Shown here: positions 1-37,035 of the stretch, piece by piece | Layout of the letters: every line of letters starts with the position of its first letter | How positions within the stretch are numbered: the first letter of the stretch is position 1 | Origin: a virus | Length of the DNA stretch: 37,035 nucleotides | Virus record (IMG/VR): IMGVR_UViG_3300036770_002429 | Span: 1-37,035 of that record | Strand: one strand, 5' to 3' | Notes under the pieces: generated by a model | Database searches by the model: none | What the model was told of the DNA's origin: nothing | What the model saw: only the letters and a program-made list of their open reading frames with translations | Made by a program: the position numbers and the translations under genes

Positions 1-2
1 GC

Positions 3-107
3 ATAGCCGCTGGCTCTGGCGAGAAGATGCGTAAGGTTGGATCTAAGGGTGCGCCTACCGCTAAGGCGTTTATTCAGTCTGCAAAGACAGCGAAGAAAGG
101 AAAGTAA
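3..107 (+). CDS. C-terminal end of a small Lys-rich protein (partial)
   Basis: The frame is open from the window edge to a TAA at 105-107 and gives 34 residues, rich in Lys, Ala and Gly, ending in AKTAKKGK. The start lies outside the window. Two bases separate it from the next gene, which has the same basic low-complexity composition, so this looks like the first visible member of a run of small basic virion or nucleoid-like proteins. The ribosome binding site of the next gene (gaaaggaaag) lies inside its last codons. Function is unknown. Confidence 0.6.
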   Translation: MAAGSGEKMRKVGSKGAPTAKAFIQSAKTAKKGK

Positions 108-109
108 TC

Positions 110-430
110 ATGGCTTTAGGCAAGATGGTGAAGAGAATGATGGAGTCCCCTGAGTTTAAGAGGGCGATGGGTCAATCAGGCGCTGCTAAAGGAACTGGAC
201 CTTCTGCTGGTGACATGAAAGCTGCAGAAATGGTGGCTGAAAAAAAAGGCCCTCTTAAAACTATGAATAAGCCCAGACGTGGTTTTAGAAACATTAAACA
301 AGCAGCGGCAGCAGCGATGGCAGCTAAACCTGCAGGAATGAAAAAAGGCGGCATGGCCGATAAATCTGGCCGTGCTATGACTCGTAAAACTGCGGACACC
401 AAGGGCCGCGCAATGAAAAAGGGGAAGTAA
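110..430 (+). CDS. Small basic Lys/Ala/Met-rich phage protein, unknown function
   Basis: This is a 106-residue basic protein. The N-terminus (MALGKMVKRMMESPEFKRAM) could form an amphipathic helix; the rest is low-complexity Lys/Ala/Gly with a poly-Ala stretch at about residues 64-72. No enzymatic motif is seen. A GAAAGGAAAG ribosome binding site lies 5-10 bases upstream of the ATG. The gene sits between two similar basic small genes just before the head-tail adaptor, where phages often keep minor head or DNA-associated proteins. A role in binding packaged DNA is an inference from charge and position only. Confidence 0.7.
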   Translation: MALGKMVKRMMESPEFKRAMGQSGAAKGTGPSAGDMKAAEMVAEKKGPLKTMNKPRRGFRNIKQAAAAAMAAKPAGMKKGGMADKSGRAMTRKTADTKGRAMKKGK

Positions 431-432
431 TC

Positions 433-648
433 ATGGCTGGAAAAGGAATGGGTGCTGCTACTAAAGGTGGTGGTTGCGTCATGAAAGGCGCAAAAAACCG
501 TATGGAGTCCAACCCCGCTAAGGGCAAAACAGGCCCTGTCATGATGGCTATGGGCGGCGATGTAAGCCCACGCAAGAAGATGGCTATGGGCATGATGGGC
601 GGTGGCATGATGAAGGGTTACCGCAAGGGTGGGAGCGCTTGTAAGTAA
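433..648 (+). CDS. Small Met/Lys/Gly-rich protein, unknown function
   Basis: This is a 71-residue protein of extreme composition: by count 13 Met, 11 Lys and 18 Gly, so 42 of 71 residues are of three kinds. It has two Cys (residues 15 and 70) and a basic C-terminus (YRKGGSACK). The stop TAA overlaps the next ATG by one base (TAATG at 646-650), so translation is probably coupled to the adaptor gene. A GGGGAAG ribosome binding site precedes it inside the end of the upstream gene. No family is recognised; minor virion protein is a guess from context. Confidence 0.65.
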   Translation: MAGKGMGAATKGGGCVMKGAKNRMESNPAKGKTGPVMMAMGGDVSPRKKMAMGMMGGGMMKGYRKGGSACK

Positions 649-1316
649 TGGCTACTTCAGGAACGACAGACTTTAACCTTAGCATCGATGACCTCATTGA
701 GGAGGCCTTCGAGCGCTGTGGTATGCGAATGACGAGTGGTTATCAACTGACTACTGCTCGTCGTTCGCTTAATCTGTTGTTCTTGGACTGGGCCAACAGG
801 GGTTTGAACCTTTGGACGATTGAAGAGCAGACCTTCCCTCTAGTACAGGGTGATAATGAGATCACGTTGGACTCGGACACGGTAAACGTGCTGTCTGCTG
901 TGATCCGTCTGCCTGCTTCCCAGGGGCCTTTGACGGACATCACGCTTGATCGTATCAGCCGTGAAGAATACTTGAACCAGCCGGACAAAACCACGCAGGC
1001 GCGTCCCGCGCAGTACTACGTGCAGCGTTCGGACCCTTTCCAAGTGTTCTTTTACCCGGCTGCGGATCAGCCTTATACGTTCGTGTACTACCGTATCCGC
1101 CGCATTCAAGACGCAGGTGAGTACACCAACACCACGGACGTAAACTTCCGATTCCTGCCTTGTTTGGCCTCTGGCTTGGCCTACCAACTGTCGTTGAAGT
1201 TTGCTCCCGAGCGCATGACAATATTGAAGGCTATCTATGAGGAAGACTTCAATCGAGCGGCCATGGAAGACAGGGACACGGCCAGTGTCTCTTTTGTACC
1301 TGATTACGGGCAGTAG
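648..1316 (+). CDS. Head-tail adaptor, P22 gp4-like
   Basis: The protein has 222 residues. Its N-terminal ~60 residues are helical and follow the P22 gp4/packaged-DNA adaptor pattern: DLIEEAFERCG, then a Leu-rich helix with LNLLFLDWANRGLNLW. In that family this region forms the helical bundle that docks under the portal ring. The middle and C-terminal parts are beta-rich and then helical (LPCLASGLAYQLSLKFAPE). It is longer than P22 gp4 (about 166 residues). The position just before a second adaptor-like gene supports a connector role between portal and tail. The family call is from pattern, not a search. Confidence 0.6.
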   Translation: MATSGTTDFNLSIDDLIEEAFERCGMRMTSGYQLTTARRSLNLLFLDWANRGLNLWTIEEQTFPLVQGDNEITLDSDTVNVLSAVIRLPASQGPLTDITLDRISREEYLNQPDKTTQARPAQYYVQRSDPFQVFFYPAADQPYTFVYYRIRRIQDAGEYTNTTDVNFRFLPCLASGLAYQLSLKFAPERMTILKAIYEEDFNRAAMEDRDTASVSFVPDYGQ

Positions 1317-1318
1317 AC

Positions 1319-1669
1319 ATGGCCTTTGCAACAGGCAAATTCTCCTTTGGTCTGTGCGACTACTGTGGTCAGCGTTACCCCTATCTCACGCTCAAGAAGA
1401 ACTGGCGTGGCTTCATGGTGTGCCCGGAGGACTATGAGCCAAAAGAACCGCAACTATTTCCGCTTCGCTTTAGTGGCGATGCGATTGCTTTACGGGATCC
1501 GAGGCCTGATCGTACTGAACCCGTTACGATATATGTGGGCACCCCTGGTTTTTCGGCTTTTCAAAGCACGGGGACGGCGGATAACACCAACAACATGCAA
1601 CCTGAAGCGCTGAATAATCCGCTGTACATCCAGTCTCAGATTGCTCCGGTTACGGTAGTCATATCATGA
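1319..1669 (+). CDS. Zinc-ribbon-containing small virion protein, unknown function
   Basis: This is a 116-residue protein. Its N-terminal third carries CDYCGQRYP and, about 22 residues on, VCPEDY, which gives three Cys (13, 16, 36) of a possible zinc-binding site with an Asp or His as fourth ligand. The rest is Pro/Asn-rich and beta-like. It lies between two adaptor genes and overlaps the next by four bases (ATGA at 1666-1669), so it is probably part of the connector or tail assembly. No specific function can be assigned. Confidence 0.6.
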   Translation: MAFATGKFSFGLCDYCGQRYPYLTLKKNWRGFMVCPEDYEPKEPQLFPLRFSGDAIALRDPRPDRTEPVTIYVGTPGFSAFQSTGTADNTNNMQPEALNNPLYIQSQIAPVTVVIS

Positions 1670-2322
1670 CCTTTAACGAACTTGTGACCAATATCCGCAA
1701 CTACACTGATGTAGATGCGAACGTCTTTTCCGAGTCGGTTATCAACACGTTTGTGACGATGGCCGAGAATCGTATCCTGCGCGACATAGATCTTGATGTA
1801 TTTAAGCGTGAAGACACGGGTACGCTGTCTGCTAATAATCGTTTTCTATCTGCCCCTAGCGAAATACTGACCCATCGTTACATGATGGTCGTGGTCGATG
1901 GAGAGCGTATCTTTTTGGACTTCAGAGATCAGTCTTTCATGCGTGAGTATTGGCCGGATTACACTCAGACAGGTGTGCCAAAGTACTACGCGGTGTGGGA
2001 TCAAAACACCTTCTCTGTAGCTCCTACTCCTGGACAGAATTACACCGTCCAAATGGGATACATCTACAGACCAGCACAGGTCTCCTCGGGCAATCAAACA
2101 TCATGGATAAGCACTAATGCGCCAGAAGCGCTACTTTATGCTTGTTTAATCCAAGCCTACAGCTACACCAAAGGGCCTCCGGACATGCTGGCGTACTTTG
2201 AAAACAGCTACAAACAGGCTATTCAAGGTCTTGGTGTTGAGCAGACAGGCCGTCGTCGTCGTGATGAGTACAGGGACGGGATGCTTCGGATCCCCCTCAA
2301 ATCAGAGTCTCCAGGGCCTTAA
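1666..2322 (+). CDS. Head-tail adaptor / connector protein, SU10-adaptor-like
   Basis: The protein has 218 residues. The opening pattern (MTFNELVTNIRNYTDVDANVF, then a helix ending VTMAENRILRDIDLD) is that of SU10-type adaptor proteins, which form a dodecameric ring below the portal. It continues with a beta-rich middle (GVPKYYAVWDQ, YTVQMGYIYRP) and a helical C-terminal part (ALLYACLIQAYSYTKGP). The C-terminal tail is Arg-rich (GRRRRDEYRDG). It overlaps the zinc-ribbon gene by four bases. Together with the gp4-like gene it implies a podovirus-type connector with two stacked rings; which one contacts the portal cannot be told here. Confidence 0.6.
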   Translation: MTFNELVTNIRNYTDVDANVFSESVINTFVTMAENRILRDIDLDVFKREDTGTLSANNRFLSAPSEILTHRYMMVVVDGERIFLDFRDQSFMREYWPDYTQTGVPKYYAVWDQNTFSVAPTPGQNYTVQMGYIYRPAQVSSGNQTSWISTNAPEALLYACLIQAYSYTKGPPDMLAYFENSYKQAIQGLGVEQTGRRRRDEYRDGMLRIPLKSESPGP

Positions 2323-2325
2323 ATC

Positions 2326-2760
2326 ATGGCATTTACAGGAAACTACGTCTGCGATTCCTTCAAAAAACAGCTTTTTGAGGGGGTTCACACTTTTGGTCCT
2401 GAAGGGGATCAATTCAAGATTGCTTTGTACGACAACAATGCCTCTTTTACAGCGGCTACGACGGCGTACACAACGGCCAATGAAATGCCGGCTTCGGGTA
2501 GCTATACGGCAGGCGGAGGCAGTTTGGTGTCTCTCGAGCCAGTGGTATCGCAGGGGATTGTGCTGATTTCGTTTGTGGACTTTTTGTTCACGGGGGTAGA
2601 TTTCGGACCTTTTGGGGCATTGATCTACAACTCGTCGGTGGCGGGGAATCCTGCTGTTTGCGTGATGGATTTTGATGGTGAGAAATCTGCGGTCAACCAG
2701 AACATGGAGATCCGCTTCCCTCCAGTCACGACAACGTCTGCCTTCTTAAGGTTCCGCTAA
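2326..2760 (+). CDS. Small beta-rich tail/virion protein (paralogue A)
   Basis: This 144-residue protein has the pattern seen in many small phage virion proteins: FKIALYDNNASF near the start, then a Thr/Ala-rich stretch ending in NEMPASGSYTAGG, and a beta-rich second half with a LIYNSS strand and an ending of hydrophobic and charged strands. The gene at 3628-4074 has the same plan (FSMALFTSAS, SEISATGGYVTGG, AVIYQS), so the two are distant paralogues separated by an enzyme gene. The stop overlaps the next ATG by one base (TAATG). A minor tail role is likely from context. Confidence 0.6.
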   Translation: MAFTGNYVCDSFKKQLFEGVHTFGPEGDQFKIALYDNNASFTAATTAYTTANEMPASGSYTAGGGSLVSLEPVVSQGIVLISFVDFLFTGVDFGPFGALIYNSSVAGNPAVCVMDFDGEKSAVNQNMEIRFPPVTTTSAFLRFR

Positions 2761-3626
2761 TGTTCACTTCCTTCCATTCTGATCCGCCAAAGGTCGTTAT
2801 AGCGCCTATTGAGCCCAAGCTAGAGTGGATTGCGGCTGAAGAAGTTGAGATGAAGGGGTCGTTGAACATTGACCTTGAGACCATGAAGGACCATGTGTCT
2901 CAGAACATTCGCAAGGGTTTTCAGCAAGTAGTGCCTCATCCAACAAATGAGGTCGAGGTCATGATCGTAGGCGGTGGCCCGTCGTTGAAGGATCAGATTG
3001 AAGAGATCCGGTTTTTACGTGCTTCGGGCGTCAAGCTGATTGCGCTTAATAACGCCTACCAATATTGCATTGACCAGGGGATCATGCCATCGGCTTTGGT
3101 TATGGTCGATGCTCGGGATTTCAATCTCCGGTTTGTGAAAAACACGATCCCGGACTGCAAGTATTTTATTGCATCGCAATGTCACCCATCGGTCTTTGAC
3201 CGGCTAGAGGCCGTCAAAGATCAGACCTATATTTGGCACACCGGGGCGGAAGAAATCGTCGATATTTTGACCGCGTATTACCCTAAGTGCTACCCAGTTC
3301 CTGGTGGTTCAACGGTCTTGCTCAGAGCGATCCCGTTGTTTAGAATGCTAGGATTCAAGCGATTTCACATCTTCGGGTGTGATTCCTGCTTGCAGGACGG
3401 CCAACATCATGCCTACGATCAAAAGGAAAATGATGCTCAGATGGTGATTCCGGTGCGGGTGAACGGTAATGTTTTTTCCTGTCACCCGTGGATGCTTTCC
3501 CAAGCCCAAGAATTTATTGATCTTGTTGGGTGCATGGGGGATGTTATGGAACTAGATATTCACGGCGGGTTACTTCGTCAGATTTTGGAATCAGGCGCTG
3601 ACCGCGCCGCCTTAGAGGAGATTTAA
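2760..3626 (+). CDS. DUF115 / MptE-like enzyme (sugar or pterin transferase fold)
   Basis: This 288-residue protein has the layout of the MptE-like/DUF115 family (related to Maf motility-associated transferases). A nucleotide-binding-type loop GGGPSL lies at 71-76 after strand VEVMIV; then come LIALNNAY (93-100), LVMVDAR (113-119), the glycine turn GGSTVLLRA (182-190) and strand HIFGCDSC (203-210). The N-terminal ~60 residues are helical and unassigned. Family members transfer diphosphate to a pterin or modify surface sugars; in a phage tail operon, modification of a surface glycan or of a virion protein is the likelier role, but this is inference. It lies between two paralogous tail proteins, with one-base spacing or overlap on each side. 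No signal peptide is visible. Confidence 0.65.
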   Translation: MFTSFHSDPPKVVIAPIEPKLEWIAAEEVEMKGSLNIDLETMKDHVSQNIRKGFQQVVPHPTNEVEVMIVGGGPSLKDQIEEIRFLRASGVKLIALNNAYQYCIDQGIMPSALVMVDARDFNLRFVKNTIPDCKYFIASQCHPSVFDRLEAVKDQTYIWHTGAEEIVDILTAYYPKCYPVPGGSTVLLRAIPLFRMLGFKRFHIFGCDSCLQDGQHHAYDQKENDAQMVIPVRVNGNVFSCHPWMLSQAQEFIDLVGCMGDVMELDIHGGLLRQILESGADRAALEEI

Positions 3627-3627
3627 A

Positions 3628-4074
3628 ATGGCTGCTTCTGCATGGCAACTTTATAACAGTGGTAAGCGTTACATTGGTAACGGCACCATTGAACTAGGTG
3701 TAGGCAATTTTAGTATGGCGCTTTTTACAAGTGCTAGTAATACCTCCACATTTACCCTCAGCACCTTTGCTTCTTTGACGAGTGAGATCTCGGCAACGGG
3801 CGGGTATGTCACTGGTGGTAAGGCACTAAGCCCTGCTACAGGACAATGGACAACTGGCGCTTCGGCAAAGCAGATGAAGTTCACCTACTCAACGGTTGGT
3901 GTGACTTTCACGGCTTCGGGTGCTCCACTAACTAACGTCAAGTACGCGGTGATCTATCAGTCGGGTGGCAAGCTTCTGTGCTTCTGCCAACTGTCAAGCA
4001 CTCAGTTTACTGTTGCGTCGCCTAATACTTTGACGGTTCTTCCGGCTGCTACTGGTGTCTTTACCTTGACCTAA
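3628..4074 (+). CDS. Small beta-rich tail/virion protein (paralogue B)
   Basis: This 148-residue, Thr/Ser/Ala/Gly-rich beta protein follows the same plan as the product of 2326-2760: an early FSMALFTSAS strand, SEISATGGYVTGGKAL, KQMKFTYSTVGVTF, then a VKYAVIYQSGG strand pair and a final beta stretch. Both are probably subunits of the tail or of fibre attachment. An AGGAGAT ribosome binding site lies just upstream, inside the end of the DUF115 gene. No catalytic residues are seen. Confidence 0.6.
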   Translation: MAASAWQLYNSGKRYIGNGTIELGVGNFSMALFTSASNTSTFTLSTFASLTSEISATGGYVTGGKALSPATGQWTTGASAKQMKFTYSTVGVTFTASGAPLTNVKYAVIYQSGGKLLCFCQLSSTQFTVASPNTLTVLPAATGVFTLT

Positions 4075-4082
4075 GGTTTTAA

Positions 4083-5027
4083 GTGGCAACCGAAACCGGC
4101 TGGAGCAGAGGCAGTTGGGGTTCCTACGGCTGGGGAGTAGGAATTCTTATAGACCCCGCAGTCCAAGGGGTCGCGCTGCTGGGATATGCTCCTACAGTCC
4201 GCCAGGATTTATTTATAACTCCGGGCTCGGGAGCACTTTCTCTTGAAGGGCATGCGCCGACCGATTCAATAGGTATCTTTGTAACCCCGGCTTCAGTAGC
4301 ACTTGTTTTAGCTTCTCAAGCGCCTGCAACGCGCACAGATCTTTTTGTAACCCCTGCAGCCAATGATGCTGTACTTGCTGGGGGAACTCCTGAAATAGAA
4401 AGATCTTCTGTTTTAACTCCAGCAACGGGGGCTTTGTCGTTAACAGGAGAACTTCCTGTAACAGATCGAACAGTAAATCCAGGAACTGGAGCAATTGTTG
4501 CTCAAGGCCAAGTATCTTTTGTAGACGTAGGCGTTGTCCCCGGAACGGCTCTTCTTTCTCTAGCTGGATCGGCTCCAAGTCTTGGGTTCACAATTGAACC
4601 AGCAACAGGGGCGCTTTCGCTTGCAGGCAATTCGCCCATAGTTGACCAAGGAAGCCAAACACCTACCAGTGTACTAAGCTTAGTGGGGATAGCCCCAAGC
4701 TTGGCTACCGTTGTAATCGTTCCGACAGGACAGTTAGCTTTACAAGGTTATGCCCCAGCTTCATCTGAGGGCGACATCATAACCCCGACGGGCGGGGCCA
4801 GTATTATTGGTTCTGCTCCTAGCGTTGTTGTGGCCGGAGTCGTGTTTATCCCAGGTACAGGAAGCGCTTCTTTTGTTGGAAGTGTTCCTGGAACTGCCAT
4901 AAGTAGAGTCATTACGCCCCCGACGCGCTCGGTAGCGATTACAGGCTTTAGGCCTACCCTTCAGAACCCCAACTGGGTTATTATTGATGATAGTCAGACG
5001 CCAAACTGGCAACCGGTGGCGGCTTAA
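4083..5027 (+). CDS. Tail-associated protein of ~13 short beta repeats
   Basis: The gene starts with GTG at 4083, eight bases after the previous stop; the protein has 314 residues. A Trp/Gly-rich N-terminus (GWSRGSWGSYGWG) leads into about 13 repeats of 20-25 residues with the core P-x-TGALSLAG-x-AP, ending in a DSQTPNWQPVAA tail that I recognise as a common ending of phage tail proteins. The third to seventh repeats are more diverged. The repeats suggest an elongated or solenoid-like beta rod, possibly a fibre stem or decoration. It lies directly before the tail-fibre block. No family name can be given with confidence. Confidence 0.6.
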   Translation: MATETGWSRGSWGSYGWGVGILIDPAVQGVALLGYAPTVRQDLFITPGSGALSLEGHAPTDSIGIFVTPASVALVLASQAPATRTDLFVTPAANDAVLAGGTPEIERSSVLTPATGALSLTGELPVTDRTVNPGTGAIVAQGQVSFVDVGVVPGTALLSLAGSAPSLGFTIEPATGALSLAGNSPIVDQGSQTPTSVLSLVGIAPSLATVVIVPTGQLALQGYAPASSEGDIITPTGGASIIGSAPSVVVAGVVFIPGTGSASFVGSVPGTAISRVITPPTRSVAITGFRPTLQNPNWVIIDDSQTPNWQPVAA

Positions 5028-5037
5028 GGAGCTTTAG

Positions 5038-6531
5038 ATGGCAAGTACATTTTCCACCCTCAAAATTGAACTCATAGGTACGGGTGAGCAGTCAGGCACC
5101 TGGGGCACGACGACCAACACAAACCTTGGCACAGCAATAGAGGAAGCGATTGTAGGCTCTGCCGATGTAGCTTTCTCTAGCTCAGACGTAACCCTAACAC
5201 TTACAGACGTTAATACGACACAGGCCGCGCGGCATGTTCGCCTTAACTTGACCGGTACTTCTGGCGGCGCAAGGAATCTTATTCTCGGTTCTGGGTGCCA
5301 GATCGATAAGCCTTACCTGATCAACAATGGCCTTGCAGACACGGTAACGGTCAAAAACACCACCGGAACGGGCATTGCGGTCCCGTCTGGTAAGAGTATG
5401 TGGGTCTTTAACGATGGCACCAACGTCGTTGATGCGGTGACTCACCTCACATCACTTACGCTTGGATCTGCTCTTCCAGTGGCTTCTGGCGGCACAGGCA
5501 TAACGTCTTTTGGTACGGGGGTGGCTACATGGCTTGGAACGCCTTCATCCGCAAACCTAGCAGCGGCAGTAACAGACGAGACGGGCTCTGGCGCTCTTGT
5601 ATTTGCCACTTCTCCGACGCTCACTACTCCAAACCTTGGTACGCCCTCTGCCATTACGCTTACGAATGCTTCTGGTCTTCCTCTTTCTACAGGGGTTACC
5701 GGAACTCTTCCTATAGCTAATGGTGGTACGGGTGCAAATCTTGTAGACCCCAACGCTGATCGGATTTTGTTTTGGGATGACTCATCTGGAGCCATGGCCT
5801 TCCTTACCGCAGGCACGGGCCTTTCTATTACTGGCACTACATTAACGGCCACTGGTTCTGGTGGTACGGTAACAAGCGTAAGCGGAACTGGTACTGTCAA
5901 TGGAATCACCCTGACCGGGACCGTAACCTCCTCTGGCAGCCTTACCTTGGGTGGCACGTTGTCAAACGTCAGCCTGACCACTCAAGTAACAGGAACCCTG
6001 CCGGCAGGAAACGGCGGTACAGGGATCACTTCTCTAGGTTCTGGCATCGCAACATGGCTTGGAACACCTTCTTCGACCAATCTGCGGTCTGCGGTGACTG
6101 ACGAGACAGGTACTGGGTCTCTGGTCTTTGCAACCTCTCCGACTCTTGTAACCCCTATTCTTGGCACCCCGACCTCCGGCGCTCTGACAAACTGCACGGC
6201 AGATGGCACTAATAAAGTTGGATACCGCAACATACCCGCCGTAGCCGATAAGACAACTTCTTATTCATTGACTACCGCAGACGTTGGTAAAGTGGTAGGT
6301 GTCGGGTCTGGTGGCTCAATCACCATTCCAAACTCAACCTTTGCTGCTGGTGACGCCGTGCTTATCTTTAATAACACCTCTGGAGACGTGACGATCACTT
6401 GCACGATCACGACCGCTTATATCGCCGGTGCAGACGCTGACGTAGCCTCTGTAACCCTCTCGACTAGGGGCGTGTGCAACATCCTCTTCTTGAGCGGTAC
6501 CGCCTGCGTCCTCACAGGGAACATTGCATAA
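5038..6531 (+). CDS. Tail fibre protein with GGTG repeats
   Basis: The protein has 497 residues and starts after a GGAG ribosome binding site. The N-terminal domain (LKIELIGTGEQSGTWGTTTN, about 1-140) is the usual attachment-type domain of phage fibres. The stem carries a duplicated segment at about 147-204 and 321-378 with the core GGTGIT, ATWLGTPSS, DETG, LVFATSPTL, plus a third PIANGGTGA at 225-233. Such segments occur in many phage fibres and are likely triple-stranded beta stems. The C-terminal ~110 residues are beta-rich. The stop TAA is immediately followed by the ATG of the first propeller-type fibre gene. Confidence 0.8.
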   Translation: MASTFSTLKIELIGTGEQSGTWGTTTNTNLGTAIEEAIVGSADVAFSSSDVTLTLTDVNTTQAARHVRLNLTGTSGGARNLILGSGCQIDKPYLINNGLADTVTVKNTTGTGIAVPSGKSMWVFNDGTNVVDAVTHLTSLTLGSALPVASGGTGITSFGTGVATWLGTPSSANLAAAVTDETGSGALVFATSPTLTTPNLGTPSAITLTNASGLPLSTGVTGTLPIANGGTGANLVDPNADRILFWDDSSGAMAFLTAGTGLSITGTTLTATGSGGTVTSVSGTGTVNGITLTGTVTSSGSLTLGGTLSNVSLTTQVTGTLPAGNGGTGITSLGSGIATWLGTPSSTNLRSAVTDETGTGSLVFATSPTLVTPILGTPTSGALTNCTADGTNKVGYRNIPAVADKTTSYSLTTADVGKVVGVGSGGSITIPNSTFAAGDAVLIFNNTSGDVTITCTITTAYIAGADADVASVTLSTRGVCNILFLSGTACVLTGNIA

Positions 6532-7917
6532 ATGGCCTTCGTCGTAAGAGACCGAGTTAAGGTCACCAGCACAACCACCGGCACGGGGACTTACACCCTG
6601 GGCGCGGCTGTCGATGGGTTCCAGACCTTTGCTGACATTGGTAATGCCAATCAGACCTACTACTCCGCGACCGACGGTACGAACTGGGAGGTGGGGATTG
6701 GAACCTACACTTCGTCTGGTACGACACTAAGCCGTGACACGATCCTTGGTTCTTCTAATAGCGGAAATGCCGTGAACTGGGGTGCGGGGGATAAGGAGAT
6801 TCGATGCGCTCAGCCTGCGGAAGCAACCATTGGGTCTGCGGCCACGGCAGACAACTCATCCATCGGGACAAACGAATACGCCTGGGATAATTTTAAAAAG
6901 GCGTTGGATGCCAGCGTACAAGGTGGAGCGTTATTTTCAAATAACGGAACAAACGGGGTGGTAAGTACTTACAGTTTGGTTTACACAACATCAAGCGCCT
7001 ATTGGGGCGGAGTATTAACACCTAACGGGGATATTTATCTTGTTCCAAGTAATGCTAACCGTGGGCAAAAAATTTCTGCCGATGGAACTATTTCCACTTA
7101 TTCTTTGGTATATACAAAGCTCGGTGCTTATGCTGGTGGTGTCCTAGCTTCTAACGGGGATATACATTTTATTCCAGAGGATGCCGCAGTTGGTCAAAAA
7201 GTATCGGCTTCTGGTGTGGTCAGCACTTATTCTTTAGTTTTTACGGGAGTAAATAACTATGGTGGCGGTGTACTTGCTCCTAATGGTGACATTCATTTTA
7301 TCCCCCGTGCCGCTTCAGTTGGTCAAAAAGTTTCAGTTGCAGGAGTGGTTTCAACATACTCACTTATTTACACTACGGCTAATGGTGCATATAGCGGTGG
7401 TGTTCTCGCTCCTAACGGTGACATTCATTTTGTTCCGCGTGATGCGCCAGTAGGCCAAAAAATCTCTGCTGCTGGAGTTGTATCTACTTACTCACTTGTT
7501 TACACAACAACGAGTGCATATAACGGAGGTATTTTAGCTCCAAACGGTGATATTCACTTTGTTCCTACTAATGCTAATAGAGGTCAAAAAATATCTGCTG
7601 CTGGTGTTGTATCTACTTATTCTTTGGTTTACACAACAACAACCGCATTTTATGGTGGTATTCTCGCTCCAAACGGTGATATTCACTTTGTTCCTACTAG
7701 TGCTAATAGGGGCCAAAAAGTATCTGCTGCTGGTGTTGTATCTACTTATTCTTTGGTTTATACAACAACAGCCGCATTTATTGGTGGTGTTTTAGCTCCA
7801 AACGGAAATATCTATCTTGCCCCTTATAGTGGTGCAGTTGGTCAACAAATTGCCACCCTTCCCGGCGTACCATTTGGCAATGAGATTGCCCTAAGTTCCT
7901 ATTTAAATAAGTTCTGA
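6532..7917 (+). CDS. Tail fibre / receptor-binding protein with seven ~43-residue repeats (copy 1)
   Basis: The protein has 461 residues. Residues 1-150 form an N-terminal domain ([45 protein letters not shown]) that aligns without gaps with the next two genes and is typical of phage fibre N-termini. From about 142 to 440 there are seven repeats of the form [14 protein letters not shown], a short variable loop, [19 protein letters not shown] and another variable loop. Seven copies of about 43 residues fit a seven-bladed beta-propeller; a beta-rod trimer is the alternative. The protein ends LSSYLNKF, a tag shared in form with both paralogues. Host-receptor binding is inferred. The repeat part is clearly more AT-rich than the N-terminal part. 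Confidence 0.75.
   Translation: MAFVVRDRVKVTSTTTGTGTYTLGAAVDGFQTFADIGNANQTYYSATDGTNWEVGIGTYTSSGTTLSRDTILGSSNSGNAVNWGAGDKEIRCAQPAEATIGSAATADNSSIGTNEYAWDNFKKALDASVQGGALFSNNGTNGVVSTYSLVYTTSSAYWGGVLTPNGDIYLVPSNANRGQKISADGTISTYSLVYTKLGAYAGGVLASNGDIHFIPEDAAVGQKVSASGVVSTYSLVFTGVNNYGGGVLAPNGDIHFIPRAASVGQKVSVAGVVSTYSLIYTTANGAYSGGVLAPNGDIHFVPRDAPVGQKISAAGVVSTYSLVYTTTSAYNGGILAPNGDIHFVPTNANRGQKISAAGVVSTYSLVYTTTTAFYGGILAPNGDIHFVPTSANRGQKVSAAGVVSTYSLVYTTTAAFIGGVLAPNGNIYLAPYSGAVGQQIATLPGVPFGNEIALSSYLNKF
7537..7794 (+). repeat. Two 129-bp tandem units inside the first propeller-type fibre gene
   Basis: Units 7537-7665 and 7666-7794 differ at about 11 of 129 positions by hand count, and a third partial copy starts at 7795. 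Each unit encodes one 43-residue repeat. The near identity at DNA level, compared with the more diverged first four repeats, points to recent duplication or gene conversion. Confidence 0.75.
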
Positions 7918-7919
7918 CT

Positions 7920-9308
7920 ATGCCACTCATCCTAGCAAACCGAGTCAAAGAGACGACCACTACGACAGGAACGGGCACCTATACGTTGGCTGGTGCAGTG
8001 GCTGGGTATCAGACCTTTGCGGCAATCGGCAATGCCAACACGACCTACTACACGGTCACGGACAACATTAACTGGGAAGTGGGCATTGGGACGTACACAT
8101 CGTCCGGCACCACTCTGGCTCGGACAAGGATTCTTGCATCGTCTAACAGTAACGCAGCGGTTAACTGGGGCGCTGGTAGCAAAGAGGTCTTTTGTGGTGG
8201 GCCAGCAGAGATCACGCAAGGCACGGTACCGACTGGAGACAATAGCTCGATTGGCACCAACGAGATCGCGTTTAAGAACTTTGCCAAGACATTTTTGGCA
8301 GGTGAGACGACTGGGGTACCGTATGCAAATAATGGCACGAATGGGATTTGTAGCACTTATTCTTTGGTTAGAACAGGATCTCAACTTTATTTAGGTGGCT
8401 TGCTCAATCAAAATCAAGAAATTATTTTCGGGTTGTATGTTGGCGGAATAGGCCAAAAATTAAACACAAAAACAGGAATTGTTTCTACATTTTCTTTGAT
8501 AGTTACGGGTGTGGTTAACTATATTGGAGCAGTTTTAGCAGCAAACGGGGACGTTCATTACACTCCTTATTCGGGGTATGGAGTCGGTCAGAAAGTATCC
8601 CCTTCTGGTGTTGTATCAACTTATTCTTTAGTTTATACATCTGGTAATTATGTTGGCGGCGTATTGGGCCCTAACGGGGATACTCATTTTATTCCATACA
8701 GTGCTGCGGTTGGTCAAAAGGTGTCATCATCTGGAGTTGTATCTACTTATTCTTTAGCATATACAACTACAGGTGCCTATTGGGGTGGTGTTTTAGCTCC
8801 TAATGGAGATATTCACTTTGTTCCATATTCAACTCCAGGTATTGGGCAAAAAATATCCGCCGCCGGAGTAGTGTCCACATATTCGTTAGTTTATACAGCT
8901 AACGGAGCTTATGCTGGAGGCGTCCTTGCACCCAACGGAGATATTCATTTCGCAAAGCAATCTGCGGTAGTTGGCCAAAAAATATCTGCTGCCGGTGTAG
9001 TTTCAACTTATTCTTTGGTGAATAGTGCGGCAGCAAGTAGTTACAGTGGTGGTGTACTTGCGCCTGATGGAGAAATACATTTTATTCCAAGGGGCTCATC
9101 AACAGGTCAAAAAATATCTGTTGCTGGGGTGGTAAGTACCTATTCCTTGGTAGCAACAGGATCAAACTATTACGCGGGCGGGGTTTTGGATGCAAATGGA
9201 AATATTTATTTGATTCCTCACTCTGCTCCTGTCGGTCAAAAAATATCGACAGGCTCGTCTGCTTTTAAACTTGAGACAGCACTAAGCTCTTACTTGAACA
9301 AATACTAA
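7920..9308 (+). CDS. Tail fibre / receptor-binding protein with seven repeats (copy 2)
   Basis: The 462-residue protein is a paralogue of the genes before and after it. Residues 1-150 align without gaps with both, although many positions differ ([19 protein letters not shown] at the start). Seven repeats follow; the first two are the most diverged ([22 protein letters not shown]), and the later ones are close to consensus with an HFAK variant in repeat five. The end is LSSYLNKY. Only two bases separate the upstream stop from this ATG. It may be an alternative receptor binder, or may form a mixed fibre with its neighbours; neither can be decided from sequence. Confidence 0.75.
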
Positions 9309-9310
9309 TC

Positions 9311-10702
9311 ATGCCTATCGTACTAGCCAATCGCGTTAAAGAGACCACCACGACAACCGGTACTGGTACGCTTACGCTTGCTGGTGCTGCTTCTGGATTT
9401 CAATCCTTTGCCGCCATTGGGGACGGCAACCAGACCTACTACACCATTACAGATGGCGTGGACTGGGAAACGGGTCTGGGAACCTATACATCCTCTGGAA
9501 CCACCCTCAGCCGGGACCAGATCTACGAGTCGTCTAACAGCAATGCTGCTGTCAATTGGGGCGCAGGATCTAAGACGGTCTTCTCGACTTTCCCCTCTGA
9601 GGCATCAGGCGGCACGATAGCCACAGCAGACAATAGCTCGATTGGTACGGATCAGGTAGCCTGGAACAACTTCCAGAAGCTCATCAACCGAGGCGTGGTT
9701 GGTGGGGTGCCATATCAGAACAACAATACAAACGGAGTAGTGAGCACCTATAGTCTGGTGTATACCACTACATCAGCTTATCAAGGTGGTGTATTAGCGC
9801 CTAACGGAGACATTCATTTTGTCCCTTCTAGTGCAGCGGTAGGACAAAAAATAAACATTAACACCGGTGTTGTTTCTACATACTCTCTAATAAACACAGG
9901 GTCTTTTGCTTATTCTGGTGGCGTATTAGCCTCTAATGGAGACATACATTTTGTTCCTGCTTTAACATCAAGAGGACAAAAAATATCTGCTTCCGGAGTG
10001 GTTTCTACATACTCACTTGCTTACACTTATGGCGGTGGATTTGCGGGATCTTACGGAGGAGTTCTAGCATCGAATGGTGACATTTATTTTGTTCCAGGAT
10101 CTGCTGCTGTAGGACAAAAAGTATCTGCCGCTGGGGTTGTATCAACTTATTCTTTAGTTTATACAGAAAGCAATGCATATGGAAGTGGTGTACTTGCGCC
10201 CAATGGTGACATTCACTTTGTACCTTTTTTTGCCGCTGTAGGACAAAAAGTATCTGCCGCTGGGACTGTATCAACTTATTCTTTAGTTTATACAACAACT
10301 AGCGCTTATTTTGGAGGGGTTATATCCCCTAATGGAGATATACATTTTGTCCCCCATAACGCCGCAGTCGGTCAAAAGATTTCTTCAGCCGGGGTGGTTT
10401 CTACTTACTCGTTAGTTAGAACGGCAAGCACTAGCTATTACGGCGGGGCTCTTTCTCCTAATGGAGATATTCATTTTATTCCACGTAATGCACCGGTTGG
10501 GCAAAAAGTGTCTGCTGCTGGAGTGGTCTCTACGTATTCTTTAGTTTATACAACAACTGGCGCTTATTTTGGTGGTGTTCTTGCACCAAATGGAGACATA
10601 TATATGATTCCAGGATCAGCTATTAGAGGTCAAAAAATCTCTACCGGTTCTGGTCAGTTTCCCTTGGCAGTAGCATGTAGTTCATATTTAAATAAAATCT
10701 AA
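9311..10702 (+). CDS. Tail fibre / receptor-binding protein with seven repeats (copy 3)
   Basis: This 463-residue protein is the third member of the tandem family. The N-terminal 150 residues match the same template ([33 protein letters not shown]). Seven repeats follow with cores such as [28 protein letters not shown] and [14 protein letters not shown]; repeat three has a longer loop ([12 protein letters not shown]). It ends CSSYLNKI. The loops between the conserved strands are where the three paralogues differ most, as expected if they face the ligand. It is followed by a GGAGAG site and the glycosyltransferase-methyltransferase gene. Confidence 0.75.
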
Positions 10703-10712
10703 AGGAGAGTCT

Positions 10713-12080
10713 GTGTACAACCGTGACAAAATTCTTGCGACGATGCAAGAAATCTATGATGAGTCAAAAAGCATTGCACCCTACGTCGTCATCGCGCAGC
10801 CCAGGCGAGACCTGAAAGAAACGGCAGCGCAAAACTTCGATGGATATGAAGGGTTGCATATTGACCTTCTTGGGTTCTCTCACGGTTTCGTACACATTGG
10901 CGGCGAGAAGGTAGATGTCGCCCGTAACTATCTTATTGAGCAAGCACTAGAGTCTGGGGCCAAGTACCTGCTTTTTGTTGGGGAAGACACGGTTCTCCCT
11001 TACGACGGGTTCAAAGTCCTGCATGAGACAGCAGAAAAGAACCCTGATGCGGTTGTCGTTGGGGTTTATTACATCAAGTGCTCCGACGCCATGATCATGG
11101 TCCGTAATCAAGACTGGATCACCATACCGAACGTAGATCCAGGCCAACTTATTGAGGCGTGGCAGACCGGCATGGACGCCATGTTGATCCCGATCTCAAT
11201 ACTCAAAAAGATGAAAGAGGAGGCTCCAGAGCTTCCTTTTTGCTGCATTGCCAACAACGTCGAGGGTCCAAAAGGTACCATCCCGTTTATTGGTGAGGAC
11301 AACTTCTTCGTTCACCGGTTACATAAACGCGGTACCAAGCTCCTGGTCAACACGGACGTTCAATGCCTGCACATGGACCTTGCGTCTGGCATGTATACCG
11401 CTCACCCTTCGGTGGATCTGAAGCGCTACTACACCAACATCAAGCCCACCAGACCCCTGACCCTGGACGACAAAGAGTTTATTGACCGCCGTTGGCACGA
11501 CCGCCTACCCGAAGGTACGGGGGCCAAGTCTGGATACAAGGCGATCATCGCTCAGTTACAGGCCGAGAATCAGCCGATTAAATTCAACATGGGCTGCGGC
11601 CAGGACAAGATTCCTGGCTATATGGGCGTGGATAAGCACAACCCCAACGCAGACATCAAGATGGATCTGTTTGAGCTTGATATTCCAGAGGGCTGCGCTG
11701 ATGAGGTTTTGGCCTCCCACGTCATTGAGCACCTGCCTATGCACCGCGCTCCCGAGGCGTTGTCTGGATGGCTGAAGATTCTCAAGCCCGGTGGCAAGCT
11801 CGTTATGGAGCAGCCGGATTTGGAAGAAATGTGCCGGGACTTCTTATCCCAAGATGAGAAAGAGCGGTTTATGACTACGGTCTGTATTTATGGCGCGGCA
11901 GCAGAGCCCGGAGTTGAGGGGCTTGAGAAGACTGGTGCAGCATCTCCTCACTTGTGGGGTTACACGCCAAAATCTCTGAGCGACCTTGTTGGCGCTGTTG
12001 GGTTCAAAGATATTCAGATTCTTCCGGCCACCGGACCGCATCCGGGTAAAAACTTTCGTCTTGAAGCAGTGAAAGGGTAA
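10713..12080 (+). CDS. Glycosyltransferase (GT-A-like) fused to a SAM methyltransferase
   Basis: The gene starts with GTG at 10713 after AAAGGAGAG; the protein has 455 residues. Residues ~20-260 look like a GT-A glycosyltransferase: VDVARNYLIEQAL (67-79), the acidic motif LFVGEDTVLP (87-96) in the place of a DxD metal site, and GEDNFFVHRLHKRG (194-207), which resembles the ED/H acceptor-side motif of family 2 enzymes. Residues ~287-450 form a class I methyltransferase: FNMGCGQDKIPGYMGVD (291-307) binds SAM, and ADEVLASHVIEHL (329-341) and KILKPGGKLVMEQPDL (355-370) are the usual type-11 motifs. The likely role is building or capping a methylated sugar on a virion protein or host glycan. It sits directly behind the fibre genes. 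The substrate is unknown. Confidence 0.75.
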   Translation: MYNRDKILATMQEIYDESKSIAPYVVIAQPRRDLKETAAQNFDGYEGLHIDLLGFSHGFVHIGGEKVDVARNYLIEQALESGAKYLLFVGEDTVLPYDGFKVLHETAEKNPDAVVVGVYYIKCSDAMIMVRNQDWITIPNVDPGQLIEAWQTGMDAMLIPISILKKMKEEAPELPFCCIANNVEGPKGTIPFIGEDNFFVHRLHKRGTKLLVNTDVQCLHMDLASGMYTAHPSVDLKRYYTNIKPTRPLTLDDKEFIDRRWHDRLPEGTGAKSGYKAIIAQLQAENQPIKFNMGCGQDKIPGYMGVDKHNPNADIKMDLFELDIPEGCADEVLASHVIEHLPMHRAPEALSGWLKILKPGGKLVMEQPDLEEMCRDFLSQDEKERFMTTVCIYGAAAEPGVEGLEKTGAASPHLWGYTPKSLSDLVGAVGFKDIQILPATGPHPGKNFRLEAVKG

Positions 12081-12082
12081 TC

Positions 12083-12517
12083 ATGGCTACGATTTCATTA
12101 GAGGGCTTGGCCTCCGGCATTGCCGGAGAAGAACGCGCTGTGGCGTATGTGAAGGTTGATCACAATGGTCAGACCTATGACTGGAAGGTATTCGTTCCTC
12201 CCATGCAGGATCTGAGCGTGTACCTGCAGTCTGTTACTAATGCGGTGGCCGCAGACATTGATGCAAAAGAAGCGGCCTGGGCGGCTCTGACACCGAAGAC
12301 TCGGGAGATTGAAGATCCGCTGACCGGCGAGAAAATTGTTGAGGAAATTCAGAAGGGCGAGATCGTCCGGGCTGATGATCCTGATTACTACGCCAAACGC
12401 CGCGCAGAGTACCCGCCTTTGGCAGAGCAACTCGATGCCTTCTGGAAAGGTGGTCAGGCTCAGGCAGACATGCTTGCCAAGATCCAGGCCGTGAAGAACA
12501 AATACCCGAAGCCATAG
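12083..12517 (+). CDS. Conserved-type phage protein of unknown function
   Basis: This is a 144-residue soluble protein. The N-terminal half is beta-like (VAYVKVDHNGQTYDWKVFVPP), the middle is acidic and helical, and the C-terminal part has a YPPLAEQLDAFWKGG segment like those in phage proteins encoded next to tail fibres. A chaperone or fibre-assembly role is possible from this resemblance and position, but it is not shown. It starts two bases after the GT-MT stop. Confidence 0.6.
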   Translation: MATISLEGLASGIAGEERAVAYVKVDHNGQTYDWKVFVPPMQDLSVYLQSVTNAVAADIDAKEAAWAALTPKTREIEDPLTGEKIVEEIQKGEIVRADDPDYYAKRRAEYPPLAEQLDAFWKGGQAQADMLAKIQAVKNKYPKP

Positions 12518-12519
12518 TT

Positions 12520-12792
12520 ATGTGGGCTATTGAAGATCACCATGTCGGCAAGATCATTCGTACGGATAACATTGACCGCCTTACTATTCGCGGCCCATCT
12601 GTCACGGCAGGGCTTGCCTTTGTGGTCTTCAATCCACGGGACACGGTAGTAACGATCTCTTCGCAGATCAAAAAGACGTACAAAGCAGCAGACGTACAGG
12701 CTCGATCAGAGTTTCAAATCAAGCCCAAAGGGTTGGCAAACGTCCTCTACGTAGCAGAGGACATGGTTGTAGTTTCTGGAGACGTGCTATGA
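12520..12792 (+). CDS. Small protein of unknown function
   Basis: This 90-residue, mostly beta-like protein (LTIRGPSVTAGLAFVVFNPRD, NVLYVAEDMVVVSGDVL) has no recognisable motif, signal peptide or membrane segment. Its stop overlaps the ATG of the next small gene by three bases of ATGA-type overlap (12789-12792), so the two are probably co-translated. Confidence 0.55.
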   Translation: MWAIEDHHVGKIIRTDNIDRLTIRGPSVTAGLAFVVFNPRDTVVTISSQIKKTYKAADVQARSEFQIKPKGLANVLYVAEDMVVVSGDVL

Positions 12793-12899
12793 GCGGAATC
12801 GTTTTGGCTTTTGTGGGCGCTTCTTTTGGCGGCGGTGTTGTTATCCTTGGAGATGGTGCCTATGCTGCCGCCACTTATGCAGAGACGCCATTTGGTTAA
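12789..12899 (+). CDS. 36-residue hydrophobic peptide
   Basis: The short frame runs from ATG at 12789 (overlapping the upstream TGA) to TAA at 12897-12899. A CTGGAGA ribosome binding site lies inside the upstream gene. The product starts MSGIVLAFVGASFGGGVVIL, a Gly-rich hydrophobic stretch long enough to span a membrane, and ends in a short polar tail. It lies just before the lysis genes, so a small membrane peptide of the lysis set is possible. It is short, so it could be a chance frame; the overlap and ribosome site argue for a real gene. Confidence 0.5.
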   Translation: MSGIVLAFVGASFGGGVVILGDGAYAAATYAETPFG

Positions 12900-12908
12900 A
12901 GGTGAATC

Positions 12909-13322
12909 ATGAACACCGACATCGAACTCTTAAAAATTCAGGCTCGTATCGAACTAGATAAGCTTGAAGCTCAAGCCGCAGCAAAAGACGTAGCAGGTAA
13001 GGCTATTGGTAAGAACGGCCTCCCCTACATCACCGCCATAGTCATCATTGGTGTTGTTGCCAGTATCTTCCTTGAGGAAGGCAAGATGGCTGCTGTTATG
13101 GGGCTACTTGGTGCTTCTCTCACGGCTCTGATCTCTATGATGAATGGCATCGCTGGCACCGCACCTAAGCAAGAACGCCCAGAGTTTGAAGTCATTAAAA
13201 CCTTGATCGACCGGTTGGATAAGCTGGCTGACAAGGCAGAGCCTATGGCCGTTACGGTTGACGGTGAGCGAGTTACGGTACGGAAAGGCGACGACGTAGT
13301 TACTACCGGAAAGGGAAAGTAA
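12909..13322 (+). CDS. Two-TM membrane protein next to the holin (possible lysis accessory protein)
   Basis: The protein has 137 residues. A charged helical N-terminus (1-35) is followed by two hydrophobic segments at about 39-55 (PYITAIVIIGVVASIFL) and 60-82 (MAAVMGLLGASLTALISMM), then a charged cytoplasmic-type tail with a helix (DRLDKLADKAE) and a beta hairpin. Two TM segments and the position before the holin suggest a second holin or holin regulator. The stop overlaps the holin start by one base (TAATG). No family is firmly recognised. Confidence 0.6.
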   Translation: MNTDIELLKIQARIELDKLEAQAAAKDVAGKAIGKNGLPYITAIVIIGVVASIFLEEGKMAAVMGLLGASLTALISMMNGIAGTAPKQERPEFEVIKTLIDRLDKLADKAEPMAVTVDGERVTVRKGDDVVTTGKGK

Positions 13323-13759
13323 TGCTACCCATTGCCGCACTGCTATCTATCGGGGAAAAGGTTCTCGATAAAGTCATTCCCGACCCTGCCGCAAAAGCGG
13401 AAGCCCAGGCCAAACTCATGGAGATGGCGCAAAAGGGGCAGCTTGCAGAACTAGAGTTTCAGACCAAGGAAATGGCCTCGGCCCGTGACCGTGAGGTGCA
13501 GATTGCTACCAGTGAGTTTGCTCCAACCCTCAACAAGATCGTAACTCCCCTACTTGCCCTAGGCACTGTAACTCTGACCTTCCTGCTTTATGCCGTGATC
13601 ATCTTTGTGGATGTGGATGAGCAGTCCAAAGACATCCTGATCTACGTTCTGGGGGCTCTCACCAGCGCTGTGACCATGGTTCTTGGGTACTATTTTGGAT
13701 CTTCGGCTGGTTCCAAAGAAAAGTCTAAGCAGATTGACGATCTATTGGAGAAGAAATGA
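13322..13759 (+). CDS. Holin, GTA/3TM-holin-like family
   Basis: This 145-residue protein begins with a helix ending KVLDKVIPDPAAKAEAQAK, which I recognise from the putative holins of this family, and continues with a charged helix (30-60). Two strong membrane segments follow at about 74-97 (TPLLALGTVTLTFLLYAVII) and 104-127 (ILIYVLGALTSAVTMVLGYY), then a short Lys-rich C-terminus. Holins form the inner-membrane holes that time lysis. It overlaps the endolysin start by four bases (ATGA at 13756-13759), the usual holin-endolysin pairing. Confidence 0.75.
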   Translation: MLPIAALLSIGEKVLDKVIPDPAAKAEAQAKLMEMAQKGQLAELEFQTKEMASARDREVQIATSEFAPTLNKIVTPLLALGTVTLTFLLYAVIIFVDVDEQSKDILIYVLGALTSAVTMVLGYYFGSSAGSKEKSKQIDDLLEKK

Positions 13760-14223
13760 TCCAACTGACCAAGAACTTCTCCTTGGCGGAGATGGTGAAG
13801 TCCGAGATGGCGCTACGGCATGGCATGGAGAACAACCCCGGCCCGGACGAACTCAATAACCTTCTACAGCTATGCGCCAATGTCCTCCAGCCGATCCGTG
13901 ACCACTACCAAAAGGGCGTGAAGGTCAACTCGGGCTATCGCTCCCCGGACGTAAATGCTAAAGTAGGGGGATCACGGACCTCGGACCACTGCCGAGGAAT
14001 GGCGGCTGACATAGAGATCCCTGGAGTAGCAAATGCAGATCTTGCTTCTTATATACGAGACAATCTTCAGTTCACTCAACTCATTCTTGAATTCTATACT
14101 CCTGGTATACCTGATTCTGGTTGGGTTCATGTTAGCTATGATGATAAAGATCTGAAGAAGCAAGTCTTAACTGCTACTCGAAAAGACGGCAAAACCGTAT
14201 ATCTACCAGGACTGGTTGCTTAA
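13756..14223 (+). CDS. Endolysin: M15A-type D-Ala-D-Ala peptidase
   Basis: This 155-residue protein covers one peptidase M15A domain. It shows SGYRSPDVNAKVGGSRTSDH, with SDHCRGMAADIE at 76-87 and GWVHVSY at 122-128. The zinc ligands are then expected at His78, Asp85 and His125, the SxHxxGxAxD and HVS motifs of the family. It cleaves peptide cross-links of peptidoglycan, giving lysis together with the holin just upstream. No signal peptide is present, so export depends on the holin. The short length is normal for single-domain M15 endolysins. The following gene starts at the next base. Confidence 0.85.
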   Translation: MIQLTKNFSLAEMVKSEMALRHGMENNPGPDELNNLLQLCANVLQPIRDHYQKGVKVNSGYRSPDVNAKVGGSRTSDHCRGMAADIEIPGVANADLASYIRDNLQFTQLILEFYTPGIPDSGWVHVSYDDKDLKKQVLTATRKDGKTVYLPGLVA

Positions 14224-16077
14224 ATGCCTTTAGTTCGCCTTTTTCTCAACCCAGGCATCAACAAGCAAGACACTGAGTATGGTGCGGAAGGTGGTTGGAT
14301 TGACAGCGACTATGTTCGCTTTCGCTACAGTCTTCCAGAGAAGATAGGTGGCTGGGTTACTTTTAACTCTAATGAATACCTTCTTGGTCAAGCCACCGAT
14401 GTCTTCTCTTGGAAAGATAATGAGGGTTCACCTTACGCTGCACTGGGTACTAACAGAAAAATCTACGTTTTTTATGGTGGTGGCTGGTATGACATAACTC
14501 CTCTACGAGGCACGACAGCTACCGTCACCTTTGATACCCAGTCCGGATCAAACCTTGTGACGGTTAATGATACGAGTCATGGAGCAGTGCAGGGGGACTT
14601 TGTTACCTTTTCCAACACTACTGGTGATCCAGGCGGCATACCTAACGCGGATCTAGACAATGAGTTTGAGATCCAAAGCGTTCTTAGCGCCAACGCTTAC
14701 ACTATTCTTGCTCCTTCCTCTGCAAGCTCTACGGCGTCAGCGGCAGGTTCTGCTGATGCAGACTACCAGATCAATGTCGGCCAGCTTAATGGAGCATTCG
14801 ACTTTGGTTGGGGCACTGGAACCTGGGGTGTTTTGACATGGGGAACGCCAAGGCCGCAATCTATTGTTAATCAGCTTTTCCCACGTGTCTGGCAGTTTGA
14901 CGCGTTTGGCGAAAACCTTCTCATCCAACAGGTAGATGGCAGTCTTTATGAGTGGTTGCCTTCTTCTGGGGTCAATACCAGAGCTTCTCTTGTTTCAGGG
15001 GCTCCGACAAGAAGCAAATACGCCCTTGTTTCTACGCCCGATAGGCACCTTGTTTGCCTTGGAACAGAGAACACAATCGGTTCTCCTTCTACACAAGATC
15101 CGATGTTCGTGCGCTTCTCTAATCAAGAAGACATCAATACTTTTGAAGAGAGCGCGACCAACACCGCTGGTGGTCAAAAGCTTACTGATGGCAACTTCAT
15201 TGTTACGGCAGTTCGGTCTCGTGGTCAGATCCTCATTTGGACGGATACAGCGCTCCACGGGATGCAGTATGTAGGGCCTCCATACACCTTTGGTTTCCAG
15301 CAACTTGGTGCCAACTGCGGATGCATCAGTCCTCACGGCGCGATTGACGTAAACGGTGTGGCGTATTGGATGGCCGATGATGCGTTTTGGGTGTTTGACG
15401 GTACGGCCAAGAAGATGCCTTGCACCGTGCAAGACTACGTCTTTAAAGACATCAACCTTGTTCAAGGCTTTAAGGTCTGTGCGGGGTTGAACACGCAGTT
15501 CAACGAAGTGACATGGTTCTATTGCTCCATCACGTCAGATTTTGTAGACCGTTATGTGAGCTACAACTACCTAGAAAACGTTTGGTCCGTGGGCAGTATG
15601 GCTCGAACCGCGTGGATGGATGAGGGGGTATTTCTCAAGCCCACGGGAGTGGAATACCTAGAGGATAGCAATGAACCAACGATCAGCACGATCTACGGCC
15701 TGACTGCTGGCAGAAGTGTGGTCTATGCCCAGGAGACGGGCTTTAATCAGGCCAATGGCGATCCGATTTTCTCTTACATCCAGTCTGGCTACTTTGACAT
15801 TGCTGATGGCGAGAACATGCTATTGATGAGCAGGTTCATACCAGACTTTAAGAACCAGCTTGGCAATTTGACTGTGCGTCTATTGCTTCGTGCATACCCT
15901 CAGGCAGCAGCAAGCCCAAGTAGCTTGGATCCGTATGTAATCACACCAACGACGCAGAAGGTGGACACGCGCGCGCGTGGGCGTCAGATCAGTCTGAAGA
16001 TTGAAAGTGATGATGTGGATACGAACTGGCGCTTTGGCACGATGCGTGTCTGGGTCCAGCCGGATGGCTTACGATGA
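14224..16077 (+). CDS. Tail hub / packaged-DNA stabilisation protein, P22 gp10-like
   Basis: The protein has 617 residues. The N-terminus ([13 protein letters not shown], then [14 protein letters not shown] and PEKIGGW, about 7-43) is a pattern I recognise from large tail proteins of environmental podoviruses that are likened to P22 gp10. The rest is beta-rich with many WG/YG strands and a Ser/Ala-rich loop near 160-180. The [22 protein letters not shown] segment near 370-390 resembles a propeller strand pattern. It is probably a hexameric tail hub beneath the adaptor rings. The stop overlaps the next start by four bases (ATGA at 16074-16077). The family link is by remembered pattern, hence moderate confidence. 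Confidence 0.55.
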
Positions 16078-17033
16078 GCAAGATTACCAATGTCCGCTTA
16101 CCTAACGCTGCAACGGGCAACTATGATCCACAGCAGTTCAACCAGCTTGTTCGTTCGCTTGAGCAGGTAATTCTTCAGCTAAACGCGACCTATACGCCGA
16201 CGACGACAGAGAACAACAACTCTGCAGCCGCGTGGTTCGGGGGCGGTGGTGGAGCAGCCGGTGGTGGTTTTGCTGGATCCTTGCGTGGGTTTCAGCCGAG
16301 CACAGGCATTCTGCTTCCTTATGCGATGTTGATGTCGGATCAGGATCAGAAAAACATTGGCACGACGTCAGAGAACATTGTGACGTTTGACTTCCCGGTG
16401 TTTGAGTATGGAATAAAGGTAGACAGCCACGCAGCGGTTTTTACTGGGACGATTGATGATGGCACTCCTCCCGGAGCGGGGACCGTGCTTACTGTTTCTG
16501 CGGTCAGTTCTGGGACAATCCTTACGGGAATGAAGATTACCGGCACTGGGATTACTGCGAACACGCAGATTGTTGCTCAGGTCAGTGGCACGACAGGCGG
16601 GGTTGGGGTGTATACGGTGGATATCTCGCAAGAGGTAGGAAGCACCACGATCAACGGCTCACGGGCCTCGAAGATCATGTTTGATTACTCTGGTCAGTAC
16701 CTTATAAACATGCGTTTTCAGGTGTCAAACCAAGACAATGACACAGGAGAGTTTGAGATCTGGGCCAAAAACAACGGAGTTAATTACCCGTTGAGCAATA
16801 CACGGTTTGACTTATTAGCCCGGAAAAGTGCCTCTATTTGGTCTCATATAGTTCCTGCAATTAGCGGGATTTTTACCGTCAATGACCCGACTACGGAGTA
16901 TCTTGAGATGGCATGGTGGTCCGATAGGCCAGGGGCATATCTAGAGACTTATGGAACCAACACCAGCCCGACCAGACCCGCCATACCGTCGGTGATCCTG
17001 ACGGCTGTTTTTGCTTCTGCGGAGATGTACTAA
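16074..17033 (+). CDS. Beta-rich virion protein with inserted domain
   Basis: The protein has 319 residues. It starts with a helix (about 16-38), then a Gly-rich linker at 56-68. A beta domain starting near 80 is broken at about 123-194 by a segment with the form [20 protein letters not shown] and [18 protein letters not shown], a beta module found inserted in many phage structural proteins. The C-terminal part ([20 protein letters not shown] to the end) looks like a jelly-roll. It is probably an exposed tail or head-fibre protein. The stop overlaps the next gene by one base (TAATG). Confidence 0.6.
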
Positions 17034-17365
17034 TGGCTAACAAATATTTCCGTAAATACCATGCGACGGTTGCTTCAACAGAACACACGATATACACCGT
17101 TCCTGCGGCAAACACGGCCATTTTGAACTCTTTGCGGGTGACAAATGCCAACTCCACGGACGCCACGCTGACGGTAATCGTTTACCCAGGTGGCGGGGCT
17201 ACGGCATATCACCTGCTTAGAGACATGTTTTTACCTGTAAATGGGTCGATGGACGTCCTATCGGGCATTCCTTGTATTTTGGAAGCCACGGACGAGATCA
17301 CCGTAGAGGCGTCTGAAGACGACGTAGTTTTCTATCTTTCCTACCTGGAAATAGACAGAAACTAG
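17033..17365 (+). CDS. Small beta-sandwich-like virion protein
   Basis: This 110-residue protein is almost all beta strand by pattern: a TIYTVPAANTAILNSLRVTN strand pair, LTVIVYPGG, a variable loop, then VLSGIPCILEATDEITVEA and a VVFYLSYLEI end. This plan is common among small structural proteins of podoviruses. No catalytic motif is seen. It ends the gp10-like operon segment and is followed by the only sizeable non-coding gap (88 bp) in the late region. Confidence 0.55.
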   Translation: MANKYFRKYHATVASTEHTIYTVPAANTAILNSLRVTNANSTDATLTVIVYPGGGATAYHLLRDMFLPVNGSMDVLSGIPCILEATDEITVEASEDDVVFYLSYLEIDRN

Positions 17366-17381
17366 GCTTTTAGGCGATAAT
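17352..17381 (+). promoter_or_regulatory. Candidate sigma70-type promoter before the internal virion protein genes
   Basis: TAGACA (17352-17357) and GATAAT (17376-17381) each match five of six consensus bases, with 18 bases between. The pair spans the end of the upstream gene and the 88-bp gap, and would give a leader of roughly 65 bases before the ATG at 17454. Nothing else identifiable was seen in the gap. Chance matches of this quality occur, so this is tentative. Confidence 0.3.
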
Positions 17382-17453
17382 TTTGGTTAATTTCGCGACC
17401 TTTCCAGGCGCGCGGCCCACGTGCCACAAATACCCAATTCGGAAAGGATTGCT

Positions 17454-19664
17454 ATGAACGGCGAAGGCATTATGGCATTGCCCCAAGACATGAACACAGG
17501 GGCTGGCATGGGCGCAGAAAGTGCGGGGGGCATAAATGATTTGACTCCTTTTATCCAAGCACAAAACGCCTTAAAAGAAGTAGGCGCTAACAAGTTTAGT
17601 CGAGAGCTTCTCAGTGTAGGTGCAGAGCTAGATCCTGCTGAGGTTTCTGCCTTTCTTGATGAGATTCGTGCAGCGGGGCTTACAGAAGAGGACAAAGCGG
17701 CGCTTCGCGATGTTGTCGAGCGTGTCAAGGCCGATCCAAATAACTATCCAAAGATTCGTCAAGAGCTTGTGAACGAAGGAGTTCCGGACGACTTTCTTCC
17801 GGAAGTTTTTGATCCAGAATTCTTCGTTGCCCTAGAAATTGCCGTTGAAGCTGACACCACTATGGCGACTCGTGATGTCATGGCTGACATGCCTGTCCAA
17901 GGGTTTGCTCAAGGGGGCATTGTTGAATTGCCTCAAATGAAGGCGGTTGCTGCTGAACTGGCTCGGATGGGTCAGGGTGGCGACACAATTCTTGCTCACA
18001 TCACTCCGGGTGAGGCGGCTCTTCTCAAACGAGCCGGGGGTAGTGGAACAATCAACCCCTACACCGGACTTCCACAGTATATTAAAAAGCTTTGGAAAAA
18101 AGTAACGGGAGCCATTAAAAAGGTCGGAAAAGCAATTAAAAAGTTCGCTAAGAGCACTGTTGGAAGAATTGTTTTGACGGTCGCTCTTGGCGCTTTTCTT
18201 GGACCAGCGGCAGCGTCATTTTTGAATGTTACTAGTGTAGCGGGGGTAGCTGCTGTTTCGGCGGGTATTGGTTCTTTTAGTGCCAGTATTGCTGCTGGAG
18301 ATAAGTTTAAGGACGCACTGAGGGCAGGCGTTACCTCAGCCGCCGTTGCTGGTCTCGGAACCGCTGCTTACGGTGGTTTTACGGGTACTGATGTGACTTC
18401 TGCGGGGACTTACACAGGGCCTACGACGCTGGGTGAAACGTATGATTTCTACAAAGGTAAAGTAGACAATCTTTTGAGTACAACGCCAACCGGGACAGAG
18501 GCAGCAGCCGCACCTGCTCCTGGGACAGCGGCAGCCGAAGTAGGAACTGGGACCGCCGGTACGGCGGGCACGGCGACTGAACAGCTTGGCGCAGAGGGTG
18601 TTTCTGCTGTTACGCCTCCGGCTACGCCAACAGAAGCAATGATTCCGCCCCAAGGAACACCTGTTGCACCTCCGGGGGCTCCAGTTGAATCTACGATTAC
18701 CCCACAAGGCATAACAAGCCAAGTTGCTCCGCCAACTCCTGCGGGAACCACAGCTATTTCGTCGGAATACAACCCAAATCTGATAGATCCGGGGGCTCCA
18801 GGCTACGTATCTACTCCGGTATCGGGAACTCCTGCGACACCTCTTTCAGACCTTCAACCGCAATATGGAGAACCTGGGTTTGTAAGTCAGTACCCAACCA
18901 CCCAAGCAACAGGACAGGCTGCAGGGCAAGCCGCAGGAGAACCCGGCCTTTTTTCTCGCACTTTCTCGCCCTCAACACGCGCAGATATTGCGATGCAAGA
19001 AACCGTGACAAAAGCAAACACGCTTTTCCCCACGGATGCCGCTGCTCGTGAGTTGTATATCAAGGCAAACGCTCCAGGGGTCTTTACTAAGTACGGACCC
19101 ATAATGGCCGCTGGCCTTGGTGCCACATATCTTTTGGGCGGGATGGAAGGCAAACCGGCTGAAGACCCAGGGCTCATTGACCAAGGCTATACCGGCGAGG
19201 ACTATCTGCGCGAGAACGCAGACCAGTTTGGGCAGATTGCAATGCCGCAGACCTATTCTTACCAGTCCCTTGTGCCAACGCCAAGCGACTTTGGAAGAGT
19301 TCCTGTCTCTTCTCCTGGCACGATAGTCCCAACAGGGATCACGGCACTTCCCACCGCTCGAGCACTTGTACAAGAGTACAACCGTTCCGGGATGTACGGG
19401 GTGCCTGAGATCTATAGAGCAAAGAAGGGTTCCAGTCCGGAAGGCGTTACACACTTCCCGCGTAAAACGGGCCCGATTAACGGCCCAGGGACCGGGACTT
19501 CTGACTCGATTCCCGCAATGCTCTCTGATGGCGAGTTCGTGTTCACGGCCAAGGCAGTCCGCAACATGGGCGGTGGATCACGGCGCAAGGGCGCTGCACG
19601 TATGTACAAGATGATGAAGATGCTTGAGGGCGGTCCTGTTGGCATGGCATCGAAAAAGGGGTAA
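17454..19664 (+). CDS. Large internal virion (ejection-type) protein with cationic amphipathic helix
   Basis: The start chosen is ATG 17454, because GGAAAGGA lies 6-13 bases before it; a GTG at 17421 in frame has no such site. The protein has 736 residues. Residues ~30-150 are helical and acidic. At about 210-234 lies a Lys/hydrophobic amphipathic helix (IKKLWKKVTGAIKKVGKAIK) followed by a hydrophobic stretch to ~260 and another Ala/Gly-rich one, together like a membrane-inserting unit. The middle (~320-500) is Pro/Thr/Ala-rich. The end has NGPGTGTSDSIPAMLSDGEF and TAKAVRNMGGG, an ending I recognise from internal proteins of environmental phages. It probably leaves the head with the DNA to breach the host envelope. 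Confidence 0.6.
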   Translation: MNGEGIMALPQDMNTGAGMGAESAGGINDLTPFIQAQNALKEVGANKFSRELLSVGAELDPAEVSAFLDEIRAAGLTEEDKAALRDVVERVKADPNNYPKIRQELVNEGVPDDFLPEVFDPEFFVALEIAVEADTTMATRDVMADMPVQGFAQGGIVELPQMKAVAAELARMGQGGDTILAHITPGEAALLKRAGGSGTINPYTGLPQYIKKLWKKVTGAIKKVGKAIKKFAKSTVGRIVLTVALGAFLGPAAASFLNVTSVAGVAAVSAGIGSFSASIAAGDKFKDALRAGVTSAAVAGLGTAAYGGFTGTDVTSAGTYTGPTTLGETYDFYKGKVDNLLSTTPTGTEAAAAPAPGTAAAEVGTGTAGTAGTATEQLGAEGVSAVTPPATPTEAMIPPQGTPVAPPGAPVESTITPQGITSQVAPPTPAGTTAISSEYNPNLIDPGAPGYVSTPVSGTPATPLSDLQPQYGEPGFVSQYPTTQATGQAAGQAAGEPGLFSRTFSPSTRADIAMQETVTKANTLFPTDAAARELYIKANAPGVFTKYGPIMAAGLGATYLLGGMEGKPAEDPGLIDQGYTGEDYLRENADQFGQIAMPQTYSYQSLVPTPSDFGRVPVSSPGTIVPTGITALPTARALVQEYNRSGMYGVPEIYRAKKGSSPEGVTHFPRKTGPINGPGTGTSDSIPAMLSDGEFVFTAKAVRNMGGGSRRKGAARMYKMMKMLEGGPVGMASKKG

Positions 19665-19667
19665 TAA

Positions 19668-21272
19668 ATGGCTGAAATCACCGAACAGATAGTCCGCGAA
19701 GCCCCAGAAATTGAGGCCGAAAAGCTATTCCTGATACGTCAGGCGCGGAGGCTTGCAGAAGATCAAGGGTTTGCTTCTAGGCTTCCTGGCTATCAAGTAG
19801 CAGGCTTTGCCCAGCCGCAGATTACGGCTCAAAACGCTGCGGTTGCTCAAGGGATTGGGGCGTTCATGCCTTACATCTCCGCTGCTAATCAGGCCATTGG
19901 TCAAGGATATGGGACCACGGCTGAGGCAGCAGATGTGCTTCGAGGGGCGGACACGCGGCAGCAGTTCACGGACGCCCAGCGCGCTATGCAGCAGGCTGGA
20001 CTCGCTACTGCAGGCGTCACCAGTGGCATGCCGCAGATCGGCGCTGGTTATCAACTCTTGGATGCTGCAGCACAACGTGCTCTTGCTTCTGATGTGACGG
20101 GCCGTCTTGGCACTGCTTACTCTGGCCTGGGCGCAGGGCTCGGTTCTTTGGGCATGGCCCAACAGATGGCAGGCGCGTCTGCTCAAGCAGATCTCTATCC
20201 TGCCATGCAACAGTTAGGCGTTGGCTCTCAGCTTGTAGGCGCAGGCGCACAACAAACGATGGGCGCAGGTGGTATGTACGACCCCCGTTCTGCTGCGGCG
20301 TTCATGAACCCGTATCAGCAGGCTGTCACGCAGCAAGCTCTACAGGAGATGCGTCGACAGGGCGATATCGCACGTCAAGGTCAGGCAGCACAAGCGGTTC
20401 GGGCAGGCGCGTTTGGCGGCACTCGTGAGGGTGTTCAACGTGCCGAGATGGAGCGTGGCCTGCAAGATGTCATGTCTCAGCGGATCTTCCAAGACTACGC
20501 ACAAAACTACGCCCAAGCTCAACAGGCTTCGATGGCTGCACAAGAAGCTGCTCGTCAGCGTCAGCTTGGCATTGGTCAGGCGCTTACTGGCGCTGGTGCT
20601 CAACAGGCTGGCATTGGTCAGACCCTGGGTCAGTTAGGCTTGTCTCAAGCAGGACTGGGCCAACAAGCAGCAGGCCTTTATGCACAGACCGCCGGTCAGT
20701 ATGGGCAGTTGGCGGGTCAGCAGGCAGGGATCGCGGCTCAAGAATCAGCGATTCAGCAGTCGATTGCAAACGCCCTGGCGCAGCAGGCCGGACAACGTGG
20801 CGCGCTGGCAGGACAGCAGGCAGGAATCTACGGTCAACAGGCTGGGCTCTTGCAAAACCTTGGTCAAGGCATCGGGTCTCTTGCTGGTCAGCAGTTTGGA
20901 ATTGGTCAAGCAACCGCTTCTGGTCTTGGCGCGCTTGGTGGTCAGCTTGGTCAGCTTGGTATTCAACAGGCTGCTCTTGGTCAGACTGCACAAGCTTTGC
21001 AGCAGGGCGATATCAACTTCCTGTACAACATCGGCCAGTCGCAGCAGGCGCTCAACCAGCAGGTTCTGGACGCGCAGCGCGCTACTGCAATGCAACAGCT
21101 TTACGCACCGTACCAGCAAGCAGCTTTCCTCTCCGACATACAGAAGGGCGCTCCGTCCACGCAAATGGCAACGGCGGCGGCAAGTTCGGCGCAACCGAGT
21201 CCTTTCCAACAGGTTGTTGGAACCGGCCTTGGAGCATTGGCTACTGCAGCAGGCGTACAGAAACTTTTCTAA
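19668..21272 (+). CDS. Internal virion protein with Gln/Ala/Gly-rich repeats
   Basis: The protein has 534 residues. A charged helix (1-35) leads into a Gly/Ala/Gln-rich helical body. Residues 211-263 hold FMNPYQQAV, a helix, and AVRAGAFGGTREGVQRAE, a block typical of phage injection or internal proteins. From about 298 to 442 the sequence is built of short phased repeats such as LAGQQAGI, YGQQAGL, LGQLGLSQAGLG, which would give Gly-zipper-like helices able to pack in or across a membrane. It ends in a short hydrophobic helix (GTGLGALATAAGVQKLF). It is likely co-ejected with its neighbours. No enzymatic motif is visible. Confidence 0.6.
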   Translation: MAEITEQIVREAPEIEAEKLFLIRQARRLAEDQGFASRLPGYQVAGFAQPQITAQNAAVAQGIGAFMPYISAANQAIGQGYGTTAEAADVLRGADTRQQFTDAQRAMQQAGLATAGVTSGMPQIGAGYQLLDAAAQRALASDVTGRLGTAYSGLGAGLGSLGMAQQMAGASAQADLYPAMQQLGVGSQLVGAGAQQTMGAGGMYDPRSAAAFMNPYQQAVTQQALQEMRRQGDIARQGQAAQAVRAGAFGGTREGVQRAEMERGLQDVMSQRIFQDYAQNYAQAQQASMAAQEAARQRQLGIGQALTGAGAQQAGIGQTLGQLGLSQAGLGQQAAGLYAQTAGQYGQLAGQQAGIAAQESAIQQSIANALAQQAGQRGALAGQQAGIYGQQAGLLQNLGQGIGSLAGQQFGIGQATASGLGALGGQLGQLGIQQAALGQTAQALQQGDINFLYNIGQSQQALNQQVLDAQRATAMQQLYAPYQQAAFLSDIQKGAPSTQMATAAASSAQPSPFQQVVGTGLGALATAAGVQKLF

Positions 21273-21281
21273 GAGGCACAC

Positions 21282-23690
21282 ATGGCAAAGAGCAAAGTCC
21301 TAAATCGCCCGATGTTCAAAGGCGCTATGCCCGACGAGCCGGTAATGGATGTAGACGTAGAAAACGTCGGCATCATGCAAGGGTTCAAGGATCTCTTCAA
21401 CGATGACGAAGAGGAAATGGACGAGGATGAAATGGAGATGGGTCAAGTCATGGGCCGCACTCCTGACTCGCCTGAGATTCTGATGAACAATCTCCGTGGC
21501 GATATGCGCTCCATCGATGCTCGTCGTGACGAGCTTGCTGACCTAGTCGGATATCAGGCCGCAGAAGAGACGCCCGAGTCGGTGCTTGCGATGCTTCAGC
21601 CGGTGCTGGCCCAACAGGGAGGAATCGGCGCGCTTCCCATGCCAGGAGCCATGCCTCCCGGACCACCCCCAGGCATGCCGCCTGGAATGCCTCCGCCTGA
21701 GATGGGTGGAATGCTGCCCCCTGAAATGATGCCTCCTCCAGGAGCCATGCCTCCCGGACCCCCGCCTCCTGAGGCTGGTGGCATTGGTGGTTTGCCTATT
21801 GGAATGGCCGAGGGAGGAGAGGTAGCCTCAAATTTTACCGAGGGAAGCCCCGTTAGACGGATATTTAGGAAGTTAGGCAGAGGACCGGGACAAACTGTTT
21901 CAGAAGGTACCGTGGTTCCTTCTGAGGAACGTATTGCAGAAGATCCTGTAGTTCCTTCGGGAGAATCCTCTACAAGCATAGGCGGCTTTCTTACTCGTTC
22001 TCGCAGACGAAAGGAAGAAGAGGCCCGTAAGCTTCAAGAGTTACAGGCGCGTCTTGCCATGCGCGGCCAGGACTACATCCGTCAAAACCCACAGCTATTC
22101 ACGGGCTCTTTTGGGACGCCTTACTACAACGCCAACTACAACCCCCTCGTTCCTACGCTGAACATGGCTAAGGGCGGGATGGTTCAGTATTTCCAAGAAG
22201 GATCTGATGAGGAAGGCGTGACCCCTGTAGAAGATTCTTCCTCAGGTTTTGCTGATCTTCCGATGGACCTTAGGCAACAAGCGCGAGACGAGGTTGTCTC
22301 TTTCCTTACACGGCAGCCTGCTAATGTTCCTGCCTTGCGCCCTTTAGCAGAGGCGCGCGCTAAGGAATATGCAGACATTCTTGGCAGCAACAAAGAAGCT
22401 ACGCAAGCACAACTACTCCTGGAGCTCGGACAACGGGCCTTTGGCTACGCCGCTAACGTAGACGAACAGGGCCGTCCGCTTAAGGGCAGTCAGTTTGCTC
22501 GGTTGGCTGGAGCCGTTCGTACATTGCCCGGAACTGTTGCCAAGTATGCTGGTGAGATCCAAAAAGAAGAGCGCGCTCTCAAGCTTGCTGGAATTCAGGC
22601 TGCTGAAAAAGAGCGTGAAGCAATTCGTGACGCTAACTCTAAGCTCATCGAAAGCCAGCGTAAGAGCTTTACAGAGATTGCTAAGAAGTCTGGTGGCACT
22701 GACTCACTCTTCGGCAAAGGTGCCTGGGAATGGCGCGTGGTCAACACGCCAAACCTCTTGGCCCGTTATGCGGCAGGCGAGACGGATGATGAGCAGACCA
22801 ATCTTGTTGACTCGGCGATCACGAAGCTTTCTCAGCCACGTGTAGAAAACCGTGTTGATCCTGATACGAACCTTCCTTATCAGGTAAGCATTCCGCCTAC
22901 ATTGCCTTCTTTTGTCACGCAAGCTCGTGATGCACGGAAGGGATTAGCTGCCCCTGCTGCTCCAAAAGCAACAGGACGGACAGAAGCAGCGCCTACAGCG
23001 CCTGCTGCTGGAGCAGCTACCGCTGCTCCTGCTGACGTAGGGGCTGGAATCCAACCGGCTGCGCCTAGCGGGACAGGACTTCTTCCTGGCGTTACTCCAA
23101 CCGGGGGAGGAAACTTGCCTCCCAGTATGCGCGGACCAAAGCCCACAGTCGAGGCCCCAGGAACACCTGGAGCGCTCACTGGACGAACTTTGTGGAGCAT
23201 GAGCACAAACATCACTGGTCCTGGATCAGCAGTAACTGGAGCCATTTCTCAAATTCCAGGGCTTGGTGGAACTTTCCCCGAGGTGACGCAGGCTCGCAGT
23301 TTGGCCGTGCAAGAAGTTGAAAACCTCATTGAAGCCTTCATTAAGAGTAAACAGGCAGGAGTCAAAGAGCAGGAAAGGCTTCGCTCTGTTTATGCAGTTG
23401 GCCCAAGGTTTATTGATGATCCTGCTGCATATAGGGATAGATTAATTGCTATTGACGAAGAATTGGGTCGAGATCTAAATCTCGCTAAACAAATGGCAAA
23501 AAACGAGGAGCTATCTAGTGCAGATAGACAGGCAGCACGACGAACACTTGTCTTGGGGCAAAAGTTAAGGTCAAATTTGGGCGTTCCTCTTCGTGTATAT
23601 AGCGAAGAAGATATAGTAGGGCTTCCCCCTGGAACTGAGGTTCTCTGGTATGGCATACAACCAGCTAGGGTTCCTGAAAGGAAAAAGTAA
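21282..23690 (+). CDS. Large internal virion-type protein with acidic and Pro/Met-rich N-terminus
   Basis: The protein has 802 residues and starts after an AAGAGGC site. It has a basic start (MAKSKVLNRPMFKG), an acidic cluster at 40-53, the segment PEILMNNLRGDMRSIDARRDELADLVG (given in parts: PEILMNNLRGDM, RSIDARRDELADLVG, 64-90), and a Pro/Met/Gly-rich linker at 117-170. The form MA(E/K)GG-V-F-EGS occurs twice (about 175-189 and again near 293-307). Helical regions follow (~325-480), then an Ala/Pro linker (~560-640) and a charged helical C-terminus. No enzyme motif was found. Its place between other internal proteins suggests a role inside the head or in ejection. The stop overlaps the next ATG by one base. 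Confidence 0.55.
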   Translation: MAKSKVLNRPMFKGAMPDEPVMDVDVENVGIMQGFKDLFNDDEEEMDEDEMEMGQVMGRTPDSPEILMNNLRGDMRSIDARRDELADLVGYQAAEETPESVLAMLQPVLAQQGGIGALPMPGAMPPGPPPGMPPGMPPPEMGGMLPPEMMPPPGAMPPGPPPPEAGGIGGLPIGMAEGGEVASNFTEGSPVRRIFRKLGRGPGQTVSEGTVVPSEERIAEDPVVPSGESSTSIGGFLTRSRRRKEEEARKLQELQARLAMRGQDYIRQNPQLFTGSFGTPYYNANYNPLVPTLNMAKGGMVQYFQEGSDEEGVTPVEDSSSGFADLPMDLRQQARDEVVSFLTRQPANVPALRPLAEARAKEYADILGSNKEATQAQLLLELGQRAFGYAANVDEQGRPLKGSQFARLAGAVRTLPGTVAKYAGEIQKEERALKLAGIQAAEKEREAIRDANSKLIESQRKSFTEIAKKSGGTDSLFGKGAWEWRVVNTPNLLARYAAGETDDEQTNLVDSAITKLSQPRVENRVDPDTNLPYQVSIPPTLPSFVTQARDARKGLAAPAAPKATGRTEAAPTAPAAGAATAAPADVGAGIQPAAPSGTGLLPGVTPTGGGNLPPSMRGPKPTVEAPGTPGALTGRTLWSMSTNITGPGSAVTGAISQIPGLGGTFPEVTQARSLAVQEVENLIEAFIKSKQAGVKEQERLRSVYAVGPRFIDDPAAYRDRLIAIDEELGRDLNLAKQMAKNEELSSADRQAARRTLVLGQKLRSNLGVPLRVYSEEDIVGLPPGTEVLWYGIQPARVPERKK

Positions 23691-26600
23691 TGAACACGCC
23701 TCCTCTTCCTGAAGGGCTTGAACCAATCCGAGAAGGGATTGGGGGAAGCCTGTCTGAAACAGTTATCGAACCTTTTAAAAGCACTGTTCCTCCATTGCCA
23801 GCGGGGCTTGTTGCTTCAGATCCAACTTTAGGCGAAAAGGCAGAACAAATCGCCATCGGAACCGCAGAAGGCGGAGTTCGTGGCCTAACTACACTAGGCA
23901 GTGGCCTTCTTGGCGGCAAGTACGGTGCGACGCTTGGTGGAGCAATAGCCGGTCCTCCCGGTGCCGTTATTGGAGGAACCACTGGTTTCTTGGGTGGATT
24001 GACCGCCGGATTTCTGGCGTCTGAGGAGCTTGGTGATCTCTTCCCTGGAGTACCCAGAGAGGATCTGGCCCCCTACCGTGAAGGTGCCAAGACCTTTGGC
24101 GAATCGATGTCGATGTACCCCGTTGCCTTTGGCATCCCTCAAATGACTGCTAACCGCGTTGGACGGTTCTTATCCGCGATGGGCGAATCTGCTCGTGCTC
24201 GTCCTATTGCCACTGGGGTCGCTACTACGTTGAGTAGCACCGGAGCAGGACTAGGTGGAGGCATGGCCGAAGCCTACGCACCAGGAAGTCCTGGTGTGCG
24301 CCTAGGAGCAGAGATTGCTGGCGCTATCATTTTCCCGTCGCCACTTGTTTTGGCAACTAATGCGGCTGGAACGGGCTACGACTTTGCAAAGAACATCATT
24401 GGTCAGTTTTCTGGAAACACTAGAGAAGCCCGTGCCGGTACGCTTCTTCGTAATGCTTTGGAAGAAGCAGGAGAAGATGTTGACGAGATCGTGCGTAAGC
24501 TGTCGCAGCCCACGCCTCTCGACCCACGGACCAGGACACCTATTCAACCAACCGCAGGGCAGAAGACCGGCGTTCCTGTTCTCAATGCTATTGAAAAGAC
24601 GCTTGCCAACGCACATGCGAAGTACGGTGGCCTGAATAAAGAACAAGGTGAGAAGGCCTTCCAGGCTTACCAACTTGTCATCGAACGACTCAAAGACATC
24701 GGCGACCCGCAGTCTCTGCGAAAGGCAGCAGAGCTTGAGGCCCAGTACTTTGATCAGCAACTGCAAAGCCGAATCGATCTTGCCGAGCTTGAAGCTGCTC
24801 AGACCATTTCGCGGATTAGCAAAGACACACCTGCGGCACGACAGCAGATTGGTCAGATTATCCGTGGCAATGTGGAAGAGGCTCTAAGACAAGCTCGTGT
24901 TGTTGAGAAAGAGCTTTGGAGTAATGCTTATAAAGCAAGTTTTAAAACCAACACGGCAGGTGACCTTGTTCAACGGAAAGTACGGCCAAACAACATTGTG
25001 ATGTCCTACGTTGATCGCGTCTCACAGATCAATCCCGCTTTTGTGAACGACCTTGTTCCGCCTTCTGTACAAAATGCGATGCGGAACTTGGGTGTTACGG
25101 ACAAGACCATCCAACAATATCGTCTTGGTCGTCGAACTCAAGAGTTTTTGGAATCTGGTTCTGTTCCGACAGAGTTCATGCCCAAGGGCATCAAGCCTGT
25201 AGAGGTGTCGGATCTTGTCGACCTTCGCAGTAACCTTCTTGAACTTGCCCGTAAGTCTTCTTCTCAAGGGGACAACTCAGCAGCCAGTCTCTTTGGCAAT
25301 CTTGCCGAAGAATCCCTGGAGGCTTTGAGCCGTGTGGACAACAAGGCTTATGACAAGGCCAGGATGTTCTCTCGGTCATTGAATGACACCTTCACACGTT
25401 CATTTGCTGGAGACATGCAGCGCACCGCACCGAGCGGGGCAGAGAGAATGCCGGTAGAGATCCTTGTCTCACGGGCCTTTACCTCTAATGCTGACCTCAC
25501 TGCCATGCGGATGCAGGAGATTGAAGAAGCTGTTGGGTTCATGGAAAAAGCCCAACGCGACATGGCTACTCAATTTCCCCGTAGTCCTGAGGCCGCTGCG
25601 CTTCAAGACCTCATCCCTTTTACACGCGAACAGGTTGCTTCGACTACAGAAGCCCAGGCACGAGCTTTACGCCTGATCGCAGCTAACTATGTTGATCCCA
25701 CTACTGGTCGCTTGAATGCCCCTGCGCTTGCTCGTTGGGCAACACAAAACAAGGCTACTTTAGATCGTCTTGGTATTAGCCAAGACCTTAGTAATGCCAC
25801 CGTAGCAGAGAACACTCTCAAGCTTCTTGGCGATCCTAATAGTGCAGCAAGTAAGGCCATTCGTAACCAGCAAGCATTTGCTCGTTTGCTTGAGTTTGAA
25901 AACGGTTCTATGGCCGTGGCCGATGCTCTGCGGAGTAATTTCCCGCTTAAGAGCATGAACAACCTTGTCAAGATCGCCCAAAAGGGTGGGCCAGAGGCTG
26001 TTGCGGGTCTTAAATCGGCTGTTTATGACTACGCTTTTAACGCGGCAACCAACCGTAATGGCGTAATGAGCCCCACGGTCCTTGAGCAGATCTTCTTCAA
26101 ACCTCTTGCTCAAAACCAACCCTCTGTTGCCAAGGTACTTCGTAGCCAGGGTTTGATGAGCTTGTCAGAAGAAAAGAATCTTCGCCGCTTGATCAACCCA
26201 ATGAAGCGGGTCGAGGAAGCGATGAAGAGCGGCAGCCGTGAGAGCATGGAAGAGGTCATCGGTGTAACGTCACCCTTAACAGACGTAGCCCTTCGTGTGA
26301 TGGGTTCTGCTGGAGCGGGAATGCTTGCGCCTAGCGGACCAGGATCCCTCATCGCTGCCTCTGCGGGTTCCCGTTTCACGCGCAAGATCTTCGATCAAAT
26401 GCCAAAGCTTTCGCTTACCCGAATGATTGAGGACGCAACCCAGGATCCAAAGTTGATGGCGATGCTTCTGCAAAAGGCACCTCCTATCTCTGGGCAACAA
26501 CGCGGTCTGGCAAGAAACCTTCATGGCTACCTTTTCGCTGCCGGTTACAATCGAGCCGCTTACGAGGAGCCAACAGAAGAGGTTCCCGCTACGCCAACCA

Positions 26601-26839
26601 CGGGCATGCCTGCTTCACAGTTACTGCGCCAACTTCCCCCTGCGCCACAGACCACGGGAGTTCCTGGGCTAAGAAGCGCACCGAGTGTCACGCCTCAAGG
26701 ACCACGGCCCGGGCCGGTAGCTCCACCTGCTGCACCAGCAATGCCTGGACAGCAGCCACAGCAGCCAAACAGCAGGCAGATGCTTCAGTCCTTGTTCCCG
26801 TTTGATACAACCTTGCGCGCCGGATCGCCTCTCCAATAG
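23690..26839 (+). CDS. Very large internal virion / ejection protein (1049 aa)
   Basis: This is the longest gene of the window. A Pro-rich start (1-45) is followed by a Gly-rich hydrophobic region at about 58-112 (LLGGKYGATLGGAIAGPPGA, GGTTGFLGGLTAGFLA) like a membrane-inserting Gly-zipper. The rest, ~240-960, is mainly charged helix with no enzyme motif that I can see. The last ~75 residues are Pro/Gln-rich. Length, helicity and position resemble T7 gp16-like internal core proteins, although no transglycosylase motif is evident. Its 3' end overlaps by 55 bp the 3' end of the minus-strand nuclease gene. Confidence 0.55.
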   Translation: MNTPPLPEGLEPIREGIGGSLSETVIEPFKSTVPPLPAGLVASDPTLGEKAEQIAIGTAEGGVRGLTTLGSGLLGGKYGATLGGAIAGPPGAVIGGTTGFLGGLTAGFLASEELGDLFPGVPREDLAPYREGAKTFGESMSMYPVAFGIPQMTANRVGRFLSAMGESARARPIATGVATTLSSTGAGLGGGMAEAYAPGSPGVRLGAEIAGAIIFPSPLVLATNAAGTGYDFAKNIIGQFSGNTREARAGTLLRNALEEAGEDVDEIVRKLSQPTPLDPRTRTPIQPTAGQKTGVPVLNAIEKTLANAHAKYGGLNKEQGEKAFQAYQLVIERLKDIGDPQSLRKAAELEAQYFDQQLQSRIDLAELEAAQTISRISKDTPAARQQIGQIIRGNVEEALRQARVVEKELWSNAYKASFKTNTAGDLVQRKVRPNNIVMSYVDRVSQINPAFVNDLVPPSVQNAMRNLGVTDKTIQQYRLGRRTQEFLESGSVPTEFMPKGIKPVEVSDLVDLRSNLLELARKSSSQGDNSAASLFGNLAEESLEALSRVDNKAYDKARMFSRSLNDTFTRSFAGDMQRTAPSGAERMPVEILVSRAFTSNADLTAMRMQEIEEAVGFMEKAQRDMATQFPRSPEAAALQDLIPFTREQVASTTEAQARALRLIAANYVDPTTGRLNAPALARWATQNKATLDRLGISQDLSNATVAENTLKLLGDPNSAASKAIRNQQAFARLLEFENGSMAVADALRSNFPLKSMNNLVKIAQKGGPEAVAGLKSAVYDYAFNAATNRNGVMSPTVLEQIFFKPLAQNQPSVAKVLRSQGLMSLSEEKNLRRLINPMKRVEEAMKSGSRESMEEVIGVTSPLTDVALRVMGSAGAGMLAPSGPGSLIAASAGSRFTRKIFDQMPKLSLTRMIEDATQDPKLMAMLLQKAPPISGQQRGLARNLHGYLFAAGYNRAAYEEPTEEVPATPTTGMPASQLLRQLPPAPQTTGVPGLRSAPSVTPQGPRPGPVAPPAAPAMPGQQPQQPNSRQMLQSLFPFDTTLRAGSPLQ

Positions 26840-27495
26840 GCGTCCACCCGCTCCATCCACTCGGCCTTGTATTGCAGGAATTCACTACCGGTAGTAGTGA
26901 ATTCCTGCGTAGTTCCGTCCTGTACGGAGACTAAAACAGCCCCAAATTCGATGTGAGAACCGTGGATTTCGTCGTGGGCCAGGGCATAGGCAGCAAGTTG
27001 GTGGAAGTAGTCCTGGATCCACTCGTGCTTTTTGGGCTTATTGGCCTGTTTGAAGTCCACGATTGCGGGTTTTCCCCTATACACGCCCACTAGGTCAGTC
27101 GTCCCCGCGTACTTGCCAGGATAGTAGAGCGTGACCTCAGAGCCCCACACCTCTTGCAAGTGCTGAAAGTAGGTGTTGACTAACCTGTACCCCATCTCAT
27201 AGCCCTTGGTCATCTGCCATGTTGTGGGTCTGGGCAGGTCTCGAGCAGCAAAAAGCCTGTCCATCACCGCATGCATGTGCGTCCCGATGGTGGCAGCTTC
27301 GTTCTTGATTCTCTCGGCATTGTCTTTCCCAATCCTCTCGGCCCACGCATCAAGGGCAGCCGTGTCCTTGGTTGCGGCCAGGATCCGGGTCACGCTGGGA
27401 AGCTTGTCTTCGCCGTAGGTCCGCCCTTCTGGACCGTCTACTCGCTCGAGGCGCTCGTAGTTGTATTTCTTGCGGATGGGTATGAGGTCGATCAT
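26785..27495 (-). CDS. PD-(D/E)XK nuclease, RecB/Cas4-like exonuclease
   Basis: The start chosen is ATG 27495, which overlaps the upstream helicase stop as ATGA and has AGGGAG eight bases before it; an in-frame GTG nine bases earlier is less likely. The protein has 236 residues. It shows GTHMHAVMD (71-79), Glu120, GTTDLVG (131-137, Asp134), AIVDFKQ (144-150, Asp147 and Lys149) and QDYFHQLAAYA (161-171): the His, Asp, Asp-x-Lys and Q-xxx-Y motifs of RecB-type nucleases. It probably processes DNA ends in phage replication or recombination with the SNF2 helicase just upstream. Its 3' end overlaps the late operon by 55 bp, and its codons ~198-208 contain a perfect inverted repeat. Confidence 0.8.
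   Translation of the reverse strand: MIDLIPIRKKYNYERLERVDGPEGRTYGEDKLPSVTRILAATKDTAALDAWAERIGKDNAERIKNEAATIGTHMHAVMDRLFAARDLPRPTTWQMTKGYEMGYRLVNTYFQHLQEVWGSEVTLYYPGKYAGTTDLVGVYRGKPAIVDFKQANKPKKHEWIQDYFHQLAAYALAHDEIHGSHIEFGAVLVSVQDGTTQEFTTTGSEFLQYKAEWMERVDAYWRGDPARKVVSNGNKD
26874..26908. repeat. Perfect 15-bp inverted repeat with 5-base loop
   Basis: Arms gcaggaattcactac (26874-26888) and gtagtgaattcctgc (26894-26908) are fully complementary around the spacer cggta. It lies 35 bp past the stop of the plus-strand late operon and inside the minus-strand nuclease gene (codons of the EFTTTGSEF region). No T-run follows on either strand, so it is not a standard intrinsic terminator. It could still stop or stabilise one or both converging transcripts. 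Confidence 0.9.
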
Positions 27496-28949
27496 TTGAT
27501 CCACTCCCTAGGGTTTTCCTTCAAAATCGTGTTGGCAATGTCCATCTTCTCCAGCAACGCATCGACGATCTTCTCGTCCACCGTATTGGGCGTGAATAGG
27601 TCGATGTATGTCATCTTGTGCTTCTGGCCGTAGCGGTCGATCCGGGCCTCCGATTGCAGACGCACCTCGAGGTCGTAGCCATTGCTGTAGTAGATCATCG
27701 TGTGTGCAGAGGTAAGGGTTAACCCGTAGCCTCCTGTCCTGGGCTGGCCGACAAAGAATCTCAAGTCACTCTTTTCATCAGAAAAACGATCCACAATCTC
27801 GGACCGCTCCTCGGCCTTGGTGTCGCCAAAGTAGGTAGCCACAGAGTTCATGCCGTACTCTTTTTGCAGAGCCAGCTTGATCGCCTCGATGTCGTGTCTG
27901 AAGTGTGCCCAGATGATGATCTTGCCGTCCGACTCCTCAATGGCTGCCATGAGTTCGTTAAGACGGTTGTTCTTCAATGGCACGATCTCGCCACCATCCA
28001 GCGTCACATGGCCGCAGACAATCTGCTGCAATCGCATGATCTGCGTGAGCGCATTGGTGGTTGTGGTCATGCCCTTCCCATCAAACGTAGCCAACGCCAT
28101 TAGGACCATTTGGTCATAGGCCTTCTTCTGTTCTGCCGTGAGTTCCACCTCACGCTTCAAGAACACCTTATCCGGCAGGTCGAAGCACTCATCCTTCCGT
28201 ACCCTGAAAGAGAATCGCGAGAGCTTCTCGTGGATCTCATCAAGATGCCGATATCCAACAACCTGTTTAAAGCTATGCGTAGCTACAGAGCGCTCCACTG
28301 TCACTGCATAGCGCGCTTGGAAAGCATAGAAGCTCGGGATGCCTAAGCAGTTAGGACTCAAGAATTCACACTGCGAGTAGAGGTCCATCGGGCTCTTCGT
28401 AACAGGCGATCCTGTGGCAATCCGCCGATACTTCGCCATGCGGCCAGCCTTGATCGTGGACTTAGTCCTCTGCGCCGAGTGGTTTTTAATCGTCGTGCTC
28501 TCATCCACAGCAAAGAAGGCGTTATGACTGCGGAGAAAACTTGTCGCAAAGGCTGCGCCCTTTGGCGTAGAGAAAGCCTCGATGTTCATGATCAAGACTT
28601 TTAAGTCCTCAGTGATCTCGAACAACGAATCAAGGGCCTTCTTCTCCTCCTTCCTCGGAGATGGCGTCCAGATGGCCGTGCGGTGAACTACGTGCTCAGG
28701 CAGATGCTTAGGTAGTTCGACCTTGAACCAGTTACGGTAGACGCCCTTGGGTGCGACGATAAGCGCCGCGTTGATATGCCCATTGTCATAGAGCATCGCA
28801 ATGTTGTTGATCAGCATGAAGCTCTTGCCTGTACCCGTGTCAGCAAAAAGGGCTGATACAGGTTCTTTCCAAAAGCGCTGAAGATAAGCCTGCTGATGCA
28901 GGAAGGGCTTGTTCTTAAACGGATATCTGCTTAGGTGTTTGTCTTCCAT
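27492..28949 (-). CDS. SNF2-family (SF2) helicase/ATPase
   Basis: The protein has 485 residues. Motifs in order: HQQAYLQRFW (18-27, Q-type), Walker A ADTGTGKS (36-43), LIVAPKGVYRNW (63-74), Walker B VDEST (148-152), ATGSPVTKSP (178-187, motif III), GKIIIWAHF (342-350, motif IV), TGGYGLTLTSA (405-415, motif V) and QSEARIDRYGQ (432-442, motif VI). This is the compact phage SNF2 form, without extra domains. It translocates on DNA; in phages it is commonly encoded beside replication genes. It is the first gene of a two-gene minus-strand unit with the RecB-like nuclease (ATGA overlap), and starts divergently from the early plus-strand genes. Confidence 0.85.
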   Translation of the reverse strand: MEDKHLSRYPFKNKPFLHQQAYLQRFWKEPVSALFADTGTGKSFMLINNIAMLYDNGHINAALIVAPKGVYRNWFKVELPKHLPEHVVHRTAIWTPSPRKEEKKALDSLFEITEDLKVLIMNIEAFSTPKGAAFATSFLRSHNAFFAVDESTTIKNHSAQRTKSTIKAGRMAKYRRIATGSPVTKSPMDLYSQCEFLSPNCLGIPSFYAFQARYAVTVERSVATHSFKQVVGYRHLDEIHEKLSRFSFRVRKDECFDLPDKVFLKREVELTAEQKKAYDQMVLMALATFDGKGMTTTTNALTQIMRLQQIVCGHVTLDGGEIVPLKNNRLNELMAAIEESDGKIIIWAHFRHDIEAIKLALQKEYGMNSVATYFGDTKAEERSEIVDRFSDEKSDLRFFVGQPRTGGYGLTLTSAHTMIYYSNGYDLEVRLQSEARIDRYGQKHKMTYIDLFTPNTVDEKIVDALLEKMDIANTILKENPREWIK

Positions 28950-28971
28950 TCTTCTCTCTTTCTAGCGGCGC

Positions 28972-29003
28972 TTGCATTGCCGTAGAACGCATTGTAATAT
29001 GCG
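28972..29003 (+). promoter_or_regulatory. Candidate early promoter with overlapping inverted repeat in divergent region
   Basis: TTGCAT (28972-28977) and TAATAT (28995-29000) are spaced by 17 bases; they match three and four of six consensus bases, so the elements are weak. Overlapping the -10 is a short inverted repeat, cgcat (28988-28992) and atgcg (28999-29003), that could be an operator. The 79-bp region between the divergent SNF2 gene and the gene at 29029 must hold promoters for both directions; no clear minus-strand promoter was seen. Confidence 0.35.
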
Positions 29004-29028
29004 AACTCGCTTTTAGAAAGGAGAATCA

Positions 29029-29373
29029 ATGCCTAAGGTTTACGTCACCTCTGAGACTACGCAACATAACGTCACACCGGCTTTGCAGTTTGGTGAGATC
29101 GTCACGATCCTGCCTCCTAACGCGCAAGTCCTGTTTAGCGTTGTGCCTGCTGTGTCAAGGATTAAGAGAAAACTTGAAAAGTTTACCGATGAGGATTATC
29201 TTGTTCTCATTGGTGATCCAGCAGTCATAGGCATTGTGTGTTCTGTGGCTGCTGCGAAAAACAATGGTAGGTTCAAAGTCCTGAAGTGGGACCGCCGCGA
29301 AAAGCTCTACGTACCGCTTCAGATCGATATATTTCAGAAAGGAGAATCACATGAGTCTTACGAGTTTATTTGA
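29029..29373 (+). CDS. Phage protein of unknown function, first gene of the early unit
   Basis: The 114-residue protein has a pattern I have seen in phage early regions: MPKVYVTSE and HNVTPALQFGE at the start, LEKFTDEDYLVLIGDPAVIG in the middle (a DYL-x-GDP motif) and GRFKVLKWDRREKLYVPLQI at the end. It is mostly beta-like, without catalytic motifs. The ribosome site AAAGGAGAA is strong. Its end overlaps the next gene by 23 bases, and the next gene's ribosome site lies within it. Regulatory or replication-accessory roles are possible; none is shown. Confidence 0.65.
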   Translation: MPKVYVTSETTQHNVTPALQFGEIVTILPPNAQVLFSVVPAVSRIKRKLEKFTDEDYLVLIGDPAVIGIVCSVAAAKNNGRFKVLKWDRREKLYVPLQIDIFQKGESHESYEFI

Positions 29374-29905
29374 GAAGGACAGCGAGGCTTTTAAGGTCCA
29401 GGACAACGATCTTGCTGGTGTTGCCGCTATGGCGCGCCGTGCCAAAGAGCTTGAGAAAGAGATCGAAGACTTCGAGCTTATGGTCAAGGAGCGTAAGGAT
29501 CAGTACCGCAAGCTGACCGAAGAAGCAATGCCTGAAGCCATGATGGGCCTGAACATGAAAGGCTTTGACATGGACGATGGCTCCAAGGTCACGCTCAAGC
29601 CCTTCTATTCCGCATCGATTCCTGAAGCTCGTCGCGCAGAAGCCTATGCGTGGCTCAGGGAACATGGCTTCGATGACATCATCAAGAACACCGTGAGCGT
29701 CCGCTTTGGACGCAACGAAGACGAGCTTTGCACTCGTCTACTGGATCTCCTCCGCGCGCAAGGTTTCCCAGCCGAGCAAGCAGAGAAGATTGAGCCCATG
29801 ACCCTCAAGGCATGGGTAAAAGAACAGGTCGAGCGTGGCAACGCTTTCCCTGCCGATCTTTTTGGCGCATTCATCGGCCAAAAAGTAACCATCAAATCTG
29901 TTTAA
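29351..29905 (+). CDS. Coiled-coil early protein of unknown function
   Basis: The protein has 184 residues. A charged helix at about 25-60 (ARRAKELEKEIEDFELMVKE) predicts a coiled coil. It is followed by a beta segment with MKGFDMDDGSKVTLKPFYSA, a form seen in small phage proteins next to SNF2 and RecB-type genes, then a helical C-terminal half with EAYAWLREHGFDDIIKN and LKAWVKEQVERGNAFP. The start at 29351 is backed by AGAAAGGAGAATCA, the same 14 bases that precede the gene before it. A role with the ssDNA-binding protein encoded next is an inference from position. Confidence 0.65.
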   Translation: MSLTSLFEKDSEAFKVQDNDLAGVAAMARRAKELEKEIEDFELMVKERKDQYRKLTEEAMPEAMMGLNMKGFDMDDGSKVTLKPFYSASIPEARRAEAYAWLREHGFDDIIKNTVSVRFGRNEDELCTRLLDLLRAQGFPAEQAEKIEPMTLKAWVKEQVERGNAFPADLFGAFIGQKVTIKSV

Positions 29906-29917
29906 GGACCACGAATC

Positions 29918-30682
29918 ATGACCAAGACCGACGTTGCAGTAAAGAAGGAAAACGCTGTTGCACTGACCTCAATGTTTGAGGAGGACGCTCTCTCAGGCTT
30001 TGAGGGTATGAACCAGGACGATTTTGCGCTGCCGTTCCTGCGGCTGCTCACCAACACCTCGCCAGAGGTCGGTGAGGTTGATGGCGCAATGCCCGGGATG
30101 ATTTACAACACCGTTACCGGTGAGTTGTACGATGGCAAGAAGGGTATCGAAGTAATCCCCGTTGCTTACGTTCGGCAGTACATTGAGTGGGCCCCGCGTG
30201 GGTCTGGAAGTGGCGCACCTGTGGCAATGTATCCCGCCACTAGCGACGTGCTGTCACGCACTCATCGTGAGCCGGGTGACAACAAGGACTATCTTGACAA
30301 CGGCAATTACGTTGAGAACACGGCTAATCACTATGTGATGGTCGTCAACTCTGAGGGAACGCCCGAGCCTGCGCTGATCACGATGAAGTCCACGCAGCTT
30401 AAAAAGAGCCGCAAGTGGAACTCCATGATGCAGTCAGTCAAGGTTGCCGGGAAGAATGGCCTCTTCACGCCTCCGATGTATAGCCAGATGTACCGTCTCA
30501 CCACCGTGCCTGAGTCGAACGACAAAGGTAAGTGGTTCGGTTGGGAGGTTGAGCGCATTGGTCCCGTCGAAGATGCTGGCATCTACCAAGCTGCCAAGGC
30601 CTTCGCTACTTCGGTGAATGCCGGAGAGGTGAAAGTTAAGCATCAAGACGAAGCCGCTGAGTCGAGCACGACACCGTTCTAA
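29918..30682 (+). CDS. Probable single-stranded DNA-binding protein
   Basis: The protein has 254 residues. The middle is beta-rich (about 55-200), as expected for an OB-fold, with KSTQLKKSRKWNSMMQ at about 157-172 as a basic helix. It ends in DEAAESSTTPF, an acidic Ser/Thr tail closed by Pro-Phe, as in SSB and T7 gp2.5-type proteins, where the tip binds partner enzymes. The location before the primase and with the polymerase, helicases and nuclease fits. I recognise the opening DALSGFEGMNQDDFALPFLR from similar phage early genes. The OB-fold itself is not proven by motif. Confidence 0.6.
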   Translation: MTKTDVAVKKENAVALTSMFEEDALSGFEGMNQDDFALPFLRLLTNTSPEVGEVDGAMPGMIYNTVTGELYDGKKGIEVIPVAYVRQYIEWAPRGSGSGAPVAMYPATSDVLSRTHREPGDNKDYLDNGNYVENTANHYVMVVNSEGTPEPALITMKSTQLKKSRKWNSMMQSVKVAGKNGLFTPPMYSQMYRLTTVPESNDKGKWFGWEVERIGPVEDAGIYQAAKAFATSVNAGEVKVKHQDEAAESSTTPF

Positions 30683-30691
30683 CCTGCGAGG

Positions 30692-30719
30692 CCGGGGGCT
30701 CACGGCCCTCGGTCTTTTT
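30692..30719 (+). terminator. Intrinsic (rho-independent) terminator after the ssDNA-binding protein gene
   Basis: Arms ccgggggc (30692-30699) and gccctcgg (30705-30712) form eight pairs (one G-U) around a five-base loop, followed by TCTTTTT. It begins ten bases after the stop of the ssDNA-binding protein gene and would limit transcription into the primase. Part of the 3' arm also belongs to a second hairpin (30708-30727). Confidence 0.75.
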
Positions 30720-30727
30720 CGACCGAG
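30708..30727 (+). promoter_or_regulatory. Second hairpin overlapping the terminator (possible anti-terminator / ribosome-site block)
   Basis: ctcggtc (30708-30714) and gaccgag (30721-30727) pair perfectly (seven pairs) with the terminator T-run as the loop. The 5' arm is the same sequence used by the terminator 3' arm, so both cannot form at once. The 3' arm ends in GAG, next to GAAGAAG and the primase ATG at 30734, close to or within its ribosome binding site. Confidence 0.5.
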
Positions 30728-30733
30728 AAGAAG

Positions 30734-32260
30734 ATGACCGATATATCACGGTTCAAAGCAATATTCTCCGGATTGGATGTTGCCTACGGGACTTACAAGA
30801 TTGATAAGTCTCGGGGGGATGGCAAGCAGACAGGTAAGGCTGTTGTTGTACGTCAACCACCAACAGATGATCTTTGGGAAAAACACTTACAGGGCGTAGA
30901 ACCCTCCCTGGGCATCATCCCCATTCGTGCAGACAACACCTGCATCTGGGGCTGCATTGACATTGACCAGTATCCGTTAGACCACAAGGGTCTCGTGGAG
31001 AAGGTCCGCAAATTGAAACTTCCGCTTGTGGTTTGCAGGAGTAAGTCTGGCGGCGCGCATTGCTTCTTGTTCACCAAGGAGCCCGTCGCTGCTGGCAGCA
31101 TGCAGGCCTGCCTCAAAACAATGGCCGCCCTGTTAGGCGAGGCTGGACGAGAGATCTTCCCTAAGCAGGCAGAGATTCTGATTGAGCGCGGTGACACAGG
31201 CAACTTTCTGAACCTGCCTTACTTTGCAGGTGATGAGGGCATGCGCTATGCCCTCAACGATGACGGCACCGCCGCAACACTCGAAGAGTTTTACGGGCTA
31301 TATACGTCCTACGTACAAGATGGACTGCCTGAGGTTGAGCCGCCCACACAACCAGATCTGCCAATCAAGGACGGCCCACCATGCCTCCAGGCCCTCTGCT
31401 CACAGGGCTTTCCTGAAGGCACAAGAAACAATGGCTTATTTAACATCGGCATCTATCTGAAGAAGGTCAACCCGAACGATTGGGAGAACCCCTTCTTCGA
31501 GCACAACATGAAGTACCTCTCACCTCCGTTGCCCATCTCTGAGGTGCAGGTGCTCGTCAAGCAGTTGAACAAGAAAGAGTACAACTACAAGTGCAAGGAC
31601 CAGCCCCTCAACAGCTTTTGCAATTCTGGCCTTTGCAGGACACGCAAGTTCGGGATCGGCGGCAATGGCCCGGACTCGCCAAAGCTTTCTAGCCTGTCGA
31701 AGTACAATTCAGAACCGCCTCTGTGGTTTCTGAATGTAGACGGTAGGCGGGTGGAATTGGAGACAGATAGTCTTTACAACCAGAACCTGTTTCAGAAGGC
31801 CTGTGTTGAAAAGATCAACATGCTCCCGCCCACCCTTCGTAAACAAGATTGGGAAGGAATGCTCAACGGTCTTCTACGCGAGATGGTTGAGATGGAACAG
31901 ATAATTGAAGCCCCGCAAGACACAAGCCTCACTGGCCGTTTTATTGACCTCCTGGAAGAATTTACGACCCACCTCCAGCAGGCAATGGACCGAGACGAAA
32001 TCCTCATGGGAAGACCGTGGACGGATGAAGAAACCGCGAAGACTTATTTCCGGATCAAGGACCTGGAGGGTCACCTCAAAAGGAACAACTTCGTCGGATT
32101 GAACTCAGCCAAGATCGCGCAGCGTCTACGCGATCTCGGTGGTGAGCCCATGCCCCTGTTCTTGAAGGGGCGCACAACACGCTGCTGGGCCATCCCTCGT
32201 TTCGAGAAGCAAGACGCACCTTTTGAAGCTGCCGTGCAGATGAAGGGGAGTCCTTTTTAA
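30734..32260 (+). CDS. Archaeo-eukaryotic (AEP) primase / primase-polymerase, TOTE-like
   Basis: The protein has 508 residues. The AEP core is at ~30-200: CIDIDQYP (74-81) supplies the Asp76/Asp78 metal site, VVCRSKSGGAHCFLF (99-113) is the sGG-H motif, and NFLNLPYF with MRYAL (157-174) closes the fold, as in TOTE-type and other mobile-element primases. A following stretch, GFPEGTRNNGLFNIGIYLKK (about 224-243), matches the PriCT-type helical module. Cys residues in CKDQPLNSFCNSGLCRTR form a likely zinc site. The C-terminal part is helical and unassigned. It makes primers for the family A polymerase encoded downstream. A regulated terminator lies upstream. Confidence 0.8.
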   Translation: MTDISRFKAIFSGLDVAYGTYKIDKSRGDGKQTGKAVVVRQPPTDDLWEKHLQGVEPSLGIIPIRADNTCIWGCIDIDQYPLDHKGLVEKVRKLKLPLVVCRSKSGGAHCFLFTKEPVAAGSMQACLKTMAALLGEAGREIFPKQAEILIERGDTGNFLNLPYFAGDEGMRYALNDDGTAATLEEFYGLYTSYVQDGLPEVEPPTQPDLPIKDGPPCLQALCSQGFPEGTRNNGLFNIGIYLKKVNPNDWENPFFEHNMKYLSPPLPISEVQVLVKQLNKKEYNYKCKDQPLNSFCNSGLCRTRKFGIGGNGPDSPKLSSLSKYNSEPPLWFLNVDGRRVELETDSLYNQNLFQKACVEKINMLPPTLRKQDWEGMLNGLLREMVEMEQIIEAPQDTSLTGRFIDLLEEFTTHLQQAMDRDEILMGRPWTDEETAKTYFRIKDLEGHLKRNNFVGLNSAKIAQRLRDLGGEPMPLFLKGRTTRCWAIPRFEKQDAPFEAAVQMKGSPF

Positions 32261-32267
32261 AATGCAA

Positions 32268-32368
32268 GTTTTGTCCTATACTAGAAAAGCCCTAGCTCGA
32301 CGGAGCGAAAAACAGTTTCCCTACTGTCTGGGCGCTTTTCTACTTAGGGGTTTTGTAAGGGACAAAAC
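32268..32368 (+). ncRNA. Candidate structured RNA (three-way junction) before the HNH gene
   Basis: Outer stem: gttttgtcc (32268-32276) with ggacaaaac (32360-32368), nine pairs. Inner stem: tagaaaagc (32282-32290) with gcttttcta (32334-32342), nine pairs, continued after a bulged C by ccta with tggg. It opens into two hairpins, gctc/gagc (32295-32306) and acagt/actgt (32312-32327), making a three-way junction. The outer 3' strand can instead pair with a second copy of gttttgt (32350-32356), leaving aaggg in the loop. The ribosome site of the HNH gene (taaggga) lies at this switch point. It may be a cis-regulator of the HNH gene; the A-run/T-run inner stem could also work as a terminator after the primase. 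Confidence 0.45.
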
Positions 32369-32369
32369 A

Positions 32370-32786
32370 ATGCAAAAGCTTTGTGAATGCGGCTGTGGGC
32401 AAGAGACGCCTATCGCGACGAGAACACGAACAGAAAGAGGGCAAGAAAAAGGAAAGCCCCTTCGCTTCATTAACGGACACAATTCTCGTCTTCTTACTTC
32501 AGAAGAACAAAAAAGAAGGGTCTCGTTCCGAGACTACTCTCTTTCTCGCTATTCAGGTTCTCCTGAAAACTACATCAAATACCACCAAAGGCATCTGCAT
32601 CGAGTTGTTGCAGAAAAAATGCTTAATCGTCCATTAGAACCAGGAGAGATTGTTCACCACAAAGATGGGAACAAATGGAATAACGAAGAAAGTAATCTTG
32701 AGGTCATGACTCAGTCTGAACACGCAAGAATACATAGCTTAGAAAGATGGAAAAAAGTAAAGGAGGATAGGGCCGATGATCTATAA
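32370..32786 (+). CDS. HNH homing-type endonuclease
   Basis: The start chosen is ATG 32370 (138 residues), because the CECGCG domain begins there and TAAGGGA precedes it; an ATG 108 bases earlier only adds translated RNA-structure sequence. The N-terminal part has CECGCGQETP and RFINGHNSR (5-40), a Cys/His region common in free-standing phage HNH enzymes. The HNH motif is at about 94-123: IVHHKDGNKWNNEESNLEVM and then SEHARIHS, with His96/His97, Asn109 and His118/His122. It makes DNA breaks, probably at a site in related phages. The end overlaps the start of the helicase gene by 11 bases and contains its ribosome site. Codon use is more AT-rich than in the neighbouring replication genes. Confidence 0.85.
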   Translation: MQKLCECGCGQETPIATRTRTERGQEKGKPLRFINGHNSRLLTSEEQKRRVSFRDYSLSRYSGSPENYIKYHQRHLHRVVAEKMLNRPLEPGEIVHHKDGNKWNNEESNLEVMTQSEHARIHSLERWKKVKEDRADDL

Positions 32787-34281
32787 AATCTTCGGCCCTC
32801 CATAACTAGGTACGGGCAAAACAACCTTCCTGCTGAACACTGTAGAGAAAGAACTCGACTCTGGGATCCTGCCCATCGACATCGGCTACTTCGCCTTCAC
32901 ACGCAAGGCAGCCAATGAGGCCAAGGATCGGGCCATCATCAAGTTCCCAAACCTCCAGGGCCAGACAGACTTCCCGTGGTTCAGGACGCTACACAGTCTT
33001 GCCTACCGCTGCTTAGGCGTGAAGCAAAACGACATGATGTCCCCGGAGCACTACGCAGAATTCGGGAAACTTGCACGGCTGGACATGACCATCGAGGAGA
33101 CGGGCGAAGAAGAAGGGTTCGTGAAGGCCAACAACCCGATTCTTAACGAGATCAACCTTGCACGGATCAAGAAATTAGACCTTCGCACCCATTACAACCG
33201 CTCACGCCTCGCTATCGAGTGGTGGCACTTCGAGTTCGTAGAGCGCACCTACCGCAAGTACAAAGAAGAGCACATGCTGCTTGACTTCACCGACTTACTG
33301 GAGAACATCAACCTCGAGCCAGAGCGCCTCCCGAAACTCAAGACCGTGATCGTGGACGAGGCCCAAGATCTCTCTCCTATCCAATGGGATCTGGTCAAGA
33401 ACCTCATCGACCGCTCTGAGGATACCTACATCGCAGGGGACGATGACCAAGCGATCTACTCATGGGCCGGGGCGGACGTTAAAACATTTTTGGAACTTCC
33501 TGGCGAAGTCCGTGTCTTAGATAAATCCTACCGGATACCTAAGTCTGTCCATCGTCTAGCAGACAGAATCTCCTCCCAAATCAAGCGACGCCAACCCAAA
33601 TTCTGGCAAGCACGGGAAGAAGAAGGCGAGATCCACTACCACAACAGCGTTGCCTCAGTCCCCATGGAAGAAGGCTCGTGGCTCTTTCTCGCTGCTGCCA
33701 ACTACCTGATCGATCCTCTCCACCCATGGCTCAAGGCCCAAGGTGTTCTCTTCGAGCGCAATGGCAACCGGAGCATTTCCCAGAACATCCTCAGTGCCGT
33801 GCTCGGTTGGGAGTCGCTACGCAAGGGCAATTCCATAGCGTTTCCCGTTGTCGAACAGATCTACAAGCACCTCGGCGCAGATGGCATCAAGCGCGGCCAC
33901 AAGAGTCTGAAGACCGCTGACTCTGAGAAGCTCTACACCATGAAGGATCTCAAAGAAGACCACGGCCTACTGACTGATGCTATCTGGCACGAGGCCCTGA
34001 CCCGCATCGCCGAAGACAAACGCGACTACATCATCGCCCTCTTACGTAGGGGCATCAAACTTACCAGCACCCCGCAAGTAAAACTCTCCACGATCCACGG
34101 AGCAAAAGGCGGGGAAGCAGATCACGTCGTGTTCTTTCTGGACCTCTCATCGAAGTTCGCCAAAGAATACGACATTCGTCCTGACGATATGTACCGGCTG
34201 GCCTACGTTGCCGCCACACGGTCGAAGAAGACCTTGCACATCGTCCTACCAGAATACGCAGATAGAGGCTTTCGTTTATGA
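32776..34281 (+). pseudogene. UvrD/PcrA-like SF1 helicase, interrupted by a stop in Walker A
   Basis: ATG 32776 follows a strong AAAGGAGG (32759-32766). It reads MIYKIFGPP, then TAA CTA (32803-32808), then GTGKTTFLLN in the same frame to 34281. Removing six bases restores GPPGTGKTT, a standard P-loop. Further motifs are intact: AFTRKAANEA, FRTLHSLAYRC, VDEAQDLSP (about 33352-33375), AGDDDQAIYSWAG, VLDKSYRIP, STIHGAKGGEADHVV and YVAATRSKK. The next possible in-frame start is GTG 33019, which would lack the P-loop and be inactive. Either the gene is broken, the stop is read through or bypassed, or the sequence contains an error. Reading through would still insert two residues into the P-loop. 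The stop of the gene overlaps the polymerase start (ATGA). Confidence 0.8.
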
Positions 34282-36140
34282 CACTACCCCTTTTCCCACG
34301 CCAGACGGAGTGGGTTCCCCCCGATAAATTCCCAGACCTATCAGACGCCAAGGAGATCGCAATTGACCTCGAAACATGTGACCCTAACATGGAGAAATAT
34401 GGACCAGGATGGCCGCGAAACGATGGCTACATTGTTGGTTACGCCTTCGCTGCTGACGGATGGTCCGGATACTTCCCTGTTAGACATCAAGGTGGAGGGA
34501 ATCTTGACCAAGGGCTCGTTGAGCGTTTCGTCAGACGAGTTCTCATGCTTCCCGCTGACAAAGTCATGCACAATGCGGCTTACGATTGCGGATGGCTCCT
34601 CGCCTCAGGATTTGAAATTAAGGGTCGAGTCATCGACACGATGATCGCCGCACCGCTTCTCGATGAGAATCGGTTCAGCTACTCGCTCAATGCCCTGGGC
34701 TTTGACTACCTCAAGGAGGTCAAGTCCGAGCAGGGCCTCAAAGAAGCAGCACAAGACTTCAACGTCCACGCCAAGAAAGAACTTTGGCGTCTGCCTGCTA
34801 TGTTCGTCGGTGAGTATGCCGAGCAGGACGCAGCCCTTACTTTAAAACTCTGGCAGACCTTTAAAACACAACTCCGTAAGGAAGAAGTTCAGTCAATCTT
34901 CGACCTCGAAACAGAACTTTTGCCCATCCTCATCAACCTGACCAAGACTGGCATTAGGTTTGATCGGGACAAGGCACAAAAGCTCATACTGCAAATGCAG
35001 GAACGTGAAGAAAGCTTGCAGAAAGAATTAAGAAAGATGACCGGCGCAACGGTAGAAGTCTGGGCCGCAGCCAGCATCGCAACTGCCTTTGACAAGTTTA
35101 AGATCTCCTACCCGCGCAGCAACACAGGCCTGCCAAGCTTCACCCGCTCGTTCCTCGAGCACCACGAGCATCCCATCGCCAAGCTCATCGTCGAATCCCG
35201 CGAGTTAAACAAGACTCACGGCACGTTCCTGCAGCCCTACCTTGACTTCTCCGCAGCCGATAACCGGATCCACCCACACGTGAACCAGCTACGCAGTGAC
35301 GATGGCGGCACGGTCACAGGACGGCTCTCCATGGCGAACCCAAACCTCCAGCAAGTCCCCGCGCGCCACGAGATCATCGGCCCCATGGTCCGTGGTCTTT
35401 TCCTCCCAGAAGAAGGCGACATCTGGGCCGCATGCGACTTCTCGTCTCAAGAACCACGGCTCTTGGTCCACTACTCCGCCCTTCTGGATCTGCCCGGTGC
35501 TGAGAAGATGGCCGAGGCCTATAGGGAAAATCCTAATACGGACTTCCACCAGATGGTTGCCGACATGGCAGGCATCAAGCGCAAGCAGGCAAAGACCATC
35601 GGCCTGGGGCTGATGTACGGCATGGGCAAAGGCAAGCTTGCCAACGAGTTAGATCTGCCGGTCGAAGAGGCCGAGGCCCTGATGCAGGTCTTCCATACCA
35701 AGGTTCCGTTCTTACGCGGAACCGTTAATGCTGTCCAAAAGAGGATCGAGCACCCAGGATCGGGAGGATCAATCCGTACTTTGCTTGGCCGGAAGTGTCG
35801 CTTCCCACTCTGGGAGCCTACTCAGTGGGGAGTGAACAAGGCCCTGCCGTATGAGCAGGCCGTTATGGAATATGGTCGATCCATAAAGCGAGCGTTCACT
35901 TACAAAGGACTGAATCGCCTGATCCAAGGCTCGGCTGCTGATCAGACAAAGGCCGGAATGATCGCTCTTCATAAGGCAGGCTTTAAGCTCCTCTTACAAG
36001 TTCACGATGAGATCGCTTTGTCAGTCTACTCCCGCGACGAGGCGATGCAAGCGGCAGAAGTTATGCGTGATGCAGTGCAACTGGAAGTCCCTTCAAAGGT
36101 TGACGTAGAATGTGGGCCGTCATGGGGTGAGGCCCAGTGA
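34278..36140 (+). CDS. DNA polymerase I family (family A) with 3'-5' exonuclease
   Basis: The protein has 620 residues, the usual size of phage PolA enzymes without a 5'-3' exonuclease domain. Proofreading domain: IAIDLET (28-34, Asp30/Glu32), MHNAAYD (97-103, Asp103) and YAEQDA (180-185, Tyr180/Asp184). Polymerase domain: TVTGRLSMANPNLQQVP (345-361), motif A CDFSSQEPR (386-394, Asp387), motif B RKQAKTIGLGLMYG (435-448, Arg435, Lys439, Tyr447) and motif C QVHDE (574-578). Motif B has Leu443 at the position of E. coli Phe762. It is the replicative polymerase of the phage, working with the primase and ssDNA-binding protein encoded upstream. The ATGA overlap with the helicase gene implies coupled translation. 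Confidence 0.92.
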   Translation: MTLPLFPRQTEWVPPDKFPDLSDAKEIAIDLETCDPNMEKYGPGWPRNDGYIVGYAFAADGWSGYFPVRHQGGGNLDQGLVERFVRRVLMLPADKVMHNAAYDCGWLLASGFEIKGRVIDTMIAAPLLDENRFSYSLNALGFDYLKEVKSEQGLKEAAQDFNVHAKKELWRLPAMFVGEYAEQDAALTLKLWQTFKTQLRKEEVQSIFDLETELLPILINLTKTGIRFDRDKAQKLILQMQEREESLQKELRKMTGATVEVWAAASIATAFDKFKISYPRSNTGLPSFTRSFLEHHEHPIAKLIVESRELNKTHGTFLQPYLDFSAADNRIHPHVNQLRSDDGGTVTGRLSMANPNLQQVPARHEIIGPMVRGLFLPEEGDIWAACDFSSQEPRLLVHYSALLDLPGAEKMAEAYRENPNTDFHQMVADMAGIKRKQAKTIGLGLMYGMGKGKLANELDLPVEEAEALMQVFHTKVPFLRGTVNAVQKRIEHPGSGGSIRTLLGRKCRFPLWEPTQWGVNKALPYEQAVMEYGRSIKRAFTYKGLNRLIQGSAADQTKAGMIALHKAGFKLLLQVHDEIALSVYSRDEAMQAAEVMRDAVQLEVPSKVDVECGPSWGEAQ

Positions 36141-36164
36141 TCGTTTTTTATACAGGAGAAAAGA

Positions 36165-36995
36165 ATGAATCCACGAGTCATGAAGTACACGGCAAAGGTT
36201 GGCTTTGATGCCGGTCAATACACTTGGTTTGATCTCAGTGATCTACCGCCAGAGTACGAACCGGAGCTAATGGAGTTTGCGAAAGAGATCGGTTGGTTTG
36301 AAAAGAGGTTCAAGCTACATGAACTCCTTTTGCCTTCGAATGATCTAGCCATCATCTTTGAGCACCCTAGTCATTCACAAGACTTTGTCTTCACTTACAA
36401 CAAATTTGTAAAAGTTAATTTCGATGGGTTAGACCACATCTACGAGGGGCCTGCTGTTTGTGCGTATCTCCACCATGCACCAGATCCTACCCCGGCTGCA
36501 CTTCTTTGCAACGACATCAACACGCGCACGGGGGGATATCTCCACCTGAGACCGGATCTTCACAGAAGCTTTGAGGCCTCAGGAAACTTTTCTCGCATGT
36601 ATGAAACCATGACGCAGGAGATGACCAGCCCTTTCATTGCCCTGTCCTTACTCAACAGGAAAGCGCTAGTCTCCGAAAGCACCTTGACCGCGTACAAAGG
36701 AGAAGAGAAATCCTCCTTCATCAACAAGAAACGCCGCGCCAAGAACAAGCCTCCCATCTACAACTGGTCCACCGTCGAGCTAAAACCAAGCGCCCCGCGC
36801 AAAGAGCACCAAGGCGGCACACACGCAAGCCCTGCGCGCCACGAGCGCCGTGGACACTTCCGCAAGTACCCCTCAGGCAAGATCGCCTGGGTGCGCCCCA
36901 CCTGGGTCGGCAGCATCGAACACGGCATGACCGTGCACGACTACATCCCAGGCAAGGAAATCCTCTCTAGCCAAAATAACCAAAGCGCCACATAA
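36165..36995 (+). CDS. Protein of unknown function with HxRRGHxR C-terminus
   Basis: The protein has 276 residues and starts after ACAGGAGAAAAGA. The first ~190 residues are mixed and have no recognised motif. After a basic linker (FINKKRRAKNKPP) the C-terminal ~60 residues read GGTHASPARHERRGHFRKY, KIAWVRPTWVG and HGMTVHDYI, a conserved-looking module I have seen at the end of unrelated phage early proteins. His and Arg density suggests nucleic-acid or metal contact, without proof. The stop overlaps the next ATG by one base (TAATG at 36993-36997). Confidence 0.6.
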   Translation: MNPRVMKYTAKVGFDAGQYTWFDLSDLPPEYEPELMEFAKEIGWFEKRFKLHELLLPSNDLAIIFEHPSHSQDFVFTYNKFVKVNFDGLDHIYEGPAVCAYLHHAPDPTPAALLCNDINTRTGGYLHLRPDLHRSFEASGNFSRMYETMTQEMTSPFIALSLLNRKALVSESTLTAYKGEEKSSFINKKRRAKNKPPIYNWSTVELKPSAPRKEHQGGTHASPARHERRGHFRKYPSGKIAWVRPTWVGSIEHGMTVHDYIPGKEILSSQNNQSAT

Positions 36996-37035
36996 TGAAG
37001 ACGCCACGCATCCTAGACAGTGCGTGGTCTCCTTC
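36995..37035 (+). CDS. Start of a further early gene (partial)
   Basis: ATG at 36995 overlaps the upstream TAA by one base and opens a frame that runs off the window after 13 codons (MKTPRILDSAWSP). It is too short to identify. The tight overlap follows the pattern of the other early genes, so it is probably the next gene of the same operon. Confidence 0.5.
   Translation, partial: MKTPRILDSAWSP

Follow-up and report, generated by a model that had tools for sequence, protein, structure and literature searches.

An int-alpA-type RNA before a phage HNH gene: a candidate translational switch in a putative three-part homing cassette

In a viral genome fragment (IMG/VR record IMGVR_UViG_3300036770_002429, positions 1 to 37,035; this whole stretch of 37,035 nucleotides is called the window here), the interval between a primase gene and an HNH gene folds into a branched RNA reaching the Shine-Dalgarno sequence (SD) of the HNH gene, which raises the question of what this RNA is and whether it controls the gene behind it. 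The first-pass annotation had described an outer stem, an inner stem, two hairpins and a gttttgt repeat in this interval, and had read them as a translational switch. All of these pairings are present in the sequence, with the copies of GTTTTGT at 32268 and 32350 of the window; the observation is confirmed, and its interpretation is partly supported, as set out below. The primase upstream belongs to the AEP-TOTE group (30734–32260) and is adjoined by a Pam3 gp34 family protein (PF23977, window 29918–30679). The features referred to in the text are as follows, all of them on the + strand.

32268–32276 (+): 5′ arm of the outer stem, GTTTTGTCC, forming nine exact pairs with GGACAAAAC at 32360–32368 and lying 5′ of the −10-like box
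32277–32282 (+): −10-like hexamer TATACT, with a predicted transcript start at about 32288
32283–32341 (+): three-way junction RNA, with an Rfam RF02996 match at 32285–32350 and covariation in P1, P2 and P3
32283–32292 with 32330–32341 (+): P1, the inner stem, with a two-base bulge
32295–32306 (+): hairpin P2
32312–32327 (+): hairpin P3
32317–32323 (+): P3 loop TTCCCT(A), anti-SD-like, with two possible partners (permutation tests)
32344–32350 (+): site A, TTAGGGG, which can pair with the P3 loop; candidate SD decoy (permutation tests)
32350–32368 (+): hairpin P4, GTTTTGT-AAGGG-ACAAAAC, arms 32350–32356 with 32362–32368 and the SD (site B) in its loop
32370–32786 (+): HNH_3 homing-type endonuclease gene, 138 aa (PF13392, E 1.7e-12)
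32769–32799 (+): hairpin ending directly 5′ of the take-off codon, as in 31 of 31 hop loci that have enough upstream sequence
32800–32811 (+): CCA take-off codon, TAA stop, CTA landing codon and GGT resume codon, within the helicase P-loop codons
32776–34281 (+): UvrD-like helicase gene, open apart from the stop at 32803

Identity and relatives of the RNA

Compared with all Rfam families, the interval gave a single match, to RF02996 (int-alpA RNA), at 32285–32350, scoring 44.4 bits where the cut-off is 35.8, and the three-stem junction of that family with its conserved CCUAG, CGAAAA and CUGG is present. The RNA, which the first-pass annotation had thought might be undescribed, is therefore real and already catalogued, in an unusual setting. 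Its neighbours are a primase upstream and an HNH gene downstream, and not the integrase and alpA of the family name; since the integrase-alpA location lies outside the covariance model, it is the origin of the name rather than a defining trait, and membership in RF02996 stands. The family reportedly goes back to Weinberg 2017. Rfam labels it Gene; sRNA rather than a cis element, and a literature search for int-alpA or RF02996 returned no functional paper.

The fold of the window RNA reaches −42.1 kcal/mol versus −28.1 ± 3.3 in shuffles (z −4.2), with 0 of 200 shuffles as low. Across the members, P1, P2 and P3 all covary, so that the covariation called for as a check of the first reading was indeed observed. 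Of 71 members, 65 retain the second outer P1 pair, compared with 27 after shuffling, and all four Watson-Crick types occur in it; the selection of members made no use of P1 pairs. The covariation of P3 is weaker evidence than that of P1, because P3 pairing was used in parsing the members. The junction letters CCTAG, CGACGG and CGAAAA are invariant while the stems are variable, and the int-alpA core hardly varies between phage and bacterial members. As the RNA region in relatives lies in two different reading frames or is closed, it is not coding, and an extension of the HNH coding sequence from the in-frame ATG at 32262 was ruled out, the relatives' RNA being in another frame or carrying stops. 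No intrinsic terminator (a G+C-rich hairpin followed by a T run) was found at 32268–32368, and the reading as an ordinary terminator is rejected.

Relatives were sought by a pattern derived from the Rfam consensus, with chance matches and identical copies removed. The pattern matched 103 stretches in viral contigs and at least 120 in bacterial genomes, and at least 186 distinct members, phage and bacterial contigs taken together, were kept. Of the 69 proteins downstream of viral members, 17 match HNH_3 and nine match endonuclease VII, the remainder being diverse; the downstream proteins of the bacterial members listed are mostly unknown, and no AlpA match was found in the immediate downstream gene among the families tallied for them. 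Upstream, 57 of the 88 proteins tested for the viral and bacterial members listed are phage integrases. In the bacterial genomes (L107–L226), RF02996-type RNAs lie between integrases and highly diverse first genes, and such RNAs may mark a variable cargo slot in integrative elements. In L045, L060, L062, L071, L084 and L088, the RNA precedes other endonuclease-like genes, judged to be of endonuclease VII type from the Pfam tally and by eye.

The start codon lies 33–54 nt 3′ of the P3 stem in almost all members listed, mostly at 35–50 nt, and a −10-like box just 5′ of P1 is enriched in the viral members (46 at −24 to −13 versus 9.4 per equal stretch elsewhere). This near-fixed distance, together with the −10-like box before P1, suggests that many RF02996-type RNAs may be 5′ leaders with a start site of their own. 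A strict two-box promoter scan called none in the window region.

The RNA precedes the HNH gene in 14 of 14 close homologues by motif, plus L328 by Rfam, at a near-constant distance from the start codon, which agrees with the earlier suggestion of a conserved structured RNA placed to control HNH translation. RF02996 was found directly 5′ of the HNH gene at nine of nine close HNH loci tested and at none of six loci without an HNH gene. The proposed link to HNH genes thus holds in close homologues but not in the family at large, where the RNA precedes endonuclease VII-type genes or, in prophages, unrelated genes by integrases. Likewise, no close HNH homologue examined lacks the structure, but in L338, a more distant HNH relative, the RF02996 search did not find the RNA. 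Contig L233 follows the window with 95.7% identity as far as 32256 (in the last primase codons) and with 93.8% identity from 32775 (the helicase start) onwards; it contains neither RNA nor HNH gene, an empty site indicating that both were gained or lost as one insert.

A candidate switch at the SD of the HNH gene

Among the members, the P3 loop has two complementary stretches, one in the spacer (site A) and one at the SD (site B), with loop and partner pairs such as CCTCATTA with TAATGAGG, CACTCAA with TTGAGTG, and TCAGC with GCTGA. When the P3 loops were dealt out at random among members in 2000 rounds, the match of loop and site A in 74 non-redundant members was 4.5 versus 3.1 permuted (z 14) and that of loop and SD was 5.0 versus 3.7 (z 12); a set of 33 non-redundant members gave z 10 and z 9.5, respectively. 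Across the sets, z ranged from about 9.5 to 18 and both matches exceeded every permutation, and a parallel-strand control stayed far closer to the permuted values than the real loop matches did. These permutation tests take related sequences as independent, an effect of kinship that the non-redundant sets lessen but do not abolish, and part of the loop-SD match may stem from the likeness of site A to the SD, as site B must be an SD regardless. The SD is also often found in the loop of the further hairpin P4, whose pairing exceeds that of permuted arms (z 5.3).

Since site A and the SD are mutually exclusive partners of the P3 loop, the arrangement has the usual form of a translational switch made of anti-SD, decoy and SD, and it suggests that the P3 loop, site A and the SD are a candidate on/off switch. 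With the P3 loop on site A, the SD would be open and the HNH gene translated; with the loop on the SD, the gene would be off. The conserved junction would pick between the two pairings by means of a factor available in many Proteobacteria. As judged from these sequence comparisons, an int-alpA-class 5′ leader is likely to control HNH translation and to form the first part of a mobile cassette that comprises leader, HNH gene and hop element.

That factor could be a small molecule, which would make the junction the ligand-binding part of an orphan riboswitch. The invariant CCTAG, CGACGG and CGAAAA, the variable stems and the SD-type output are all suggestive of this narrower form of the leader explanation. 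The controlled genes, however, share no pathway and so suggest no ligand, and recognition of a host protein or of the ribosome is equally conceivable; we regard the riboswitch form as possible, but rather unlikely.

Considerably less probable is a separate small RNA acting in trans, whose end near a gene would be coincidental. The Rfam label Gene; sRNA and the great diversity of the downstream genes speak for it, but the near-constant start-codon distance, the covariation of the P3 loop with the SD of the next gene and the failure to find a terminator 3′ of the RNA all speak against it. Just as improbable is a plain RBS-hiding hairpin of the I-TevI/mobE type, with local and long-range hairpins and the int-alpA core as a mere spacer or stabiliser, for which there is precedent in T4-type endonucleases (PMC2988022) and a matching arrangement of outer stem and promoter-like site in the window, but in which the near-invariant core and the conserved P3-loop pairs would be needless and the outer stem is not conserved.

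As for the outer stem itself, nine pairs arose by chance in 0.1% of shuffles of the upstream segment of the window. Folding of the window RNA with the 5′ arm left the three G of the SD unpaired at 0.04, 0 and 0, and folding from near 32288 left them unpaired at 0.90, 0.18 and 0.96; the SD is predicted to be paired in the longer RNA and mostly free in the shorter one. Messenger RNA reading through from the primase would have its SD hidden by the outer stem, and RNA from the promoter-like site within the cassette would lack the 5′ arm. In the folding model, the outer stem is likely to be a further lock in the window phage. Its pairs number nine in the window and three to seven in 13 relatives, and permutation across relatives gave P 0.012 with Watson-Crick pairs only and P 0.42 with G-U pairs included, so that its strength is confined to the window and the closest relatives, and as a conserved switch the stem is weak; it is likely a local addition. 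The alternation of long-range and local pairing in the first reading accordingly holds for the window and its nearest kin, but the alternative that the family conserves is the pairing of the P3 loop with site A or with the SD, and the P3-loop switch is better supported than the one first described.

The in-frame stop in the helicase P-loop

In the window, the P-loop codons of the helicase gene 3′ of the HNH gene are interrupted by an in-frame stop, and the remainder of the 500-codon gene is open. All HNH-bearing relatives that are readable at this point have such a stop as well, the pattern being FGPP-stop-(L or P)-G(T/S/A/C)GKTT. Intact FGPPG(T/S)GKTT was observed in DSL-LC04 and L233, as in most other homologues that lack HNH. 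The pattern is not an artefact of the search, for a search allowing any six bases at this point of the P-loop returned 39 contigs, identical to the set obtained with the stop-specific pattern; a scan without the F codon gave four further loci, whose helicases are more divergent. The 32 distinct six-base inserts all consist of a stop (12 TAA, 11 TGA and nine TAG) followed by CTN (22) or CCN (10). Just 5′ of the CCN take-off codon, a hairpin was found at all 31 loci with enough upstream sequence, often in different letters, with a mean energy of −20.7 at hop loci versus −5.8 in intact helicases.

A hop over six bases would restore GPP-GTGKTT exactly. An alternative genetic code or a suppressor tRNA at the helicase stop is unlikely, as TAA, TAG and TGA all occur there, and no tRNA gene was found in the window. 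Plain read-through of the stop, giving a P-loop two residues longer, would keep the frame, and a C follows the stop in every case; but two extra residues would disturb the P-loop, and Leu and Pro alone occur directly after the stop, their codons being CTN or CCN throughout, with TTA and TTG absent. Moreover, the third base of CTN follows that of the take-off codon, A with A (3), T with T (3), and G with G (9) or A (7) (permutation P 5e-5, kinship ignored), a matching that is predicted by re-pairing of the proline tRNA and not by read-through, and which argues for a hop. We consider read-through improbable. A six-base in-frame stop hop, like that of T4 MobA/gene 60, appears to be the best reading of the P-loop insert. 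Our literature search for a described helicase hop found none, most subscription papers lying outside its reach.

The helicase tree, with 89 sequences, requires at least six to eight changes of the hop state. Of the 34 hop helicases, 14 have an HNH gene as neighbour, compared with none of the 55 intact helicases (Fisher P 2e-7, kinship ignored). Hop helicases with stop and hairpin and no HNH gene upstream were found in L243 (2973–3000), L314–L316, L319, L320, L327 and L329; such phages are expected if the insert outlives the endonuclease, an explanation also given for the mobA HNH gene of T4 and its gene 60 bypass (PMC5009743). The hop-bearing helicases of L318 and L325 have apparent inteins further downstream (translation, by eye).

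Taken as a whole, the locus is quite probably a homing cassette of three parts, the third being a natural hop made of a hairpin, CCN, any stop and CYN. The insert would protect the phage from its own endonuclease, and the ribosome would restore the P-loop; the element would be present at no fewer than 32 distinct loci and would have been gained or lost several times.

Significance and comparison with known systems

For RF02996, for which no published function was found, the analysis offers a testable model, an anti-SD loop with two partners, which would account for an RNA of this type before a selfish endonuclease. Should the helicase hop be confirmed, it would be the first in-frame stop hop known from nature and the second pairing of a homing endonuclease with a ribosome bypass, far commoner than that of T4 gene 60, and its many natural versions would allow the rules of ribosome hopping to be read from evolution.

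The window RNA resembles int-alpA RF02996 in sequence and structure above the curated cut-off and has the same three-way junction; unlike its namesake, it occupies the primase-HNH interval of a phage replication operon and not an integrase-alpA interval, and the Rfam structure line of RF02996 shows neither the SD nor the two alternative pairings of the P3 loop.

T4 I-TevI and other phage endonucleases are controlled by RNA that hides the RBS according to which promoter is in use (PMC2988022, PMC3014915). The window resembles such T4-type leaders (I-TevI, Aeh1 mobE, segB) in the predicted hiding of the SD on read-through RNA and in a promoter-like site whose transcript would lack the 5′ arm, and it differs from them in the added int-alpA junction and a second, SD-like decoy. 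The P3-loop switch and the outer-stem lock would limit the endonuclease, as RNA structures do in T4-type homing endonucleases.

For the helicase, a 2016 review describes in-frame stop hopping in synthetic constructs only, with no natural occurrence known (PMC5009743). Those synthetic stop-hops, laboratory constructs of Weiss et al. 1987 as quoted in that review (PMC5009743), are fitted exactly, in the form quoted, by L243 and L329 (CCA-stop-CCA) and by L326 (CCT-stop-CCT). As in T4 mobA-gene 60, an HNH endonuclease adjoins a gene with a noncoding insert, a stop directly follows the take-off codon (32 of 32 loci) and a stem-loop lies 5′ of it (31 of 31). With regard to the landing codon of that system, the loci here have CCN-CCN in 10 cases and CCN-CTN with a matched third base in 22. 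Unlike in T4 gene 60, the gap is six bases and in frame rather than 50 bases, take-off is from proline, the gene concerned encodes a helicase P-loop rather than a topoisomerase, and at least 32 distinct phage loci compare with one. Given the six-base gap and the other gene, the cassette would work like that of MobA and gene 60 without being a member of it.
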